DNA of 64,000 nt from Humibacter ginsenosidimutans. GTDB taxonomy: Bacteria; Actinomycetota; Actinomycetes; Actinomycetales; Microbacteriaceae. Made by a program: the position numbers and the translations under genes. The notes under the pieces are model-generated. The model did not search any database and was not told the DNA's origin. It was given only the letters and a program-made list of their open reading frames with translations. The DNA is taken from assembly GCF_007859675.1 (NCBI RefSeq), contig NZ_CP042305.1, forward strand, positions 1,736,001 through 1,800,000. Direction: 5' to 3'. Positions 1 to 64,000 of this stretch are shown here, one piece after another; the stretch's first letter is position 1; each line of letters opens with the position of its first letter.

Positions 1-229
1 AGGCCGCGGTGTTCGCCGGAAGCCCCGCCGTGAAGTACACGACATCGCTGCCCGCGACCGCAGCGGTCGTCTGCGCGGCATCGAGCAGGTCAGCCTTCGC
101 CACCGAGTCGGTCTCGTTCACTTTCCGCGGATTGCGGCTGACCAGTCGCAGCTCGATGCTGTACGCACTGGCTAGCTCGCGCGCCAATTCCGTCGCGATC
201 TGCCCGCCCGCCCCCAGGACCGTCTGCAT
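1..229 (-). CDS. NAD(P)-binding Rossmann-fold oxidoreductase, N-terminal part
   Basis: Partial gene; only the first 76 codons lie in the window and the rest runs off the left edge. It starts at an ATG whose complement is at 227-229. The first residues (MQTVLGAGGQIATELAREL) give a beta strand followed by GAGGQIA, the glycine-rich dinucleotide-binding turn of extended SDR/NmrA-like proteins. After it come LRLVSRNP and, after about 65 residues, SDVVYFTAGLP, the usual second and third elements of the fold. It is divergent from the TetR-family regulator at 308, which suggests that regulator controls it. Substrate unknown. Confidence 0.8.
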   Translation of the reverse strand, partial: MQTVLGAGGQIATELARELASAYSIELRLVSRNPRKVNETDSVAKADLLDAAQTTAAVAGSDVVYFTAGLPANTAA

Positions 230-253
230 AGTGCTTTCCTCTCACCGTTGCGC

Positions 254-270
254 TATGTTAGCACTGCATA
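254..270. promoter_or_regulatory. Possible operator in the divergent intergenic region
   Basis: TATG-N9-CATA is an imperfect dyad in the 78-bp gap between the divergent oxidoreductase and TetR genes, where a TetR-family autorepressor would be expected to bind. Only the outer four base pairs are symmetric, so this is a weak suggestion. Confidence 0.2.
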
Positions 271-307
271 CATTGGAGCGAATCGCCGACGGCGGAGAAC
301 GGTAGCC

Positions 308-904
308 ATGCCGACAACCGAGAAGGCCTACCACCACGGCGACCTGCGCGCAGCACTGCTCGCCGCGGCGATCGAGAGCCTCGAGGCAGGCGAAACGCCC
401 TCGATGCGTGCCGTCGCCCGCCGTGCCGGCGTGTCGCCCGCCGCCCCGTACCGGCACTTCGCCGACCGTGACGCGCTCGACTCGGCGCTCGCCGTCCGGG
501 GGTTCGACGATCTGCACGCCGATCTCGCGGCCGCGCTCGAGCAGCTTCCCGCGTCGGCATCACCACAGGAGACGCTGGGCGCTCTCGCCGTCGCATACGT
601 GGACTTCGCTCTGCGCCGACCGGCGCTGTTTCATCTGATGTTCGGCAACGAATGCGACGACGCAGACAGCGAGAGGGTGCGGGCCTCCGGGCAGCTCCAC
701 GCCCTGCTGGGCGATGTCGTCGCACACCTGTTCCCGACCGCTGACGGGCGGGCCCTGTCTCTGGCGCTGTGGAGCCTCGCCCATGGGCTGGCGTTCCTGC
801 ACCTGGACGGCAAGCTGCGCCCCGAGCCCACCGACGAGGTCGAGATGCGCGTCCGCGCGGCCATCATCACCATCCTCGCCCTGAACCAAGGAGAATCCAC
901 ATGA
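308..904 (+). CDS. TetR/AcrR family transcriptional regulator
   Basis: A 198-residue one-component repressor. The N-terminal helix-turn-helix is visible at about residues 30-53 (MRAVARRAGVSPAAPYRHFA), preceded by the AYHHGDLR lead-in typical of this branch. The C-terminal half resembles the ligand-binding domain of TetR proteins with a WHG-like core (LFHLMFGNE). I chose the ATG at 308 because the family begins just before AYHHGDLR; a start at 248 would add 20 unrelated residues. Its stop overlaps the next start in an ATGA, so it is co-translated with the DJ-1/PfpI gene, and it is divergent from the oxidoreductase at 229. The inducer is unknown. Confidence 0.9.
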   Translation: MPTTEKAYHHGDLRAALLAAAIESLEAGETPSMRAVARRAGVSPAAPYRHFADRDALDSALAVRGFDDLHADLAAALEQLPASASPQETLGALAVAYVDFALRRPALFHLMFGNECDDADSERVRASGQLHALLGDVVAHLFPTADGRALSLALWSLAHGLAFLHLDGKLRPEPTDEVEMRVRAAIITILALNQGEST

Positions 905-1584
905 CCCGCGTCCTGCACGTCGTCACGAACGTCGGCCACTACGACGACCCGGCCCAGCATCCGACCGGCCTGTGGCTGTCCGAACTCAGCCACGCGTGGG
1001 AGGTGTTCGAGGAACGAGGCTTCGAGCAGGCAATCGTCAGCCCGGCGGGCGGCGCATCCCCCTTAGAGCCTCGGTCGCTGAAGTTCCCCAGCTACGACAG
1101 GAACGCCAAGGCATGGCGCAACGATCCACAGCGCATGACGCTGCTCGAGACGACGCTCGGCCCGGACGACGTCGACTCGGCCGACTACGACGCCATCTAT
1201 TTCACCGGCGGCCACGCGGTCATGTTCGACTTCCCCGACAACGAGGGACTTCAGCGCATCACGCGCGAGATCTGGGAGCGCGGAGGCGTCGTCTCCTCCG
1301 TCTGCCACGGCTATTGCGCGCTGCTCAACACCCGCCTCTCCGACGGGACGCTGCTCGTCGAGGGCAAGAAGCTCACCGGGTTCGCCTGGCAGGAGGAGGT
1401 GCTCGCACGCGTGGACAAGCTCGTGCCCTACAACGCCGAAGAGGAGATGACGAAGCGCGGGGCTCTCTACGAGAAGGCGAAGCTGCCTTTCGTCTCCTAC
1501 GCCGTCGTCGACGGCAGGCTCGTCACCGGCCAGAACCCGGGCTCAGCGAAGGAGACCGCCGAAAAGGTCGCAGCCCTGCTCTGA
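901..1584 (+). CDS. Type 1 glutamine amidotransferase-like (DJ-1/PfpI, Hsp31-like)
   Basis: 227 residues, cytosolic. The nucleophile elbow is SSVCHGYCAL, with Cys135 followed by His136, and the upstream strand DAIYFTGGHAVMFDFPDN is the signature of the Hsp31/HchA-like branch of the DJ-1 superfamily, whose members act as chaperones, glyoxalase III-type enzymes or deglycases. The C-terminal LVTGQNPGSAKETAEKV is also typical. The start overlaps the TetR stop, so the two form an operon that probably answers an electrophile or stress signal together with the divergent oxidoreductase; that role is inferred from context only. Confidence 0.87.
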   Translation: MTRVLHVVTNVGHYDDPAQHPTGLWLSELSHAWEVFEERGFEQAIVSPAGGASPLEPRSLKFPSYDRNAKAWRNDPQRMTLLETTLGPDDVDSADYDAIYFTGGHAVMFDFPDNEGLQRITREIWERGGVVSSVCHGYCALLNTRLSDGTLLVEGKKLTGFAWQEEVLARVDKLVPYNAEEEMTKRGALYEKAKLPFVSYAVVDGRLVTGQNPGSAKETAEKVAALL

Positions 1585-1622
1585 GTTCGAAGACGTCACC
1601 GATGTTGCGACTCATCACACGG

Positions 1623-1694
1623 TGCCCCTGGAGGGACTCGAACCCCCAACCGTTTCCTTAGGACGGAACTGCTCTTCCATTGAGCTACAGAGGC
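1623..1694 (-). tRNA. tRNA-Arg (anticodon CCU)
   Basis: The reverse strand folds into a cloverleaf: acceptor GCCTCTG pairs with CAGGGGC, D-arm GCTC/GAGC, anticodon loop GTCCTAA giving CCT, and a T-arm containing GGTTCGAGTCC. The discriminator is A and no CCA is encoded (the next bases are CCG). It decodes AGG. It lies on the same strand as, and downstream of, the HNH gene. Confidence 0.95.
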
Positions 1695-1772
1695 TGGCTC
1701 GTCAAGCTTAGCGGGCTGAATCGACGTGACTGACCGTCGGGGTCGCACCGACACTGCGACGCCGGGCAGCCC

Positions 1773-2270
1773 TCAGGCCGCCGGCGCCAGATACCCCTGC
1801 CACTCCGGCAGCGCATGCTCCACGCCCCGCACCATCCACGCGGGGTCGTGCGGCATGCGGGGAACGACGGTCAGGTTCCAGCCCATCTCGACGGCGGTGC
1901 GGTCGCCCTTCACGTTGTTGCAGCGCAGGCAGCACGCCACGAGGTTGTCCCACGAATCCGCTCCCCCGCGCGACTTCGGCAGCACGTGGTCGATCGTGGT
2001 GGCCGACTTGCCGCAGTACGCGCAGTGATGGCCGTCGCGACGCAGCACGCCCCGTCGCGAGACCGGAACGGCGCGCCCGTGCGGCAGGTGCACATAGCGG
2101 GTGAGCACGATCACCGACGGCCGATCGAAGACGGCGTTGACCGCCCACACCGGATGCTCGACATCCACCTCGATGACGGTCGCCTTCGAGCTCAGAACGA
2201 GCGCGATCGCTCGTTTGAAGCTCACGACGGCGAGGGGCTCGTATCCCGCGTTCAGCACCAGTGTGCGCAT
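1773..2270 (-). CDS. HNH endonuclease domain protein (actinobacterial chromosomal type)
   Basis: 165 residues. The N-terminus MRTLVLNAGYEPL and the core CAYCGKSATTIDHVLPKSRGG with CCLRCNN give a zinc-bound HNH fold: two CxxC pairs around DHVLP. This family is common as a single-copy chromosomal gene in actinobacteria, with no firmly known role. I chose the ATG at 2270 over 2288 because AAAGGA lies at a proper distance before it and the family begins at MRTLV. Upstream on the same strand lie a histidine-rich leader ORF and a terminator (2360-2447), so expression may be set by attenuation. tRNA-Arg follows 78 bases downstream. Confidence 0.88.
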   Translation of the reverse strand: MRTLVLNAGYEPLAVVSFKRAIALVLSSKATVIEVDVEHPVWAVNAVFDRPSVIVLTRYVHLPHGRAVPVSRRGVLRRDGHHCAYCGKSATTIDHVLPKSRGGADSWDNLVACCLRCNNVKGDRTAVEMGWNLTVVPRMPHDPAWMVRGVEHALPEWQGYLAPAA

Positions 2271-2359
2271 CGGCATCCTTTCGATCAACCGGGACGGCTT
2301 TCCCGGGCTCTCGTGTTCGTGCGCGTCGTCTCACCGGAGCCACGCGGCTCACAGACAAC

Positions 2360-2388
2360 AAAAAAGGCGCCGTCAGGACGACGGCGCC
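2360..2388 (-). terminator. Rho-independent terminator placed directly after the leader peptide (attenuator)
   Basis: Perfect 9-bp stem GGCGCCGTC/GACGGCGCC with a 5-nt loop, followed on the minus strand by six T. Its first base is the last base of the leader-peptide stop codon, and it stands about 90 bases before the HNH start. This is the textbook layout of a transcription attenuator. I did not find a convincing alternative antiterminator pairing by eye. Confidence 0.75.
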
Positions 2389-2447
2389 TAGTGCTTCCAC
2401 ACACAGTGGTGGTGGAAATGGTGGCTGTGATGCCGCACGGTGCCCAC
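2388..2447 (-). CDS. Histidine-rich leader peptide, 19 aa
   Basis: Reading MGTVRHHSHHFHHHCVWKH from a GTG start, with GGAGGT at 2459-2454 (six bases of spacing). Eight of the 19 codons are His, seven of them within ten codons, as in the hisL leader of enterobacteria. It ends on the first base of the terminator stem at 2388, so ribosome position could decide termination. What follows is an HNH endonuclease gene, not a histidine biosynthesis gene, which is the odd part. It could sense charged tRNA-His, or the His/Cys-rich peptide could bind a metal. Expression is not shown. Confidence 0.6.
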   Translation of the reverse strand: MGTVRHHSHHFHHHCVWKH

Positions 2448-2507
2448 TCGGGGACCTCCAGAAAGTGCGATGCGAACGAACGTGGTCAGGGCATCAGGGT
2501 AACGCAG

Positions 2508-2541
2508 GATCGGCGTGCCACGCCCTTGTGGCACGCCGATC
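2508..2541 (-). terminator. Perfect 14-bp hairpin behind the NlpC/P60 gene
   Basis: GATCGGCGTGCCAC pairs exactly with GTGGCACGCCGATC around a 6-nt loop, 66 bases past the NlpC/P60 stop. No U-tract follows, so it may terminate through the strong stem or stabilise a 3' end. It separates that gene from the leader peptide unit. Confidence 0.6.
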
Positions 2542-2607
2542 GCTGGCCTGCGGCCACGAGACGTTCATCGCCTCGTCACCGAATGCGCGAGAGACGATCG
2601 ACTCGGG

Positions 2608-3531
2608 TCAGATCCCGAATCGCACGATGTAGTAGTCGTCGGTCCAGATCGGCCGCTCCGAGATCGTGCGGCCCACATCGGGTGCGTCCAGGATGTTGCC
2701 GTTGCCCGCATAGAAGCCGTCGTGCGCTCCGCCGAGCATGATCACGACGTCGCCGGGCTGGGCATCCTGAATCGAGATGCGGGTGCCCATGGCGCCCTGC
2801 GCAGAGGCCGAGTGCGGCAGCGAGATGCCGAACTGGGCGTACACGAACATGACGTAGCCCGAGCAGTCGAACCCGGCCGGCGTGTCACCGCCGTACACGT
2901 ACGGCGTGCCGATGTACTTCTGCGCCACCGAGAAAACCTGGGCGAGGCTGAAGTTCGGGTACGGCGGGTTCGCCAGATAGTCGGCGGCGCTGGGGCCGTC
3001 GTACGACGATGCGTAGGCCTCCATCTGGGCCGCGGCGGCGGCCCGCTCGGCCTCCGCCTTCTTGTCGGCGAGCTGCTGCTCCGTGGTCGCGGTGAACGTG
3101 TCTCCGGATGCCGCGGGTCCGTCGATCGCGCCGGACACCGACACGGACTGCGAGTTCGCCTTCTTGAGGCTGTCCAGCGCTGTCGTGCCGAACTTCGCCT
3201 GATTGGTCGTCGCCGGGTTGAAGGCGTAGGCGGGAATGGCGATGGTGGCCACGAGGCCACCGGCGATGGCCATGACCGCGAGGTTCGCGAGTGGGCGCAG
3301 GCGCCGCTTGCGCGGTGCGGGCTTCGCCGTGCTTTCCGCACCGGCGGAACGGGTGGCGACGGATCGAGTGGTGGCGGTGACCGTCGGACCGACCCGATGG
3401 GTCGCGGCACGCTCGACGTTCCTGAGGCTGCGTCGCGACGTCGCGGTCGTCTCGCTCAGTGAATCGTTCGCCTTGCTGGAAGTACTCGGGTCGTGGTCTT
3501 CGGGCAGACCACCTGTACCTAATGCTGCCAA
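2608..3531 (-). CDS. NlpC/P60 (C40) peptidoglycan hydrolase, membrane-anchored or secreted
   Basis: 307 residues. A long Ser/Thr-rich cytoplasmic head (1-80) precedes a hydrophobic segment at about 82-103 (LANLAVMAIAGGLVATIAIP), which acts as signal or anchor. An Ala-rich linker (about 155-172) leads to the C-terminal NlpC/P60 domain with catalytic Cys223 in GFDCSGYVMF and His270 in GGAHDGFY. The family cleaves D-Glu-meso-DAP or related stem-peptide bonds. The start is TTG at 3531, with GGAGG nine bases before it. The long 5' region looks like a c-di-AMP riboswitch, which commonly controls wall hydrolases in actinobacteria. Confidence 0.9.
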   Translation of the reverse strand: MAALGTGGLPEDHDPSTSSKANDSLSETTATSRRSLRNVERAATHRVGPTVTATTRSVATRSAGAESTAKPAPRKRRLRPLANLAVMAIAGGLVATIAIPAYAFNPATTNQAKFGTTALDSLKKANSQSVSVSGAIDGPAASGDTFTATTEQQLADKKAEAERAAAAAQMEAYASSYDGPSAADYLANPPYPNFSLAQVFSVAQKYIGTPYVYGGDTPAGFDCSGYVMFVYAQFGISLPHSASAQGAMGTRISIQDAQPGDVVIMLGGAHDGFYAGNGNILDAPDVGRTISERPIWTDDYYIVRFGI

Positions 3532-3533
3532 GG

Positions 3534-3660
3534 TGTGAACCTCCGGCGCTCCGCTGGCACTAGGTAGCCACCCCGTCCGAGATCTCTTGCGAGTTCGGCT
3601 TCACATGCTCAAGAGACGGGCTGCGGGAGCGTCTTGAGCCGGACCGTCGACCGGAGTTCC
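3534..3660 (-). promoter_or_regulatory. Probable ydaO/yuaA (c-di-AMP) riboswitch
   Basis: The minus-strand leader carries AAGCCGAACTCG, then GGTGGCTACC and GCGCCGGAGG in the order seen in actinobacterial ydaO leaders, with GTGAA (3604-3600) able to pair with TTCAC (3539-3535) as an enclosing helix, and an upstream hairpin CTCAAGA/TCTTGAG. The ribosome binding site GGAGG lies inside the 3' end of the fold. Boundaries are approximate; a covariance-model search (RF00379) would decide. Confidence 0.6.
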
Positions 3661-3730
3661 AGTCTGTGGACCCGTACGAGAATACGGGACCGTTATCGCT
3701 TTGTCACATCGATTTCGTCGAGTTCGCGAT

Positions 3731-5919
<2,189 letters not shown>

Positions 5920-5939
5920 ATCCTGCGCGCCCTGCCGCG

Positions 5940-6746
5940 TCAGTCTTCGGCGTCCCCTGTCGACTCGGCTGACTCGGCCGCCTCGAGCGATGCTGCCTCG
6001 GCCTCTGTGATCTCCTCGGCGACGACGTCGATGTCGTCTTCCGCTTCGTCCTCGTCGTCGGTGTCGTCCTCGCCGGAGTCTGCCTCGCCGTCGGCGGACG
6101 GTTCATCGTGCAGGTCGATGTCGATGCCGTCGAAGTCGCGGCCGAGGTCCGTGTCGTCATCGAGGTCGTCGGAGTCGTCGTCTTCGTCGAGAACGTCCGA
6201 TTCGTCGTCGCCGTCGACTTCGTCTGATGCCTCGCCCTCGCCGCCTTCCGCAGCCCGCGCCGCTTCCTGGGCGGCCTGGTATTCCGCGAGGCGCTCGGAC
6301 CACGGCACCCATTCCGGTGCGAGCAGCGCGTGCTCGCCCGGCAGGAGTTCGGCCTCGAGCACCACGGGGTCCGCGTCGACATCCACCCGGGCGAGCGTCA
6401 CCGTCCAGTGCCAGCCCGGGTAGCCCAGCAGCGTGCACTCGAAGAGCAGGGAGAGCACGTGCTCGCCCTCCACGGTGTGACCGGCGATCGGCCCGATGCT
6501 CGACTCCGCCGTGATCTCCAGCAGCGCAGCTCGCGCGAGGTCGTGTGCGGCCAGCAGACTCTCGTCGGCGACGAAGGATGCCGTGGGCTCTGCGGGCTCG
6601 ACGGTCACCGCCGAGGTCACGGGCTCCGACGCCTCCACGGCGTCGACCGACTGCACATCCTCCGCGTGTTCCAAGATGTCAGTGGGCTCCACCGCTTCGG
6701 CCGGCTCGACGGGTACGGTCGGCTCGTCCGACTGCTGCTCAGGCAT
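5940..6746 (-). CDS. DUF3027 domain protein with acidic tail
   Basis: 268 residues. The middle (about 60-160; LLAAHDLARAALLEI, GHTVEGEHVLSLLFECTLLGYPGWHWTVTLAR) is the DUF3027 core, ending in the recurrent WVPWSERL motif. Both flanks are low-complexity: Glu/Pro/Val repeats before it and a very acidic Asp/Glu/Ser tail after it (about 170-268). It overlaps the stop of the cold-shock gene upstream by eight bases, so the two are an operon. DUF3027 next to a cold-shock protein is a recurrent actinobacterial pair, but no function is established. Confidence 0.85.
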   Translation of the reverse strand: MPEQQSDEPTVPVEPAEAVEPTDILEHAEDVQSVDAVEASEPVTSAVTVEPAEPTASFVADESLLAAHDLARAALLEITAESSIGPIAGHTVEGEHVLSLLFECTLLGYPGWHWTVTLARVDVDADPVVLEAELLPGEHALLAPEWVPWSERLAEYQAAQEAARAAEGGEGEASDEVDGDDESDVLDEDDDSDDLDDDTDLGRDFDGIDIDLHDEPSADGEADSGEDDTDDEDEAEDDIDVVAEEITEAEAASLEAAESAESTGDAED

Positions 6747-7119
6747 CCAGATCGTCCGCCACGCGGCGCAGCATGGCCGCGATCTTGCGGCCGTGTGCGG
6801 TGTCAGGGTACCGGCCGCGCTTGAGGCCGGCGCCGATGCCGTCGAGGAGCTTCACGAGGTCTTCGATGATGACGGCCATGTCGTCGGCCGACTTGCGGTT
6901 CATCTTGCTCAGGCTCGGGCGGCTCTCGATGACCCGCACCGACAGCGCCTGCGCGCCGCGCTTGCCGTCCGCCACCCCGAACTCGAGGCGCGTTCCCGCC
7001 TTGACGACGGCGCCGTCAGGCAGCGCAGACGCGTGCAGAAAGACCTCGCCACCGCCGTCTTGAGCGATGAAGCCGAAGCCTTTCTCCTCGTCGTAGAACT
7101 TGACCTTGCCGGTCGGCAT
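6739..7119 (-). CDS. Cold-shock domain protein with C-terminal extension
   Basis: 126 residues, about twice a plain CspA. The N-terminal 65 residues form the cold-shock OB fold with the RNP1-like KGFGFI and RNP2-like VFLHAS motifs. A helical extension follows (about 75-126, DMAVIIEDLVKLLDGIG...HGRKIAAMLRRVADDLDA) not found in CspA. It probably binds single-stranded RNA or DNA. The ATG at 7119 puts the fold at the very N-terminus. The stop overlaps the DUF3027 gene. Confidence 0.88.
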   Translation of the reverse strand: MPTGKVKFYDEEKGFGFIAQDGGGEVFLHASALPDGAVVKAGTRLEFGVADGKRGAQALSVRVIESRPSLSKMNRKSADDMAVIIEDLVKLLDGIGAGLKRGRYPDTAHGRKIAAMLRRVADDLDA

Positions 7120-7175
7120 GGGGGACCTCTTTCGGGATGGGCGTTGCTCGTGCAACCTCAATTATCCTTGATCAT

Positions 7176-7451
7176 GTGACCGACGAGACGCCCGTGACGA
7201 CTTCGCGTACCCAACGGGTGCTCGCCTTCATCGCTGCAGGGCTGGTGATCCTCTCCATAGCCTGCTTCTTCGTGCTCATGATCGGCACGTGGGCGGGCGC
7301 AGGGCCCGATCAGGGATCCGGCAAGGGCATCTGGCCCACGGTCGAGCTGCTGCCGCTGGCCGCGCTTCCGCTGGCCTTCGTGCTCATCATCGTGCTCCTC
7401 GTGGTGAGCCTGGTCTCGCGAAGCAAGCAGAACCGCCGGGCGGGAAGGTAG
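7176..7451 (+). CDS. Small two-helix membrane protein
   Basis: 91 residues with two clear transmembrane helices (about 15-37 and 58-82) and a basic C-terminus SRSKQNRRAGR. The start is taken as the GTG at 7176 (VTDETPV), since upstream in-frame codons would extend into the divergent promoter of the cold-shock gene. No recognised family. The helicase-associated gene starts 32 bases later. Confidence 0.6.
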   Translation: MTDETPVTTSRTQRVLAFIAAGLVILSIACFFVLMIGTWAGAGPDQGSGKGIWPTVELLPLAALPLAFVLIIVLLVVSLVSRSKQNRRAGR

Positions 7452-7483
7452 CGGCCGCACCGCATGACGAGGCCGGAGCCGAG

Positions 7484-9336
7484 ATGACCAGCACACTGTC
7501 GCTGGCTGAGCGGCTGAGCGGTCTCGACGACACCGCTCTGCACGACCTCGTGCGCGCCAGGGGACTGGCCCGCGCACGAATCGAGGACTTCTTCGATCTC
7601 GCCGACGCCCTGCTGGAGCCGCCGTCGGTGCAGCACGCGCTCGCACCGCTCCCCCGTCCGGTGCTCGCCGCCCTCGCTGCCGTGGCGCAGGCCGCAGGGG
7701 ATACCGCTGAACCGGTCGATGCCGAACGGGTGTCGTCGGTCTTGCACGACTGGGGCTCCGTGGATGCCTCCCCAACCGCCCTCCGCGACGCCCTGCACGC
7801 TCTGGTCACCTCCTTCCTCGCCGAGCCCGTCGATGGCGGCATCGCTCTCTACCCCGGCGTCGCCGCGCGGTTCGGCAGTTGGGCCGAGAGTGCGGGAACG
7901 ACGGGCGCGAAGCTCGCGGCATCCGGCAAGCCGGCGGCTCTCGCGACCGTCCCCGACGTGGATCCCCGCTTCGTCAACCGACTCGCCGCCGAGCGCGCCT
8001 TCGTCGCCGCCGGCACGGTCGCCGAATTCGTCTACGAGCTGGAGCGCGAACCGGCGCGTGAACTGCAGAAGGGCGGCCTCGCGCTGCCCGACACGCGACG
8101 CATCGCCTCTGCGCTCGGCATCGAGCCCGCTTCCGTGCCGATCGTGCACTGGCTCGCGCGGCAGTGCGGACTCGTGGTGCGCGAGGGCTCCCTCTGGCTG
8201 CCCACCGACACGGCCGACGAGTGGACCGACCTGAGCACACCGGAACGGTGGGCACGCCTGGCGACCGCTTGGCTCGGGTCGGTGCCCGCCGACATCCGCC
8301 CCCTCATGGTCGAGCGGGCGCACGCCTCGTGGGGGAGGCGCTGCGTGGCTACGCACGCTGGCGGTATCCGGCGGCCGACGCATCGCTCGGTCGTCTGGTC
8401 GATGAGGTCGAGGCGCACGCCGAATTCCTGGGCATCACGGCGGGCACGGCGCCGAGCGCGGCGGGCGTGACGCTGCTCGGCGATGGTGCGGATGCCGCAG
8501 CCGAGATCGTGCGCACCACCTTCCCTGCCGAGGTCGACAAGGTGTACGTGCAGCACGACCTCTCCATCGTCGCACCCGGCCCGCTGGCGCCGGCGATCGA
8601 CGCCCGGCTGCGCACGTTGGCCGACGCCGAAGGCACGGGCCTGGCGGCGAGCTTCCGCGTGTCGCCGTCGTCGCTGCACCGCGCGATCGCCGACGGCGAG
8701 ACCGCCGAGTCGCTCCGCGAGTTCATCGAGTCGATCTCACTCACGGGACTGCCCCAGCCCGTCGCCTACCTGATCGACGAGGCCGCCTCGCGCTACGGGC
8801 GGGTCCGCGTGCGCTCAGAGGGCGCGGCGACGGTGGTGACCTCGCCCGATGCCGCTCTTCTCGACACGATCGCCGTCGACCAGGCCCTGTCCGCGCTCGG
8901 AATCCGGCGCCGGAGCCCCGAGGAGCTCGGCAGCAGGTTCGCCATCGACATCGTGTACTGGGCGCTCGTCGATGCGCACTATCCGGTCGTGGCCGAAGAC
9001 GAGCGCGGCAATCAGCTTCGCGTGCGGCGGCGCATCGGACACCAGGAACCCCACGACACCACCGACACCGCCGCCATCGTGGTGCAGCGGCTGCGCGCCG
9101 CGGAGAACACGCAGGGCGAGCAGGGCGCGAAGGCCTGGCTGACCAGGCAACTCGAGTCCGCCGTGCGCTCCCGCACCGCCATCACCGTCACCGTCGCACT
9201 GCCCGACGGCAGCGAACGTGACTACACGCTGGAGCCGACGGGCATCGGCGGCGGTCGACTGCGCGGCCGCGACCGCGCCAGCGACATCGAACGCACGCTG
9301 CCGGTGTCGAGCATCCGCGGAGTGCGCACCGAGTAG
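7484..9336 (+). pseudogene. Helicase-associated protein (partner of XPB), interrupted by one frameshift
   Basis: A large protein of about 617 residues when the frame is restored. The first 280 residues (LAERLSGLDDTALHDLVRARG, winged-helix-like repeats) run in one frame to ...VERAHASWG, and EALRGYARWRYPAADASLG onward is read in another frame to the stop at 9336. Adding one G to the run of five at 8331-8335 joins them. This family (helicase conserved C-terminal domain/helicase-associated) lies beside the XPB-type helicase in most actinobacteria and probably forms a complex with it. A sequencing error in the G run is as likely as a real mutation. Confidence 0.8.
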
Positions 9337-9374
9337 CCGCCCGCCCCACCCAGCGAGCCAGGGGCAACCCGGCA

Positions 9375-9380
9375 TAAACT
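9375..9380 (+). promoter_or_regulatory. -10 box of the XPB helicase gene (leaderless type)
   Basis: TAAACT, eight bases before the ATG at 9389, with no Shine-Dalgarno sequence between. It is identical to the serC box. Confidence 0.45.
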
Positions 9381-9388
9381 CGTCTCTT

Positions 9389-11032
9389 ATGTCTGACGGG
9401 CCCCTGATCGTGCAGAGCGACCGCACCGTGCTGCTCGAGGTGGCGCATCCTGCGGCAGAGGATGCCCGCCACGACCTCGCGATCTTCGCCGAGCTCGAGC
9501 GCGCCCCCGAGCACATCCACACCTACCGCATCACCAGGCTGGGGCTGTGGAACGCCCGGGCCGCCGGGCACCAGGCATCCGACATGCTGGGCACGCTCGA
9601 GCGCTACTCGAAGTTCCCGATTCCGCAGACGGTCGCCGTGGACGTCGAAGAGACGGTGGCCAGGTACGGCCGGCTGGTCATCGAGCGCGACGACGAGGGC
9701 GTGCTCGTGCTGCGCAGCTCGGACGAAGCCGTGCTGCGCGAGGTCTCCGGCGCCAAGCGCATCGCACCGCTGCTGCTGGAGCACCGCGCCGACGGCGCCT
9801 ACGTGATCGCGGCCTGGGCGCGCGGTCACCTCAAGCAGGAGCTCGTCAAGCTCGGCTGGCCCGCCGACGATCTCGCGGGCTACTCCCCCGGCACGCCGCA
9901 CGAGATCGCCCTGGATGAGACGGACTGGCACCTGCGCGACTACCAGGCGAAGGCGGTCGAGAACTTCTTCGAGGGCGGCTCGGGGGTGGTCGTGCTGCCC
10001 TGCGGCGCGGGCAAGACGCTCGTGGGAGCCGGCGCGATGGCGACCGCGAAGACGACCACGCTCATCCTCGTGACCAACACCGTCTCCGCACGACAGTGGC
10101 GCGACGAGTTGCTGCGCCGCACCAGCCTCACGGCCGACGAGATCGGCGAATACTCGGGCCAGGTCAAGGAGATCAAGCCCGTCACGATCGCGACGTATCA
10201 GATCCTCACCGCCAAAAGGAAGGGCGAGTACGCGCACCTCAGCCTGCTCGACGCCCTCGACTGGGGACTCATCGTCTACGACGAGGTGCACCTGCTGCCG
10301 GCACCGGTGTTCAAGCTCACCGCCGAGCTGCAGGCCAGGCGCCGCCTCGGCCTCACCGCCACGCTCGTGCGCGAAGACGGCCGCGAGGGAGATGTCTTCT
10401 CGCTGATCGGACCCAAGCGCTTCGACGCGCCGTGGAAGGAGATCGAGTCGCAGGGCTTCATCTCCCCCGCCGCCTGCTACGAGGTGCGCATCGATCTGCC
10501 CGCCTCCGACCGGCTGTCCTACGCGGCTGCTCCCGACGACGAGCGCTATCGTCTGGCCGCCACCGCGCCTGCGAAACTCGACGTGGTGCGCGCGCTCGTG
10601 AAGCGGCACGCGGGTGAGCGCATCCTCGTGATCGGACAGTACCTCGATCAGATCGACGAGCTCGCGGATGCCCTCGACGCGCCTTCGCTCACCGGCTCCA
10701 CCTCCGTCGATGAACGCGAACGTCTCTACCAGGAGTTCCGCGACGGCACGACGCCTGTGCTCGTGGTGAGCAAGGTGGCGAACTTCTCGGTCGATCTTCC
10801 CGAGGCGACAGTCGCCGTGCAGGTGAGCGGGTCGTTCGGCTCCCGACAGGAGGAGGCGCAGCGCCTGGGCCGCCTACTGCGGCCGAAGGAGTCGGGTCTG
10901 TCCGCCAACTTCTACACGCTCGTCGCCCGTGACACCGTCGACCAGGATTTCGCGCAGAACCGCCAGCGTTTCCTCGCGGAGCAGGGCTACAGCTACACGA
11001 TCGTCGATTCGGGAGAGCTCGTCGCCGCCTGA
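9389..11032 (+). CDS. DNA repair helicase, XPB/Ssl2 type
   Basis: 547 residues, superfamily 2. An N-terminal damage-recognition-like domain (about 1-175) precedes the helicase core. Walker A is LPCGAGKT (about 204-211), the DEAD-box equivalent is DEVH (about 297), motif III is GLTATLVREDG, and motif VI is QRLGRLLRPK. The thumb-like insert and an RED-type motif (VREDGRE) are as in bacterial XPB. It unwinds DNA 3'-to-5', and a role in nucleotide excision repair or transcription-coupled events is inferred from the eukaryotic and archaeal relatives. It directly follows its helicase-associated partner. Confidence 0.93.
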   Translation: MSDGPLIVQSDRTVLLEVAHPAAEDARHDLAIFAELERAPEHIHTYRITRLGLWNARAAGHQASDMLGTLERYSKFPIPQTVAVDVEETVARYGRLVIERDDEGVLVLRSSDEAVLREVSGAKRIAPLLLEHRADGAYVIAAWARGHLKQELVKLGWPADDLAGYSPGTPHEIALDETDWHLRDYQAKAVENFFEGGSGVVVLPCGAGKTLVGAGAMATAKTTTLILVTNTVSARQWRDELLRRTSLTADEIGEYSGQVKEIKPVTIATYQILTAKRKGEYAHLSLLDALDWGLIVYDEVHLLPAPVFKLTAELQARRRLGLTATLVREDGREGDVFSLIGPKRFDAPWKEIESQGFISPAACYEVRIDLPASDRLSYAAAPDDERYRLAATAPAKLDVVRALVKRHAGERILVIGQYLDQIDELADALDAPSLTGSTSVDERERLYQEFRDGTTPVLVVSKVANFSVDLPEATVAVQVSGSFGSRQEEAQRLGRLLRPKESGLSANFYTLVARDTVDQDFAQNRQRFLAEQGYSYTIVDSGELVAA

Positions 11033-11128
11033 GCTCAGGCGCGATGCCGCGGTGTCCTCGGCGGCATCGGCACACGAAGTGCGCCGTGTCGAGCCGTACG
11101 GCGGAGCGACGGGCGTCCACAATGAGGC

Positions 11129-12094
11129 GTGCTGCGATTCCAGTTGATCGTTCCCGCGCCTTTGACTCATGCGGTTGATGAGATCCTCGCGGCCCACGCG
11201 GGTTCCGTCTCGAACGTCATCCGACTGCCACGTGCTGCGACGGCACCCCGCGGCGACGTGCTGATGTGCGACGTGGAACGCGGCGACGCCACGGAGCTTC
11301 TCGGCGACCTGCACCGCGTCCGCCTCGACGCAGAAGGCTCCATCTCCATCGAATCGGTCGATCTCGCGCTGTCGCGTACCGCCAAGGCGACATCGGCGGC
11401 CGTGTTCGGCGGCGAAGACGACGCCGTCGTGTGGCAGGAGGTGGAGGCCCGCGCAGGCGATGAGGTGCGACTGTCGGCGACCTTCATCATCTACATGGTG
11501 GTCGCGATCATGATCGCCGCCATCGGTGTGTTCTCCGACCAGCCGATCCTCATCGTCGGCGCCATGGTGGTGGGTCCCGACTTCGGTCCGCTCGCCGCCA
11601 TGGCCGTCGGCATCGTGCGCCGCAGGCCGTTCGTCGTGGGCCGATCGATCCTCGCGCTCGTCGCCGGCTACGGCATCGGCATCCTCGTCACCATCCCCTT
11701 CAGCTGGCTGATGGTGGCGATGCACCTTTACACCGGTGACCCGTTCACCCAGGATCATCCCCTGACCGCGTTCATCTGGCAGCCCAACGGGCTCAGCTAC
11801 GTGGTGGGCTTCCTGGCGGGCATCGCGGGGATGCTGTCGCTCACCTCCGCGAAGTCCGGCGCGCTCATCGGCGTGCTCATCTCGGTGACGACGGTCCCGG
11901 CAGCGGGCGCCGCCGCGCTCGCCCTCAGCTACGGCGAATGGCACACGGTGGGCACCTCGCTCGTGCAGCTCGTGATCAACCTGCTCGCCATCGTCACCGG
12001 CTGCACACTGACGCTGCTCGCGCAGATCCTGCTGATGAACAGAGCGGAACGCCGTCGCGCCGCCGACGCCACGACGGGTCAGGCGCGCGTGTAG
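11129..12094 (+). CDS. DUF389 membrane protein
   Basis: 321 residues. A soluble N-terminal domain (about 1-105, LRFQLIVPAPLTHAVDEIL) precedes about six transmembrane helices from residue 112. The helix pair with FSDQPILIVGAMVVGPDFGPLAAMAVGI is the DUF389 signature. The start is GTG at 11129, since VLRFQLIVP is the usual N-terminus. Function is unknown; the fold suggests a transporter or channel. The last 16 bases overlap the convergent reductase gene. Confidence 0.85.
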   Translation: MLRFQLIVPAPLTHAVDEILAAHAGSVSNVIRLPRAATAPRGDVLMCDVERGDATELLGDLHRVRLDAEGSISIESVDLALSRTAKATSAAVFGGEDDAVVWQEVEARAGDEVRLSATFIIYMVVAIMIAAIGVFSDQPILIVGAMVVGPDFGPLAAMAVGIVRRRPFVVGRSILALVAGYGIGILVTIPFSWLMVAMHLYTGDPFTQDHPLTAFIWQPNGLSYVVGFLAGIAGMLSLTSAKSGALIGVLISVTTVPAAGAAALALSYGEWHTVGTSLVQLVINLLAIVTGCTLTLLAQILLMNRAERRRAADATTGQARV

Positions 12095-12831
12095 CGCAGC
12101 AGCAGCGTGTCCTGCGACCGCAGCACCCTGGCGAGGTGCAGCCCGAGTCGAGTCACGGCACCCGCTGCGATCCGCGGGCCGTCACCCGACGCCAGCACCG
12201 GGCTCAGCGTGAGGCACAGCTCATCGAGCGCATCGACCTCGGCGAGCGAGCCGAGCAGGTGCGGACCACCCTCGCAGTGCACCCTGCGCAAGCCGTCGGT
12301 GGCGAGCGCATCCAGTGCGCCGGCGAGGTCGACCGAGCCGTCGCCCGCGGTGATCACGTCGGCGACCTCGGCGAGCGCCGCCGTGCGTTCCCGCGGCGCC
12401 GCCGCGCTCGTGACCACGATGGGCCGCACCGGAGCGTCCGTGAACAACGGCGAGGCGGGATCGAGGCCGGCGGATGCCGTCACGACAGCCAGCCGCGGAT
12501 GCTCGGCGAACCCGTGCGCCACCCTCCACCTGCCGTCCGCCGCATTCCCGAGCTCACCGGAGTATCCCTCGGCGCGCACCGTGCCCGCGCCGACGAGCAC
12601 CACATCGCAGACCCTGCGCAGCAGCGCGAAGACGCGCTTGTCGGCGGCGTCGGAGAGCCCGCCGGAACGACCGTCGAGTGTCGCGGAGCCGTCGAGAGAC
12701 GACACGAAGTTGACGCGCACCCACCGCTCGCGGACATCCTCTTCGTAGCCCGCCAGCACCGCATCGTCGTCGAGCCCGGCCGCCTGCACGGGCCAGAGCG
12801 CGTCGATCGTCCCGACATCCGCCATGGTCAC
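12079..12831 (-). CDS. Pyrimidine reductase family protein (RibD C-terminal/DHFR-like)
   Basis: 250 residues. RVNFVSSLDGSATLDGRSGGLSDAADKRVF and VVLVGAGTVRAEGY are the substrate and NADPH loops of RibD_C reductases, and VHCEGGPHLLGSL is the C-terminal signature. This family reduces the ribose of a pyrimidine in riboflavin synthesis, but stand-alone actinobacterial members have untested substrates. It lies 13 bases after folP on the same strand and appears to be the last gene of that operon. Confidence 0.85.
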   Translation of the reverse strand: MTMADVGTIDALWPVQAAGLDDDAVLAGYEEDVRERWVRVNFVSSLDGSATLDGRSGGLSDAADKRVFALLRRVCDVVLVGAGTVRAEGYSGELGNAADGRWRVAHGFAEHPRLAVVTASAGLDPASPLFTDAPVRPIVVTSAAAPRERTAALAEVADVITAGDGSVDLAGALDALATDGLRRVHCEGGPHLLGSLAEVDALDELCLTLSPVLASGDGPRIAAGAVTRLGLHLARVLRSQDTLLLRYTRA

Positions 12832-12844
12832 TCCCCCGTCGCCG

Positions 12845-13750
12845 TCATTCCTCGTTCATGTCGCCCATGTTGTGCTTCAGGTACGCCGGCTGCCGGAATC
12901 CGAGGATGGCCTCGGTCATGCGCACGGCCGCCACGGACTCCCGCACGTTGTGCATGCGCACGATGCGCGCGCCCTGCGCGATGCAGAACACGGCGGCGGC
13001 GAGAGACCCTTCGAGTCGGTCGGCGCGGTCGACGTCGAGCGTCTCGCCGATGAAGTCCTTGTTCGACACCGCGGCGAGTGCGGGCAGACCGATCGCCGCG
13101 ATCTCGTCGAACCGTCTGGTGATCTCGAGCGTGTGCAGCGTGTTCTTGTTCAGGTCGTGTCCCGGGTCGACCACGATGCGCGACTCCGGCACGCCGAGCG
13201 AGACGGCGAGCTCGACCTTCTCGCGGAGGAACGCGACCACCTCCGCGACCACATCGTCGTAGTGCGGGCGCGGATACACGGTGCGTGGAGCCGCGAGGCT
13301 GTGCGTGATCACCAGCGTCGCATCGCTGTCGGCCACCGCTTCGGCGAGTCCGGGATCGTGGATGCCCGTGGTGTCGTTGATCACGTCGGCCCCCGCCACG
13401 ATGGCGTGCTTCGCGACCTCCGGCTGAAACGTGTCAACGGAGACGACCACGTCCGACTCCCGGCGCAGCGCCTCCACGACCGGCACCACGCGCGCGATCT
13501 CATCCTCGACGGGAAGAGCGGGACCGGGCTTGAACGGCACACCGCCGATGTCGATCCAGTCGGCGCCGTGCTCGACGGCGGTGAGACAGGCGTGCACCGC
13601 GGCATCCAGAGCGAAAGTCGCCCCCTTGTCGTAGAACGAGTCGGGCGTGCGGTTCACCACCGCCATCACCGCCACTTTGGTGGAGAAGTCGAACGTGTGC
13701 GCGCCGATCGTGCGCACGGGCGTGCGCAGCGGCGGCAGCCAGACGCTCAC
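12845..13750 (-). CDS. folP: Dihydropteroate synthase
   Basis: 301 residues, TIM barrel. It condenses 6-hydroxymethyl-dihydropterin pyrophosphate with p-aminobenzoate in folate synthesis. Visible signatures are VMAVVNRTPDSFYDKG (N-terminal loop 1), GADWIDIGGVPFKPG (loop 2), VSVDTFQPEVA, and IVVDPGHDLNKN. GVPFKPG in place of the common GESTRPG is typical of the second actinobacterial type (FolP2-like), whose synthase activity is doubtful in mycobacteria. No other folate gene is near. The GTG start overlaps the TGA of the FAD reductase. Confidence 0.85.
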   Translation of the reverse strand: MSVWLPPLRTPVRTIGAHTFDFSTKVAVMAVVNRTPDSFYDKGATFALDAAVHACLTAVEHGADWIDIGGVPFKPGPALPVEDEIARVVPVVEALRRESDVVVSVDTFQPEVAKHAIVAGADVINDTTGIHDPGLAEAVADSDATLVITHSLAAPRTVYPRPHYDDVVAEVVAFLREKVELAVSLGVPESRIVVDPGHDLNKNTLHTLEITRRFDEIAAIGLPALAAVSNKDFIGETLDVDRADRLEGSLAAAVFCIAQGARIVRMHNVRESVAAVRMTEAILGFRQPAYLKHNMGDMNEE

Positions 13751-14982
13751 GCGTCGGCCACCAAGTCGCCGAGTGGAATGCTCGCGTCCGCGAGGCGGGC
13801 CTCATCGACCGGCTTCGCCGCGCGGATCAGCCCTTGCACCTGCTCGTTCACGTCCCACACGTTCACGTTCATGCCTGCGACGACTCTGCCGTCGCCCGTC
13901 ACCCAGAACGACACGAACTCGCGCCCCGCCACATCGCCGCGGTAGACGATGTGCGTGCCTTCCATCAGCGGCGCGTATCCGGAGAACTCCATGCCAAGGT
14001 CGAATTGGTCGGTGTAGAAGTAGGGGATGTCGTCGTAGACCACGCCGCGCTCGAGCATGTTGAGTGCGGCGGTGCGGCCGGTGCCGATGGCGTTGGCCCA
14101 GTGCTCGCTGCGCAACCGCCGCCCGAGCACCGGATGGATCGGGTTCGCGACGTCGCCGGCCGCGAAGACACCGTCGGCGCCGGTGCGCATGCCAGCATCG
14201 ACCAGGATGCCGTGGTCCACCCCGAGCCCCGCGTCCTCGGCCACGGCGGTGAGCGGCGATGCGCCGACTCCCACCACCACGACATCGGCGTCGACGACGC
14301 CGCCTTCGTACTCCACGCCGGTCACCCTGCCGTCCGCGACGCGGAACCCGGTCACGTCGACGCCCCGCACGAAGTGCACGCCGTGGTCGACGTGCAACCC
14401 CTCGAAGACCTCGCCCAGCTCGTCTCCCAGCGCTGCAGACAGCGGCACCTGCGAGTGCGACACCACGGTCACCTCGTTGCCGAAGCCGCGCACGGTGGCC
14501 GCGACCTCCATGCCGATCCAGCCCGAGCCGACCACGACCACGCGCTTGTCGCCGCTCTCCGTCGCCGACCTGATCGCTCTGGAGTCTTCGAGAGTACGCA
14601 GGGTGTGGATGCCGTCGGCCTCGGCGCCTGGCAGCTCCAGTCTGCGCGCCGCAGCGCCCGTCGCGATCAGCAGCCGGTCGAACGGAAGGGGCTCGCCGCC
14701 CTCGCACGAGATCGTGCGGTCGGCGAGATCGAGGGAGCGCACGTGCCTGCCAGAGCGCACCTCGACGTCGTGGTCGTGCCACCAGGCATCCTGCTGCACC
14801 CACAACTCGGAATCGTCGAGCGACGCGAGGTAGGCCTTGGACAGCGGCGGCCGGATGTAAGGCTTGTGCGCTTCGGCGGCGATCAGCGTGAGGTGGCCGT
14901 CGAAGCCCTCCTCGCGCAGGGTCACGGCCGCGGTGCCGGCGGCGAGGCCGCCCCCCACGATCACGAACTCGGGCACAGACAT
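13747..14982 (-). CDS. NAD(P)/FAD-dependent oxidoreductase (ferredoxin/rubredoxin reductase type)
   Basis: 411 residues. Two dinucleotide-binding motifs are present: FVIVGGGLAAGTAAVTLRE for FAD at the N-terminus and VVVVGSGWIGMEVAATVRGFG for NAD(P)H at about 150. FAAGDVANPIHPVLGRRLRSEHWANA is the FAD-contacting C-terminal motif of ferredoxin-NAD+ reductases that serve oxygenases and P450s. The lone reductase has no ferredoxin or oxygenase beside it here. It is the first gene of a three-gene operon with folP and the pyrimidine reductase. Confidence 0.88.
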   Translation of the reverse strand: MSVPEFVIVGGGLAAGTAAVTLREEGFDGHLTLIAAEAHKPYIRPPLSKAYLASLDDSELWVQQDAWWHDHDVEVRSGRHVRSLDLADRTISCEGGEPLPFDRLLIATGAAARRLELPGAEADGIHTLRTLEDSRAIRSATESGDKRVVVVGSGWIGMEVAATVRGFGNEVTVVSHSQVPLSAALGDELGEVFEGLHVDHGVHFVRGVDVTGFRVADGRVTGVEYEGGVVDADVVVVGVGASPLTAVAEDAGLGVDHGILVDAGMRTGADGVFAAGDVANPIHPVLGRRLRSEHWANAIGTGRTAALNMLERGVVYDDIPYFYTDQFDLGMEFSGYAPLMEGTHIVYRGDVAGREFVSFWVTGDGRVVAGMNVNVWDVNEQVQGLIRAAKPVDEARLADASIPLGDLVADA

Positions 14983-15198
14983 CTCGTCACCCCTTCCGAC
15001 GCGCCACGGGCGACACGCTCTCCTCGATTCTTCAGCACCCGACGCATCCGCGCAGTCCCCTCATGCGGCGATGCCTGCCGCCGCACAGACCGCACGGCTC
15101 GCGCGTCAAGGTCGTGTCCGGCTCGCGCACCCTTCACCACGGGATGCCGCACGAGAGACTCACAGCAAGAACCCAGCCGGCGCGCAGAGACTGGGCGA

Positions 15199-15891
15199 AT
15201 GAGCACCGGACCCCGCATCTTGATCGTCGATGACGAGCCCAACATCCGCGACCTTCTCACCACCAGCCTGCGATTCGCGGGATTCGCCGTCCGCGCCGTC
15301 GCCAACGGCGCCCAGGCCATCAGCGCCGTGCTCGAGGAAGAGCCCGACCTGATCATCCTCGACGTCATGCTGCCCGACATGAACGGCTTCGGCGTCACGA
15401 AGCGACTGCGCGGCGCAGGCTACACGGCGCCGATCCTGTTCCTCACGGCCAAAGACGACACCGAAGACAAGATCACCGGCCTCACCGTCGGCGGCGACGA
15501 CTACGTCACCAAGCCGTTCAGCCTCGACGAGATCGTGGCCCGCATCAAGGCCATCCTGCGTCGCACGATGCAGGCCGACGACGATGCGATCATCCGCGCC
15601 GGCGAGCTCACCATGGATCAGGACACCCACGAGGTCTTCGTCGGCGACACCCCCATCGAGCTCTCCCCCACCGAGTTCAAGCTGCTGCGCTACCTCATGC
15701 TCAACCCCAACCGCGTGCTGTCGAAGGCGCAGATCCTCGACCACGTGTGGGAATACGACTTCAACGGCGACGCCGGCATCGTCGAGAGCTACATCTCCTA
15801 CCTGCGCCGCAAGGTGGACGCCCATTCCACCGAGCCGCTCATCCAGACCAAGCGCGGCTTCGGCTACATGCTGAAGGCCGCCAAGGTCTGA
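15199..15891 (+). CDS. OmpR/PhoB-type response regulator
   Basis: 230 residues. The receiver domain has acidic DDE at 11-13, phospho-acceptor Asp55 in LIILDVMLPD and Lys at about 104 (YVTKPF). A winged-helix domain with SPTEFKLLRYLM and the recognition end GFGYMLKAAK follows. The histidine kinase at 15935 is 43 bases downstream. The pair resembles the TcrYX/TrcRS-like systems of actinobacteria; the signal is unknown. Confidence 0.92.
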   Translation: MSTGPRILIVDDEPNIRDLLTTSLRFAGFAVRAVANGAQAISAVLEEEPDLIILDVMLPDMNGFGVTKRLRGAGYTAPILFLTAKDDTEDKITGLTVGGDDYVTKPFSLDEIVARIKAILRRTMQADDDAIIRAGELTMDQDTHEVFVGDTPIELSPTEFKLLRYLMLNPNRVLSKAQILDHVWEYDFNGDAGIVESYISYLRRKVDAHSTEPLIQTKRGFGYMLKAAKV

Positions 15892-15920
15892 CTCTCGGCC
15901 GCCACCCCGGCTCTACCGCT

Positions 15921-15926
15921 TAGGCT
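15921..15926 (+). promoter_or_regulatory. -10-like box before the histidine kinase
   Basis: TAGGCT, eight bases before the GTG at 15935 and with no Shine-Dalgarno sequence in between. It suggests that the kinase has a leaderless transcript of its own besides read-through from the regulator gene. Confidence 0.4.
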
Positions 15927-15934
15927 CGCTTGTC

Positions 15935-17677
15935 GTGACGCACGTTTTCGATCGATGGAACTCGATCTCGCTGCGCACGAAGATCACCGGTGTTACCGTG
16001 CTGGTGCTCACGTTCGGCCTCCTCGTCGCCGGACTCGGCACGATGCTGCTGTTCCGCCCCGTGCTGATCAGCCTCTTCGACCAGCAGCTCGAGTCGATCG
16101 CGGCCCAGCCCAAGGGCATCAACGCCATCCTTCCCGGCCAGACGACGAGCGAGGGCGGTCCCATCCTCGGCCAGGGCAGCACCGCGAGCTTCTACGTCAT
16201 CCTCTACGGGCCGGACGGCACGCCCATGGCGCAGAACTGGCCCTCCGTTCCCGACGAGAAGAAGCCGGCCGTGCCCGGCACCATGTCGCTCGAGCAGGGA
16301 GCCGCCTGCGCGAATCAAGGAGCGGGCTGGCTGCAGAGCGTCGACGGAACGGTCTCGTTCCGCAGCATCTGCGCGGTCGTGCAGCTGCAGGGCAACACGC
16401 CAACCTACGGCACCGCGATCATCGCCATCTCGACCACTCCGCTCGACAACACGCTCGCCGCCTATCTCTCGATCTTCTTCAGCTTCGGGGTGATCGTCGT
16501 CATCATCGGGGCCTTCCTCACCAGGGCGCTGGTGACCACCACGTTCCGCCCGCTGCGCGAGGTCGAGCGCACGGCCTCCGAGATCGCCGACGGCGACTTC
16601 AGCCAGCGCCTCGGCGGTGCCACGCCGAACACCGAGGTCGGCCGACTGAACCGCTCGCTCAACACCATGCTCAACCGCATCGACCAGGCCTTCAAAGACC
16701 GAGCACGCACCATCGATCAGATGCGCCGCTTCGTGGGGGATGCCAGCCACGAGCTGCGCACGCCGCTCGTGTCGGTGCGCGGCTACGCCGAGCTCTACCG
16801 CATGGGAGCTCTGCAGAGTCCCGAGGAAGTCGCCCAAGCCATGGAGCGCATCGAGAAGGAGGCCGTGCGCATGGGCCTCCTGGTCGAAGACCTGCTCGAG
16901 CTCGCCCGTCTCGACGAGACCAAGCCTCTCGCCGTCGCCGTCGTCGACCTCGTTCCACTGGCTCACGACGCCGCGCTCGATGCCAATGCGGGCAATCCCG
17001 ACCGCACCGTCTCCGTCGTGTTGTCCCTGCCCCCGCTCCCGCCGCCTCCGCCAGGACCCTCTGCTCTCGAGCCGCCCGCCGACGGCACACTCGACGAGGC
17101 GGACGATCAGGCATCCATGACCAAGTCGGCAGGCCCACGCACCAGAGTCACCAATTCCACCGGCCCGATCGGATTCGCCGGCGCCACGCTCGCCAGGCTG
17201 CGCCGTCGACCGCGCCGCCCGGAGCCCGGCCTCGAGACGGTGCCACTCGAGTTGGGCGACATTCCCGAGCCGCCTCGCATGCGCGCGCTCGTGATGGCCG
17301 AGGAGAACAAGCTGCGCCAGGTGATCGCCAACCTCATCGGCAACGCCGTGCGCTACACGCCACAGGGCAGCCCGATCGAGATCGGCGTCGCCGTCGAGCC
17401 AGACCGCGAGGTCGCCGTGCTGTCGGTGATCGACCACGGTGAGGGCATCCCGCCGCAGATCAGGGAGAAGATCTTCCAGCGCTTCTGGCGCGCCGACACG
17501 TCGCGCGCACGTGAGACCGGGGGAAGCGGGCTCGGACTGGCCATCGTGCATTCGATCGTCGACGCGCACCACGGCACCGTCGACGTCGTCGAGACGCCCG
17601 GCGGCGGGGCGACCTTCCGCGTGACGCTCCCGCTCGTCGATTCGCCGCACGCCCCCAAGGCCCCCGAAGAAGCCTGA
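15935..17677 (+). CDS. Sensor histidine kinase with proline-rich insert
   Basis: 580 residues. Two transmembrane helices (about 17-40 and 178-202) frame an extracellular sensor domain with two Cys (ACANQG and SICAVV). HAMP follows, then the dimerisation helix with phospho-acceptor His in DASHELRTPLVS (about 272). The catalytic domain has the N box NLIGNAVRY, G1 DHGEGIP, F box FQRFWR and G2 GGSGLGLAI. About 80 residues rich in Pro, Arg and Ser are inserted between the dimerisation and catalytic parts (about 365-440), which is unusual. It should phosphorylate the regulator upstream. Confidence 0.92.
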   Translation: MTHVFDRWNSISLRTKITGVTVLVLTFGLLVAGLGTMLLFRPVLISLFDQQLESIAAQPKGINAILPGQTTSEGGPILGQGSTASFYVILYGPDGTPMAQNWPSVPDEKKPAVPGTMSLEQGAACANQGAGWLQSVDGTVSFRSICAVVQLQGNTPTYGTAIIAISTTPLDNTLAAYLSIFFSFGVIVVIIGAFLTRALVTTTFRPLREVERTASEIADGDFSQRLGGATPNTEVGRLNRSLNTMLNRIDQAFKDRARTIDQMRRFVGDASHELRTPLVSVRGYAELYRMGALQSPEEVAQAMERIEKEAVRMGLLVEDLLELARLDETKPLAVAVVDLVPLAHDAALDANAGNPDRTVSVVLSLPPLPPPPPGPSALEPPADGTLDEADDQASMTKSAGPRTRVTNSTGPIGFAGATLARLRRRPRRPEPGLETVPLELGDIPEPPRMRALVMAEENKLRQVIANLIGNAVRYTPQGSPIEIGVAVEPDREVAVLSVIDHGEGIPPQIREKIFQRFWRADTSRARETGGSGLGLAIVHSIVDAHHGTVDVVETPGGGATFRVTLPLVDSPHAPKAPEEA

Positions 17678-17707
17678 GCCTCCGCGGGAGCGGCGAGCAC
17701 ACGCGGC

Positions 17708-17864
17708 ACCCCTCCCGATTCGGCAAGGGGGCATGGCCGTCTACCCCTCCCCCTGCGGCAAGAGGTCCGGCCCTGTACCCCTCCCTTTCTGGTCTGTCGA
17801 GACTTCCTCGACCTCCCGCCTTCTGGTCGGGCGGATGCCTCGTCACCCCTCCCCCTCTGGCAAG
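17708..17864. repeat. Five short repeats with a 34-35-bp period
   Basis: ACCCCTCCC begins at 17708, 17743, 17777 and 17845, with a degraded copy at 17811 (ACCTCCCGCC). Each is followed by a TCTGG/TCGG-CAAG-like segment, so about 20 bp are conserved per unit and the rest varies. It fills the 240-bp gap between the kinase and the AAA ATPase gene. It is too short and uneven for CRISPR. The first unit can also fold CCCCT...AAGGGG as a possible terminator for the kinase. Confidence 0.65.
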
Positions 17865-17917
17865 ACTCCGCGGCGATTCGCGGCGGCGGATCCACGACAC
17901 GGCGTTACGGTGGCCGC

Positions 17918-19390
17918 GTGCGCGATGACGAGTTACGGCGGCTGCTGACCGAGAGCAATCCATGGTGGACCGCGGCAGCACGCGGCGCCGATCCGACGAC
18001 ATGGGTGGCGGGCAACCGCACCCTGCGTGAACGCACGCGCTATGAGCTCGGGTATCGGGCGGGCATCCTCGACGACATCGCCAGCGTGGCGCCCGACGGC
18101 CGCCTGGTGGTGCTCACCGGCCCACGACGCATCGGCAAGTCGGTTGCGCTGTTGGACGCCGCCGCCAACCTCTGCACCCTGCCCGGCGTCGACCCCCGGC
18201 AGGTGGTCTACGTGCCGTGCGACACGATGCGCGGCAGAGACGTCACCCGCACGCTGACCCTCGGGAGGATGCTCACCCGCTCCGTCGACCAGCCCAAGCC
18301 GCGGCCGAGGGTCTGGCTGTTCGACGAGATCAGCATGGTCAGCGGCTGGACAAGCGCGCTCAAGCTCGCCAGGGATACGACGCCCTTCGGCGACGATACC
18401 GTCGTGGTCACGGGCAGCAGATGGGCGCAGTCAGAGGACATCCAAGGCAACCTGCTGGCCGGCCGCGCGGGATCGAGCGGGTCGCACCGCATTCGGCAGC
18501 TGCTGCCGATGTCGTTCCGCGATTTCCTGGCCGCCGCCTATCCCGGTCTGCCGACGGTGCCGGTGGTGAACCCCGCCGAGCTGCAGTCCGAGGCCTCGCG
18601 CTGGGCCCTCGACGAGCTGCAGTTCGCGGTCGACGAGCTCGATCTGGCCTGGCAGGACTACCTGACCTGCGGCGGCTTTCCCCGCGCCGTCTTCGAGCAC
18701 ACCAGGGCGGGCGCGGTCTCCGACGGCTATGCGCGAGACCTGCACGCCTGGCTCCGTCGGGACGTCGATCCTGATGCGCCGACCAACACGACGACGACGC
18801 TGCTGCGCGGCATCAGCGAACGCATGAGCTCGCCGATCAACCTCACCTCGACCGCGCAAGACCTCGGCTATTCGAGCCGACCCACGTTCACCGCGCGGGT
18901 CGATCGGCTGATCAGCACTCACGCTGCGCTGCGCTGCAATCAGGTGCGCGACGAGGGCGATCGCGTGGTCGGCGCGCACTACAAGCTGTATCTCGCCGAC
19001 CCGCTGCTGGCATGGATCCCGTCGATCGTCAGCCCCGGGCTGCCGGCGCCCGACTTCACACGACTCACGGAGTCGGCCCTCGGCATCACGCTCGCCCGCG
19101 CCATCGAAGCGCTCGACGAGGGCAGATGGCTCTCCGACGACTCCGTCGGCTACGCACGCACCGAGTCGAACAACGAGATCGACTTCGCGCCCGTGCGCGT
19201 TCCCATCGACGGCACGCATTCCACGACCGTGCCGATCGAGAGCAAGTGGGTCGACACGGGCTGGCGGGGCGAAGCCAGGGTGATCGACGGCAAGTACGGG
19301 CGGGGCATCCTCGCGACGAAGTCGGTGCTCGACGTGGACGGCGACGTGTGGGCGGTTCCTGCCCCGCTCCTCGCGCTGATGCTCGCGTGA
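17918..19390 (+). CDS. AAA ATPase with C-terminal nuclease-like domain (AAA_14/DUF4143 type)
   Basis: 490 residues. Walker A is GPRRIGKS (about 68-75) and Walker B is VWLFDEIS (about 133). A winged-helix segment follows (about 300-345, LTSTAQDLGYSSRPTFTARVDRL). The C-terminal part holds ESNNEIDFAPV and VPIESKWVD, the D/E-x-K arrangement of a restriction-endonuclease-like fold common to DUF4143 ATPases. Such genes are often mobile or patchily distributed and their role is unknown. GTG start at 17918. The upstream repeats and the terminator at 19392 make it a single-gene unit. Confidence 0.78.
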   Translation: MRDDELRRLLTESNPWWTAAARGADPTTWVAGNRTLRERTRYELGYRAGILDDIASVAPDGRLVVLTGPRRIGKSVALLDAAANLCTLPGVDPRQVVYVPCDTMRGRDVTRTLTLGRMLTRSVDQPKPRPRVWLFDEISMVSGWTSALKLARDTTPFGDDTVVVTGSRWAQSEDIQGNLLAGRAGSSGSHRIRQLLPMSFRDFLAAAYPGLPTVPVVNPAELQSEASRWALDELQFAVDELDLAWQDYLTCGGFPRAVFEHTRAGAVSDGYARDLHAWLRRDVDPDAPTNTTTTLLRGISERMSSPINLTSTAQDLGYSSRPTFTARVDRLISTHAALRCNQVRDEGDRVVGAHYKLYLADPLLAWIPSIVSPGLPAPDFTRLTESALGITLARAIEALDEGRWLSDDSVGYARTESNNEIDFAPVRVPIDGTHSTTVPIESKWVDTGWRGEARVIDGKYGRGILATKSVLDVDGDVWAVPAPLLALMLA

Positions 19391-19391
19391 C

Positions 19392-19440
19392 GGGGAAGTG
19401 TCCGTGCGGGCCCCCATAGCGGTGCCGAGGACGCTTCCCC
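19392..19440 (+). terminator. Hairpin after the AAA ATPase gene
   Basis: GGGGAAGTGTCC pairs with GGACGCTTCCCC (12 bp, one G-U) around a 25-nt loop, directly after the stop codon. There is no T-run, only TCCCC. Confidence 0.5.
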
Positions 19441-19566
19441 TCCCCATGCACCGTCATTTCGCGTTGTCCCGAACGGATGCCGCACGGCCTCATCCGTCAC
19501 GCCACGGTCCGTAGCCTCGGGTCACCGCGCGCACACCGCCCGTGCGCCAGACAGGAGGAGGAGAAG

Positions 19567-19857
19567 ATGACCACATATCGCGTGGACAGCGACCAGATGA
19601 TGGCGGCGACCGCCGCCGTGCGCGGGTCGATGAGCCGCATCCAGAGCGAGGTGGCCGGGCTGCTCGGACAGCTCACCGGTCTGCAGGGCACCTGGAGCGG
19701 ACAGGCATCCGACTCGTTCCAGGGTGTCGTTAACCAGTGGCGTGCCACACAGCAGCAGGTCGAGGCCTCGCTGGCGGCGATCAACCAGGCGCTGAGCCAG
19801 GCGGGTCAGCACTACGCGGAGGTCGAGCTGACCAACGCCAAGCTGTTCGCGGTCTGA
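19567..19857 (+). CDS. WXG100 family (ESAT-6-like) protein
   Basis: 96 residues, the typical length of type VII secretion substrates. It would form a helical hairpin with WSG at the turn (GTWSGQASDSFQGVVNQW) and a predicted all-helical remainder. The start at 19567 follows AGGAGGAGAAG, a strong Shine-Dalgarno sequence. No FtsK/EssC ATPase, EccB/D/E or second WXG partner lies in the window, so any secretion apparatus is elsewhere. Followed by a strong terminator shared with groEL. Confidence 0.88.
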   Translation: MTTYRVDSDQMMAATAAVRGSMSRIQSEVAGLLGQLTGLQGTWSGQASDSFQGVVNQWRATQQQVEASLAAINQALSQAGQHYAEVELTNAKLFAV

Positions 19858-19884
19858 GCCCAGAGCCGCGTGCGGCAACGCAAG

Positions 19885-19908
19885 AAGGGCGCCCCGAGGG
19901 GCGCCCTT
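19885..19908. terminator. Bidirectional terminator between WXG100 gene and groEL
   Basis: AAGGGCGCCC-CGAG-GGGCGCCCTT, a perfect 10-bp stem with a 4-nt loop, lies between the two convergent genes. Confidence 0.75.
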
Positions 19909-19945
19909 CCGCGTATGGTGCTGAGACTTGCGAGAAGCCTGGACT

Positions 19946-21589
<1,644 letters not shown>

Positions 21590-21610
21590 TTACGCGAAAG
21601 ATTCAATGGG

Positions 21611-21637
21611 TTAGCACTCAGCAGAAGTGAGTGCTAA
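21611..21637. promoter_or_regulatory. CIRCE operator (HrcA site), perfect copy
   Basis: TTAGCACTC-N9-GAGTGCTAA exactly matches the CIRCE consensus, 46 bases upstream of the groEL start. Confidence 0.95.
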
Positions 21638-21641
21638 TACG

Positions 21642-21670
21642 ATTCTGGCACTCGACCACCGGGAGTGCAA
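21642..21670 (-). promoter_or_regulatory. groEL promoter
   Basis: Minus strand: -35 TTGCAC (21670-21665), 17-bp spacer, -10 CAGAAT (21647-21642). The second CIRCE-like dyad lies within it and the perfect CIRCE directly after it, as expected for repression by HrcA. Confidence 0.55.
21648..21668. promoter_or_regulatory. Second, degenerate CIRCE element
   Basis: GCACTC-N9-GAGTGC keeps the inner six base pairs and the nine-base spacer of CIRCE but not the outer TTA/TAA. It is centred 34 bp from the perfect copy. Confidence 0.65.
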
Positions 21671-21712
21671 GACGAGGCATTCGTGTGCGTGACTCTCCTT
21701 CGGACAGACACG

Positions 21713-21747
21713 AAAAAGGAGGGGCGCCGCGTCTGCGGCACCCCTCC
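21713..21747 (-). terminator. Terminator of the cspA gene
   Basis: Minus-strand stem GGAGGGG...CCCCTCC, extended by GCCGC/GCGGC with one mismatch, then five T. It stands 14 bases after the cold-shock stop. Confidence 0.75.
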
Positions 21748-21761
21748 TCTGCTCTTGATCG

Positions 21762-21965
21762 TCAGGCCGGTCGAACCGATTCTGCCTGGGGACCCTTCGA
21801 TCCGGTTCCGACCTCGAAAGTCACTTGCTGACCCTCTTCGAGGACCTTGTAGCCGTTCATGTCGATTGCGGAGTAGTGAACGAAAACGTCCTGTCCCCCA
21901 CCATCGACAGTGATGAAGCCGTAGCCCTTCTCAGCGTTGAACCACTTGACGGTTCCGTTCGCCAT
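21762..21965 (-). CDS. cspA: Cold-shock protein CspA
   Basis: 67 residues, a single OB-fold domain. RNP1 KGYGFITV and RNP2 VFVHYSAI are intact, and the length is exactly that of the family. It binds single-stranded RNA as a chaperone. It has its own terminator and a 5' region of over 100 bases (to about 22080), as is common for cold-shock genes. Confidence 0.95.
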
Positions 21966-22128
21966 CTATTACTCCCATTGCCCTTCAGCAACGCCGCATG
22001 GTCGCGCACGTTGAACCCCGATAGTAGCGGCACACAAGTCTCACGACGAGAGGTGTGTCCAGATTGAGACAATCCATGACTTCAGCGGTGGTATACGCCC
22101 GGATGACCGCGGCTTCGGAGGGCTCGAC

Positions 22129-22689
22129 CTATTGATGAGTCGGCTTGTAGTCCGCCCCGATGACCACAGTGATGTCCGCGCCGGAGGCGGCGAAGTCCTG
22201 CGTCTCCTGGAGCGGCGCATCCGCCAGTTCCTTCGACACGGCCATGGCGGCCGCCAGGTTCTTGGTGTCCGAGTAGTAGACCGTCGTCGTCTTCACGTCG
22301 GTCGAGCTCGCGTTCGCGGGTGTGATCTTCTCCCAGCCCGCCGCCTTCAGCGTGGTGGTGGCATCCGCCGCGAGCCCCGCGGTATCGGTGCCGTTGAGCA
22401 CCATGAGGTTGAGTGCGGGATTGACGGCGGGTGTGATCGTCGGGGTGGGTGTCGAGGTCGGCGTCGGGGTCGCAGAGGCGCTGTGCTGGAAGGGAAGGTC
22501 GACGTTGAGCGTCCCGTTGATCGCGAAGATGCCGAGCGCTCCGATACCGACGATCACGACCACGGCTCCAGCGCACCAGGCGACCCAGACCCAGCCGTAG
22601 CCACGCGGTCTTGGCGCACGATGCGCACCGACTCGTTCAAGGTCGTCTGGCACCTGATCGAAGCGATCGGCGGGGAACTTCTCTGCCAT
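22129..22689 (-). CDS. LytR C-terminal domain (LytR_C) membrane protein
   Basis: 186 residues. A cytoplasmic head (1-37), one transmembrane helix (about 38-62, WVWVAWCAGAVVVIVGIGALGIFAI), a Thr/Pro linker (TPTPTSTPTPT) and an extracellular LytR_C domain (NLMVLNGTDTAGLAADATTTLKAAGW...TVVIGADY) are seen. Such proteins accompany cell-wall teichoic acid or arabinogalactan ligases, but no LCP catalytic domain is present. The ATG at 22689 was chosen because it starts the typical MAEKFPADRFDQV segment. The next upstream gene is DUF3263. Confidence 0.83.
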   Translation of the reverse strand: MAEKFPADRFDQVPDDLERVGAHRAPRPRGYGWVWVAWCAGAVVVIVGIGALGIFAINGTLNVDLPFQHSASATPTPTSTPTPTITPAVNPALNLMVLNGTDTAGLAADATTTLKAAGWEKITPANASSTDVKTTTVYYSDTKNLAAAMAVSKELADAPLQETQDFAASGADITVVIGADYKPTHQ

Positions 22690-22756
22690 GGCCTTGGTGG
22701 GGGTTCCTTGACGTCGGGCGGGGGCTTCCGCTGATGGGTGGAGTTCGGCTCGATGC

Positions 22757-23062
22757 TCAGCGCGGTGGGCGCAGTCGCTCCGTACGCGCCTCGAGTCTGT
22801 CGGCGCGCACTCGTTGCAGGCGACGCACAAGCATCGGATCGTGCACGAGTGCGGCCGGCGACTCGATCACGCGGCCGAGAAGCTGATAGTACCTGGCCGC
22901 GGAAAGTCCGAACTGAGAGCGGATCGCCTGCTCCTTGGCCCCTGCGTGCTTCCACCCGCGCGCCTCGAAATCGAGCACGGCGCGGTCCCGGTCGCTGAGC
23001 CCGGTCGCCGGGGCGGGGCCGACCGGGGTTCCGTCGGCGCCAGCTCGTTCCGCTTCTCCCAC
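22757..23062 (-). CDS. DUF3263 family protein (HTH-like)
   Basis: 101 residues. The core GLSDRDRAVLDFEARGWKHAGAKEQAIRSQFGLSAARYYQLLGRVIESPAAL is the DUF3263 family: a helix-turn-helix-like unit widely conserved in actinobacteria upstream of a LytR_C gene, as here. A DNA-binding role is likely from the fold but untested. GTG at 23062 has GGAGGTGG before it; an upstream start at 23170 would only add unconserved residues. Confidence 0.78.
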   Translation of the reverse strand: MGEAERAGADGTPVGPAPATGLSDRDRAVLDFEARGWKHAGAKEQAIRSQFGLSAARYYQLLGRVIESPAALVHDPMLVRRLQRVRADRLEARTERLRPPR

Positions 23063-23238
23063 GGGACCACCTCCTACCGACCAGCGCCATTGTAGGTTCG
23101 GCGCCGAGCTGAGGATGCGTCGACCTGCCGCGCCGCGCCGATCGCGTTCGCCCGTCACACGGAACAGCACCGGGGTCCCGATCGTTAATCTGGATGAGTG
23201 CGCCGCCGCGCGTGCACTCCATCAGAAGGGAAGCTGAC

Positions 23239-23655
23239 ATGGCCTACACGGTGTCGAGATCGGACGACGAATGGCGCGAGTCGCTCAGCGACGAGCAGTA
23301 CGCCGTGTTGCGTCAGGCCGCGACGGAGCGCCCGTGGACGGGCGAGCTGCTCGATGAGGGCCGTGCCGGCGTCTACACGTGCGCAGCATGTGGGGCCGAG
23401 CTGTTCAAGAGCGGCACCAAGTTCGACTCGGGATGCGGCTGGCCGAGCTTCTACGAGTCGGTGCGCCCCGAGGCCGTCGAGTTGATCGAGGACGCGTCGC
23501 TCGGCATGGTGCGCACCGAGGTGCGCTGCGCGAACTGCGGCTCGCACCTTGGACACGTCTTTCCCGACGGCTTCGGCACCCCCACGGGCGACCGCTACTG
23601 CATGAACTCGATCTCACTGGCCTTCTCCGCCGACGACCAGCCCTCCGGCGACTAG
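23239..23655 (+). CDS. msrB: Peptide-methionine (R)-S-oxide reductase
   Basis: 138 residues. It repairs R-methionine sulfoxide in proteins. The structural zinc is held by Cys48/Cys51 and Cys97/Cys100; the catalytic Cys121 is in DRYCMNSISLAF, and Cys66 (FDSGCGWPSF) could be the resolving residue. The start at 23239 follows AGAAGGGAAG. The nitroreductase gene begins two bases after the stop, so both form a small oxidative-stress operon. Confidence 0.96.
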   Translation: MAYTVSRSDDEWRESLSDEQYAVLRQAATERPWTGELLDEGRAGVYTCAACGAELFKSGTKFDSGCGWPSFYESVRPEAVELIEDASLGMVRTEVRCANCGSHLGHVFPDGFGTPTGDRYCMNSISLAFSADDQPSGD

Positions 23656-23657
23656 GC

Positions 23658-24203
23658 ATGTCGTCTGCACGTGACGCCCTGGCCGCTCGCAGGTCGAGGT
23701 CAAAGGTGACGGATGCCGCGCCCTCCCACGAGGAGATCCTCGCCGCCGCGGCCGTCGCGGGTCGTGTCGCCGATCATTCGTCGCTTCATCCGTGGCGACT
23801 GATCGAGCTCAGAGGCGAGGCTCGCGCGCGTCTCGGCGAGGCGATCGCGCGGGCGGAGGCATCCGACAGCCCATCGACGAAGCCGCTGCGAGCACCCCTG
23901 CTGATCGCGATCGTCGCCGCGAGAAAGCCGAGCACCAAGGTGCCGCACTGGGAGCAGGATGCCGTGGCATCCGGCGTCGCCCACATGCTGAGCCTGCTGC
24001 TCGACGAGGCCGGATGGGGCGTGATGTGGCGCACGGGCCACTACACACGCTCGGAGTCCGTCGCCGCCATGCACGGTCTGGGCGACGACGAGCGGCTGCT
24101 CGGCTGGCTGTACGTCGGCGGACGGCTCGACGCGAAGCCCGGCAAAGGCGATGGGGCGCCGAAGCTCCTCGACGCTGAACGGTTCGTCAGCGTTCTCGAC
24201 TGA
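23658..24203 (+). CDS. Nitroreductase family protein
   Basis: 181 residues. SHEEILAAAAVAGRVADHSSLHPWRLIELRG is the FMN-binding start of the family, and ASGVAHMLSLLLDEAGWGVMWRTGHY is the central helix; GWLYVGG closes the fold. It is probably an FMN-dependent NAD(P)H oxidoreductase. Two bases after msrB, hence co-transcribed and perhaps translationally coupled. Confidence 0.88.
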   Translation: MSSARDALAARRSRSKVTDAAPSHEEILAAAAVAGRVADHSSLHPWRLIELRGEARARLGEAIARAEASDSPSTKPLRAPLLIAIVAARKPSTKVPHWEQDAVASGVAHMLSLLLDEAGWGVMWRTGHYTRSESVAAMHGLGDDERLLGWLYVGGRLDAKPGKGDGAPKLLDAERFVSVLD

Positions 24204-24254
24204 TCCATCGAGGAACGCACGACGTCCTCGGACTCCGCGTCGCGCTCTCGCGGA

Positions 24255-24959
24255 CTACTCGAGGTCGCTCTCCGAGAGGAGCTGCACGCTGTCGACGCCC
24301 GCGATCCCGGCCAGAGCCTCGAGAAGGCGATGGGTGTCATCCGGCCCGTTGAGTTCGAGCACCATCGCCGTGACGCCTTCTTCGGCGACGCGGTGATCGA
24401 CGCGACTCACCACCCAGCCGCCGCTCGTGATCGATCCGAGAACGCTGCGCAGAATACCCCGCCCCTCGCGGTAGACCACCTCGAGCTGGAGTTGGGCGTC
24501 CCTGCCGCGCGGGAGCACCCGCGCGAACGCCGTGAGGCCGTACGCCACCACGAAATGCAGCGCCGTCACCGCCACGGCGAGCAACCAGAGCCCGGCTCCC
24601 GCCGCCATGCCGATCGCGGCCGTCTCCCACACCGACGCCGCCGTCGTCAGCCCGCGCACGGCCCCGCGCCTGGTGAGGATCAACCCGGCGCCGAGAAAGC
24701 CGATCCCGGAGACGATCTGCGCGGCGACCCTCGACGGGTCGAGCACAACGTGATCGGAGAGCACGTCGGTGAAGCCGTACTTGCCGACCAGCAGGAACAA
24801 CGCCGACGCGGTTCCGACGATGGCCTGGGTGCGCAGTCCCGCGCTCTTGCCCCTGAGTTGGCGCTCGAGGCCGACGAGGGCGCTCAGCAGGAAGGCCAGG
24901 CCGAGTTCACCGACCTGCAGCCATCCCTGCCCTTCGAACACCGGAATCGCGTGAGTCAT
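24255..24959 (-). CDS. MgtC/SapB family membrane protein
   Basis: 234 residues from the ATG at 24959. Five hydrophobic helices span about 15-150. VGLERQLRGKSAGLRTQAIVGTASALFLLVG and VSGIGFLGAGLILTRRGAVRGLTTAASVWETAAIG are the MgtC signatures, and an ACT-like C-terminal domain follows. The attL copy of the tRNA-Thr 3' end lies immediately upstream: without the prophage, this ATG would stand only four bases after the tRNA's last base. The reading frame also continues upstream through attL to a phage-side GTG at 25037 with AGGAG before it, which would add 26 residues. Confidence 0.88.
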   Translation of the reverse strand: MTHAIPVFEGQGWLQVGELGLAFLLSALVGLERQLRGKSAGLRTQAIVGTASALFLLVGKYGFTDVLSDHVVLDPSRVAAQIVSGIGFLGAGLILTRRGAVRGLTTAASVWETAAIGMAAGAGLWLLAVAVTALHFVVAYGLTAFARVLPRGRDAQLQLEVVYREGRGILRSVLGSITSGGWVVSRVDHRVAEEGVTAMVLELNGPDDTHRLLEALAGIAGVDSVQLLSESDLE

Positions 24960-24961
24960 GA

Positions 24962-25005
24962 GAGCCGACTGCGAGGCTCGAACTCGCGACCTACGCTTTA
25001 CAAGA
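24962..25005. repeat. attL, left prophage attachment site
   Basis: 44 bases identical to 41711-41754, ending where the two flanks diverge. It is the 3' half of tRNA-Thr(UGU), from the anticodon loop to the acceptor end, left as a fragment beside mgtC. Confidence 0.95.
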
Positions 25006-25124
25006 CCGACACTTGGAGCCTCGACAGCCGTTGTCACGCTAGCACTCCTGCTCGCGGCGACTAAGGCAGTGCGCGCGTGTCAGGTCGCGCCTGACGCTGA
25101 ATCGACCGACACCGATGGGCGCGT

Positions 25125-25394
25125 GTGATGGGGCGTCGGACGGTTGAAACGGGCGAGTACGTGGCTTTCGCACGGCGGATCATCCGGGCTGCTGGTGAGC
25201 GTGTCGCGCAGGCCGACGACTGGGAGCTGTCCGAACTGCTGTCACTCCGTGACGACGTCGAGGCTGCCATCGCGCGCGGCGTCGAAGGGCTGCGCGAGCA
25301 GGGCCATTCGTGGCAGTACATCGGCACGGCACTCGGCATCCGCCGACAGAGCGCGCAGGAACGCTACGGCCGTGGCCCCAATGCGGGGGCCTAG
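25125..25394 (+). CDS. Small phage protein with HTH-like C-terminus
   Basis: 89 residues. The C-terminal segment GVEGLREQGHSWQYIGTALGIRRQSAQERYGR matches a frequent actinobacterial helix-turn-helix pattern (xWxxIGxALGxxRQxAxxR). GTG 25125 or ATG 25128 could be the start. Five bases after its stop the integrase begins. In the excised phage the long repressor form would stop at 25126-25128, overlapping this start, so the order would be repressor-this-integrase. An excisionase or regulator role fits the position but is not shown. Confidence 0.65.
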   Translation: MMGRRTVETGEYVAFARRIIRAAGERVAQADDWELSELLSLRDDVEAAIARGVEGLREQGHSWQYIGTALGIRRQSAQERYGRGPNAGA

Positions 25395-25399
25395 CACAC

Positions 25400-26278
25400 G
25401 TGGATGACCCAGCCCCAGCGCTACCGTCCGACGGTGTGCACCAACACCTGACCGTTCTACTTCCCTTGCTCGCGCACTGGAGACTCTGGCAGGAATCGCA
25501 GGGCCTGTCTGAGCGCACCATCTATGACCGTGCGTGCGTGATCACAGCCCTGTTCGAGCATGCCGGCGTCGCACCGCTGGAACTCACTCCGTTGCACATC
25601 ATCGCGTTCGTGGCTCGCGAGGGGCTGTCGCAGGCGTCGAGGGCGTCGTACCACGCCAGCATCCGGGCATGGTGCAAGTGGCTGATGTGGAACGACTACC
25701 GAGCCGATGACCCGTCCGTGAAGACACCGCGCCCAAAGCGCCCAGCGGGTGCACCGAGGCCGATCCTTGACGAGCAGCTCGTACGCCTGCTGCGCGCTGC
25801 GAACCGTCGACGCACGCGCATGATGATCCTGCTCGCGGCTCTCGCCGGGCTACGCATCCACGAGGTGGCGAAGATACACGGCCGAGACCTCGACCATTCG
25901 AGCGGGGTTCTGACTGTGACTGGTAAGGGCGGCAAGACGGCGATGATCCCGTTGTCCGACGAGCTGCTGCGTGAGTGCGAGTCGTGGCCCACTGACGACT
26001 GGTGGTTCCCGTCGTACGGTTCTGCCACGCTCCCCCACGTGACGCCCGGCGCGGTCGGCGCGGCTATCTCATCGGCGATGCAGCGGGCCGGGATCGTCGG
26101 CACGCCGCACCAACTGCGCCACTGGTACGGCACCGCGCTATTGAAGCGGGGCGCCGACCTGCGGCTCGTGCAGGGCCTCATGCGTCACGAGTCGCCGGCC
26201 ACGACGGCCCGGTACACGAAGGTCGACATGGAGCAGCTGCGCTCCGGCATCGCCCGCCTGTCTCTGCCGGCGGCCTGA
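25400..26278 (+). CDS. int: Tyrosine recombinase / phage integrase
   Basis: 292 residues from GTG 25400. A SAM-like core-binding domain (about 17-105) precedes the catalytic domain. All six active-site positions are visible: Arg152 (AGLRIHEV), Lys176 or Lys179 (TGKGGKT), His237-x-x-Arg240 (HQLRHWYG), His263 (LMRHESPATT) and Tyr272 (ARYTKVD). It would integrate the phage into tRNA-Thr at the 44-bp core that lies 395 bases to its left. It ends in SLPAA, so two terminal Ala. The start at 25400 is five bases after the preceding stop; GTG 25436 is an alternative. Confidence 0.93.
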   Translation: MDDPAPALPSDGVHQHLTVLLPLLAHWRLWQESQGLSERTIYDRACVITALFEHAGVAPLELTPLHIIAFVAREGLSQASRASYHASIRAWCKWLMWNDYRADDPSVKTPRPKRPAGAPRPILDEQLVRLLRAANRRRTRMMILLAALAGLRIHEVAKIHGRDLDHSSGVLTVTGKGGKTAMIPLSDELLRECESWPTDDWWFPSYGSATLPHVTPGAVGAAISSAMQRAGIVGTPHQLRHWYGTALLKRGADLRLVQGLMRHESPATTARYTKVDMEQLRSGIARLSLPAA

Positions 26279-26293
26279 GCTATTCTCACGACC

Positions 26294-26467
26294 ATGACTG
26301 ACGACACGACTACTGCACGCTGGGCGCCCTCGCACGAGAAGGCCGTCGAGCATAAGCTCGACGGCCTTCAGCGCAGGCTCTCGTGGATCGTGGGCGGCGT
26401 GTGGGTTGTTGCGCTCGTGGCCGTGATCAACTTCATCATCGACCTGGCGTTCACACTCGCGCGCTAG
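26294..26467 (+). CDS. Small phage membrane protein, 57 aa
   Basis: Reads MTDDTTTARWAPSHEKAV... from ATG 26294, with a hydrophobic helix at about 31-54 (WIVGGVWVVALVAVINFII). It lies 15 bases after int on the same strand and converges on a leftward gene with a four-base overlap of stops. A 13-bp perfect hairpin sits in its coding sequence. No known family; it may be an accessory membrane protein expressed from the prophage. Confidence 0.5.
   Translation: MTDDTTTARWAPSHEKAVEHKLDGLQRRLSWIVGGVWVVALVAVINFIIDLAFTLAR
26339..26368. terminator. Perfect hairpin inside the 57-aa gene
   Basis: AAGGCCGTCGAGC-ATAA-GCTCGACGGCCTT: a 13-bp stem with a 4-nt loop and no U-tract. It could limit read-through between the convergent int and late operons while still coding. 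Confidence 0.5.
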
Positions 26468-26736
26468 TCGTCGCCCTCGTCAAACAGCCCGGCGGGCGGT
26501 TTGGGCGGTGGCGGCGGTGATCCACGGTAGATGTGATCTACCAGCTCACGCGTGTAGAGCCACCATGCCCGCTCGCGGTGCTCGAGGCGGCTGATGCGCT
26601 CGAACGCTCGGGTGGTGCGGCGGGCATGGTGGGTGAGCACGGTGACGCCGGCTCCGATCGCGGCAGCGAGGATGCCCCCCATGGCAGTGATGATCGCGAT
26701 CACTTCACCCTCGGTGACCACGGTCGCCGTGCTCAC
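26464..26736 (-). CDS. Phage membrane protein, possible second holin-like protein
   Basis: 90 residues. One transmembrane helix (about 11-33, VIAIITAMGGILAAAIGAGVTVL), a basic stretch (HHARRTTRAFERISRLEHRER) and a Pro-rich tail (SPPPPPKPP). It overlaps the preceding holin-like gene by four bases (ATGA) and is the last gene of the leftward late operon, next to the lysis genes. An anchor or lysis-timing role is plausible from position only. Confidence 0.55.
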   Translation of the reverse strand: MSTATVVTEGEVIAIITAMGGILAAAIGAGVTVLTHHARRTTRAFERISRLEHRERAWWLYTRELVDHIYRGSPPPPPKPPAGLFDEGDD

Positions 26737-26963
26737 TTCTTACTGATGTGGGCTGCCGCGGTGATCGCCCCGAGCGAGGCGAGCGACGTGGCTGCCGCGT
26801 GAAGGATGTTCGGCAGGTCGAGCGGGCGCCCGGCGAGGTCGAACAGTCCGACGGCGAGCGGTGCAGCGGTGCAGTAGATCACCGTGCGCCACCCTGTGGG
26901 CAGCGTCACCGGCTCGGCCGGAGTGGTGTCCACCGCGCTCGCGCTCGTGGTGTTGTCGGGCAT
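26733..26963 (-). CDS. Putative holin
   Basis: 76 residues with two hydrophobic segments (about 25-45 and 52-72) after a short hydrophilic N-terminus and a KK end, the usual shape of a class II holin. The start follows AAAGGAGCAACC. It lies between the endolysin and the last late gene. No sequence family recognised; the call rests on size, topology and position. Confidence 0.6.
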   Translation of the reverse strand: MPDNTTSASAVDTTPAEPVTLPTGWRTVIYCTAAPLAVGLFDLAGRPLDLPNILHAAATSLASLGAITAAAHISKK

Positions 26964-27007
26964 GGTTGCTCCTTTCGGTATGACGACGGCCGCGCGCGAA
27001 GGAATGC

Positions 27008-27628
27008 TCATGCGAGCCCGCTGATGACGTGCTGGAGCGCGGCGATCTCGCCTTCGTCGGTGTAGGTCGGCACGCCGGCCGGGATGCCTTCGCCGATGTA
27101 GTGCGCGACGCCGCCGGAGACGTAGTAGCTGCCGCCGCGTCGTGCGCCCTTCTTGCCAATGATTCCGATGAGCATGTCTGTGGTTCCCTTCGTGTTGGTG
27201 CTGATGGTCGTGGTGGTGCCGAGGTTGACGACATCCCAGCCGCCGAGCCAGTCGGTCCATCCCTCGTAGTGGCGTCCGCCCCACGAGGCTTCGATGTCGG
27301 CGATGGTGGTGCGGCCGGTGAGGCCGGCCGAGGGCTTGTCGGTGGATGCGGCGTTCTGGCCGCCGAGCGAGTAGCAGATGTGCCCGTCCGCGGTGCCGTT
27401 CGAGAAGCGCAGGAGCGCGCCCGCGGGTGGGTTGCGGTCGCCGAGGTGTTTGCGGGATGCCGGGCACCGGTTCCACCAGTCCTTCGCGGTCTGGTAGGCG
27501 CCGGGGGCGTCGCTGGTGCCTGCGCCGATGGTGTCCCACACGGCTTCGAGGCACATGCCGGTGTCCCAGTGGCCGGCGGCGAGTAGTCGTGCTGCGCCGG
27601 CCTGCCCGTCGACTTTTCCGAGGCTCAT
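27008..27628 (-). CDS. Endolysin (Cys/His peptidase or amidase type)
   Basis: 206 residues. MCLEAVWDTIG with Cys26 and DGHICYSLGGQNAASTD with His83 give the Cys-His arrangement of CHAP/NlpC-like lysins of actinobacteriophages. The C-terminal part (about 155-206, GIIGKKGARRGGSYYVSGGVAHYIGEG) is a likely wall-binding module. It sits upstream of the holin-like gene. The exact bond cleaved cannot be read from sequence. Confidence 0.68.
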   Translation of the reverse strand: MSLGKVDGQAGAARLLAAGHWDTGMCLEAVWDTIGAGTSDAPGAYQTAKDWWNRCPASRKHLGDRNPPAGALLRFSNGTADGHICYSLGGQNAASTDKPSAGLTGRTTIADIEASWGGRHYEGWTDWLGGWDVVNLGTTTTISTNTKGTTDMLIGIIGKKGARRGGSYYVSGGVAHYIGEGIPAGVPTYTDEGEIAALQHVISGLA

Positions 27629-27786
27629 GATGCGGGTTCTCCTTCTGTGGTGGGGTCTGCGAGGTTGGTTTGGATGCCGGTGCTCGTGCCGACGATCGAG
27701 AACGTGTCACCGGCGATGTTGAGCACGGCATCCGGGGAGCTGATCGTCTGGTCGAGGGAGCCCGACACGATTCGGATCGTGGCCAT
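27625..27786 (-). CDS. Small phage protein, 53 aa
   Basis: Begins MATIRIVSGSLDQTISS and overlaps both neighbours by ATGA or a single base, so it belongs to the late operon. It lies between the S74 tail protein and the endolysin. No family recognised; the beta-rich pattern suggests a structural or adaptor role. Confidence 0.6.
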   Translation of the reverse strand: MATIRIVSGSLDQTISSPDAVLNIAGDTFSIVGTSTGIQTNLADPTTEGEPAS

Positions 27787-28583
27787 CACTGCACCTTCGC
27801 TTCGAGCGCGGCGATGCGTGCCTGCTGCTGCTGCACGATGGACCACAGCGCGGCGACGATCTTCTCGTAGTGGAGTCCCTGGAGGTCGCCGTCGGCGTTC
27901 GTGTACGTGAACTCGGGGATCCCGGCGTCGACGAAGTCGTCGGCGATGAAGCCGACTTCGGTGGGGGCGTCGTCGCCGAGCTCGGCCACGGCTGACTTGT
28001 AACGGAACTTCACCGGGCCGATACGCTGCAGCAGGTCGAGCGGATATACGACGGGCTGAATGTTCTGCTTGCTGCTGCGCACCGATGCCGACGCTCGCAG
28101 GGTGCCGTCGCCGTTGAAGTAGGCGGCGACGTAGTTGCTGCTGACCTGCGAGTTGCGGCCACCTGTCGAGATGAGGATGCCGCCTGCGACGGACAGGTTG
28201 CCGCCGTCGGTGTTGATCGTGCCGCCGTTGGTGTCGATCGCGTGCCCGGCGAGCTGCAGCGGGAACGTCGTCGCGTCGACCACGCACTGCACCTGCGTGC
28301 CGGACCACTTGAGCTGAATGTTGTTCGCTGATCCGGTCTTCACCGGCGTGTACCCGAGAGCGGGCTGCGCGCCGAGCGCGGTGAGCGCGTCGGCCGCGTT
28401 CGTGGCTCCGGTGCCGCCGGCCGTGACGGGCACTGCGCCGCCTGCGATGTTGGAGAAGTCTGTGCGCAGTCGGCCGGCGACGTAGTCGCGGGTCAGGTTG
28501 ATCTCGTCGTATCCCTGCCGTCGGTCGGCTGTGCCGGAAACGACTGCCATTCCGTCTGCTGCTGCGGCGTCGCCGTGTGCCAT
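27786..28583 (-). CDS. Tail fibre/spike protein with S74 intramolecular chaperone domain
   Basis: 265 residues. The C-terminal ~95 residues (SSKQNIQPV, KFRYKSAVAELGDDAPTEVGFIADDF, GLHYEKIVAALWSIVQQQQARI) form a peptidase S74 domain, which trimerises the spike and cleaves itself off at Ser (VRSSK). The front is beta-rich with a GGTGATNAADALTALG repeat-like motif of phage fibres. It probably contacts the host receptor. Follows the 584-aa minor tail protein by one base. Confidence 0.8.
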   Translation of the reverse strand: MAHGDAAAADGMAVVSGTADRRQGYDEINLTRDYVAGRLRTDFSNIAGGAVPVTAGGTGATNAADALTALGAQPALGYTPVKTGSANNIQLKWSGTQVQCVVDATTFPLQLAGHAIDTNGGTINTDGGNLSVAGGILISTGGRNSQVSSNYVAAYFNGDGTLRASASVRSSKQNIQPVVYPLDLLQRIGPVKFRYKSAVAELGDDAPTEVGFIADDFVDAGIPEFTYTNADGDLQGLHYEKIVAALWSIVQQQQARIAALEAKVQ

Positions 28584-28584
28584 C

Positions 28585-30339
28585 TCAAACCACCTCGCTA
28601 ATCCATGAGGCTCCGACCGGTGAGTCGAGCCAGGTTTCGTTTTCGGGAAGCTGTACCCACGCCGACGGCGGGGTGTCGATGAGTCCGCGCGTGCCGACGG
28701 TCATGGTGTCGGCCGAGAAGTCCCAGGACACGCTGGAGGCGTACCCGGTCTGATCGGTCGTGCCCGGCAGCGTGGCGGACGCTTCCATGCCGGGCGTTGC
28801 GGAGTAGTCGACGGCGGCAGTCAGATCGAGGGTGCGGCCTTGGCCTTGCACGCGGGAGAGGATGTACGCGGCCGCGCCGGGCCCAGGATAGGGGCGCGTG
28901 TATTGGACGAGCATGGTCTTTTGCGCGCTGTCTTCGGCAGCCGCGTCGTATGCGGTCTGCTGCGCGCCGGTGCTGTCGGTCCACGTGTACTTGACGACGA
29001 CGGCGTCGCACCATAGCGGTGTGCCGTCGGATGCGACCGCGTCGAGGCTGATCGTGTCGCTGGCCGAGTAGGCGTTGAAGCCGGTCGCCACGGTCACCCG
29101 ACCGTCGAGTGAGTATGTGTTGTCCACGAGCCGCCACACCCGCTGCTCGTCGCAGAACAGGCGTAGGTGGGCCTGGGTGAGCACGGGCCCTATGAAGTCC
29201 CATGCGTCGTCTCCGGGCTGCCAGGTGAGGGCGCTTGGGTCGCGGCTGACGAGCGGTGTGCGCGTGGAGGTGGATGCGTTCGCGTTGCCCGTCCACGTGT
29301 ACGTGTAGAACGCGGTCGCCGCGCTCGCGCCGTCCCAGTAGGCCAGCGGCGTGACGCCGTCTGTTTCCAGCCCGTCGCCCTCGACCAGGAGGAAGGCGTT
29401 CCACCGCACCTGGCCGATGGTGTTGCCGAGGTAGGCGCGACCGATCACGGCGGTCGCGTCGGCCGGCACCGTGAACGTCACGCCCACCTGGGTCGGGGTG
29501 TTCACAGTGTTCGGCAGCTGCGCGGAGTGGTACTCGACGGTGCCGCCGAGCGATGCCGCCGTGACGAAGATGGTGATGGTGCGCTCACGGGCACCCTGCG
29601 ACGTGCCGGTGCACTTCACCTTGACGTTGCCCCACCCGGAGAGCGTGTATGTCTTCCCCGCCTGTACGCCGTTCTGGAGTGCTGCCGTGTTCGGGTCGAG
29701 CTTGAGGTAGCTGTCGGCGGTGGTCGGGTTGTAGAGGTTGCCGCTGTGCGTGCCGGCGACGAACCAGCTCGTGTCCGCCTTGTCGACGGTGCAGTTCACG
29801 GCCGCGTATCCCTGCAGGGACGTGATGAACGTTGTGGCCGGGTCGGTCATCATGTTCGTCAGGGCGGTCGTCGTCGTGAAGTCGGCGTCTGCGTCCCCGG
29901 CGGCGAGGCTCGCGCCGATCTTCGCCAGCAGCACCTCATTGACGATTGACCGCACCGATGTCTGGTGTGCGAGCGCGGACGTGTCCGGCGTGGTCGAGAT
30001 GAGCCCGTACGACTGAAGCAGCGCCTCATCCGACGCGAGCGTGAGCTCCACCGTGTCCTCGTTGTGGTCGATGGAGAGCGACCGCACCGACAGGTTGAAC
30101 GTGCGGGACGACTGCGCGACGAACGCTCCGCCTGAGAGCGTGGAGCGTGCCGCACTGATCGTCACGCGGGCATCGCCGCGCGGGTCGAGTGCGGTCAGGG
30201 TCGCCGCGTTCGGCAGCGCGATCGTGAGGTCACTCTTCGCGTAGGGCGCCCAGGCCTCGTCCAGTGTCACGGACCCGGCCTTGACGTCGAGGGCGATGTC
30301 GCCGACGACGGCCGAGACAAGGTGCAGTGCGATCGTCAT
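28585..30339 (-). CDS. Minor tail protein
   Basis: 584 residues. The N-terminal part (1-130) looks like a tail-tip subunit that contacts the distal tail protein. A central segment (about 180-350) resembles a carbohydrate-binding jelly roll (KTYTLSGWGNVKVKC, TVPADATAVIGRAYL). The C-terminus is beta-rich and ends with the W-S-E-V-V strand. Position between the tape-measure/distal tail genes and the S74 fibre supports a baseplate role. Confidence 0.68.
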   Translation of the reverse strand: MTIALHLVSAVVGDIALDVKAGSVTLDEAWAPYAKSDLTIALPNAATLTALDPRGDARVTISAARSTLSGGAFVAQSSRTFNLSVRSLSIDHNEDTVELTLASDEALLQSYGLISTTPDTSALAHQTSVRSIVNEVLLAKIGASLAAGDADADFTTTTALTNMMTDPATTFITSLQGYAAVNCTVDKADTSWFVAGTHSGNLYNPTTADSYLKLDPNTAALQNGVQAGKTYTLSGWGNVKVKCTGTSQGARERTITIFVTAASLGGTVEYHSAQLPNTVNTPTQVGVTFTVPADATAVIGRAYLGNTIGQVRWNAFLLVEGDGLETDGVTPLAYWDGASAATAFYTYTWTGNANASTSTRTPLVSRDPSALTWQPGDDAWDFIGPVLTQAHLRLFCDEQRVWRLVDNTYSLDGRVTVATGFNAYSASDTISLDAVASDGTPLWCDAVVVKYTWTDSTGAQQTAYDAAAEDSAQKTMLVQYTRPYPGPGAAAYILSRVQGQGRTLDLTAAVDYSATPGMEASATLPGTTDQTGYASSVSWDFSADTMTVGTRGLIDTPPSAWVQLPENETWLDSPVGASWISEVV

Positions 30340-30698
30340 ACGCGCACCTCTTGGAAGTCGACGGCGACCAGCCAGCGGCGCAGGGTCTGCGTGTCGAGGG
30401 TGCGGTCGATCTTGCCGTCAGGTGCGAGCACGTACGTCATCGCGAGCGTGGTGAGACCGTCGGGCACGTAGGTGATGACGACGGCACCCGAGTGGAGTGC
30501 TTCGATCGCCTGCGCGGATGCCTCGTCAGCGCACAGGAACGTGATGGTGCCGGCGCGCAGGCCGGCGGGATACAGCGTCACGTCCTGGTCTGCGCGACCG
30601 ATCACGTCGTGCCCGATGTTGTGCGAGGGTCGCACGTGCTCGGGGCTGAGCACCCGTAGCGGGGTGAGCGTGGTGGTGCCGTCGCTTACGGTGGCCAT
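30336..30698 (-). CDS. Probable distal tail or minor tail protein
   Basis: 120 residues from ATG 30698. Compact beta-rich sequence (VLSPEHVRPSHNIGHDVIGRADQDVTLYPAGLRAGTITFLC) like the short tail-tip proteins that link tube and tip. It shares single or four-base overlaps with the tape measure gene and the minor tail gene. Confidence 0.55.
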   Translation of the reverse strand: MATVSDGTTTLTPLRVLSPEHVRPSHNIGHDVIGRADQDVTLYPAGLRAGTITFLCADEASAQAIEALHSGAVVITYVPDGLTTLAMTYVLAPDGKIDRTLDTQTLRRWLVAVDFQEVRV

Positions 30699-32167
30699 CA
30701 GAAGACTCGCCTTCCTGCCGAGGTGACGAACTCGACGCCGACGCGGATCGGTGCCTTGGAATTCCACTTGTCATAGGTGCGCTGCGCGTCGGAGTCGTCG
30801 GCACCGACCTTGACCTTGGGGCCGTCGATGGTCTTGGGCATGGCCTTCTTCGCGGCGTCGACGTACGCGCCGGAGTTGTCCTTGCCTGCCTCGCCCCAGA
30901 TCGTGCGGAGGTTCGCCTGCTGTGCTGCTGACGCGTTCTTGTAGGCGTCGAGCAGGATCGACGCCTGATCGGCGCCGAGTGATTCGATGTAGTTGGTGGC
31001 ATCCGCGCCCAGGCCGCCGCCGAGCGTCTTGAGGTTCTCCTGGTACTCCTGGAGCGCCTTCTGCTTCGCCTGCATCGCGGCGATGTACTTCGACGTGTCG
31101 AACACGCCGGTCTCGGAGTCCACGTAGTCATCGACGCTGCTGGCGGCATCGTCATAGGCGTCGTTGACGCCCTCGATGAGCTTCTGCTTCCGTTCCATGG
31201 CAGCAGCGCCAGTGTCGGCGTATTCCTGCTCTTCCTGGGCTGCGGCCTTGTTCTTCTTACGAACCGCTTCGAGGGCGGCGATCTGATCCTGGTAGCCCGA
31301 GACGGCCTTGTTGTTCGCGTTCGAGAGCGCCGAACCGAAGTTGCCATAGTCGGTGCTCGCCTCCGCGGCCTGTCGACTCAGCTTCTTGAGCATGGTGATC
31401 TGCTCATCGAGCTGGTCGCCCCCGGCGGCGTAGGCAAGCGCGAGGTCTTTGAACGGCACGCTGAGCTGCTTTGCCTGGTCGTGAATTTTCTTCAGGCTCA
31501 CGGCCGTGGGATCGGTCTCGGTAGCCATCTTCTTGAGCTGGTCCACGATGTAACCGATGGAGTGCTGACCCTTGGAGCCGGTCTCGATGAGGTCGGTCGC
31601 GAGGTCCGCCACGTCCTGGCGGAACTGCTGCGTGTCCTCATCTGCTTTGCCGAGGGCGCCGTTGATGAGCCCGATGCCGAGGGCGCCGGCCGCGCCGGCC
31701 GCGAGCCCGACGGGTCCGAGCGAGGCGACGAGTCCGCCGAGGGTGCCCTGGATGCCGTCTACGAATGACTGTGCTGAGCCGTCGAAGCTGGAGAAGGTCT
31801 CGGCGGCGTTCTGCTTCGCCTCGTCGCCGATCTCGTGAATGGTCTCCTTGGAGAGCTTGGTCTTCTCGCGGGTGCTCAGCTCGAAGCTGCGCCCGGTGTC
31901 GTCGTCGGCCTGCTTCGCTGCGCGTGCGGCTTTCTGGTAGTCGCGCTGCATCTGCTCGGTGGCCTGCCGAGTGTCGTCGCCGAGCTTGTCGGTGGCGCGC
32001 TGTGCGTCCTTCAGCTCGCGTTCGAGCTGGTCGGCACCCTTGTTCTTGCCGAGCCCTTCGAGCGCGTCGTCGGCGTCCTCTACGGGCTTGATGATGCCCA
32101 TGCGCACACCTTGCTCGAACAGGCGCGTGTCCATCGCGGCGGCGATGGTGTAGCCCTTGGATGCCAT
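30698..32167 (-). CDS. Tape measure protein
   Basis: 489 residues, very short for the family. A long charged helical N-terminus (about 40-110), a hydrophobic patch (about 141-170, LGGLVASLGPVGLAAGAAGALGIGLINGALG) and a helical remainder are typical. Taking about 0.15 nm per residue, the tail should be near 70 nm. It follows the tail tube genes, with no visible frameshifted chaperone gene (G/GT) between. Confidence 0.82.
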   Translation of the reverse strand: MASKGYTIAAAMDTRLFEQGVRMGIIKPVEDADDALEGLGKNKGADQLERELKDAQRATDKLGDDTRQATEQMQRDYQKAARAAKQADDDTGRSFELSTREKTKLSKETIHEIGDEAKQNAAETFSSFDGSAQSFVDGIQGTLGGLVASLGPVGLAAGAAGALGIGLINGALGKADEDTQQFRQDVADLATDLIETGSKGQHSIGYIVDQLKKMATETDPTAVSLKKIHDQAKQLSVPFKDLALAYAAGGDQLDEQITMLKKLSRQAAEASTDYGNFGSALSNANNKAVSGYQDQIAALEAVRKKNKAAAQEEQEYADTGAAAMERKQKLIEGVNDAYDDAASSVDDYVDSETGVFDTSKYIAAMQAKQKALQEYQENLKTLGGGLGADATNYIESLGADQASILLDAYKNASAAQQANLRTIWGEAGKDNSGAYVDAAKKAMPKTIDGPKVKVGADDSDAQRTYDKWNSKAPIRVGVEFVTSAGRRVF

Positions 32168-32667
32168 CAGTTCGTTTTCCCGTCGAGTGCGTCGTAGAGC
32201 GAGCGGCCACAGGTTTGGATCACGAGCGACGTGACGCGCGGGATCGCGTCGTCAACGGCGGGGAACACAACCTTGCCGGCCTGCTTGCGCGGGCCGAACG
32301 CGCTGCCTGCGCGTCGTAGGTAGCTCTTGCCCTTGGGGCTGTGGGTGGAGATGTACGAGCCGGGCGACATGCCGAACTCGGTTGCGGCGGCGAGCGTGCT
32401 CGCTGCGGTGCCCGTGCTGAGCTTGCCGGCGGTCGCTGACTTGAACTGGATGTTGCGCGCGGTGACGGCGACCTTCGCCGTGCGCACGAGCACAGCGGAC
32501 TGCAGTCTGGTCGTGGCCCGCTCGGCCAGCTCTTCTTTCCAGATCGGGGTAGCGTCCTGGCGTGCGGCGGCGAATAGGTGCCGGCGCGCGTCGGCATCGA
32601 CTCCCCGCAAGCGAATCAGGAGATCACGTAGCGGGGAGTCGATGAGGAGACTGATCTGGGCGGGCAT
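32167..32667 (-). CDS. Tail assembly protein (HK97 gp10-like)
   Basis: 166 residues. The N-terminal helical part and IQFKSATAGKLSTGTAASTLAAATEFG then SYLRRAGSAFGPRKQAGKVVFPAVDDAIPRV resemble neck or tail-completion proteins in this position. It overlaps the tape measure start by one base. Function by synteny. Confidence 0.55.
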   Translation of the reverse strand: MPAQISLLIDSPLRDLLIRLRGVDADARRHLFAAARQDATPIWKEELAERATTRLQSAVLVRTAKVAVTARNIQFKSATAGKLSTGTAASTLAAATEFGMSPGSYISTHSPKGKSYLRRAGSAFGPRKQAGKVVFPAVDDAIPRVTSLVIQTCGRSLYDALDGKTN

Positions 32668-32670
32668 GTG

Positions 32671-33114
32671 TCAGGCAGCCGCTCCGAAGTCGGGCTGGCC
32701 GAGCACGGGCAGTGTGCCGGACGAGGTTGCCACGGCGCCGATCTGACCGCCCATGCCGACGGGAACACCGATCACGTCGAACTCGGCGACCGATGCCGAC
32801 GTGTCGGAGAGGTTCGGCGTGAGCGTGAAGTGCAGCGTCTCCCCCACGTGCGAGTTGAGCACGTCCCACAGCGCGCCGGCCGTCGTGATGTCCTGCGCCA
32901 GCTCCAGCGAGCACGACCAGTCCGGGTCGGTGATGTCCTTGAAGACGGAATCGGGCGTGCCGCCCTGCCACGTCACGATCGACACGTTGGGGTCGACGGT
33001 GGCCTTGGAGATGTGGGCTTCGAAGTCGCCGAGGTCGGCGGGCTCGGCAGCCTTGGTCTTGATGTTGAGCTTGGGCCGCTTGAAGATGTACGGCTTGACG
33101 GCGATGACAGTCAC
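32671..33114 (-). CDS. Major tail (tube) protein
   Basis: 147 residues, beta-rich, with a WQGGTPDSVFKDITDPDWSCSLELAQD stretch typical of tail-tube subunits. GTG at 33114 follows AAGGAG at good distance. Position between the connector/terminator genes and the tape measure supports the call. Confidence 0.72.
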   Translation of the reverse strand: MTVIAVKPYIFKRPKLNIKTKAAEPADLGDFEAHISKATVDPNVSIVTWQGGTPDSVFKDITDPDWSCSLELAQDITTAGALWDVLNSHVGETLHFTLTPNLSDTSASVAEFDVIGVPVGMGGQIGAVATSSGTLPVLGQPDFGAAA

Positions 33115-33130
33115 GGTGGTGTGCTCCTTG

Positions 33131-33541
33131 TCAGTTGGTGGAGGTGAGGACAGCGAGGGAGACGCGCCACACGAGCTGGCCCGTCTCCATGCGCTGTTTC
33201 TTGGCGGTCGACCATGCGACCTGGTCGGCCTGGTCGACCGCGACGATGAGGTCGAGCACAGCCTTGTCGGCGTCGTCCTCGCCCTTCTTGTTGTCGGTGG
33301 ACGCGACAGAGACGACGAGGTCGAAGTCGCAGAACACGGTGCCCTGCGGCAGCGTCTGCCCGTTGTAGTCGGAGCTGATGCCGGTGAACTCGGTGTAGAG
33401 CACGGGCACGAGCTGCTTCGCTTGCGGAGTGTCAATGTTCGGCACCGTCTTCCAGTCGGCGGGCAGCACCGGCTTGAGCACGGCGTCGAGGGTGGCGCGC
33501 ACGTTGTCGAGCCGCGACGCGGCGATGGTGTCAGAGGACAT
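33131..33541 (-). CDS. Tail terminator-like protein
   Basis: 136 residues from ATG 33541. Position (between connector and tail tube) and pattern (LDAVLKPVLPADWKTVP...PVLYTEFTGIS, YNGQTLPQGTVFCDFDLVVSVAS) fit the small alpha/beta tail-terminator proteins of siphophages. Overlaps the upstream gene by 11 bases. Confidence 0.6.
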   Translation of the reverse strand: MSSDTIAASRLDNVRATLDAVLKPVLPADWKTVPNIDTPQAKQLVPVLYTEFTGISSDYNGQTLPQGTVFCDFDLVVSVASTDNKKGEDDADKAVLDLIVAVDQADQVAWSTAKKQRMETGQLVWRVSLAVLTSTN

Positions 33542-33890
33542 CGGGTTTCCCGTCGATGGGGCGGATGATGGTGCGGATCGTCTTGTCAAGCGGTCGCGGC
33601 GTGAAGCTGAACCCCTCGGGGCCGACATCGCCGGTCGGGCTGGCGCTGCCGGCGTTCCAGAGGTTGATGGTCTGCTGGAGCTGCGCGTACACGAGGCGGG
33701 CAGGCGGTGCCGCTTCCCAGTCCTCGCCGTCGGGCGGGGCGGGAGCGAACGCGAGCACCTGCGTCTGGGCCACGTCGAGGATCATGGCGAGCAGGTCGAG
33801 GTTTTCGACGGGTGCCTCAGGCCATGCCGCTTCGAGGCGCTCGACCTGTTCTTGCGGCTCGGTGGTGTACCAGGTGATGGTGGTGGCCAC
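33531..33890 (-). CDS. Head-tail connector protein
   Basis: 119 residues from GTG 33890, preceded by GGGAGCG. Largely helical with a conserved-looking LVYAQLQQTINLWNAGSA helix, like the adaptor proteins that follow the capsid gene. Ends inside the next gene (11-base overlap). Confidence 0.58.
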   Translation of the reverse strand: MATTITWYTTEPQEQVERLEAAWPEAPVENLDLLAMILDVAQTQVLAFAPAPPDGEDWEAAPPARLVYAQLQQTINLWNAGSASPTGDVGPEGFSFTPRPLDKTIRTIIRPIDGKPDVL

Positions 33891-33910
33891 GTGTTCGCTC
33901 CCGCCTATGC

Positions 33911-35662
33911 TCAGGCGCTCTTGGTGCCGACGAGCACGAGCGACTCGGGGCGTACGACGAACGTCTCGAGGTAGCCGATGACGGCCTTGTCGACGCCGCC
34001 CTGTGCGATGTTGAGGGCGTCGATCTGGATCGGCGTCTCTCCCTGCTCGCGGAACTCGATGGCGGCCTTCGCGCCGACGATGACCTGCGGCTTGGTGGCG
34101 TCGAGGCCGGCGAAGAAGCTGTCGGCCGCCTTCACGATCGTGACCTTGCCGTCGGCGTTCGCGTCGCCGGTGCCGGCCCCGATGCCGAATGACACGTACT
34201 CGGGCACGAGGTCCTTCGCCGTGTAGAGCAGCTGCTTCCACGCGGCCGGGTTGACGATCGAGAACGAGGCGGTGTCGTCGGCGTCATAGACGGCTTCGAT
34301 TCCCTGGATGACCATGCCCATCGCGCCCTCGTAGTCGTGCCCGTCGACGGACGGGTACGTGTCGGGTGCGACGAGGCGGTCGAGCGCTGCGGCGCTCTTC
34401 GAAGCGGCGAGGAAAACGCTGCTGAGCGCGTCCTCGTCGGTGATCTTCGCGTAGGAGTCGACGACGCCTTCGAAGAATGCCTGGAGCACCTCGGCTCCGC
34501 CTTCGAGGTCGTACCACTCCTGGGCGATGTCGGCGGCGTAGCCGTACGCCTGTCGGGTGCTGGAGGTGAGCGACGTGCTGGCGGTGCCGGAACCGATCGC
34601 CGCCTTGTTGCCGGCCCACTGGGTGACGAGTGCGGTGCCCTGCGCGAGCTTGAATCCCTTGCGCCCGCCGAGCTGGATGCCGCCGTACAGGTGCGTGAGC
34701 AGGTCGAGGTACTTGCGCTGGTAGCGCCGCCCCTGCCAGAGGCGGCCGACCCATGCGGGCTGGAGGATGCCGGAGTTGGCTCCGGTAAGTCCGCCGGCCT
34801 TCTCGACGGTGATGTCGGAGAGCGCGGCGAGCAGTGTGGTCGCGTCCTGGTAGGCGGGATCGTTGCTCGTGCCGGCCTTGATGGTCGCCATGCTGGCGAA
34901 CACGCTGCCGAGGTCAACGACGGGCTCTTTGGTCGGGGTGTTGCCGGTCGGTGCTCCGGCGAGCAGCGTGGACGCGACGGGGCGGACATTGCCGGGTGCG
35001 GCGTTGGCCATGATGGTTTCCTCCTCAGGGTCTTCCTCGTCGGTCTCTTCGACCGGCTCGGCGGGGTTGTCGTCGGGTTCTTCGACGGTGTTGGTGACGG
35101 TGGTCTCGGTCGTCGTGCTCGTGCCGTCGGCCGATGTGGTGGTGGTGGAGTCTTCGACGCGACGCCAGGTGACGCCGTTCTCGTCCACGTACTCGGACTC
35201 GTAGTGCCCGCTGGTCTCGGTGTCGTCGGCGGCGAGCAGCGTTGCGCCGTCGAAGGCGGGGTGCTCGACCACTGCACCGGCGAACAGGACCGCGCCGGGC
35301 AGCGCCTTGCCGCCACGGATGCGCACGTTGGCGACCTCGGCGGAGAGGTTCTTCCGCTTGCCGCTCTTGGCGTCCTGGTAGGCGCGTCGGCCGGCGGGCG
35401 TGTTCGCGAACTTGAACGAGCTGTAGACGCCGTCGGACTGTTCCCAGACTCGGGAGAACGCGCCGATGACGTTCTCGCGCTTGTGCTCGACGTTGAGGCT
35501 CATGCCTGTCACGTCGGACGGGAGCGCGATGTCGCCGGCCGAGAAGGTGAAGGTGCCGAGGCTCGATCGGGACTCGACCCCGTAGGGCACGAGCCGTCCG
35601 GTGGCGGTGAGGTCTTCGCCGGAAAAGTCGAGTGTTCCGGCGTCGATGATGACGGTATTCAT
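33911..35662 (-). CDS. Prohead protease-major capsid protein fusion
   Basis: 583 residues. Residues 1-150 form an S78-type protease with His60 (LNVEHKRENVIGAFS) and Ser107 (KRKNLSAEVANV). A highly acidic Thr/Glu linker follows (about 150-215), then an HK97-fold capsid protein from about 218 (P-domain and long spine helix YGYAADIAQEWYDLEGGAEVLQAFFEG). Inside the frame, GAGGAGG stands eight bases before an ATG at 35011 (MANAAPGNV), so free capsid protein of 366 residues could also be made. Protease and capsid are normally separate genes. Confidence 0.85.
   Translation of the reverse strand: MNTVIIDAGTLDFSGEDLTATGRLVPYGVESRSSLGTFTFSAGDIALPSDVTGMSLNVEHKRENVIGAFSRVWEQSDGVYSSFKFANTPAGRRAYQDAKSGKRKNLSAEVANVRIRGGKALPGAVLFAGAVVEHPAFDGATLLAADDTETSGHYESEYVDENGVTWRRVEDSTTTTSADGTSTTTETTVTNTVEEPDDNPAEPVEETDEEDPEEETIMANAAPGNVRPVASTLLAGAPTGNTPTKEPVVDLGSVFASMATIKAGTSNDPAYQDATTLLAALSDITVEKAGGLTGANSGILQPAWVGRLWQGRRYQRKYLDLLTHLYGGIQLGGRKGFKLAQGTALVTQWAGNKAAIGSGTASTSLTSSTRQAYGYAADIAQEWYDLEGGAEVLQAFFEGVVDSYAKITDEDALSSVFLAASKSAAALDRLVAPDTYPSVDGHDYEGAMGMVIQGIEAVYDADDTASFSIVNPAAWKQLLYTAKDLVPEYVSFGIGAGTGDANADGKVTIVKAADSFFAGLDATKPQVIVGAKAAIEFREQGETPIQIDALNIAQGGVDKAVIGYLETFVVRPESLVLVGTKSA
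35021..35027 (-). promoter_or_regulatory. Internal ribosome binding site for free capsid protein
   Basis: Minus-strand GAGGAGG inside the fusion gene, eight bases before the ATG at 35011-35009 that begins the capsid part (MANAA). It would allow many capsid subunits per protease fusion. Confidence 0.55.
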
Positions 35663-36784
35663 TCAGTCCTCGCTGGTGGGATCGGTGTTCGGCTCCGGGA
35701 GCGCGAACATGTTGGACAGGTCGCCCCGGATCGAGAGGCCGGGGTCGCAGATGTCATCGAGGGACATGCGCGCCTCGAACGCGAGCGTGAAAGCCTTCGC
35801 AAGTCCGAAGTCCCACAGCTCGTTTCGGCTGGCGCCGTTCGCCACGCCGGTGTACTTGACGTTGGAGGTGCCTGATCCGCCTTGGCTGACGCCTTCGAGA
35901 AGGCTGGCCGGCGTCTGAGTGTGGTTCGCGATGTCGAGGCGGACGGCGTTGCGGCCCGACTCGAACAGGTCGACCTGGGTGTCGTGGTAGTCGACGGGGT
36001 ACTCGGCGACCTTGACGGCGACGCCGCCCTTCTTGCGCCCTTCGATCCACTGCGTCTGGTAGGCGCGACGCTCTTCGGGCGTCCACTGGTGCCAGTCATC
36101 CTTGGGGATGCCGAGCGTGGTGAGCGGTACAGGGTTCTCGAGGCGGTCTTTATAGGTGGCCTCGATCTGGCGTGCCTCGCGGAGCGTGTCCACGGCGTCG
36201 ATGAGTAGGCCGTTCTCGCCGTACCCGACCGGGATCGCGACAGGGAACTGGGTGTAGTCGGCCGGCACGATGTCCTCGTCAACCCACACCTCGCCGGTGC
36301 TCGGGTCGATGCCCCACGCACCGAAGGGCACGTGCAGGCAGTCGGCCTCCGGGTCGTGCGGATCGGTGTTGAAGCTCAGGCATCCCCACCCGTTGAAGAA
36401 CAGGTCGGAGCCGAGGCCGTGCATCCGGTGGTAGGGCGAGACGCCAGAGTCCGAGGTCGTGAGCCAGCGCGGCTGGGCGGCTGCCGGCGTCGCGTCGTCC
36501 ATGAGCTTGAACGGGATGCTGGCGAACTGGCGCACGTGGATGCCGTGCGCTCGCTTCACCCCACCGATCCGGAGCGCAACGTCGCGCACCATCGGCGCGT
36601 CACTGCCCTCGACCGCGTCGCGGAACAGCTGTTCGACCGCGAACTGGGTGAGAGCGTCAGTCGGCGCCCACGGCGAGGCGACCGCGAGCGGCATCGTCGC
36701 CCGCGATCGACTCAGCTCGTACGCCTTGCCGATCTTGCTTCGCGTGAAGATTCCCACGTGTTCGAGGCTCCGGACGATCCTCAC
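35663..36784 (-). CDS. Portal protein
   Basis: 373 residues, on the short side for the family. VALRIGGVKRAHGIHVRQFASIPFKLMDD and YGENGLLIDAVDTLREARQIEATYKDRLENPVPLTTL match portal proteins of small actinobacteriophages, and the C-terminal NHTQTPASLLEGV...KYTG segment is the portal core helix region. It forms the dodecameric ring for DNA entry. Ends one base before the capsid fusion gene. GTG start at 36784; an ATG at 36694 is an alternative. Confidence 0.8.
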   Translation of the reverse strand: MRIVRSLEHVGIFTRSKIGKAYELSRSRATMPLAVASPWAPTDALTQFAVEQLFRDAVEGSDAPMVRDVALRIGGVKRAHGIHVRQFASIPFKLMDDATPAAAQPRWLTTSDSGVSPYHRMHGLGSDLFFNGWGCLSFNTDPHDPEADCLHVPFGAWGIDPSTGEVWVDEDIVPADYTQFPVAIPVGYGENGLLIDAVDTLREARQIEATYKDRLENPVPLTTLGIPKDDWHQWTPEERRAYQTQWIEGRKKGGVAVKVAEYPVDYHDTQVDLFESGRNAVRLDIANHTQTPASLLEGVSQGGSGTSNVKYTGVANGASRNELWDFGLAKAFTLAFEARMSLDDICDPGLSIRGDLSNMFALPEPNTDPTSED

Positions 36785-36787
36785 ATC

Positions 36788-37003
36788 TCACGAATGCGCG
36801 GCGTGTCGGGCGCGCTCTTGACGCACTGTGCGCGCGTGCCGTTGGCGGTCGTCGCCGGTGTGTTCGCGCTCTTCGTGAGCGCATGCGGCGTCCCAGGCGT
36901 CGTCCTTCACGAACCGGGAGGCGCGCCACCAGGGGTGCTCGGTGCAGTAGATGACGATGAGCGCGGCGGAGCAGTCGAGCTTGATCGGTGACGGGTTGGG
37001 CAT
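36788..37003 (-). CDS. Small phage protein, 71 aa
   Basis: From ATG 37003 with AGGAG before it; between terminase and portal. Has two Cys and several His in CTEHPWWRASRFVKDDAWDAACAHEEREH, a possible metal-binding knuckle. Basic C-terminus. No family recognised. Confidence 0.55.
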   Translation of the reverse strand: MPNPSPIKLDCSAALIVIYCTEHPWWRASRFVKDDAWDAACAHEEREHTGDDRQRHARTVRQERARHAAHS

Positions 37004-37016
37004 CGTTGCGGGTCTC

Positions 37017-38762
37017 CTAGTTGAACTCGATGACGGCACCCGGGGTGAAGGGTGCGGTGGGCCGGTCGGGCAGCGCGTCGACGGCGAGGGCAATGGCCTC
37101 AAGTGACGTGCAGTCGGCCGCGTCGTCGCCTCGTGGCGGGCGGAGTAGGAATCCCTGTCCCATTGACTGGGCGACGGCGACCTCGGCGGCCTTGTCGAGC
37201 GGGGCTTGCTCCCAGTGGATGATGTCGCCGCGTTCGAGCCCGTTGACGAGCTGCGCGTGCGCGACCTTCACGTCTTGGAGCTGGTAGGTCGTGGTGGCCG
37301 GTTTCGGTCGCGCCCGTGCCAGCATCCGTTCTACGACGGCCCGCGAGTTGCTGGTGCCGTGGTCGTAGACGACGGGCGTGTTCAGGCGGCGGGCGTAGGT
37401 GAGCAACACGCGCTCCAGACCTTCGACGCCGCGCTGGTGGTGCACGAGTTTGACGGCCACGCGGTGCGGTTCCTCGTGCTCGGTGCCGTCGAGGTCCCAT
37501 GCCATGGTGGCGAAGTCGGCCGGCGGTTCGTAGTGCCATGCGACGGCGACGGATGCCCAGGCGCCGAATTTGTCGACGGCGACGGCGAGGCTGCCGGTCG
37601 TGATGCCGTGCGGGTGCTCGCCGGGCTGCTTGCCCTTGCGCCACGCGGCCGAGGTGATCGCGGTGCGGGTGCCGGTCTCGTCGCCGAAGTGCCCGCAGTA
37701 TTCGAGCGCGAATCGATCAGCGCCGAGGTCGGGGAAGTTGGATTCGATGCGAGCCAGGTTGGTGAGGCCGTCGAGGCCGGGGTGGAGCTTGTCGATGATG
37801 GGGCCGACGGTCGCCCAGTCGAGCAGCAGCGTGGGGTCGATGTCGTCGGGCACGCCGTATCGCACGCGGCCGGCGTCGGCATCGTGGAGCGTGGACCAGA
37901 AGTATGAGCCCTGCCGGTACCTGCCGCCTGTGCCTGCGAAGACGAGCTGTGCGCCGCGACCTTCCTCATCGACTCGGGTGTCGAACGAGGGCACGACGGC
38001 GGCGATGATGTCTTCCCACATGTCGGGCTCGGCCTCGCCGCTCTCGTCCATGATGAGCAGGTCGTAGGCGCCGGATCGAACCTCGTCGCCCTTCGGTGCG
38101 AGCACGTCGAGGTTCGAGAAGTTGGGGAACGCGATGCCCTTGCCACCCTTGCCGTCTTCGACCTTGAGCGGGCGAGTGGTCTTGTCGCGCCACTGCATGA
38201 GGATCGGGTTGCGCACGTCTTCCTCAAAGCGCTTCTCGGCGCTCTTCGCCTTGGTCAGCATCGTGTAGCCGGCCTGGTACTGGGGCCGCATCCAGCACCG
38301 ACCGATCGCGACGCACCACAGCGATGTGGTCTTGGCGCTTCGGCGCGGCTCCAGCACCGCGTTCCTGAATCGTTCGGCGTTGAGCACGTCGGCCGTGATG
38401 AGCATCTGCGGCTGGAGGTTGGCCAGCAGCGAGCCGCCGAGTCTGCGCGGCACAACCTTGTCGAGCACCCACGCGCCGACGAGGAACTCGACGCGGCCCT
38501 GGTAGGTGGTGACCATCGGCGACACGTCGGACGGATGCCGGCCCGAATCGCGCTTCGCGACCCATGCCGCCTCATCGAGAAGAGGGTGCGCGAGCACGAC
38601 CGGGGGAATCGGAGTGCCGTCCCAGTCGTGGGGATCGGGCTCAGCGTTCTGGGGATATACAAGTGAGCCGTTGGCGTGGGTTTCACTGTCTCCCACTAAA
38701 AAAACGGCGTTGCCCTGTTCGGATTCTACAGGCTGTTCAGTCGCGGTAGTCATAGTTCCCAT
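37017..38762 (-). CDS. Terminase large subunit
   Basis: 581 residues. ATPase motor: Walker A variant EPRRSAKTTS (about 138-147) and Walker B LLIMDESGE (about 235-243). The nuclease part has acidic residues in AVDKFGAW, VYDHGTSN and GDDAADCTSLEAIAL, as in RuvC-like terminase nucleases. It packages DNA into the prohead through the portal. No separate small subunit gene was recognised. It overlaps the HNH gene upstream by 13 bases. Confidence 0.9.
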   Translation of the reverse strand: MGTMTTATEQPVESEQGNAVFLVGDSETHANGSLVYPQNAEPDPHDWDGTPIPPVVLAHPLLDEAAWVAKRDSGRHPSDVSPMVTTYQGRVEFLVGAWVLDKVVPRRLGGSLLANLQPQMLITADVLNAERFRNAVLEPRRSAKTTSLWCVAIGRCWMRPQYQAGYTMLTKAKSAEKRFEEDVRNPILMQWRDKTTRPLKVEDGKGGKGIAFPNFSNLDVLAPKGDEVRSGAYDLLIMDESGEAEPDMWEDIIAAVVPSFDTRVDEEGRGAQLVFAGTGGRYRQGSYFWSTLHDADAGRVRYGVPDDIDPTLLLDWATVGPIIDKLHPGLDGLTNLARIESNFPDLGADRFALEYCGHFGDETGTRTAITSAAWRKGKQPGEHPHGITTGSLAVAVDKFGAWASVAVAWHYEPPADFATMAWDLDGTEHEEPHRVAVKLVHHQRGVEGLERVLLTYARRLNTPVVYDHGTSNSRAVVERMLARARPKPATTTYQLQDVKVAHAQLVNGLERGDIIHWEQAPLDKAAEVAVAQSMGQGFLLRPPRGDDAADCTSLEAIALAVDALPDRPTAPFTPGAVIEFN

Positions 38763-39058
38763 GTCTGGACGTCACGTGCGGGCGGTCGGCGGTTGGTGAT
38801 GGCTGCACCCATGCGGCCCCCGTCGGCACGGTTGCCGACGCACGAGGCGGTCGCGTGGCGGTGCTCGGGTGCGAGGTTGTCGAGGCCGTGCCCGCCGTTG
38901 GGATCGCGGTGCCCGACATCGAAGGGTTGGCCAGGAAGGATCGAGCGACGGCAGCGCCAACACGTCACGGCCTCGCCACGTGTGTGCAGGGTGCGGACGC
39001 GGCCACGGATGATGCGGGCGTTGCGCTGGTACTCGGGTGCGCTGTGCTTCGCGGTCAT
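38750..39058 (-). CDS. Phage HNH endonuclease
   Basis: 102 residues. CWRCRRSILPGQPFDVGHRDPNGGHGLDNLAPEHRHATASCVGNR gives two Cys pairs, a GHRDP active-site His and the LDNLAPEHR second His. Such HNH proteins next to the terminase are often needed for packaging or cos cleavage. Ends in the terminase start region. Confidence 0.85.
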   Translation of the reverse strand: MTAKHSAPEYQRNARIIRGRVRTLHTRGEAVTCWRCRRSILPGQPFDVGHRDPNGGHGLDNLAPEHRHATASCVGNRADGGRMGAAITNRRPPARDVQTWEL

Positions 39059-39276
39059 AGCCGAGCGCCTGCCTTGTCGTCGGCATCGCGGGCAGCGAGG
39101 CAGTCGGCGCAGGTGACGCGGCTCCAGTCGGTGGTGATGCCCACCCGCGTGCGGATGCCGCGTCCGCAGTAGGCGACGCCACGCGACGTGGTGCCACAGA
39201 CTCGCGATGCGTTCGGCGTCGAGACTGAGGGTCGCTTGAATGTGTCGCGCCACTGCTTCATCGGTCCCTCGCTCAT
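39055..39276 (-). CDS. Small phage zinc-finger-like protein, 73 aa
   Basis: Starts MSEGPMKQWRDTFKRPS and ends CADCLAARDADDKAGARL. Four Cys (VCGTT, YCGRG, CADC) could bind zinc. Overlaps the HNH gene by an ATGA. Function unknown. Confidence 0.6.
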   Translation of the reverse strand: MSEGPMKQWRDTFKRPSVSTPNASRVCGTTSRGVAYCGRGIRTRVGITTDWSRVTCADCLAARDADDKAGARL

Positions 39277-39500
39277 TGCTCTACCCCTGCCAGGTGTGCG
39301 TCGCGTAGCGCGTTCAGCTCGGCTTGCGTGTAGTCGTGGCCGGGCCGCCACACGGTGCCGTCGGGGCCAGTGAGCCGGCCGTCGCTGCGGTAGTTGCAGG
39401 TCATGCACCACCCGCTGATCGGGTCGAAGTCGTGCACGTGCGGCACGCGGGGCCGATCGGCACGAGGTGCGTGCTTCGCTGTCGTGCGGCTCATCTCCAT
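39273..39500 (-). CDS. Small phage zinc-ribbon-like protein, 75 aa
   Basis: HVHDFDPISGWCMTCNYRSDGRL has a His-Cys-x-x-Cys set; the C-terminus WRPGHDYTQAELNALRDAHLAG is helical. Overlaps both neighbours (ATGA and 10 bases). Function unknown. Confidence 0.6.
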   Translation of the reverse strand: MEMSRTTAKHAPRADRPRVPHVHDFDPISGWCMTCNYRSDGRLTGPDGTVWRPGHDYTQAELNALRDAHLAGVEQ

Positions 39501-39790
39501 CGCCTCTCGATGAGTGCCTGCTGTTCGAACGCCTCGAACGTGATGCGAGGGTGTGTGCGCCAGTGCTCAATCAGCTCGTCGGAGGCGTAGGCGTAGGCGC
39601 GCACGGCCGGGCCGAGGAACAGCGAATAGGCATCGATGCCAGCGCGTCGACCTCGACGGTTGAGCAGCTTGCCTCGCGTGACTTCTTCGGCCCGCTCGTA
39701 GGCGGCTTGCAGCACGAGGTCGTAGTCGGCTCGTATCTCCGCCCACTGGTCGAGGAATGCAGCGAACGTGGCGGACCGGGATCGGCTCAT
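39491..39790 (-). CDS. Phage hypothetical protein, 99 aa
   Basis: Predominantly helical and basic (FLDQWAEIRADYDLVLQAAYERAEEVTRGKLLNRRGR). Position upstream of the terminase region would suit a DNA-binding terminase small subunit, but no signature is visible. Confidence 0.55.
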   Translation of the reverse strand: MSRSRSATFAAFLDQWAEIRADYDLVLQAAYERAEEVTRGKLLNRRGRRAGIDAYSLFLGPAVRAYAYASDELIEHWRTHPRITFEAFEQQALIERRWR

Positions 39791-39891
39791 CTGTGCGACC
39801 TCCACACGAGCACGGCGTAAGTCGCCCAGGCCAGCGCCGCGGTGGGCAGCAGCACCCACCACGGCGCGGCGAGGTCGAGCGGCTCTACCAT
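39787..39891 (-). CDS. Phage micro membrane protein, 34 aa
   Basis: Begins MVEPLDLAAPWWVLLPTAAL; one hydrophobic helix through residues 11-30 and a basic end WRSHR. Its stop and the next start share an ATGA; its own start overlaps the upstream gene. Short, so support rests on the overlaps and topology. Confidence 0.45.
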   Translation of the reverse strand: MVEPLDLAAPWWVLLPTAALAWATYAVLVWRSHR

Positions 39892-40022
39892 GCGGCACCG
39901 ACAGTTACGAACGTGCCGGCCACGATCGCCAGCACGACGGCGACGAGCGAGCCGATGAAGGTGAGCTGCTCGCCGACGGTCCAGTCGGTCGGCCGGTGAG
40001 TGCTGCGGCGGCGGTGCCTCAT
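39885..40022 (-). CDS. Phage micro membrane protein, 45 aa
   Basis: Begins MRHRRRSTHRPTDWTVGEQL, then one hydrophobic helix (about 21-42, TFIGSLVAVVLAIVAGTFVTV). Overlaps both neighbours, in the style of the rest of the operon. Confidence 0.48.
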   Translation of the reverse strand: MRHRRRSTHRPTDWTVGEQLTFIGSLVAVVLAIVAGTFVTVGAAW

Positions 40023-40951
40023 GCGCCGACTGCGATCATCTGGTCAAACAGCTCGATCGCGGATGCCTGGAGCTTCGCCACTGTCGGCGCCAGCGCGTCC
40101 CGTGCGGCGTCCCGTGCGGCGTCCCGTGCGGCGGCCCGTGCGGCGGCCCATGCGGCGGCCCATGCGGCGTCCCATGCGACGTCCCATGCGGCGTCCCATG
40201 CGACGTCCCGTGCGGCGTCCCGTGCGGCGTCCCGTGCGGCGGCCCGTGCGGCGGCCCATGCGGCGGCCCATGCGGCGTCCCATGCGGCGTCCCGTGCGGC
40301 GGCCCATGCGGCGGCCCATGCGGCGTCCCATGCGACGTCCCATGCGGCGTCCCATGCGACGTCCCGTGCGGCGTCCCGTGCGGCGTCCCGTGCGGCGGCC
40401 CGTGCGGCGTCCCGTGCGGCGTCCCGTGCGGCGTCCCGTGCGGCGTCCCATGCGGCGGCCCATGCGGCGGCCCATGCGGCGTCCCCTGCGGCGTCCCGTG
40501 CGGCGGCCCGTGCGGCGGCCCGTGCGGCGGCGGCTTTGCTCTGCGCTGCGGTGATGGTGGGCATCGCGGCTTGGAGTGTGGCCCCATTGGTGATCGGGTC
40601 GAGGTCGGTGAAGCCACTGGAGTCGATGCCTGCGAGGTCGAGCCAGGCGGGCAGGTAGGTGCGGATGAGCCAGTCCATGGCGAGGAATCCGCGTGCCTGG
40701 TCGGAGGCGTACTGGTCGTCGGTGCCCATGATGAGCGGGAGCCTGGTCTTGAGCTGCTGCCGGTCGGTGTCGTTGAGCGCGTCGTTCAGGCCGCGCCCGA
40801 AGGCACCGAGCACGGGCGAGACACAGGCAGGTCGGTCGCTGAACGGCTCGCCCGCGACATAGGAGGCGGCTTCGAGGAGACACGTTCCCTGGCCCTGGTT
40901 GTCGTGCGCCCCGTAGGCGAGCGTGATGGTGTCGAGATCGATGGTGGTCAT
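40019..40951 (-). CDS. Phage protein with a long Ala-Trp/Arg-Asp tetrapeptide repeat
   Basis: 310 residues from ATG 40951. The N-terminal ~130 residues (DTITLAYGAHDNQGQGTCLLEAASYVAGE, GLNDALNDTDRQQLKTRLPLIMGTDD) form a conserved domain seen in other actinobacteriophages. From about 140 to 285 the chain is a run of (A-A/V)-(R/W)-(D/A) tetrapeptides that should be one long helix with Trp/Arg and Asp/Ala stripes, followed by a short unique end. It is the first gene of the leftward late operon. Function unknown; a surface-active or membrane- or DNA-contacting helix is possible. Confidence 0.75.
   Translation of the reverse strand: MTTIDLDTITLAYGAHDNQGQGTCLLEAASYVAGEPFSDRPACVSPVLGAFGRGLNDALNDTDRQQLKTRLPLIMGTDDQYASDQARGFLAMDWLIRTYLPAWLDLAGIDSSGFTDLDPITNGATLQAAMPTITAAQSKAAAARAAARAAARDAAGDAAWAAAWAAAWDAARDAARDAARDAARAAARDAARDAARDVAWDAAWDVAWDAAWAAAWAAARDAAWDAAWAAAWAAARAAARDAARDAARDVAWDAAWDVAWDAAWAAAWAAARAAARDAARDAARDALAPTVAKLQASAIELFDQMIAVGA
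40094..40531. repeat. 12-bp tandem repeats (about 36 units) within the Ala-rich gene
   Basis: Units of the type GCGG(C/A)G(T/G)CCC(G/A)T keep exact 12-base phase for about 438 bases and code four residues each. A higher-order copy exists: the pattern of W and R units beginning near 40168 recurs 156 bases (13 units) later. No stop codon occurs in any frame, hence long spurious ORFs on both strands. Confidence 0.92.
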
Positions 40952-41347
40952 GATGTTCTCCGGTTGCTTCGGTGGTGAGGGTGGACGGGAGGTGCGGCCC
41001 CCTCCATGACTGGAAGGAGCCGCGAGACTCGTGCTTCGGCGGAGCCGGGCATCGGTCGTTGCGGGCGCGTCTCTCGATCGCGCTACTGACAGGCCCCCGG
41101 AGCGGGCTTGAATGTCGGGGAGAGCGCCCGGTCGTACCACTTACCGCTCACCCGTCCGGGTCGGTGTTGGCATCTGCCAGCGGCTCGCACTGGTCAGACG
41201 TGCGGCCGTCCGCACACTTGGTCCCCGGTCGCCTCCCGGGTCTCCCAGCGCATCGGACTCGTCGACTGCGCTAGGTGCTCACGCCGTTGTGAGCGGGGTT
41301 TCCCCTGCCGGGTGCGCTGGTGGTGGGCGTGCCTCGGTTGTTTGCAT

Positions 41348-41360
41348 GCGCCCAAGATTG
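41348..41360. promoter_or_regulatory. Candidate repressor operator O1
   Basis: GCGCCCAAGATTG; matches the reverse complement of 41404-41416 in 12 of 13 bases. The pair faces each other across the rep upstream region, centre to centre 56 bp. Confidence 0.45.
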
Positions 41361-41403
41361 AGGCGTGCGACTCAGACACGCAGGCATTCGAAACGGCGTG
41401 TCG

Positions 41404-41416
41404 CAATATTGGGCGC
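41404..41416. promoter_or_regulatory. Candidate repressor operator O2
   Basis: CAATATTGGGCGC (reverse complement GCGCCCAATATTG), containing the 8-bp palindrome CAATATTG. It lies just before the -10-like TACCAT (41420-41425) of the repressor gene. Confidence 0.45.
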
Positions 41417-41430
41417 GCTACCATCGGCCT

Positions 41431-41778
41431 ATGAGCATGACGATTACGTGGACGCTCGGTGAGCTGATCGCGAAGGCACGCAAGGCTGCAGGGCTCGACC
41501 AGGCCGACCTCGCATCCGCGGTTGGGATCGCCCGAAACTCGCTATCGAACTACGAGACGGGCCGCTCGGTCCCGCCGTTCGACGTGATGGTGCGCATGGC
41601 CACGGCCTGCGACGTGAGCCTCGAATGGTTCGCGACGGCCGTTAACGCCGAAACCCCTGCCGGCACGGTTCGTGCAACGGCAGGGGTCGGTGAGCTGCGG
41701 ACGTTCTTTGGAGCCGACTGCGAGGCTCGAACTCGCGACCTACGCTTTACAAGAGCGTTGCTCTACCAGCTGAGCTAA
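41431..41778 (+). CDS. Phage repressor (XRE-type HTH), truncated and re-ended by integration
   Basis: 115 residues in the prophage. The HTH spans about 8-65 (LGELIAKARKAAGLDQADLASAVGIARNSLSNYETGRSVPP). The 44-bp att core is in frame and encodes about residues 95-108, after which seven host-encoded residues (ALLYQLS, antisense of tRNA-Thr) end it. If the core is joined to the left end of the phage as in the excised circle, the frame stays open for 40 more codons to TGA at 25126, giving 148 residues. TACCAT 5 bases before the ATG suggests a leaderless transcript. This is the layout of integration-dependent immunity. Confidence 0.85.
   Translation: MSMTITWTLGELIAKARKAAGLDQADLASAVGIARNSLSNYETGRSVPPFDVMVRMATACDVSLEWFATAVNAETPAGTVRATAGVGELRTFFGADCEARTRDLRFTRALLYQLS
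41711..41754. repeat. attR, right prophage attachment site
   Basis: 44 bases identical to 24962-25005. Here it forms the working 3' half of tRNA-Thr and, on the other strand, codes the C-terminal part of the repressor. Confidence 0.95.
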
Positions 41779-41784
41779 GTCGGC
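41712..41784 (-). tRNA. tRNA-Thr (anticodon UGU), 3' half supplied by the phage
   Basis: Acceptor GCCGACT pairs with AGTCGGC, D-arm GCTC/GAGC, anticodon stem ACGCT/AGCGT with loop CTTGTAA (anticodon TGT), T-arm GGTTCGAGCCTCG-like. It decodes ACA. The 3' end continues CCA at 41711-41709 in the phage-supplied copy, whereas the host end left at attL reads CTC; the tRNA-Arg of this window also lacks CCA. So integration rebuilt the gene and added an encoded CCA. Confidence 0.95.
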
Positions 41785-41820
41785 ACGGGCGCTGACGCCC
41801 GAGTCACCATCTTACGGTCT

Positions 41821-42747
41821 TCAGTTGGTCGCGGTCGGCGTCGGGGTGGGCGTCGCCGTGCCCGTCGACTTGGAGTCCGAGTACGTGTCGGCCTGCGCCT
41901 TGACGATGAAGGCACGGAACTCGTCCGCGTCGGTGAGTGAGCCCTGATACTGCTTGCCGTTCACCAGGACGAGCGGTGTTCCCTTGAGCTGCTTGACCGT
42001 CGAGTTCGGGATCGGGCCGGCCAGCGTGCGGTCGAGAGCGGTCTGCGCCCACGACTCGTAGCGACCGTCGTCGATGCACTTCGAGACCGAGTCGTAGGTC
42101 TTGACCCCGGCGTCCTTCACCAGCTGCTTGATCTGCTGGTCGGTGAGGCCCGCCGTGTTCTCCTGCGGTTGGTGATCGAAGAGCTCGCGATTGAACGCCC
42201 AGAACGAGTTCGGATCGTAGTTGGCCACGCAGGCCGCGGCGTTGTCGGCCCGCAGCGAGTACTTGGTTCCGTTGGAGTGGCTTGCCAGCAGCGGGATCGG
42301 GTGAATCTCGATGGTCGCGGCCCCGCTGTCGACGAGCTTGCCGATCTGGTCGGCGTTGGTGCGCTCGAACTCACCGCAGTATGGGCACAGATAGTCGACG
42401 TAGGTCACGATCGTGACCGTCTTGCCCGACGAGTCGAGCTTGTTCGCGACCGGCTTCGCGTCGGGGTCGGTCGCGGCCGTGTGCTGCGCCTTCATGTCCT
42501 TGCCGATGAGGATGCCGTCGCTCGCCATGTTCGCCGGCCCCGGCGACGGCGCATGGATCGACGACACGATGACCACGGCGACCACGGCGGCTGCGGCGAT
42601 GACAACGGCGATGATCGTCGACCGCACGGCGGCGCGACGGCGGCGCTCCTTCTTGCGGTGCGCCTCGCGGAGTTGACGGGCCTTCTCGCGCGCTGCGGCA
42701 CGGCGCTCACCGTTCGACGGCGTGAGCGCAGGATCGCCGTTGGTCAT
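41821..42747 (-). CDS. DsbA-family membrane-anchored thiol-disulfide oxidoreductase
   Basis: 308 residues. A basic cytoplasmic head (1-42), one transmembrane helix (about 43-63) and an extracellular thioredoxin/DsbA fold with CPYC at 121-124 (YVDYLCPYCGEF) are present. The cis-Pro loop is KGTPLVLVNGK near 275. A Thr/Pro tail ends the protein. It probably introduces or shuffles disulfides in exported proteins. ATG 42747 chosen because upstream codons would only extend into non-conserved sequence. Confidence 0.88.
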   Translation of the reverse strand: MTNGDPALTPSNGERRAAAREKARQLREAHRKKERRRRAAVRSTIIAVVIAAAAVVAVVIVSSIHAPSPGPANMASDGILIGKDMKAQHTAATDPDAKPVANKLDSSGKTVTIVTYVDYLCPYCGEFERTNADQIGKLVDSGAATIEIHPIPLLASHSNGTKYSLRADNAAACVANYDPNSFWAFNRELFDHQPQENTAGLTDQQIKQLVKDAGVKTYDSVSKCIDDGRYESWAQTALDRTLAGPIPNSTVKQLKGTPLVLVNGKQYQGSLTDADEFRAFIVKAQADTYSDSKSTGTATPTPTPTATN

Positions 42748-43006
42748 TCGATCTCGCTTCGGGTGTGGAGCTCGGGAGGGGAGGACGGCGGACCACGGCT
42801 GCGCGTGGACGCCTCGAAAGATGTTAAGGGCGCACTCTGGGAAATGCCCAGACGGGTGCTGGAGATGACTCGCACGTCGGTGCAACGAATGCTGCGATCC
42901 CGCCTGACCCTACGGCCGCCGATTCGCCCGCTCGCGCACCGTGACGTAGCATCGGTCAAGGTCATCGGCGACCGATGGTCATACAACATCCATCACAACG
43001 GATCGT

Positions 43007-43024
43007 CCGGCACGTACCTGCCGG
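43007..43024 (+). promoter_or_regulatory. Hairpin before the msiK ribosome binding site
   Basis: CCGGCA-CGTACC-TGCCGG, a perfect 6-bp stem, stands just before GAAGGAGACATAGAACC and the ATG at 43043. Position is like the msiK RNA motif reported for actinobacteria, but the fit was not tested. Nothing else was recognised in the 295-base gap upstream. Confidence 0.35.
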
Positions 43025-43042
43025 TGAAGGAGACATAGAACC

Positions 43043-44137
<1,095 letters not shown>

Positions 44138-44165
44138 CTTTCGGCAGGCTGACACAGTCGCAACC

Positions 44166-44211
44166 AAGAACGCCCCCGGCCGCGGATCTCTCTCCGGCCG
44201 GGGGCGTTCTT
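44166..44211 (+). terminator. Terminator after msiK
   Basis: AAGAACGCCCCCGGCC pairs with GGCCGGGGGCGTTCTT, a perfect 16-bp stem with a 14-nt loop, ending in TTCTTCG; 28 bases after the stop. Confidence 0.88.
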
Positions 44212-44240
44212 CGCTCTCATCGTGCGGCCGGCGATGGGGC

Positions 44241-44297
44241 CGAGACGTCAGAAAATGCGGTCACGACGCCGCTGCGACCGCATTTTCTGACGTCTCG
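44241..44297. repeat. Perfect 22-bp inverted repeat with 13-base spacer
   Basis: CGAGACGTCAGAAAATGCGG... at 44241-44262 is matched base for base by its reverse complement at 44276-44297. It follows a complete terminator, so it is not needed for ending msiK. It may be a REP/MITE-like element or an operator for the DUF4032 gene 44 bases on. Confidence 0.85.
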
Positions 44298-44325
44298 ACG
44301 AGTCTCGGTCCGGCGGGACACACCC

Positions 44326-44331
44326 TAGGCT
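44326..44331 (+). promoter_or_regulatory. -10-like box of the DUF4032 gene
   Basis: TAGGCT, nine bases before the ATG at 44341; leaderless-type spacing. Confidence 0.4.
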
Positions 44332-44340
44332 GGGAGTTCT

Positions 44341-45639
44341 ATGGCTGGCTCCGTCAACATCACCGCGGCAACCGTCGACCCGGCCCTCCTCGATCTGCCG
44401 TGGAATCTGCCGCTCGACAAGTGGTCGAACGAGCACATCGCTCTGCTGCCGAAGGGCATCTCGCGCCACCTCGTGCGATTCGCCAACCTCTCCGGCTACG
44501 TCATCGCCATCAAAGAGACCACCGGCGAGATGGCGCGACGCGAGTACGACATGCTCCGCCTGTTGCAGCGGCTCGACGTGCCGTGCGTCGAACCGGTCGC
44601 CGTGATCGAGGGACGCACCGACGACGCGGGCAAGCCGCTGAAGCCCGTGCTGGTCACCAGGCATCTCAAGTTCTCACTCCCCTACCGCGCGCTCTATTCG
44701 CAGACCCTGCGGCCCGACACCGCCACGCGTCTTGTCGACGCGCTGGCCGTTCTTCTGGTGCGGCTGCACATGGTCGGCTTCTTCTGGGGCGACGTCTCGC
44801 TGTCGAACACGCTGTTCCGGCGCGATGCCGGCGCATTCGCGGCGTATCTGGTGGATGCCGAGACCGGCCAGCTCTATGAGGGCGGCCTCTCGAACGGCCA
44901 GCGAGAGAACGACCTCGAGATCGCGCGCGTCAACATCGCCGGAGAGCTGATGGACATCCAGGCCGGCGGCCGGCTCGCCGAGGAGGTGGACCCCGTCGAG
45001 GTGTCGGGAGGCATCGTCGCCTCCTACCGCTCGCTCTGGAAGGAGCTGACCGGCAGCGAGTCGTTCTCGGCATCGGAGCGCTGGCGCATCGCGGAGCGCG
45101 TTCGCCGGCTGAACGAGCTCGGATTCGATATCGAAGAGCTCGCGATCCGCACCGGCGCTGACGGAGCCAATGTGCGCATCCAGCCCAAGGTTGTCGACGC
45201 CGGTCACCACCAGCGCAGGCTGCTTCGGCTGACGGGGCTCGACACGGGCGAGAACCAGGCGAGGCGCCTGCTCAACGACCTCGACGCGTATGCGGCGACC
45301 GTCGCGAAGCCGGGCCTCGACGAGGAGGCCATCGCGCACGAGTGGCTGATGCGCGTGTTCGAGCCGGTGGTGCGCGCCATCCCGGCCGACCTGCGCGGCA
45401 AGCTCGAGCCCGCCGAGGTGTTCCACCAGCTGCTGGATCACCGCTGGTTCATGTCGCAAGAAGAGGGTCGCGACGTGCCGCTGGCCGAGGCGCTGTCGTC
45501 GTACATCAACGACGTGCTGCGGCATCGCCGCGACGAGGCCACCGTGATCGCGCCGGTCACCGAGGCGTTCACGATGCCGAACGCCGTGATCGACGATGGC
45601 GATGAAGACGCCGACGACGACTGGATGTCGAAGGTCTGA
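44341..45639 (+). CDS. DUF4032 protein with kinase-like (LPS-kinase/WaaP-like) domain
   Basis: 432 residues. The N-terminal part has protein-kinase-like elements: VIAIKET (catalytic-Lys strand), MARREYDMLRLL (helix C Glu), MVGFFWGDVSLSNTLF (the HGD.x.x.N catalytic loop as WGDVSLSN) and LVDAETGQ (in the DFG position). The rest (about 230-410) is the DUF4032 helical region. An unidentified phosphotransferase, conserved in actinobacteria. Confidence 0.8.
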   Translation: MAGSVNITAATVDPALLDLPWNLPLDKWSNEHIALLPKGISRHLVRFANLSGYVIAIKETTGEMARREYDMLRLLQRLDVPCVEPVAVIEGRTDDAGKPLKPVLVTRHLKFSLPYRALYSQTLRPDTATRLVDALAVLLVRLHMVGFFWGDVSLSNTLFRRDAGAFAAYLVDAETGQLYEGGLSNGQRENDLEIARVNIAGELMDIQAGGRLAEEVDPVEVSGGIVASYRSLWKELTGSESFSASERWRIAERVRRLNELGFDIEELAIRTGADGANVRIQPKVVDAGHHQRRLLRLTGLDTGENQARRLLNDLDAYAATVAKPGLDEEAIAHEWLMRVFEPVVRAIPADLRGKLEPAEVFHQLLDHRWFMSQEEGRDVPLAEALSSYINDVLRHRRDEATVIAPVTEAFTMPNAVIDDGDEDADDDWMSKV

Positions 45640-45652
45640 GGCCCTCCGCTCC

Positions 45653-46495
45653 TCAGCCCGCCGATGGCATGGCCTCCCAGCTGATCGTGCCGTCGGTCTG
45701 CCAGATCACCGTGATGGCCAACGGACGCCCGTCGAGGTCGCGCACGGCGTCTTTGGTGAGCGTGAGACCCCGGCGTGCGAGGTCGTCCATGGTCGCGCAG
45801 GTCTCGGCCGCTCTGCCCTGATCCGTGACGGCGACCAGACAGTACTCGCCGTCGAGGCGACGAGCGGCATAGATCGCGCTGCTCTCCTCCATCATGACGC
45901 TCCCCGCCACCAGGTGGAACGAGGTGGCGTCGAAGCCGCGCGTGACATCGGCCGAGAGGTCGTCGATGCGCGGCGCGCTGGCGAAGTACCGGGTGACCGC
46001 CTCCAGGGTGTCCGCCTCGTCTCCGTTCCCCGGCCCCGTCGTCGGGCCGGCGGCATCCGCCGTTCCCGATGACGCTGCCCCGCCGGTCCCGTCAGGTCCC
46101 CACACGGTTCCGACCACCCCCTGCGCACCGAGCACGACGAGCGCCCCGAGCACGAGGCCGCCGGCTGCGGCCAGATACGGCACTGCCTTCCTGCGACGCG
46201 CACGACGCGAACCGGTCCCCGGCGACGGTGACGCGGCATCCTCGGCCTCTGCCGAGGATGCCGGTGTGTCGTCGATGTCCCCAGTCCCGATGCCGGCGTC
46301 ATGGGCGGCGTCCTCCGGCGCGGCGACGCCGTTCCCCGCTGCATCGGAATGCTCGCGGTCGTACTCGGCCAATGCCCACTGGCCCGGTGTCATCCACACG
46401 CTCTCGCCGGTGGCCGGATGCCGGTACTCGCGCAGCTCTTCCTCGGCGCCTTCGCGCGAGTAGAGGTGCTCGATCAGCCGCTGTCGCTCGTCCAT
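45653..46495 (-). CDS. Single-pass membrane protein, paralogue A
   Basis: 280 residues. A short conserved head MDERQRLIEHLYSREGAEEE...HPATGESVWMTPGQWALAEYDREHSD, then a low-complexity acidic linker, one transmembrane helix (about 105-127) and an extracellular domain with two Cys (GEYCLVAVTDQGRAAETCATM). It shares the same plan and motifs (WMTPGQWALA, GEYCLVAV, AETC, RRGLTLTKD) with the protein at 46727-47617, so the two are tandem paralogues. No function known. Confidence 0.75.
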   Translation of the reverse strand: MDERQRLIEHLYSREGAEEELREYRHPATGESVWMTPGQWALAEYDREHSDAAGNGVAAPEDAAHDAGIGTGDIDDTPASSAEAEDAASPSPGTGSRRARRRKAVPYLAAAGGLVLGALVVLGAQGVVGTVWGPDGTGGAASSGTADAAGPTTGPGNGDEADTLEAVTRYFASAPRIDDLSADVTRGFDATSFHLVAGSVMMEESSAIYAARRLDGEYCLVAVTDQGRAAETCATMDDLARRGLTLTKDAVRDLDGRPLAITVIWQTDGTISWEAMPSAG

Positions 46496-46583
46496 CGCAC
46501 CACCCCCGCTGCGTCGCGAGCCGTCGTGCTCCAGGCTACGTTCCCCACCGCACGACGATCCCGTCTAGGTCGTGTTGCCGAAC

Positions 46584-46709
46584 TCAGGGTCGGGCGAGGA
46601 TGTGCACGGTGCGGTCGATCGCAAGGAAGAGGAGGAGAGCCTCAGTGGTGGTGAGGCCGACGAGGATGACGAGGCGAGCGGCCCTGCCGAGTGCACCGCG
46701 GCCCACCAT
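46584..46709 (-). CDS. Possible 41-aa membrane peptide
   Basis: Reads MVGRGALGRAARLVILVGLT... with a hydrophobic stretch (about 13-30) and a basic start. It lies in the 231-base gap between the two paralogues. No clear Shine-Dalgarno sequence; it may be chance or a relic of the duplication. Confidence 0.25.
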   Translation of the reverse strand: MVGRGALGRAARLVILVGLTTTEALLLFLAIDRTVHILARP

Positions 46710-46726
46710 GAGTTCGGTAACACGGC

Positions 46727-47617
46727 CTAGCCGATCGATGGTGCGCTGTCCACGACGAGCGAGCCGTCACGCTGCCAGATCGCGGTGACCGTGAGCAGTC
46801 GGCCGGCCCCGTCCGTCCCGTCTTTCGTGAGTGAGAGCCCGTGCCGCGCGATGTCCGCGACATTGCCGCACGTCTCCGCGACGCGGGCCATACTGCTCAC
46901 GGCGACCAGGCAGTACTCGCCGTCTCCGCGCTGTGCGGCATAGATCGCGGTGCTCCCGTTCGGCGAGGGAGTTCCGTCGAGAAGATGGAACGAGCCGGGG
47001 ACGAACCCCGTCGTGATCTCGTCCGGCAGATCGAGCGAGGCGTCGTAGCTGCTGAAGTAGTGTTTGATGCTCTCCGCGGTCTGCATACTCGCTCCCGCGG
47101 CGGGCGCACGGGTGGGGCCGAGATTCGCGAGCGCGCCGCCGCTTCCGGCAGTGACCTCGGAGCTCGTCGACCGGGATGCCGACGATGACGTGCCACCCAC
47201 GGCCCCTGTGATGCCGGCCGTCAGGAGTGCGCCGAGCACGAACGCCACCGCCGCAGCGGTCGCGGTGACGACGAGGTGGCGGCGGCGCGAGGCGTGCTGC
47301 CGAGACGGATCGGCGTCGGCATCCTCGAAGTCGGCGTTCGCCGTGCCGTCGACGCCTGCGGTCGCGCGGTCCGGCAGACGATCCGAAGGACCGTCGCCGA
47401 ATTCGCCGATCGTCCGAGACTCCGCGGGTGAGGACCCCGCTGCCACGGCCCCGGCTGCACCGTCGTCCGCATGGGCCCGGTCGTATTGCGCGAGGGCCCA
47501 CTGACTGGGCGTCATACGCAGGGCGGCACCGGTGTCGGGGTCGACATAGTCGCGCGGCTCCTCCTCGGCACCCTCACGGGAGAAGAGCCGTTCGAGAAGG
47601 CGCCGTCGCTCGTCCAT
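46727..47617 (-). CDS. Single-pass membrane protein, paralogue B
   Basis: 296 residues. Same plan as paralogue A: MDERRRLLERLFSREGAEEEPRDYVDPDTG, MTPSQWALAQYDRAHAD, a linker, transmembrane helix (about 113-138), and an extracellular domain with STAIYAAQRGDGEYCLVAVSSMARVAETCG. ATG 47617 aligns the two starts. It ends 18 codons past the last shared motif. Follows rlmB by 11 bases. Confidence 0.75.
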   Translation of the reverse strand: MDERRRLLERLFSREGAEEEPRDYVDPDTGAALRMTPSQWALAQYDRAHADDGAAGAVAAGSSPAESRTIGEFGDGPSDRLPDRATAGVDGTANADFEDADADPSRQHASRRRHLVVTATAAAVAFVLGALLTAGITGAVGGTSSSASRSTSSEVTAGSGGALANLGPTRAPAAGASMQTAESIKHYFSSYDASLDLPDEITTGFVPGSFHLLDGTPSPNGSTAIYAAQRGDGEYCLVAVSSMARVAETCGNVADIARHGLSLTKDGTDGAGRLLTVTAIWQRDGSLVVDSAPSIG

Positions 47618-47628
47618 GTCGGCTGCTG

Positions 47629-48627
47629 TCAGCGGCCGCCCTCTGCGCGACGCTTCGCGATCTCGTAAAGGGTGACGCTGGCGGCTATCCCGGCGTTGAG
47701 CGACTCGGTGGCCGCACTGATCGGAATCGACACGATGGCATCGCACGTCTCACTGACGAGCCGTGAGAGCCCCTTGCCCTCGCTGCCCACCACGATGACG
47801 ACTCCGCGGTCGGCGAGCTCGAGCGAGTGCAGCGACACGTCGCCGCCACCGTCGAGACCGAGCACGAACAGGCCACGCTTCTGCAGGCCCTGGAGGGTCT
47901 GCGTGAGGTTCGACGCCATGGAGACGGGTGTGCGCGCGGCGGCGCCGGCCGACGTCTTCCATGCTGCCGCGGTCATCCCGACCGATCGGCGCTGCGGCAC
48001 GATGACGGTCTGCCCGCCGAATGCAGCGGTCGAGCGGATGATCGCCCCGAGATTGCGGGGATCGGTCACCCCGTCGAGCGCGATGAAGAGCGGCGTCTGT
48101 CCCTTGCCGAGCACCTCGTCGAGCACATCGTCGACGTGCGCGTACTCGTACGGCGGCACCTTCAGCGCGACGCCCTGGTGCACGGCGTCACGGCCGGAAA
48201 GGCGGTCGAGCTCCGGCCGCATGACCTCGAGCACAGGCACGCCGCGCCTGGTGGCGAGGTTGAGGATCTCCTTGACGCGGTCGTCCACCTCGATGCGGGC
48301 CGCGATGTAGAGGGTCGTGGCCGGGATGCGCGCGCGCAGCGCCTCGAGCACCGAGTTGCGACCGGTGACGATCTCCGCGTCGTCGGGCGTGGCACGACGA
48401 CTCGCCGACCCGCCTGCGGTGTTCGAGCGCTGGCCGCCTCGACCGGCGGCCTTCGCCGCCGAGCGCTCGGCCAACGCCTTGCGCTTGGCCGCCGGGTGGT
48501 ATTCGCGCTCCTCGGCCTTCGGCGTCGGGCCCTTGCCCTCCAGCGCCTTGCGGCCCTGTCCGCCCGAGCCCTTCGTGGGCCCCTTCTTCGTCTTGCGCAC
48601 GGCTCCCGCGCGCGGCTTATTCGCCAT
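47629..48627 (-). CDS. rlmB: 23S rRNA (guanosine-2'-O)-methyltransferase RlmB (SpoU family)
   Basis: 332 residues. A long basic Lys/Gly-rich N-terminal extension (1-80) precedes the substrate-binding domain ([32 protein letters not shown]) and the knotted SPOUT domain with [35 protein letters not shown] and [23 protein letters not shown]. It methylates the ribose of a guanosine in the peptidyl-transferase loop region. Its start overlaps the cysS 3' end, so both are co-translated. Confidence 0.92.
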
Positions 48628-50053
48628 CGATACTCCAATGCGCACCCGTCGGGGTGTCTTCGATCGTGATGCCCGCGTCGGCGAGCTCGGTGCGGATGCG
48701 GTCTGCCGCGGCGAAGTCGCGCGCCTGACGGGCAGCCTGCCTGTCGTCGAGCAGTCGGCGCAACAGCGCGTCGAGGGCGGCGCGGGCCGGGGCATCCTGC
48801 CTCGCCTGCCACTGAGGGGAGAGCGGGTTGATGCCGAGCACCTCTGTCATGGCCTCGACCTCGCCCCTGGCCGCCGCAGCAGCCCCCAGGTCTTCTCCGT
48901 CGAGCGCCTGGTTGCCCGCCCGCACGGTGTCGTGCAGCACGGCGAGTGCCTGCGGCACGCCGAAGTCGTCGTCCATGGCGGCGGCGAAGGCATCCGGAAT
49001 GCGCTCCACACCGCTGGAGGCGAAGCGGGTGCCCGCCAGTCGCCGATCAACGCGGTCGAGGAACCCCGCGATGCGTTCGAGGGCCGCTTCGGCCTCGGCG
49101 AGCGAGCTCTCGGTGAAGTCGATGGTGGAGCGGTAATGGGCCGACCCCAGGTAGTAACGCACGACGAGCGGACGTGCTGCGCCGAGCAGATCGGCCGCAT
49201 AGATCGAGTTGCCGAGCGACTTCGACATCTTCTGACCAGAGACGTTGACGAGCCCGTTGTGCACCCAGTAGGTCGCGAACGCGTCACCGGCCGCCGTCGA
49301 CTGCGCGAGCTCGTTCTCGTGGTGCGGAAAGCGCAGGTCGAGCCCGCCGCCATGGATGTCGAACGCCGTGCCGAGATACCGCGACGACATGGCGGAGCAC
49401 TCGATGTGCCAGCCGGGCCGTCCCTGTCCCCACGGGCTCTCCCATACGGCGGAGGCCGGCTCGTCGGCTTTGCGGCCCTTCCACAGCGCGAAGTCGCGAG
49501 AGTCGCGCTTGGCGCGCGGGTCGGCATCCGCCGCCGCCTCCATCGCGTCGATGCTCTGCTTGGTGAGTTCGCCGTAGCTCGGCCAGCTGCGCACGTCGAA
49601 GTACACGTCGCCGGAGCCGTCGTCGGCCGCGTAGGCATGACCGGCGTCAATGAGCCGGGTGATGAGCTCCTGCATCTGCGGGATGCTGCCTGTCGCCCTC
49701 GGCTCGTAGGTCGGCGGTTGGATGCCGAGCGCGGCATACGAGTCGGTGAACTCGCGCTCATAGCGATACGCCAGCGCCCACCACTGCTCATGGCTTCCCG
49801 ACGCCTGCGCCGCTGCCGCGTTGATCAGCACCTTGTCGTCGATGTCCGTCACGTTGCGCACCAGCGTCACGTCGAGCCCGCGGTAGTTGAGCCAACGACG
49901 GATCTGGTCGTAGACGAGAGCTGAGCGCAGATGCCCGATGTGTGGGGAGGACTGCACGGTGGGACCGCAGACGTAGATTCCGACTCGGCCGTCGACCAGC
50001 GGGGTGAAGTCGCGCAATGCCGCGGCGCGCGTGTCGTAAAGGCGGATTCCCAC
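48617..50053 (-). CDS. cysS: Cysteinyl-tRNA synthetase
   Basis: 478 residues, class I. HIGH-like PHIGHLRS, zinc ligands VCGPT, ECSAMS, HHENE and KMSKSLGN are all present, with the anticodon-binding helices at the C-terminus. It is distinct from MshC because the HIGH/KMSKS set and length fit the synthetase. GTG start; TAGGCT lies six bases upstream (50065-50060), a leaderless-type promoter. Confidence 0.96.
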
Positions 50054-50059
50054 CCGTCA

Positions 50060-50065
50060 AGCCTA
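50060..50065 (-). promoter_or_regulatory. -10-like box of cysS
   Basis: Minus-strand TAGGCT, six bases before the GTG at 50053. Confidence 0.4.
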
Positions 50066-50157
50066 AAGGGAGCAGGTGGGCGCGCGCCCCATCGTGACGG
50101 TCGGTCTCGCGCCGGACCTGCCCGGCGTGGATCCGCGGCGAGGGGACGCCATCGCCC

Positions 50158-51342
50158 TCAGTCCGCCGGAAGCAGGAGCGCCGTGGCGATGGCCGTGATG
50201 CCCTCACCACGGCCGGTGAATCCGAGGCCATCGGTCGTGGTCGCGGAGATCGACACCGGTGCGCCGAGGATGCCGCTCAGCATCTGCTCTGCCTCTGCCC
50301 GCCGACCCGAGAACCTCGGCCGGTTGCCGATGAGCTGAACGCTCACATTGCCGATGCGGAAACCCGCTGCCGCCAGCAGTTCCCCGGTCGCGCTGAGGAA
50401 CACCTCGCCGTGGGCTCCCGCGAAACGCGGATCGTCGGTGCCGAATGCCGTTCCGATGTCGCCGAGTCCGGCGGCGGAGAGCAGGGCGTCGACCATGGCG
50501 TGTGCGACGGCATCCCCGTCGCTGTGGCCCGCCAGGGCCGCCTCACCCGGCCAGCGCAGTCCGGCGAGCCACAGCTCGCCGTCGGCCGCGAACGCGTGGG
50601 TGTCGGTTCCCAGCCCGATGCGCGGAACAGCGACCGTCGCCGCCGACGGAGTGAGGCTCGACGCCGCGAGAAGCTGCTCCGCCCTGACGAGATCGGCGGG
50701 CGTCGTCACCTTGAACGCCAACGCGTCCCCTCTCACGATGCGCACTGGATGCCCGGCCGCGGCCACGAGTGCGGCGTCGTCCGTGACCTCTTCGGTCGCG
50801 AGCGCATAGGCCTCGACGAGGTGTGCCCGCGGAAACCCCTGCGGAGTCTGGACGGCGACCAGCTCGGAACGATCGACGGTGTCGGTGATGCGGCTGGCGG
50901 CATCCGTCCGCTTCACGGTGTCGCTCACGGGAAGCCCGGGGACGGCGCCCTCGCCGCTCGATTCGACCGCGGCGACCACCGCGTCGAAGAGCGCCGTCGG
51001 TGTGAACGCGCGCGCAGCGTCGTGCACGAGCACGGTCTGCACGTCATCGCCCAGCGTCTCAAGGCCGGCAGCGACGGATGCCTGACGACTCGCGCCGCCA
51101 GGGACCACCGTCGCCTGCGCGACGGACCGCAGCAGGGCCCGTGACTCGTCCACCCGATCGGCGGGCACGACGGCGATGACCTGCGCCTCGTGCTCCATGC
51201 GCCGGATCGAGGCGACGGCGTGCTCGAGGAGGGTCGCGCCGGAGACGGGCACGAACGCCTTCGGCATCCCGGCGCCCAAGCGGGTTCCGGAGCCTGCGGC
51301 GACGACGACCACGGCGACGCGCGAACGCTGCGGAATGCTCAC
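50158..51342 (-). CDS. ispDF: Bifunctional IspD/IspF (MEP pathway)
   Basis: 394 residues. The first ~230 form IspD ([42 protein letters not shown]), which makes CDP-methylerythritol. The last ~160 form IspF ([55 protein letters not shown]), which makes the cyclodiphosphate. The zinc ligands Asp/His of GTDTH and the IspF signature are intact. Fusion of both steps, skipping IspE, is known in other bacteria. Minus-strand TACTGT six bases before the GTG. Confidence 0.95.
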
Positions 51343-51396
51343 GTCTCGACAGTAGCCGCCACGAGAGCCGCAGCAGGGGCCTCCGCGGCAGACACC

Positions 51397-51879
51397 CTAG
51401 GAGGCGAGAACCTCGTCGAGCACGCTGGATGCCTGCTCTTCGTCGGTCTTCTCGGCGAGTGCCAGCTCGGAGATGAGGATCTGACGGGCCTTGGCCAGCA
51501 TGCGCTTCTCACCGGCGGAGAGTCCGCGGTCCTGGTCGCGACGCCACAGGTCGCGCACGACCTCGGAGACCTTGATGACGTCGCCGGAGGCGAGCTTCTC
51601 GAGGTTGGCCTTGTAGCGGCGGGACCAGTTGGTCGGCTCTTCGGTGAACTCGGCACGAAGAACCTCGAAGACCTTGTCGAGGCCCTCTTTGCCGATCACG
51701 TCACGCACACCGACGAGGTCGACGTTGTCGGCGGGAACCTCGATGGTGAGGTCACCCTGAGTGACGTTGAGCTTGAGGTAGACCTTCTCTTCGCCCTTGA
51801 TGATTCTTTTCTTCACCTCGGTGATAGTTGCGGCACCGTGGTGGGGGTAAACGACAGTCTCGCCGACCTCGAAAAGCAT
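51397..51879 (-). CDS. carD: CarD family transcriptional regulator
   Basis: 160 residues. [39 protein letters not shown] is the RNA-polymerase-interacting Tudor-like domain; a helical DNA-binding domain follows, with [49 protein letters not shown] (Trp near 85 as in mycobacterial CarD). It stabilises open promoter complexes. It lies upstream of ispDF on the same strand, 54 bases apart, as is usual for actinobacteria. Confidence 0.95.
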
Positions 51880-52041
51880 AGATAGCAGTCCCTTCAGCAG
51901 CGTCTAGGATACCACAGCACCTTCGTGCTACCCTCTGCCGCGCACCCTGAGCACGCTCCCGCATGCGCTAGGCTCAAGGAGCATTCCGCGGTGTTCGTAA
52001 CAGGCCGATCCGGCCGGCCCGGTGCGACTTGGAGGACCTCA

Positions 52042-52572
52042 GTGAAGGCGCGCGTCACGGCATCCATTGTTCTTGCTCTCGGTCTCGCCGTCGGCATGAC
52101 CGGGTGTACGTTGATCACCACGCAAGACACTGTGCACATCAAGGAAGCCGCTGACGGCGTCAACGGCACCGTCGGCAAGATCGACATCCGCGATGCCGTG
52201 GTGATCGCCACCAGCAAGGGAGCGGCGGGCAACCTCGTCGCGACGTTCGTCAACAACGACGACAAGGCGCACTACCTCTCGGTTCAGCTCGGCTCGAAGA
52301 CGCGCTCGGTCGCGGTTCCGGCGAACGGCGTGAAGAAGATCGGCGCGTCCGACTCCGACCGTGTCGAGTTCATCGGCCTGGGCTCCAAGCCCGGCTCGCT
52401 CATCGACCTCTACTTCACCTACGCGGGTGTGACGGGCACGAAGCTGCGGGTGCCCGTGCTCTCCTCGACGTTCCCCGGATTCGAGGACTACGCGCCGAAG
52501 CCGCAGCTCACGCCGGCTCCGGTCGAGACCCCCGGCGACACGTCGACGGGCACCGCGACCCCGGCTCCGTAA
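52042..52572 (+). CDS. Secreted lipoprotein, function unknown
   Basis: 176 residues. A lipobox GMTGC places Cys22 after a 20-residue signal (VTASIVLALGLAVG). The mature part has an immunoglobulin-like beta pattern (NLVATFVNNDDKAHYLSVQLGSKTRSVAVPANGVKKI) and a Pro/Thr tail. GTG 52042 follows GGAGGACCTCA. Divergent from carD. Similar small lipoproteins are common next to senX3-regX3 in actinobacteria, but the role is unknown. Confidence 0.8.
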   Translation: MKARVTASIVLALGLAVGMTGCTLITTQDTVHIKEAADGVNGTVGKIDIRDAVVIATSKGAAGNLVATFVNNDDKAHYLSVQLGSKTRSVAVPANGVKKIGASDSDRVEFIGLGSKPGSLIDLYFTYAGVTGTKLRVPVLSSTFPGFEDYAPKPQLTPAPVETPGDTSTGTATPAP

Positions 52573-52663
52573 GCCCGTTCACCCGCGCTCGGCCGGTTCG
52601 CTGCATTCGATGCACCAGAGCCGGATCCCTCGCCTCGTCTGCGCGTGAAGCCTTGGTCTCGCC

Positions 52664-53347
52664 TCAGCTGGCCTCGAAGCGGTAGCCGAGACCACGCACC
52701 GTCACGAGCATCCTCGGCTCGGATGGGTTCGGCTCGATGCGCGATCTGATGCGCTTGATGTGCACATCGAGTGTCTTGGTGTCGCCGAAGTAGTCGCTCC
52801 CCCACACCCGGTCGATGAGCTGTCCTCTGGTGAGAACGCGCCCCGCGTTGCGCAGCAAGAGCTCCAGCAGCTCGAATTCCTTCAGCGGCATGGGCGTCTC
52901 GATGCCCGACACCGACACGGTGTGCCTGTCCACGTCCATGCGCACGGTCCCCGCTTCGAGGATGCCATCGTCGAAGAGTCCCTCGTCGGTGCGGCGTCGC
53001 AGCACGGCACGGATGCGGGCCAACAGCTCCCTCGTCGAGTACGGCTTGGTCACGTAGTCGTCGGCGCCCAGCTCCAGCCCGACGACGATGTCCACCTCGG
53101 AGTCCTTCGCGGTGAGCATGATGATCGGCACGGCGGAACGAGACCGGAGCTGCTTGCAGACCTCGGTGCCCGGCATCCCCGGCAGCATGAGGTCGAGCAG
53201 CACCAGGTCGGCTCCGTCCCTGTCGAACTCGGCGAGCGCCCCGGGGCCGGTATCCGCCACGGCCACCTCGTAGCCCTCGCGGCGCAGCAGGAATGCGAGC
53301 GGCTCGCTCAGCGCTTCCTCGTCTTCGACCAGAAGGATGCGGGTCAT
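52664..53347 (-). CDS. regX3: Response regulator RegX3
   Basis: 227 residues. Receiver with acidic EDE at 8-10, phospho-Asp52 (VLLDLMLPGMPG) and KPY lysine; OmpR winged helix with PLKEFELLELLLRNAGRVLTRGQLIDRVWGSDYF and HIKRIRSRIE. The pair with a SenX3-type kinase and the phoU neighbour identify it as the phosphate-starvation regulator. Its start overlaps the kinase stop by four bases. Confidence 0.93.
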   Translation of the reverse strand: MTRILLVEDEEALSEPLAFLLRREGYEVAVADTGPGALAEFDRDGADLVLLDLMLPGMPGTEVCKQLRSRSAVPIIMLTAKDSEVDIVVGLELGADDYVTKPYSTRELLARIRAVLRRRTDEGLFDDGILEAGTVRMDVDRHTVSVSGIETPMPLKEFELLELLLRNAGRVLTRGQLIDRVWGSDYFGDTKTLDVHIKRIRSRIEPNPSEPRMLVTVRGLGYRFEAS

Positions 53348-54528
53348 GTCGTTCGTTCTCCTTGTGCTTGTGCAACGGCCGCAGGCGTGAGCGGCGGCGT
53401 GGTGATGTGCTCGGCCTCCGGCAGCCGGATCGTGAAGGTCGAGCCGCTGCCCGGCTTGGACCAGGCACGCACCTCGCCCCCGTGGTTCTGCACCGCGTGC
53501 TTCACGATGGCCAGCCCGAGTCCGGTGCCGCCCGTGGCACGCGACCGCGCCTGGTCGACACGGTAGAACCGCTCGAACACGCGCTCGAGGTCGTCGGCGG
53601 GGATTCCCGGCCCCTGGTCGGTGACCGTGATCTCGACGACGCCATCGTGCAGACGCGTGCCGATGCCGACGCGGGACTTGTCCGGCGAATACCGCACCGC
53701 GTTCGAGATGAGGTTGTGCACGGCCGTGGTCAACAGGCTCTCGTCGCCGAAGACCACGGCGTGCGAATGCCGCCCCGTCGCCAGCTCGATGTTGCGCGAC
53801 TCGGCGAGCACCCGGTTCTCGTCGACCGCAGACGCCACGACGTGGTCGATCGAGACGCGCTCGGCGTGCGGAACGATCTCGGCGGCCTGCAGTCGCGAGA
53901 GATCGATGATGTCCTGGGTGAGTCGCGCGAGCCTCGCCGCCTCGCTCGTCAGCCGGGCCGAGAAGTGCCGCACCTGGTCAGGATCGTCCGCGGCGCTCTC
54001 CAGCGCCTCGGCGAGCACCGTGATCGCTCCGATCGGCGTCTTCAGCTCGTGGCTGATGTTCGCGACGAAGTCGCGACGCATCTGCTCGAGGCGCACCGCC
54101 TCCGTGCGGTCGTCGGCGAGCAGCAGGATGTAGCGGGAGCCCAGGCGCGCGACGCGCACGCTCAGCTGGATGGTGGCATCCCCCAGTGCACTGCGGGCCA
54201 GCTCGAGCTCTTCGTCGACCGGGTCGCCCGTGTGGCGCACCTGGTCGACCAGCTCCACGAGCCGCGGCTGGCTCAGTGCGGCGTTCCACACCAGGCCGAG
54301 CGAGTACGCACCGGGCGATGCCCGCACGACGTTGTTGCTGGGGTCGACGACGATGCCGGCGGTCGAAAGCGCCTCGAGCACCTGATCGACGCCGTCGGGC
54401 ACGCTCGGATTGACGATCTCCGTGGCCCGATGGCTGCGCGAGGTCGCCGAGAAGAGCAGCCAGACGAATCCGGCCCCGACCACGAGGCCGAGTGCCAGAG
54501 ACAGCAGCACCAACCAGGTGGAGTCCAT
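53344..54528 (-). CDS. senX3: Sensor histidine kinase SenX3
   Basis: 394 residues. One N-terminal transmembrane helix (about 4-27), a cytosolic PAS-like domain (about 42-145), phospho-His160 in FVANISHELKTPIGAI, and a catalytic domain with NLISNAVRY, DQGPGIP and GGTGLGLAIVK. The shape (short extracellular part, PAS, kinase) matches SenX3, which senses phosphate status with PhoU. Divergent from phoU. Confidence 0.93.
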   Translation of the reverse strand: MDSTWLVLLSLALGLVVGAGFVWLLFSATSRSHRATEIVNPSVPDGVDQVLEALSTAGIVVDPSNNVVRASPGAYSLGLVWNAALSQPRLVELVDQVRHTGDPVDEELELARSALGDATIQLSVRVARLGSRYILLLADDRTEAVRLEQMRRDFVANISHELKTPIGAITVLAEALESAADDPDQVRHFSARLTSEAARLARLTQDIIDLSRLQAAEIVPHAERVSIDHVVASAVDENRVLAESRNIELATGRHSHAVVFGDESLLTTAVHNLISNAVRYSPDKSRVGIGTRLHDGVVEITVTDQGPGIPADDLERVFERFYRVDQARSRATGGTGLGLAIVKHAVQNHGGEVRAWSKPGSGSTFTIRLPEAEHITTPPLTPAAVAQAQGERTT

Positions 54529-54623
54529 AGCGCCAGGCTACCGGTGCGGTCCTGCGGACCATCGCCGAGAGCGGTGCCGGAAGCATGCCCTTCGCGGAAT
54601 GTTCGAGTGCTCGACACCGCCCG

Positions 54624-54649
54624 TTAACCTGGCACGGTAAACATGGCAC
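54624..54649. promoter_or_regulatory. Direct repeat before phoU, possible RegX3 (Pho box) site
   Basis: TTAACCTGGCAC (54624) and TAAACATGGCAC (54638) match in 10 of 12 bases at a 14-base period, 53 bases before phoU and in the promoter region shared with senX3. Confidence 0.35.
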
Positions 54650-54701
54650 GCGGACCGGACAGCCCGGTCATCGAGCGTGCCGCCGGGAGGGCGAGTCGAC
54701 A

Positions 54702-55352
54702 ATGCGTGACGTATTCCAGCACGAGATGCGCGAGGTGCAGGACCGCCTCGTCGAGATCGCCGAGCTCGTCGCGGAATCCATCCGCAACGCCACCCGGGCT
54801 TTCAACGAGTCCGACGTGTCGCTGGCCGAGACCGTGATCCAGAACGACCAGAAGATCGACGCGCTCACCGTCGTGCTCGACGAACTGTCGATCCAGATCC
54901 TCGCAAGGCAGAACCCCGTCGCGCGAGACCTGCGCATCGTCGTGAGCGCGCTGCGCATCAGCGCATCTCTGGAGCGCATGGGCGACATGGCCGAGCACAT
55001 CGCGCAGCTGGCCCGTTACCGCTTCCCCGACAAGGTCGTTCCGAAGAGCCTCCGTGGCACGTTCGCCGAGATGGGACGTCTCGACGTGCTGATCGCCGAG
55101 CGCCTCGTCGAGCTGCTGCGCACTCAGGAACCGCGCGTGGCCGACGAGATCCGCAACCAGGACGACGAGATCGACGAGCTGCACATCAGCGTGTTCGACA
55201 AGGTGCTCGGCGAGACGTGGAAGGGCCAGGCCGTCGACACGGTGGATGCCACGCTCGCCTCCCGCTACCACGAGCGATTCGCCGACCACGCGGTCTCCAT
55301 CGCCAAGAAGGTGCAGTACCTCGTCACCGGCGACTGGGTGCCGGAGGACTAG
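54702..55352 (+). CDS. phoU: Phosphate signalling protein PhoU
   Basis: 216 residues, two three-helix bundles. The metal-binding motif ExxxD appears in RISASLERMGDMAEHIAQLAR and in ASRYHERFADHAVSIAKKVQYL. It links the Pst transporter to the SenX3-RegX3 pair. Pst genes are not in the window. ATG 54702. Confidence 0.96.
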   Translation: MRDVFQHEMREVQDRLVEIAELVAESIRNATRAFNESDVSLAETVIQNDQKIDALTVVLDELSIQILARQNPVARDLRIVVSALRISASLERMGDMAEHIAQLARYRFPDKVVPKSLRGTFAEMGRLDVLIAERLVELLRTQEPRVADEIRNQDDEIDELHISVFDKVLGETWKGQAVDTVDATLASRYHERFADHAVSIAKKVQYLVTGDWVPED

Positions 55353-55408
55353 GCAGGCGATCCCGACGGCTCTGCGGTCGCTCGGGCGAACGCCCAGCAG
55401 TCAGACGG

Positions 55409-55414
55409 CAGAAT
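55409..55414 (+). promoter_or_regulatory. -10-like box of the acyl-CoA dehydrogenase gene
   Basis: CAGAAT, six bases before the ATG at 55421, no Shine-Dalgarno sequence between; leaderless-type spacing. Confidence 0.35.
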
Positions 55415-55420
55415 TGGCCC

Positions 55421-56605
55421 ATGCCCGACTACGACGTCACGACACCGCTCGACACCGATTACTACGAGGTCTTCGCAGGCATCCCCGCCGCCGACCGCGC
55501 GTTCTGGGACCGAGCCCGACAGTTCTCCCTCGAGTCGGGCGACGAGCTCGCCGACGCCTGGGACAAGGCGGAGTACCCGCTCCACCTGGTGCGCCGGCTC
55601 GGTGAGCTCGACCTGCTGACCGACGGAGTCGCGGGCGACGGACTCACACCGATGTCTCCGCTGGCGGCCGGCCTCGTGAACATGGAGATCTCACGCGGCG
55701 ACGGCTCCATGGGCACCGTCATCGCCGTACAGGGCGGCCTCGCGCTGCGCAGCATCGCGCTGCACGGCAGCGACGAGCAGAAGGCGGCGTGGCTCGCGCC
55801 GCTGGCACGAGCCGAGAAGCTCGGCGCCTTCGCGCTCACCGAGCCGGACCACGGAAGCGACTCGACGTCACTCGAGACGACCGCTCACCGCACGGCCGAC
55901 GGCTGGGTGCTCAACGGCGAGAAGAAGTGGATCGGCAACGGCTCCGTCGGCGATGTGACGGTGGTGTGGGCGCGCGACGATGAGGGGAACGTGCGCGGAT
56001 TCCTCGTCGAGCAGAACACCCCCGGCTACAACGCCGAGACGATCACCGGCAAGGCGTCACTGCGCGCGATCCACCAGGCGCACATCCGCCTGGAGAACTG
56101 CCTCGTCCCTGCCGACGCCGTGCTGCCTGGAACCCGCACCTTCCGCGACACCTCGACCGTGCTGCACGCCACCCGTGCCGCCGTCGCCTGGTCTGCATTG
56201 GGGCACGCGACCGCCGTGTTCGAAGCGGCCCTCAGCTACTCGAAGCAGCGCATCCAGTTCGGCAAGCCGCTCGCCTCGTTCCAGATCGTGCAGGAGCGTC
56301 TCACCGAAATGCTCTCCCAGCTCACTTCGATGCAGCTCTATTGCCTTCGCGTGGCAGAGCTGGATGCCGCGGGCGCGCTCGGCCCCACCCAGGCGTCACT
56401 CGCGAAATACCACTGCACGCGCACCGCACGTCAGGTGGCGGCGAACGCGCGCGACCTGCTCGGAGGCAACGGCATCCTCGTTCAGAACCGCGTGATCACG
56501 CACATGGCCGACATCGAGGCGATCCACACCTACGAGGGCACGGAGAGCATCCAGGCGCTCCTGATCGGCCGCAGCCTCACGGGGGTGTCGGCGCTCGCGC
56601 GCTGA
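55421..56605 (+). CDS. Acyl-CoA dehydrogenase
   Basis: 394 residues, FAD flavoprotein. LGAFALTEPDHGSDSTSLETTA and NGEKKWIGNGSVGDVTVVWAR are the FAD/substrate loops; QFGKPLASFQIVQERLTEM and the C-terminal IEAIHTYEGTESIQALLIGRSLTG with catalytic Glu in TYEGTE are complete. The closest group is the glutaryl-/short-chain type. No beta-oxidation partners adjacent. Confidence 0.93.
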   Translation: MPDYDVTTPLDTDYYEVFAGIPAADRAFWDRARQFSLESGDELADAWDKAEYPLHLVRRLGELDLLTDGVAGDGLTPMSPLAAGLVNMEISRGDGSMGTVIAVQGGLALRSIALHGSDEQKAAWLAPLARAEKLGAFALTEPDHGSDSTSLETTAHRTADGWVLNGEKKWIGNGSVGDVTVVWARDDEGNVRGFLVEQNTPGYNAETITGKASLRAIHQAHIRLENCLVPADAVLPGTRTFRDTSTVLHATRAAVAWSALGHATAVFEAALSYSKQRIQFGKPLASFQIVQERLTEMLSQLTSMQLYCLRVAELDAAGALGPTQASLAKYHCTRTARQVAANARDLLGGNGILVQNRVITHMADIEAIHTYEGTESIQALLIGRSLTGVSALAR

Positions 56606-56638
56606 CACCGTCCTGTCAGCGGTCCCGTCGACACGACG

Positions 56639-56698
56639 AGTGCCCGTTCCGGACGGATGTGCCCGGCCTGACGGCCGCACACGTCCGGAACGGGCACT
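56639..56698. terminator. Large hairpin between convergent genes
   Basis: AGTGCCCGTTCCGGACG pairs perfectly with CGTCCGGAACGGGCACT; the 26-base interior contains a second dyad (CCGGCC-TGAC-GGCC). It separates the acyl-CoA dehydrogenase from gpmA. No T-run. Confidence 0.6.
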
Positions 56699-56713
56699 GG
56701 TTCGTGAAGGGTG

Positions 56714-57469
56714 CTACTTCGCTGCGCCCTGCGCGGCGACCGCGGCGGCGCCGGCGGCGGCGGCCTCGGGGTCGAGGTACTCGCCGGGGCCGAGCGGGGC
56801 GAAGCTCTCGTCGAGCCGGTAGACGAGCGGAATGCCGGTCGGGATGTTCAGCTCGGCGATGTCGTCGTCGCTGATGCCGTCGAGGTGCTTGACCAGGGCG
56901 CGCAGCGAATTGCCGTGCGCCGTGACGAGCACCGTCTTTCCGGCCGCGAGGTCGGGGATGATGTCCGACTGCCAGTACGGCAGTATGCGGGCGATGACGT
57001 CTTTCAGGCACTCTGTGCGGGGCAGCTCGGCGTCGGTGAGGTCGGCGTAGCGCGGGTCGCCCACCTGCGAATACTCGGCGTCGTCGGCCAGCACGGGCGG
57101 CGGCACATCGAACGAACGGCGCCAGAGCATGAACTGCTCGTCACCGTACTTCTCCTTGGTCTCCGCCTTGTCGAGACCCTGCAGCGCCCCGTAGTGACGC
57201 TCGTTGAGACGCCACGAGCGGCGCACCGGGATCCACAGCCGGTCGGCGGTGTCGAGCGCGAGGTTCGCGGTCTGGATGGCGCGCGACAGCACCGAGGTGT
57301 GCAGCACGTCGGGCAGGATGCCGCCGGCCGCCAGCAGCTCGCCGGCGCGCGCGGCCTCGGTGCGGCCCTTCTCGCTGAGTCGCACGTCGACCCAGCCGGT
57401 GAAGAGGTTCTTCTTGTTCCACTCGCTCTCGCCGTGGCGCAGCAGGATCAGGGTGTAGGGAGCAGGCAT
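56714..57469 (-). CDS. gpmA: 2,3-Bisphosphoglycerate-dependent phosphoglycerate mutase
   Basis: 251 residues. Catalytic His12 in [12 protein letters not shown], the second His in [19 protein letters not shown], and [22 protein letters not shown] in between. It interconverts 3- and 2-phosphoglycerate in glycolysis. The nearness of gpmA to senX3-regX3-phoU is conserved in mycobacteria. The Ala-rich C-terminal tail (from about 235) is unusual but harmless. Confidence 0.96.
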
Positions 57470-57580
57470 GCCTCCAGGTTATCGATGAATCCCGGCCACG
57501 ATTCGCACCTCCGGGCCCGCGAAGCGCTGCATCGGAGGGCCGCCACGCGACCGCAGGCTGACGCCCGCGATACTGGACTG

Positions 57581-58447
57581 ATGGCGGGCGGCACGGACGA
57601 GCGGGCGACGAAGCGTCCCGTCGGCACCATCACCCGCGGAACGACCAACACCAACCGGCTGCGTCGCGTCGACCGTTGGATCGCCGTGCAGCCCGTGCTG
57701 CGCAGGGCCTCCGATCCGCTCGTGGTCGACCTCGGATACGGAGCGAGCGGAGTCACGGCGTTCGAGCTCGAGCGGCGACTGCGCCGGGTGCGGCGCGACG
57801 TGCGCGTGCTGGGGCTCGAGATCGACCCGGAGCGGGTGGCCCGGGCATCCGCTCAGCTGGAGCAGGTGCGCGCCGGGGAGACGCCGTTCGCCCCCGACGC
57901 ACGCGTGAGCTTCGCCCGCGGCGGCTTCGAGGTGCCGATCGCGGGCGGCGAGAAGGCCGCCGTGATCCGCGCGTTCAACGTGCTTCGTCAGTACGACGAG
58001 GGTGAGGTCGCCGACGCGTGGAGCCGCATGTGCTCCCGGCTGCAGGTCGGCGGGATGCTCGTGGAAGGCACCTGCGACGAGATCGGCCGGGTGGCGAGCT
58101 GGGTCGCACTCACCGCCGAGAGGGCATCCGACGGGAGTGCTGCGGTGCCCGTCTCGTTCACGATCTCGCTGCGGCTGGCGGGGCTGGAGCATCCGTCGAT
58201 CGTGGCGGAACGGTTGCCGAAGGCGCTCATCCACCGCAACGTGCCTGGCGAGCGAGTGCACGCCTTTCTCGCCGACCTCGAGCGGTCATGGGCTCACGCC
58301 GCCCAGCTGGCGGCCTACGGCCCGGTGCAGCGCTGGATCGCCGTCGTCGAGAGCATGCGCGATTCCGGGTGGCCGGTGAGGGACGGTCGAAGCAGGTGGC
58401 GGCTCGGCGAGCTCAGCGTGCCGTGGAACTGCGTGGCTCCCGCGTGA
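57581..58447 (+). CDS. Class I SAM-dependent methyltransferase-like protein
   Basis: 288 residues. PLVVDLGYGASGVTAFELERRL is motif I (DLGYGASG), VLGLEIDPERVA is motif II. A strong N-terminal GTITRGTTNTNRLRRVDRW motif is typical of this actinobacterial group. Substrate unknown. Its 3' end overlaps the convergent ygfZ gene by 35 bases. Confidence 0.83.
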   Translation: MAGGTDERATKRPVGTITRGTTNTNRLRRVDRWIAVQPVLRRASDPLVVDLGYGASGVTAFELERRLRRVRRDVRVLGLEIDPERVARASAQLEQVRAGETPFAPDARVSFARGGFEVPIAGGEKAAVIRAFNVLRQYDEGEVADAWSRMCSRLQVGGMLVEGTCDEIGRVASWVALTAERASDGSAAVPVSFTISLRLAGLEHPSIVAERLPKALIHRNVPGERVHAFLADLERSWAHAAQLAAYGPVQRWIAVVESMRDSGWPVRDGRSRWRLGELSVPWNCVAPA

Positions 58448-59612
58448 CGGCGTTGTCTCTCGAAACCGCGCCCAAGCGCGGAATGCGGGGCACGTTGGCC
58501 TCTGCGCCCGCGTCGGTGGGCACGATCTGCTCCTGCGCGGCGGCCACGAGGTCGTCGTCGACCCGCACGACGAGGTCGGTCGAGGCATCCGTCGTGCGCT
58601 TCACCACGGCGAGTGCGATCGGCCCGAGCTCGTGGTGCACGCCCGCCGAGGTGACGTGTCCGACGACCGCGTCGCCGGCGAGCACGTCGTCTCCCTGCCG
58701 CACGGCGACGTTCTGCGAGCCGTCGAGATGCAGGAAGACCATGCGGCGCGGCGGATGCCCGAGGTTGTGCACCTTCGCCACCGTCTCCTGCCCGCGATAG
58801 CAGCCCTTGTTGAGATGCACGGCCGTGCGCAGCCAGTCCAGCTCGTGCGGGATCGTGCGCTCGTCGACGTCTGCGGCGAAGCGCGGACGCCAGGCTGCGA
58901 TGCGCAGCGCCTCGGCGGCCAGCGTTCCGGCGGCGCCGATCGTGCCCGCCGTCACCTCTGCGGCGAGCGCACCGAGCGCCTCACGCGGCACCAGCGTCTC
59001 GACCCAGCGATAGTCGGCCCCGGGATGCCCGTCGGCCGGCCGCGCATATTGGTGGCCGCCGGTCACGAGCGTCGGCCACGGGTCGCCCCAGCTCAGCGGA
59101 ACTTCTTCGGAGGTGGCGCGAAGGGATGCCACGGCATCCGGAACCCCGAAGGATCCGACGGTGGCGAAATCTGCGGTGCGATCCGCGGGCTCCACCCGAA
59201 GCATGAACCGCATCTTCTGCAGAAAGTCGAGCACGGCTGCGGCGTCTGTGCGCTCGAGGAGGAGCCAGGTGGTCTCGCCGTCGTCGAGCACGTGCAGCGC
59301 GTGTTCGACGTGGCCGTGCGGGTCGAGCAGAAGCGCCTCCGCGGACTCCCCCGGCCGCAGACCGCGCAGCGACTGGCTCGACATCGAGTCCAGCCAGCTG
59401 AGCCGGTCGCCGCCGGTGACGCCGACCACTCCGCGAGTGGAGAGGTCGACAACGGCAGCGCCTCGCTCGAGGTCGCGCTGCTCGGTCAGCGGAGAGCCGT
59501 AGTGCGCCGGCACACCCGCGTCGGGATCGGTCTCAGCGGTCGCGACCGCGCCAGGCAGCGCGAGGAACGGAGAAGCGGGAAGGATCGGATCGGTCTCGGC
59601 CATGCGGCTCAC
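58413..59612 (-). CDS. ygfZ: Folate-binding protein YgfZ (iron-sulfur assembly)
   Basis: 399 residues. The GcvT-like fold ends with LNKGCYRGQETVAKVHNLGHPPRRMVFLHLDG; KGCYRGQE holds the family's conserved Cys. YgfZ uses tetrahydrofolate to support some Fe-S enzymes. GTG at 59612 overlaps the previous stop (TGA at 59611-59609); ATG 59603 is an alternative. It is translationally coupled to the nitrobindin-like gene. Confidence 0.9.
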   Translation of the reverse strand: MSRMAETDPILPASPFLALPGAVATAETDPDAGVPAHYGSPLTEQRDLERGAAVVDLSTRGVVGVTGGDRLSWLDSMSSQSLRGLRPGESAEALLLDPHGHVEHALHVLDDGETTWLLLERTDAAAVLDFLQKMRFMLRVEPADRTADFATVGSFGVPDAVASLRATSEEVPLSWGDPWPTLVTGGHQYARPADGHPGADYRWVETLVPREALGALAAEVTAGTIGAAGTLAAEALRIAAWRPRFAADVDERTIPHELDWLRTAVHLNKGCYRGQETVAKVHNLGHPPRRMVFLHLDGSQNVAVRQGDDVLAGDAVVGHVTSAGVHHELGPIALAVVKRTTDASTDLVVRVDDDLVAAAQEQIVPTDAGAEANVPRIPRLGAVSRDNAVTREPRSSTAR

Positions 59613-60265
59613 GCCTCGTCCGTCGCGGTGTTCGCTGTGTCGCCCTCGGCGCCGTCGTCAGCGCTGTCGCCGACGACCCGGTTCTCCGCGGCATTCGTCG
59701 CCGAGAGGTCGAGCCGCGCGAGACGGGCCGACGCGTGGGTGCGGAGCTCCTCGCCGAACGCCGCGATGTCCCACGCCCAGAGAAGGTGCGACTCGACGAG
59801 CCCGTACAGCCGGGTGGCCGCCGAGTACTCCTTGGCGCCGGCGGTGCGGAGCACGGCATCGGTCGCGAGGTCGATGCGGGGCCCTTTGACCTGACCGAGG
59901 TAGAGCTCCGAGATGCCGTCGGGGTGGAGGATCTGCACCTCGATGTCGAAGCCGCCGGCCGCGGTGCGCAGCGCCTCGACGGACTGCGCCGTGGAGAACG
60001 GGCGCACGTCGGCGCCGGGAAGCAGCCCGGGACCCTGGTCTTCGGGAAGCAGAGTACGGCTGAGCCGCCAGTATCCGATCTCGTCGGCCAGCGGGGTCTG
60101 CTGCTCGTCGAGCAGCCAGGTCGACGAGCGATAGCTCAGCACGGGCACGCCGTCGCTCTCGAAGCTGACGCGCTGCCCGAACTCGCGCTGCACGTGGTCG
60201 TCGCCGACCGTGTAGTCGAGCACACCCGTGCCCTCCCAGACTCCGATGAGCCAGGACAGCGGCAC
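59609..60265 (-). CDS. FABP-like/nitrobindin family heme-binding protein
   Basis: 218 residues. VPLSWLIGVWEGTGVLDY and REFGQRVSFESDGVPVLSYRSSTWLL are the start of the ten-strand barrel; LHPDGISELYLGQVKGPRIDL and the C-terminal SHLLWAWDIAAFG are family hallmarks. Mycobacterial and plant relatives bind heme and isomerise peroxynitrite. GTG 60265 is the first start, but conserved sequence (LPEGLPAEL) continues upstream in frame from a CTG at 60301, so a non-standard start is possible. The acidic tail (about 195-218) is extra. Confidence 0.83.
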   Translation of the reverse strand: MPLSWLIGVWEGTGVLDYTVGDDHVQREFGQRVSFESDGVPVLSYRSSTWLLDEQQTPLADEIGYWRLSRTLLPEDQGPGLLPGADVRPFSTAQSVEALRTAAGGFDIEVQILHPDGISELYLGQVKGPRIDLATDAVLRTAGAKEYSAATRLYGLVESHLLWAWDIAAFGEELRTHASARLARLDLSATNAAENRVVGDSADDGAEGDTANTATDEA

Positions 60266-60297
60266 GAGCTCGGCGGGGAGCCCCTCGGGCAGCGTGA

Positions 60298-60408
60298 TCA
60301 GCGCTGGCCCCGGAAGAGGTTGTAGACGACCAGAACCGAAACGCCGGCGATGGCGAGCACGGCGAGCGAAAGCAAGCCGACGAACACGAGTTCGAGGGTG
60401 AGTTCCAT
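60298..60408 (-). CDS. 36-aa single-pass membrane protein
   Basis: Begins MELTLELVFVGLLSLAVL, with one hydrophobic helix (about 6-31) and the end YNLFRGQR. It stands just before the nitrobindin-like gene and would be its operon leader. Small size; support rests on topology, position and a clean start. Confidence 0.45.
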   Translation of the reverse strand: MELTLELVFVGLLSLAVLAIAGVSVLVVYNLFRGQR

Positions 60409-60468
60409 GGCATCCAGTCTATCGACGTGCCGCGTCGTCGCGGTGCGCACCGGCGCGGGCGGGGCTGC

Positions 60469-60759
60469 TCACGTGTAGATCAGGTAGAGCACGAGGGTGG
60501 CGACGGCGAGGATCACGAACGATCCCGAGAGCGTGGCGCCCATCCGCACGACGAAACCGCGCCGCTCCTGCGTAGCCAGCTGCACGCACATCGCCACGAG
60601 CACGCTCGCCGCCATGGCGACGCCGAGCCAGCCGAGATAGGCGGACTGGGTCGCGAAGACGCCGATGAGCACCGCGGCGACGGCCGTGGCGATCCAGACG
60701 GCGGTGATCGAAACCCACCTCATGGTCGGTGTGAGTGGCTCTTGCGGCTCGGCGGTCAC
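60469..60759 (-). CDS. Small membrane protein, three helices
   Basis: 96 residues from GTG 60759 ([15 protein letters not shown]). Hydrophobic segments at about 14-33, 38-58 and 72-95. No family recognised. Divergent from the GlnR-like gene, so it probably shares the promoter region. Confidence 0.68.
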
Positions 60760-60836
60760 CCGCCCATTGTCCCCCGGGAACGGACTCGCCCGCACGACCT
60801 AATAAAGTTGGAGGTACTCAACTGGCGGGAGGTCGC

Positions 60837-61502
60837 GTGGCCGAACTCTTGGTGCTGACGCCGACGCCCGAGTCCGACGTGCTTCCGTCGCTCGCGCTGC
60901 TGTCGCACAGGGTGCGGCAGATACCGTCCGACGCTGCTGCCCTGGCGAAGGCTCCGGTGAGCGACCTGATCATCGTCGACGGCCGACGCGATCTGGCGGG
61001 AGCCAAGGCGATGTGCGGCATCCTCTCGTCCACAGGCGGCAGCGTTCCCGTGCTGCTCGTGCTCACGGAGGGCGGGCTGCCTGTCGTCACAGTGCAGTGG
61101 CACGTGGCCGACGTCGTGCTCGCCGGCGCGGGACCGGCGGAGACGGATGCCCGCATCCGGCTCGCGCTCGAGCGGCGCGAGGATGACCCGACGCAGCAGA
61201 AGATCAGCGCATCGGGCGTGACCATCGACGAGGCGAGTTACTCGGCCAAGGTGCACGGTCGCCCGCTCGACCTCACGTTCAAGGAGTTCGAGCTGCTGAG
61301 ATTCCTCGCCCAGCACCCCGCGAGGGTGTTCACCCGCGAACAGCTGCTCAGCGAGGTGTGGGGCTACGACTATTTCGGCGGAACCCGCACGGTCGACGTG
61401 CACGTCAGGCGCCTGCGTGCCAAGCTCGGCGACTCCGACTCGCTCATCGGCACGGTGCGCAACGTGGGCTACCGCTTCAACACCGTCGACGACGATGAGT
61501 GA
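60837..61502 (+). CDS. glnR: GlnR-like orphan regulator (OmpR-type winged helix)
   Basis: 221 residues. The receiver part lacks the usual acidic pair and keeps one Asp in [11 protein letters not shown], as in GlnR, which acts without phosphorylation. The winged helix ([51 protein letters not shown]) is intact. It would control nitrogen assimilation genes. It is followed by mshD with an eight-base overlap, the same neighbour as in mycobacteria. GTG 60837 follows GGGAGG. Confidence 0.85.
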
Positions 61503-62412
61503 CGGCGCGACGCCTTTCGGGCTGAGCGTCGACACGGTCGATGGCGATGGTCTGAGCGATGTGCTGGGCGTGGCCGACGCTGCGCGCGACGACGACGGCG
61601 TCGACCCGTTCAACGAGCAGACGCGGCTCGACCTCGCCTCGGGGCGCCGGGTCGGGCACGTCGGCACGGCGGGCGGCGTACCGGTCGCCGCCGCTGCGAC
61701 CGGCGCGGGCCAGCTCGACCTCGTCGTGCTGCCCGCCAAGCGCGGCAACGGGTACGGCTCGGCGATGCTGGGCTCGCTCCTGCCTGTGCTGGAGCGGGAT
61801 GCCTCCGCCTGGTCGCACGGCGATCACCCGGCCGCGCGGGCGCTCGCCGCGTCACACGGATTCGACCGCGTGCGCGTGTTGCTGCGTCTGCGGCTCGACG
61901 AACTCCCCGCGGGCGACGACGCCGGTGCCGGCGAAGCTGTTGGGACGGGCCCGGCGACCGACGGCATCCAGTTCGAGAGCTTCGATGCCGAACGGGATGC
62001 CGCCGACTGGCTGGCGCTGAACGCGCGGGCTTTCGCGTCGCATCCCGAGCAGGGCGGCATGACCGCCGATGACCTGCGCGAGCGCATGGACGAGGACTGG
62101 TTCGACCCGCACGACTTTCTCGTGGCCAGAGATGCCACCGGACTCATGCTCGGCTTTCACTGGATGAAGCTCGAGCCCGACTCCGACGACGCCGAGGTGT
62201 ATGTGCTCGGCGTGGCACCCGACGCCTCAGGGCGAGGGCTCGGTCGGAGGCTGCTGGCGGCCGGGCTGCGCCACATGCGCGAGCGGGGTCGCACGTCGTC
62301 GTCGCTCTACGTGGAGGGCGACAACCGGCCGGCGCTCGCGCTCTACCGCAGCGTCGGCTTCGTCGACGACGCCGTCGACGTGCAGTATCGGCGATTGAGG
62401 GTCGGCTCGTGA
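61495..62412 (+). CDS. mshD: Mycothiol synthase
   Basis: 305 residues, tandem GNAT domains. The C-terminal one is complete ([51 protein letters not shown]); the N-terminal one ([23 protein letters not shown]) is degenerate. It acetylates Cys-GlcN-Ins, the last step of mycothiol. Its final nine codons lie within the first of three 77-bp tandem repeats, so the repeat unit includes the stop codon. Confidence 0.93.
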
Positions 62413-62616
62413 GCTCGCTCACGAAGTCGGCCCGATTGAGTCGGTGAGCGGCAAAGCCGCGATATCGGCGATTGAGGGTCGGCTCGTGAGCTCGCTCACG
62501 AAGTCGGCCCGATTGAGTCGGTGAGCGGCAAAGCCGCGATATCGGCGATTGAGGGTCGGCTCGTGAGCTCGCTCACGAAGTCGGCCCGATTGAGTCGGTG
62601 AGCGGCAAAGCCGCGA
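62386..62616. repeat. Three tandem 77-bp repeats at the mshD 3' end
   Basis: Copies at 62386-62462, 62463-62539 and 62540-62616 are identical as far as I can see. Each holds two dyads: TCGTGAGC-TC-GCTCACGA and GCGGC-AAA-GCCGC. The first copy starts in the last codons of mshD. The remaining 184 bases to ppk (62617-62800) hold no recognised gene and should contain its promoter. Confidence 0.93.
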
Positions 62617-62800
62617 TTTCCGCGCCGGTCACCGCGGTAGAACTCGCACGCTCGGCGATCGATTTCCCCGCGCCCGCGAGCAGAAAAGGGCACTCTCGTG
62701 CGCAGAAAGAAACGCCTTCGGGAGCGGGAAGGGACACCCTCGGGGACGGGGACGTGTGCGCGTTCACCCCGCGTTCTCCCAGCGGTGTCATGATGAGGGG

Positions 62801-64000
62801 ATGGATGGCGAGGACACCCTCATCGGAACCGGCCTGAGCCCCGAATTCGACGACGATTTCGATCAGCCGTGGAACCCGGAGCTCGATCCGAGCCTGCCGC
62901 CGGACAGGTATCTCGATCGCGAGCTGAGCTGGTTGGCGTTCAACCAGCGCGTGCTCGAACTCGCAGAAGACCCGCTCGTTCCCGTGCTGGAGCGCGCGAA
63001 CTTCCTCGCCATCTTCGCCAGCAACCTCGACGAGTTCTTCATGGTGCGCGTCGCGGGACTGAAGCGGCGCATCCTCACCGGGCTCGCCGTGCCGACGAAC
63101 ATCGGCCGCGCCCCTGTCGACGTGCTCGGCGACATCAACGCCATGGCGCACAGACTGCAGACCAGGCACGCGGATGCCTACCATGCCGGAGTCCTCCCCG
63201 CCCTCGCCGACGCAGGCATCACGGTCGCCACCTGGGACAGCCTCGACGAGGCCGACAGAGTGCAGATGCGCGAGGTGTTCTCACGGCAGATCTTCCCCGT
63301 GCTGATGCCGCTCGCGGTCGACCCGGCGCATCCGTTCCCCTACATCTCCGGCCTCTCGCTGAACCTCGCGATCCGGGTGCGCAACTCGAAGAGCGGCAAG
63401 GAGCAGTTCGCGCGCCTCAAGGTGCCGACCATGCTCCCCCGCTTCGTGCGCATCGACCAGCGCGAGTCGGTGGGCCAGATGCGGTTCATCATGCTCGAGG
63501 ACCTCATCGCCCATCATCTCGGCGACCTCTTTCCCGGCATGGAGGTGCTCGAGCACCACGTGTTCCGGGTGACGCGCAACGAAGACGTCGAGATCGACGA
63601 GGACGAGACCGAGAACCTCATCCAGGCACTTGAGCGCGAGCTGCTGCGCCGCCGCTTCGGGCCACCGATCAGGCTCGAGGTCTCCGAGGACATGGACGAG
63701 ATCACGCTCGGCCTGCTCGTGCGCGAGCTCGACATCACCGAGCAGGAGGTCTACCGCCTGCCTGCGCCGCTCGATCTCGGCGGCCTGTTCGAGCTGTCGA
63801 GGATCGAACGCCCCGAGCTGCACTACCCCAACCACGTGCCGACGACCCCCGCGCAGCTCATGCCGCTGGAACCGAATGCGAAGGCGGATGTCTTCGCCTC
63901 CATCGCGCGCGGCCCCATCCTCGTGCACCATCCGTACGAATCCTTCGCGACGAGCGTTCAGGCCTTTCTCGAACAGGCCGCCCGTGACCCGCACGTGCTG
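62801..64000 (+). CDS. ppk: Polyphosphate kinase PPK1, N-terminal 400 codons
   Basis: Runs off the right edge with an open frame. LDRELSWLAFNQRVLELAEDPLVPVLERANFLAIFASNLDEFFMVRVAGL is the N-domain start, followed by ILVHHPYESFATSVQAFLEQAARDPHVL, the beginning of the catalytic region. The two catalytic His lie beyond the window. PPK1 makes polyphosphate from ATP, which fits the nearby phosphate-sensing genes. ATG 62801 follows GAGGGG. Confidence 0.93.
   Translation, partial: MDGEDTLIGTGLSPEFDDDFDQPWNPELDPSLPPDRYLDRELSWLAFNQRVLELAEDPLVPVLERANFLAIFASNLDEFFMVRVAGLKRRILTGLAVPTNIGRAPVDVLGDINAMAHRLQTRHADAYHAGVLPALADAGITVATWDSLDEADRVQMREVFSRQIFPVLMPLAVDPAHPFPYISGLSLNLAIRVRNSKSGKEQFARLKVPTMLPRFVRIDQRESVGQMRFIMLEDLIAHHLGDLFPGMEVLEHHVFRVTRNEDVEIDEDETENLIQALERELLRRRFGPPIRLEVSEDMDEITLGLLVRELDITEQEVYRLPAPLDLGGLFELSRIERPELHYPNHVPTTPAQLMPLEPNAKADVFASIARGPILVHHPYESFATSVQAFLEQAARDPHVL

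What the first reader, a model, noticed from the sequence alone, without database searches (positions are those of the whole stretch)
41431..41778. The att core lies inside the repressor gene: an integration-dependent immunity switch
Seen: the 44-bp attR core is in frame with the XRE repressor. In the prophage the protein is 115 aa (108 phage-coded, 7 from antisense tRNA-Thr). Joining the core to the left phage end, as in the excised circle, keeps the frame open for 40 more codons (begins PTLGAS, contains TAVVTLALLLAA, ends DTDGRV), giving 148 aa, and that TGA (25126-25128) overlaps the start of the next gene before int. Known: in mycobacteriophages BPs, Brujita and Charlie, attP lies in the repressor gene, the long virion form is unstable and the short prophage form is active (136 versus 103 aa in BPs). 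Inference: this phage uses the same switch in a different host family, with a tail that does not look like a standard ssrA-type tag.
Basis: partly seen in the sequence, partly recalled or inferred. Interest (0 to 1): 0.88.

Follow-up and report, generated by a model that had tools for sequence, protein, structure and literature searches.

The report
Phage repressor gene cut by integration
A small prophage carries its attachment site inside its own repressor gene, so integrating into a host tRNA gene replaces an oily protein tail with a short end; this known kind of switch appears here in a less studied bacterial family and with an unusual tail.

Summary
A 44-bp direct repeat (24962-25005, 41711-41754) bounds a 16,749-bp prophage in a tRNA-Thr(TGT) gene. 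The right copy lies in frame in the XRE repressor: 115 aa in the prophage, 148 aa after joining the ends, with a stop overlapping the next gene. Relatives show it is no accident. Of 23 places examined, 14 have an att repeat over a tRNA; in 14 of 14 the repressor runs through the core and stays open past it. Of 114 database relatives, 82 carry a tRNA-Arg-type core peptide: 36 end exactly there, 46 run on 11-67 residues. This is integration-dependent immunity, published for mycobacteriophages, Gordonia phages and Bifidobacterium prophages, seen here in Microbacteriaceae. What differs is the tail: viral tails are hydrophobic in this one frame (13 of 14), and the window's belongs to a subset (11 of 68) with a membrane-helix-like segment, none ending in ssrA-like -AA (that contrast is weak). 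I propose that the tail inactivates the viral form by proteolysis or membrane tethering. Stability and activity are untested.

The parts
24962..25005 (.). attL copy of the 44-bp att core
   Evidence: exact direct repeat
41711..41754 (.). attR copy of the 44-bp att core; 3' part of tRNA-Thr and in-frame part of the repressor gene
41431..41778 (+). XRE/HTH repressor gene, prophage form, 115 aa (HTH residues about 9-68; last 7 residues from antisense tRNA)
   Evidence: Pfam HTH_3 E=4e-15, PHROG transcriptional repressor, fold prediction
25006..25128 (+). [quoted passage not shown] hydrophobic tail
25128..25394 (+). small HTH-like gene between repressor and integrase; its start overlaps the viral repressor stop
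   Evidence: PHROG 686 HTH; homologue of GMA5 gp18 and PensacolaC28 gp19
25310..26278 (+). tyrosine integrase (longest ORF; true start not fixed), C-terminus SLPAA
   Evidence: PF00589 E=5e-25, C-terminus
41709..41784 (-). host tRNA-Thr(TGT), attB site
   Evidence: ARAGORN
41653..41688 (-). terminator-like hairpin on the tRNA strand, inside the repressor coding sequence, just past the tRNA 3' end
   Evidence: z=-4.08; by eye a hairpin here in 11 of 12 loci folded; not called by the simple terminator scan
41348..41365 (+). candidate operator half (GCGCCCAAGATTG...)
   Evidence: similar inverted pairs upstream of the repressor in L055 and L058; inference
41398..41416 (-). candidate operator half, inverted (GCGCCCAATATTG...)
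   Evidence: inference
25077..25096 (.). inverted repeat GTGTCAGG-N5-CCTGACG just before the small HTH gene
   Evidence: GTCAGG...CCTGAC before the small gene in 6 of 17 sequences scanned

Best explanation
This is an integration-dependent immunity switch. In the infecting or excised phage the repressor gene continues through attP into a 40-residue tail, and one transcript would carry repressor, small HTH gene and integrase. The tail keeps the long form from repressing, most likely because its hydrophobic segment marks the protein for proteolysis, possibly at the membrane. When the integrase recombines attP with the tRNA-Thr gene, the tail is left at the other end of the prophage, the repressor ends seven codons into host DNA, and the short form keeps lysogeny while integrase loses its promoter. 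Shown: sites, frames, both C-termini, recurrence in relatives, excess hydrophobicity in this frame. Inferred: operon, tail as the inactivating signal, immunity.
For: Frame and stop overlap. 14 of 14 prophages with att repeats keep the frame open past the core. In 9 of 9 antisense tRNA-Arg prophages the first host base completes TGA, while the phage has G or T there. Natural proteins with a tRNA-Arg-type core: 36 end at the core, 46 run on, none ends 1-10 residues past it. 24 of 35 short and 2 of 45 long forms lie on contigs over 20 kb (p=5e-10); source explains part of this, but within metagenome-type sources it is still 4 of 13 against 0 of 43 (p=0.002). Tail hydropathy: attP frame highest of three same-strand frames in 13 of 14, mean 1.82 against 0.20 and 0.02, or 0.35 and 0.13 with stops scored neutral; 22 tails average 1.64 against null 0.25, sd 0.20, 0 of 5000 sets. 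GMA5 has the same gene order and stop-start overlap. Integrase ends -PAA.
Against: No experiment. The window's tail ends DGRV, unlike the host tmRNA tag ...ALAA. Only 2 of 21 integrase rows end -AA, the window and its sister L055. The tail aligned too poorly with its nearest relative for a codon-level test. No convincing Cro-like gene was seen divergent from the repressor. The Trp or Cys after the core in 46 of 46 long forms is no evidence by itself: with TG fixed by the core, only these codons avoid a stop. One long form (P0024) lies on a 3.98-Mb contig and one (P0081) on 40.6 kb.
Confidence: 0.8

Rival explanations
1. Membrane tethering: the viral tail is a tail-anchor helix that holds the repressor at the membrane away from operators, and integration frees it; proteolysis is secondary or absent.
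For: 19 residues in a row without D, E, K, R, H, N or Q and predicted insertion energy 0.50 for the window tail; 11 of 68 tails below 1.7, all other scored tails at 2.17 or more, against 2.0% of 4000 random open frames below 1.7; 0 of 11 of these end in AA against 20 of 57 of the rest, p=0.026; predicted fold of relative P0024 is HTH, loose linker, one C-terminal helix.
Against: Without the four published -AA phages in the set the AA contrast is 0 of 11 against 16 of 53, p=0.052. The C-terminal helix has block pLDDT 52-70, and the window's prophage form is also given a low-confidence C-terminal helix (97-114), so the helix prediction does not separate the forms. Hydrophobic ends also attract proteases such as FtsH (recalled).
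Confidence: 0.22
2. The two C-termini are a by-product of the att site position and both forms repress equally; the switch is only the separation of integrase from its promoter.
For: The BPs paper reports that both forms of its repressor bind DNA alike (PMC4557955, abstract and introduction).
Against: Frame-specific hydrophobicity of the tails suggests the tail is under selection; in BPs the long form is inactive through degradation (same paper).
Confidence: 0.12
3. Chance open frame in GC-rich DNA in a decaying prophage.
For: Random open frames of this length are common; Pfam matched only 2 of 10 proteins given.
Against: Recurs in 14 of 14 prophages with repeats and in natural long forms; integrase, portal and terminase are open frames with 73-77% identical relatives in L055.
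Confidence: 0.03

Closest known systems
Gordonia phage GMA5 (cluster CW small phages)
   Same: small genome; repressor - att core at a tRNA - small HTH gene - integrase; repressor stop overlaps the start of the small gene; by eye an antisense hairpin before the core; the small gene is a homologue of the window's. Described in print as an integration-dependent system with an extra ORF (PMC5559632, passages)
   Different: tRNA-Lys site; viral repressor ends ...VAWGAAA, ssrA-like; the window's does not
Mycobacteriophages BPs, Brujita, Charlie
   Same: attP inside the repressor, long viral and short prophage forms, tRNA site, neighbouring integrase (PMC9262239 passages; PMC4557955 first part; annotation of Brujita and Charlie)
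   Different: Brujita and Charlie tails are not hydrophobic and end -AA; the BPs record was not held
M. abscessus MabB, MabC, MabN, MabO, MabH prophages
   Same: MabB adds seven host-coded residues as here; MabC, N, O and H lack ssrA-like tags (PMC8092301, passages)
   Different: no hydrophobic tail mentioned in the passages read
Bifidobacterium prophages Bb423phi2 and 689b-1
   Same: in silico joined attP gives a longer repressor (PMC6109161, passages)
   Different: 18-residue viral tails with an ssrA-like tag, as that paper states
Microbacterium phage PensacolaC28
   Same: repressor (74.6% identical over 71 aa) and small HTH gene of the same family, free phage with a long form
   Different: tRNA core in the opposite orientation; integrase annotated as two ORFs

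Membership tests
integration-dependent immunity | attP core inside the repressor reading frame | tested here: met
   14 of 14 prophages with repeats
integration-dependent immunity | prophage form shorter, ended by host sequence at or near the junction | tested here: met
   115 against 148 aa; seven host-coded residues, then stop
integration-dependent immunity | tyrosine integrase downstream of the repressor, attB in a tRNA gene | tested here: met
   order, overlap and tRNA met
integration-dependent immunity | repressor and integrase on one transcript | not testable with these tools
   gene order and stop-start overlap fit; no RNA data
integration-dependent immunity | ssrA-like C-terminal tag on the viral repressor (usual; published members without it exist) | tested here: not met
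   ends DGRV; host tag ends ALAA
integration-dependent immunity | ssrA-like C-terminus on the integrase | tested here: met
   SLPAA in the window, SLPGAA in L055; 2 of 21 rows
integration-dependent immunity | divergent Cro-like gene | tested here: inconclusive
   no convincing small ORF in 40900-41430 minus, by eye
integration-dependent immunity | long form inactive, short form confers immunity | not testable with these tools
   needs experiment

The most novel reading that the evidence does not exclude
A class of integration-dependent switches in which the viral repressor carries a tail-anchor-like hydrophobic helix rather than an ssrA-like tag: infection makes a membrane-bound (or membrane-protease-targeted) repressor, and the recombination event itself cuts the anchor off and releases a soluble, active one.
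Probability: 0.27. Interest if true: 0.75.

Novelty: new variant of a known kind. Interest (0 to 1): 0.55.

Why it matters
It carries a DNA-rearrangement-controlled immunity switch into Microbacteriaceae with natural before-and-after forms, and it offers a candidate answer to a point left open in print: what disables the viral repressor in systems without an ssrA-like tag.

Tried and rejected
Chance frame: spoken against. Standard ssrA tag: not met for the window, though 20 of 68 tails do end AA. Empty attB with both flanks: not found. Codon-level conservation of the tail between window and L055: alignment too poor. Antisense hairpin as a called terminator: the simple scan gave none on the minus strand. 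DNA-level relatives in phage records: one weak match. Trp or Cys after the core as a sign of selection: dropped, because it follows from the fixed TG.

Rows dropped: L074 (its repeat is a 14-bp contig-end overlap, not counted among the 14) was left out; PensacolaC28 was but not (pattern not met). In one search, 28 of 114 proteins fitted neither pattern and were not counted; some of them look like further long forms. Of 23 places examined, 8 gave no tRNA repeat: L056, L057, L060, L063, L064, L065, L076, L079, for several of which one end may lie outside the DNA fetched; L056 is the same phage as L058. Viral loci L034-L037 were not analysed further. The search used mostly joined long forms as query and scored only the 7996 candidates sharing most words; four of its hits were in the query.

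Full report
What is there. The window holds a 16,749-bp prophage between two exact 44-bp repeats, 24962-25005 and 41711-41754. The right repeat is the 3' part of a host tRNA-Thr(TGT) gene on the minus strand. It is also codons inside an XRE repressor gene on the plus strand (HTH_3, E=4e-15). The prophage protein is 115 aa, of which the last 7 come from the host tRNA read backwards. Joined to the left end, as after excision, the protein is 148 aa and its TGA overlaps the ATG of a small HTH-like gene that precedes the integrase.

Is it more than chance? An open frame of 40 codons would not be rare in this DNA, so I looked for relatives: 398 genomes of the family, 366 of the genus of a Microbacterium locus, viral and genome contigs and phage records. 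I examined 23 places, the window included. In 14 a direct repeat overlapping a tRNA bounds the element; a fifteenth, L074, shows only a 14-bp overlap of contig ends; eight showed none. In 14 of 14 the repressor frame runs through the core, ends at or soon after the junction in the prophage, and stays open past the core in the joined attP. The sites are tRNA-Arg(ACG) in ten, and tRNA-Thr(TGT), tRNA-Thr(CGT, my reading of a gene cut by the contig end), tRNA-Lys and tRNA-Asn in one each. In 9 of 9 tRNA-Arg prophages with the antisense orientation, the core ends TTC-TG and the first host base, A, completes a stop; the phage has G or T there.

Natural forms. A protein search with an alignment of viral forms gave 114 relatives (only the 7996 candidates sharing most words were scored, and the query consisted of long forms). 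Of these, 82 contain a core-coded peptide such as G(L/F)EPxTF. 36 end exactly at its F, none 1-10 residues later, and 46 run on 11 to 67 residues. The first residue past the core is Trp in 40 and Cys in 6, the only choices left by a fixed TG if the stop is to be avoided. Where contig length is known, 24 of 35 short forms and 2 of 45 long forms are on contigs over 20 kb (Fisher p=5e-10). Part of this is due to source, since long forms come mostly from metagenomes; within metagenome-type sources it is 4 of 13 against 0 of 43 (p=0.002). The direction fits short forms in lysogens and long forms in free phage genomes. P0024, on 3.98 Mb, and P0081, on 40.6 kb, are the exceptions.

The tail looks selected at protein level. 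Among 14 joined tails the highest 11-residue hydropathy lies in the attP frame rather than the other two same-strand frames in 13, and above all six frames in 12. The means are 1.82 against 0.20 and 0.02 with stops scored as Arg, or 0.35 and 0.13 with stops neutral. L077 is the miss. Twenty-two tails average 1.64 against 0.25 (sd 0.20) for length-matched random open frames, 0 of 5000 sets reaching it; the window alone has p=0.0105. Some tails are related to each other, so there are fewer independent cases. Random open frames reach 1.7 in 2.0% of 4000, and 0.50 in 0.6% of 1079 of similar length. None of the 11 ends in AA, against 20 of 57 others (p=0.026), but 0 against 16 of 53 when four published -AA phages are left out (p=0.052). 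The cut-off was chosen after seeing the values. By eye the 11 fall in about six lineages. A predicted fold of the natural long form P0024 shows a confident HTH domain (residues 9-68), a loose linker and one C-terminal helix at 105-122 with block pLDDT 52-70. The window's prophage form has the same HTH domain and also weak helices in its C-terminal part, so the prediction alone does not separate the two forms.

Tag. The host's tmRNA tag is ANSNSTVSAKAQVALAA. The window tail ends DTDGRV and has no such end, while the integrase ends SLPAA and the sister phage's SLPGAA; none of the other 19 integrase rows ends AA. The Brujita, Charlie and Obliviate repressors end -AA and their last 35 residues are not hydrophobic (0.45-0.63); GMA5 ends VAWGAAA at 1.39. 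In the window, the last residues of the tail overlap an inverted repeat that also lies before the small HTH gene in PensacolaC28, L053, L055, L058 and L078 (6 of 17 sequences scanned). In L055 and L058 that repeat lies well beyond the end of the repressor, which may explain why the window's tail has a polar extension.

A shared extra. Between the HTH domain and the core, inside the coding sequence, 11 of 12 loci carry a strong hairpin on the tRNA strand by eye; five of the 12 were folded against shuffles (z -3.2 to -4.9, window -4.08). Several are followed by a T run; the window's was not called by the simple terminator scan. My reading is that the phage brings its own terminator for the tRNA, so that one stretch of DNA serves as repressor code, tRNA end, att core and terminator. 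This is inference.

Compared with what is known. Passages of a review (PMC9262239) and of the M. abscessus prophage paper (PMC8092301) describe this layout: attP in the repressor, stop at the junction, in MabB seven host-coded residues, and viral repressors without ssrA-like tags that 'presumably use other signals'. Passages of a further M. abscessus paper (PMC9934374) add repressors in different frames of one core. Passages of the Gordonia paper (PMC5559632) describe GMA5 with an extra ORF between repressor and integrase, homologous to the window's small gene. Bifidobacterium prophages have the switch as well (PMC6109161, passages). So the switch is a known kind. I saw no report for Microbacteriaceae in the listings (20 of 29 listed; 15 of 203; 4 of 4) or in passages of the Curtobacterium prophage paper (PMC9862828), and none of a membrane-like or hydrophobic tail (12 of 12; 10 of 10; 15 of 583; 15 of 168). 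These cover open-licence papers only, and the 2013 founding paper was not held, so I rely on later papers' account of it. Passages of the Microbacterium phage survey say its phages mostly lack integrase and repressor genes (PMC7302621).

Verdict. Confirmed observation, a new variant of integration-dependent immunity. The part worth an experiment is the tail: whether hydrophobic tails act as a degron or as a membrane anchor.

Noticed in passing
40095-40529 (ORF 40019-41140, minus): 36 copies of a 12-bp tandem repeat code for an Ala-rich repeat protein on the strand opposite the repressor; no Pfam match for 40022-40945.
   Followed up: partly
24258-24959 minus: MgtC-family gene starts 2 nt past the tRNA-Thr 3' end in the rejoined host site; the prophage separates the two.
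   Followed up: partly
L003 (PensacolaC28) 14315-14728; L078: tRNA-Arg core lies in the opposite orientation in the repressor gene; in L078 the prophage form ends at an in-frame TAG in the tRNA. An inverted att arrangement of the same switch.
   Followed up: partly
L003 13009-13885: PensacolaC28 integrase is annotated as two separate ORFs.
   Followed up: no
25077-25096; L003, L053, L055, L058, L078: Inverted repeat GTCAGG...CCTGAC just before the small HTH gene; role unknown. Diverged versions by eye in L059 and L077.
   Followed up: partly
41348-41365 and 41398-41416: Inverted pair GCGCCCAA(G/T)ATTG upstream of the repressor, with similar pairs in L055 and L058: candidate operators.
   Followed up: partly
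P0024: A long (viral) form on a 3.98-Mb contig: tandem prophage, second site or assembly effect.
   Followed up: no
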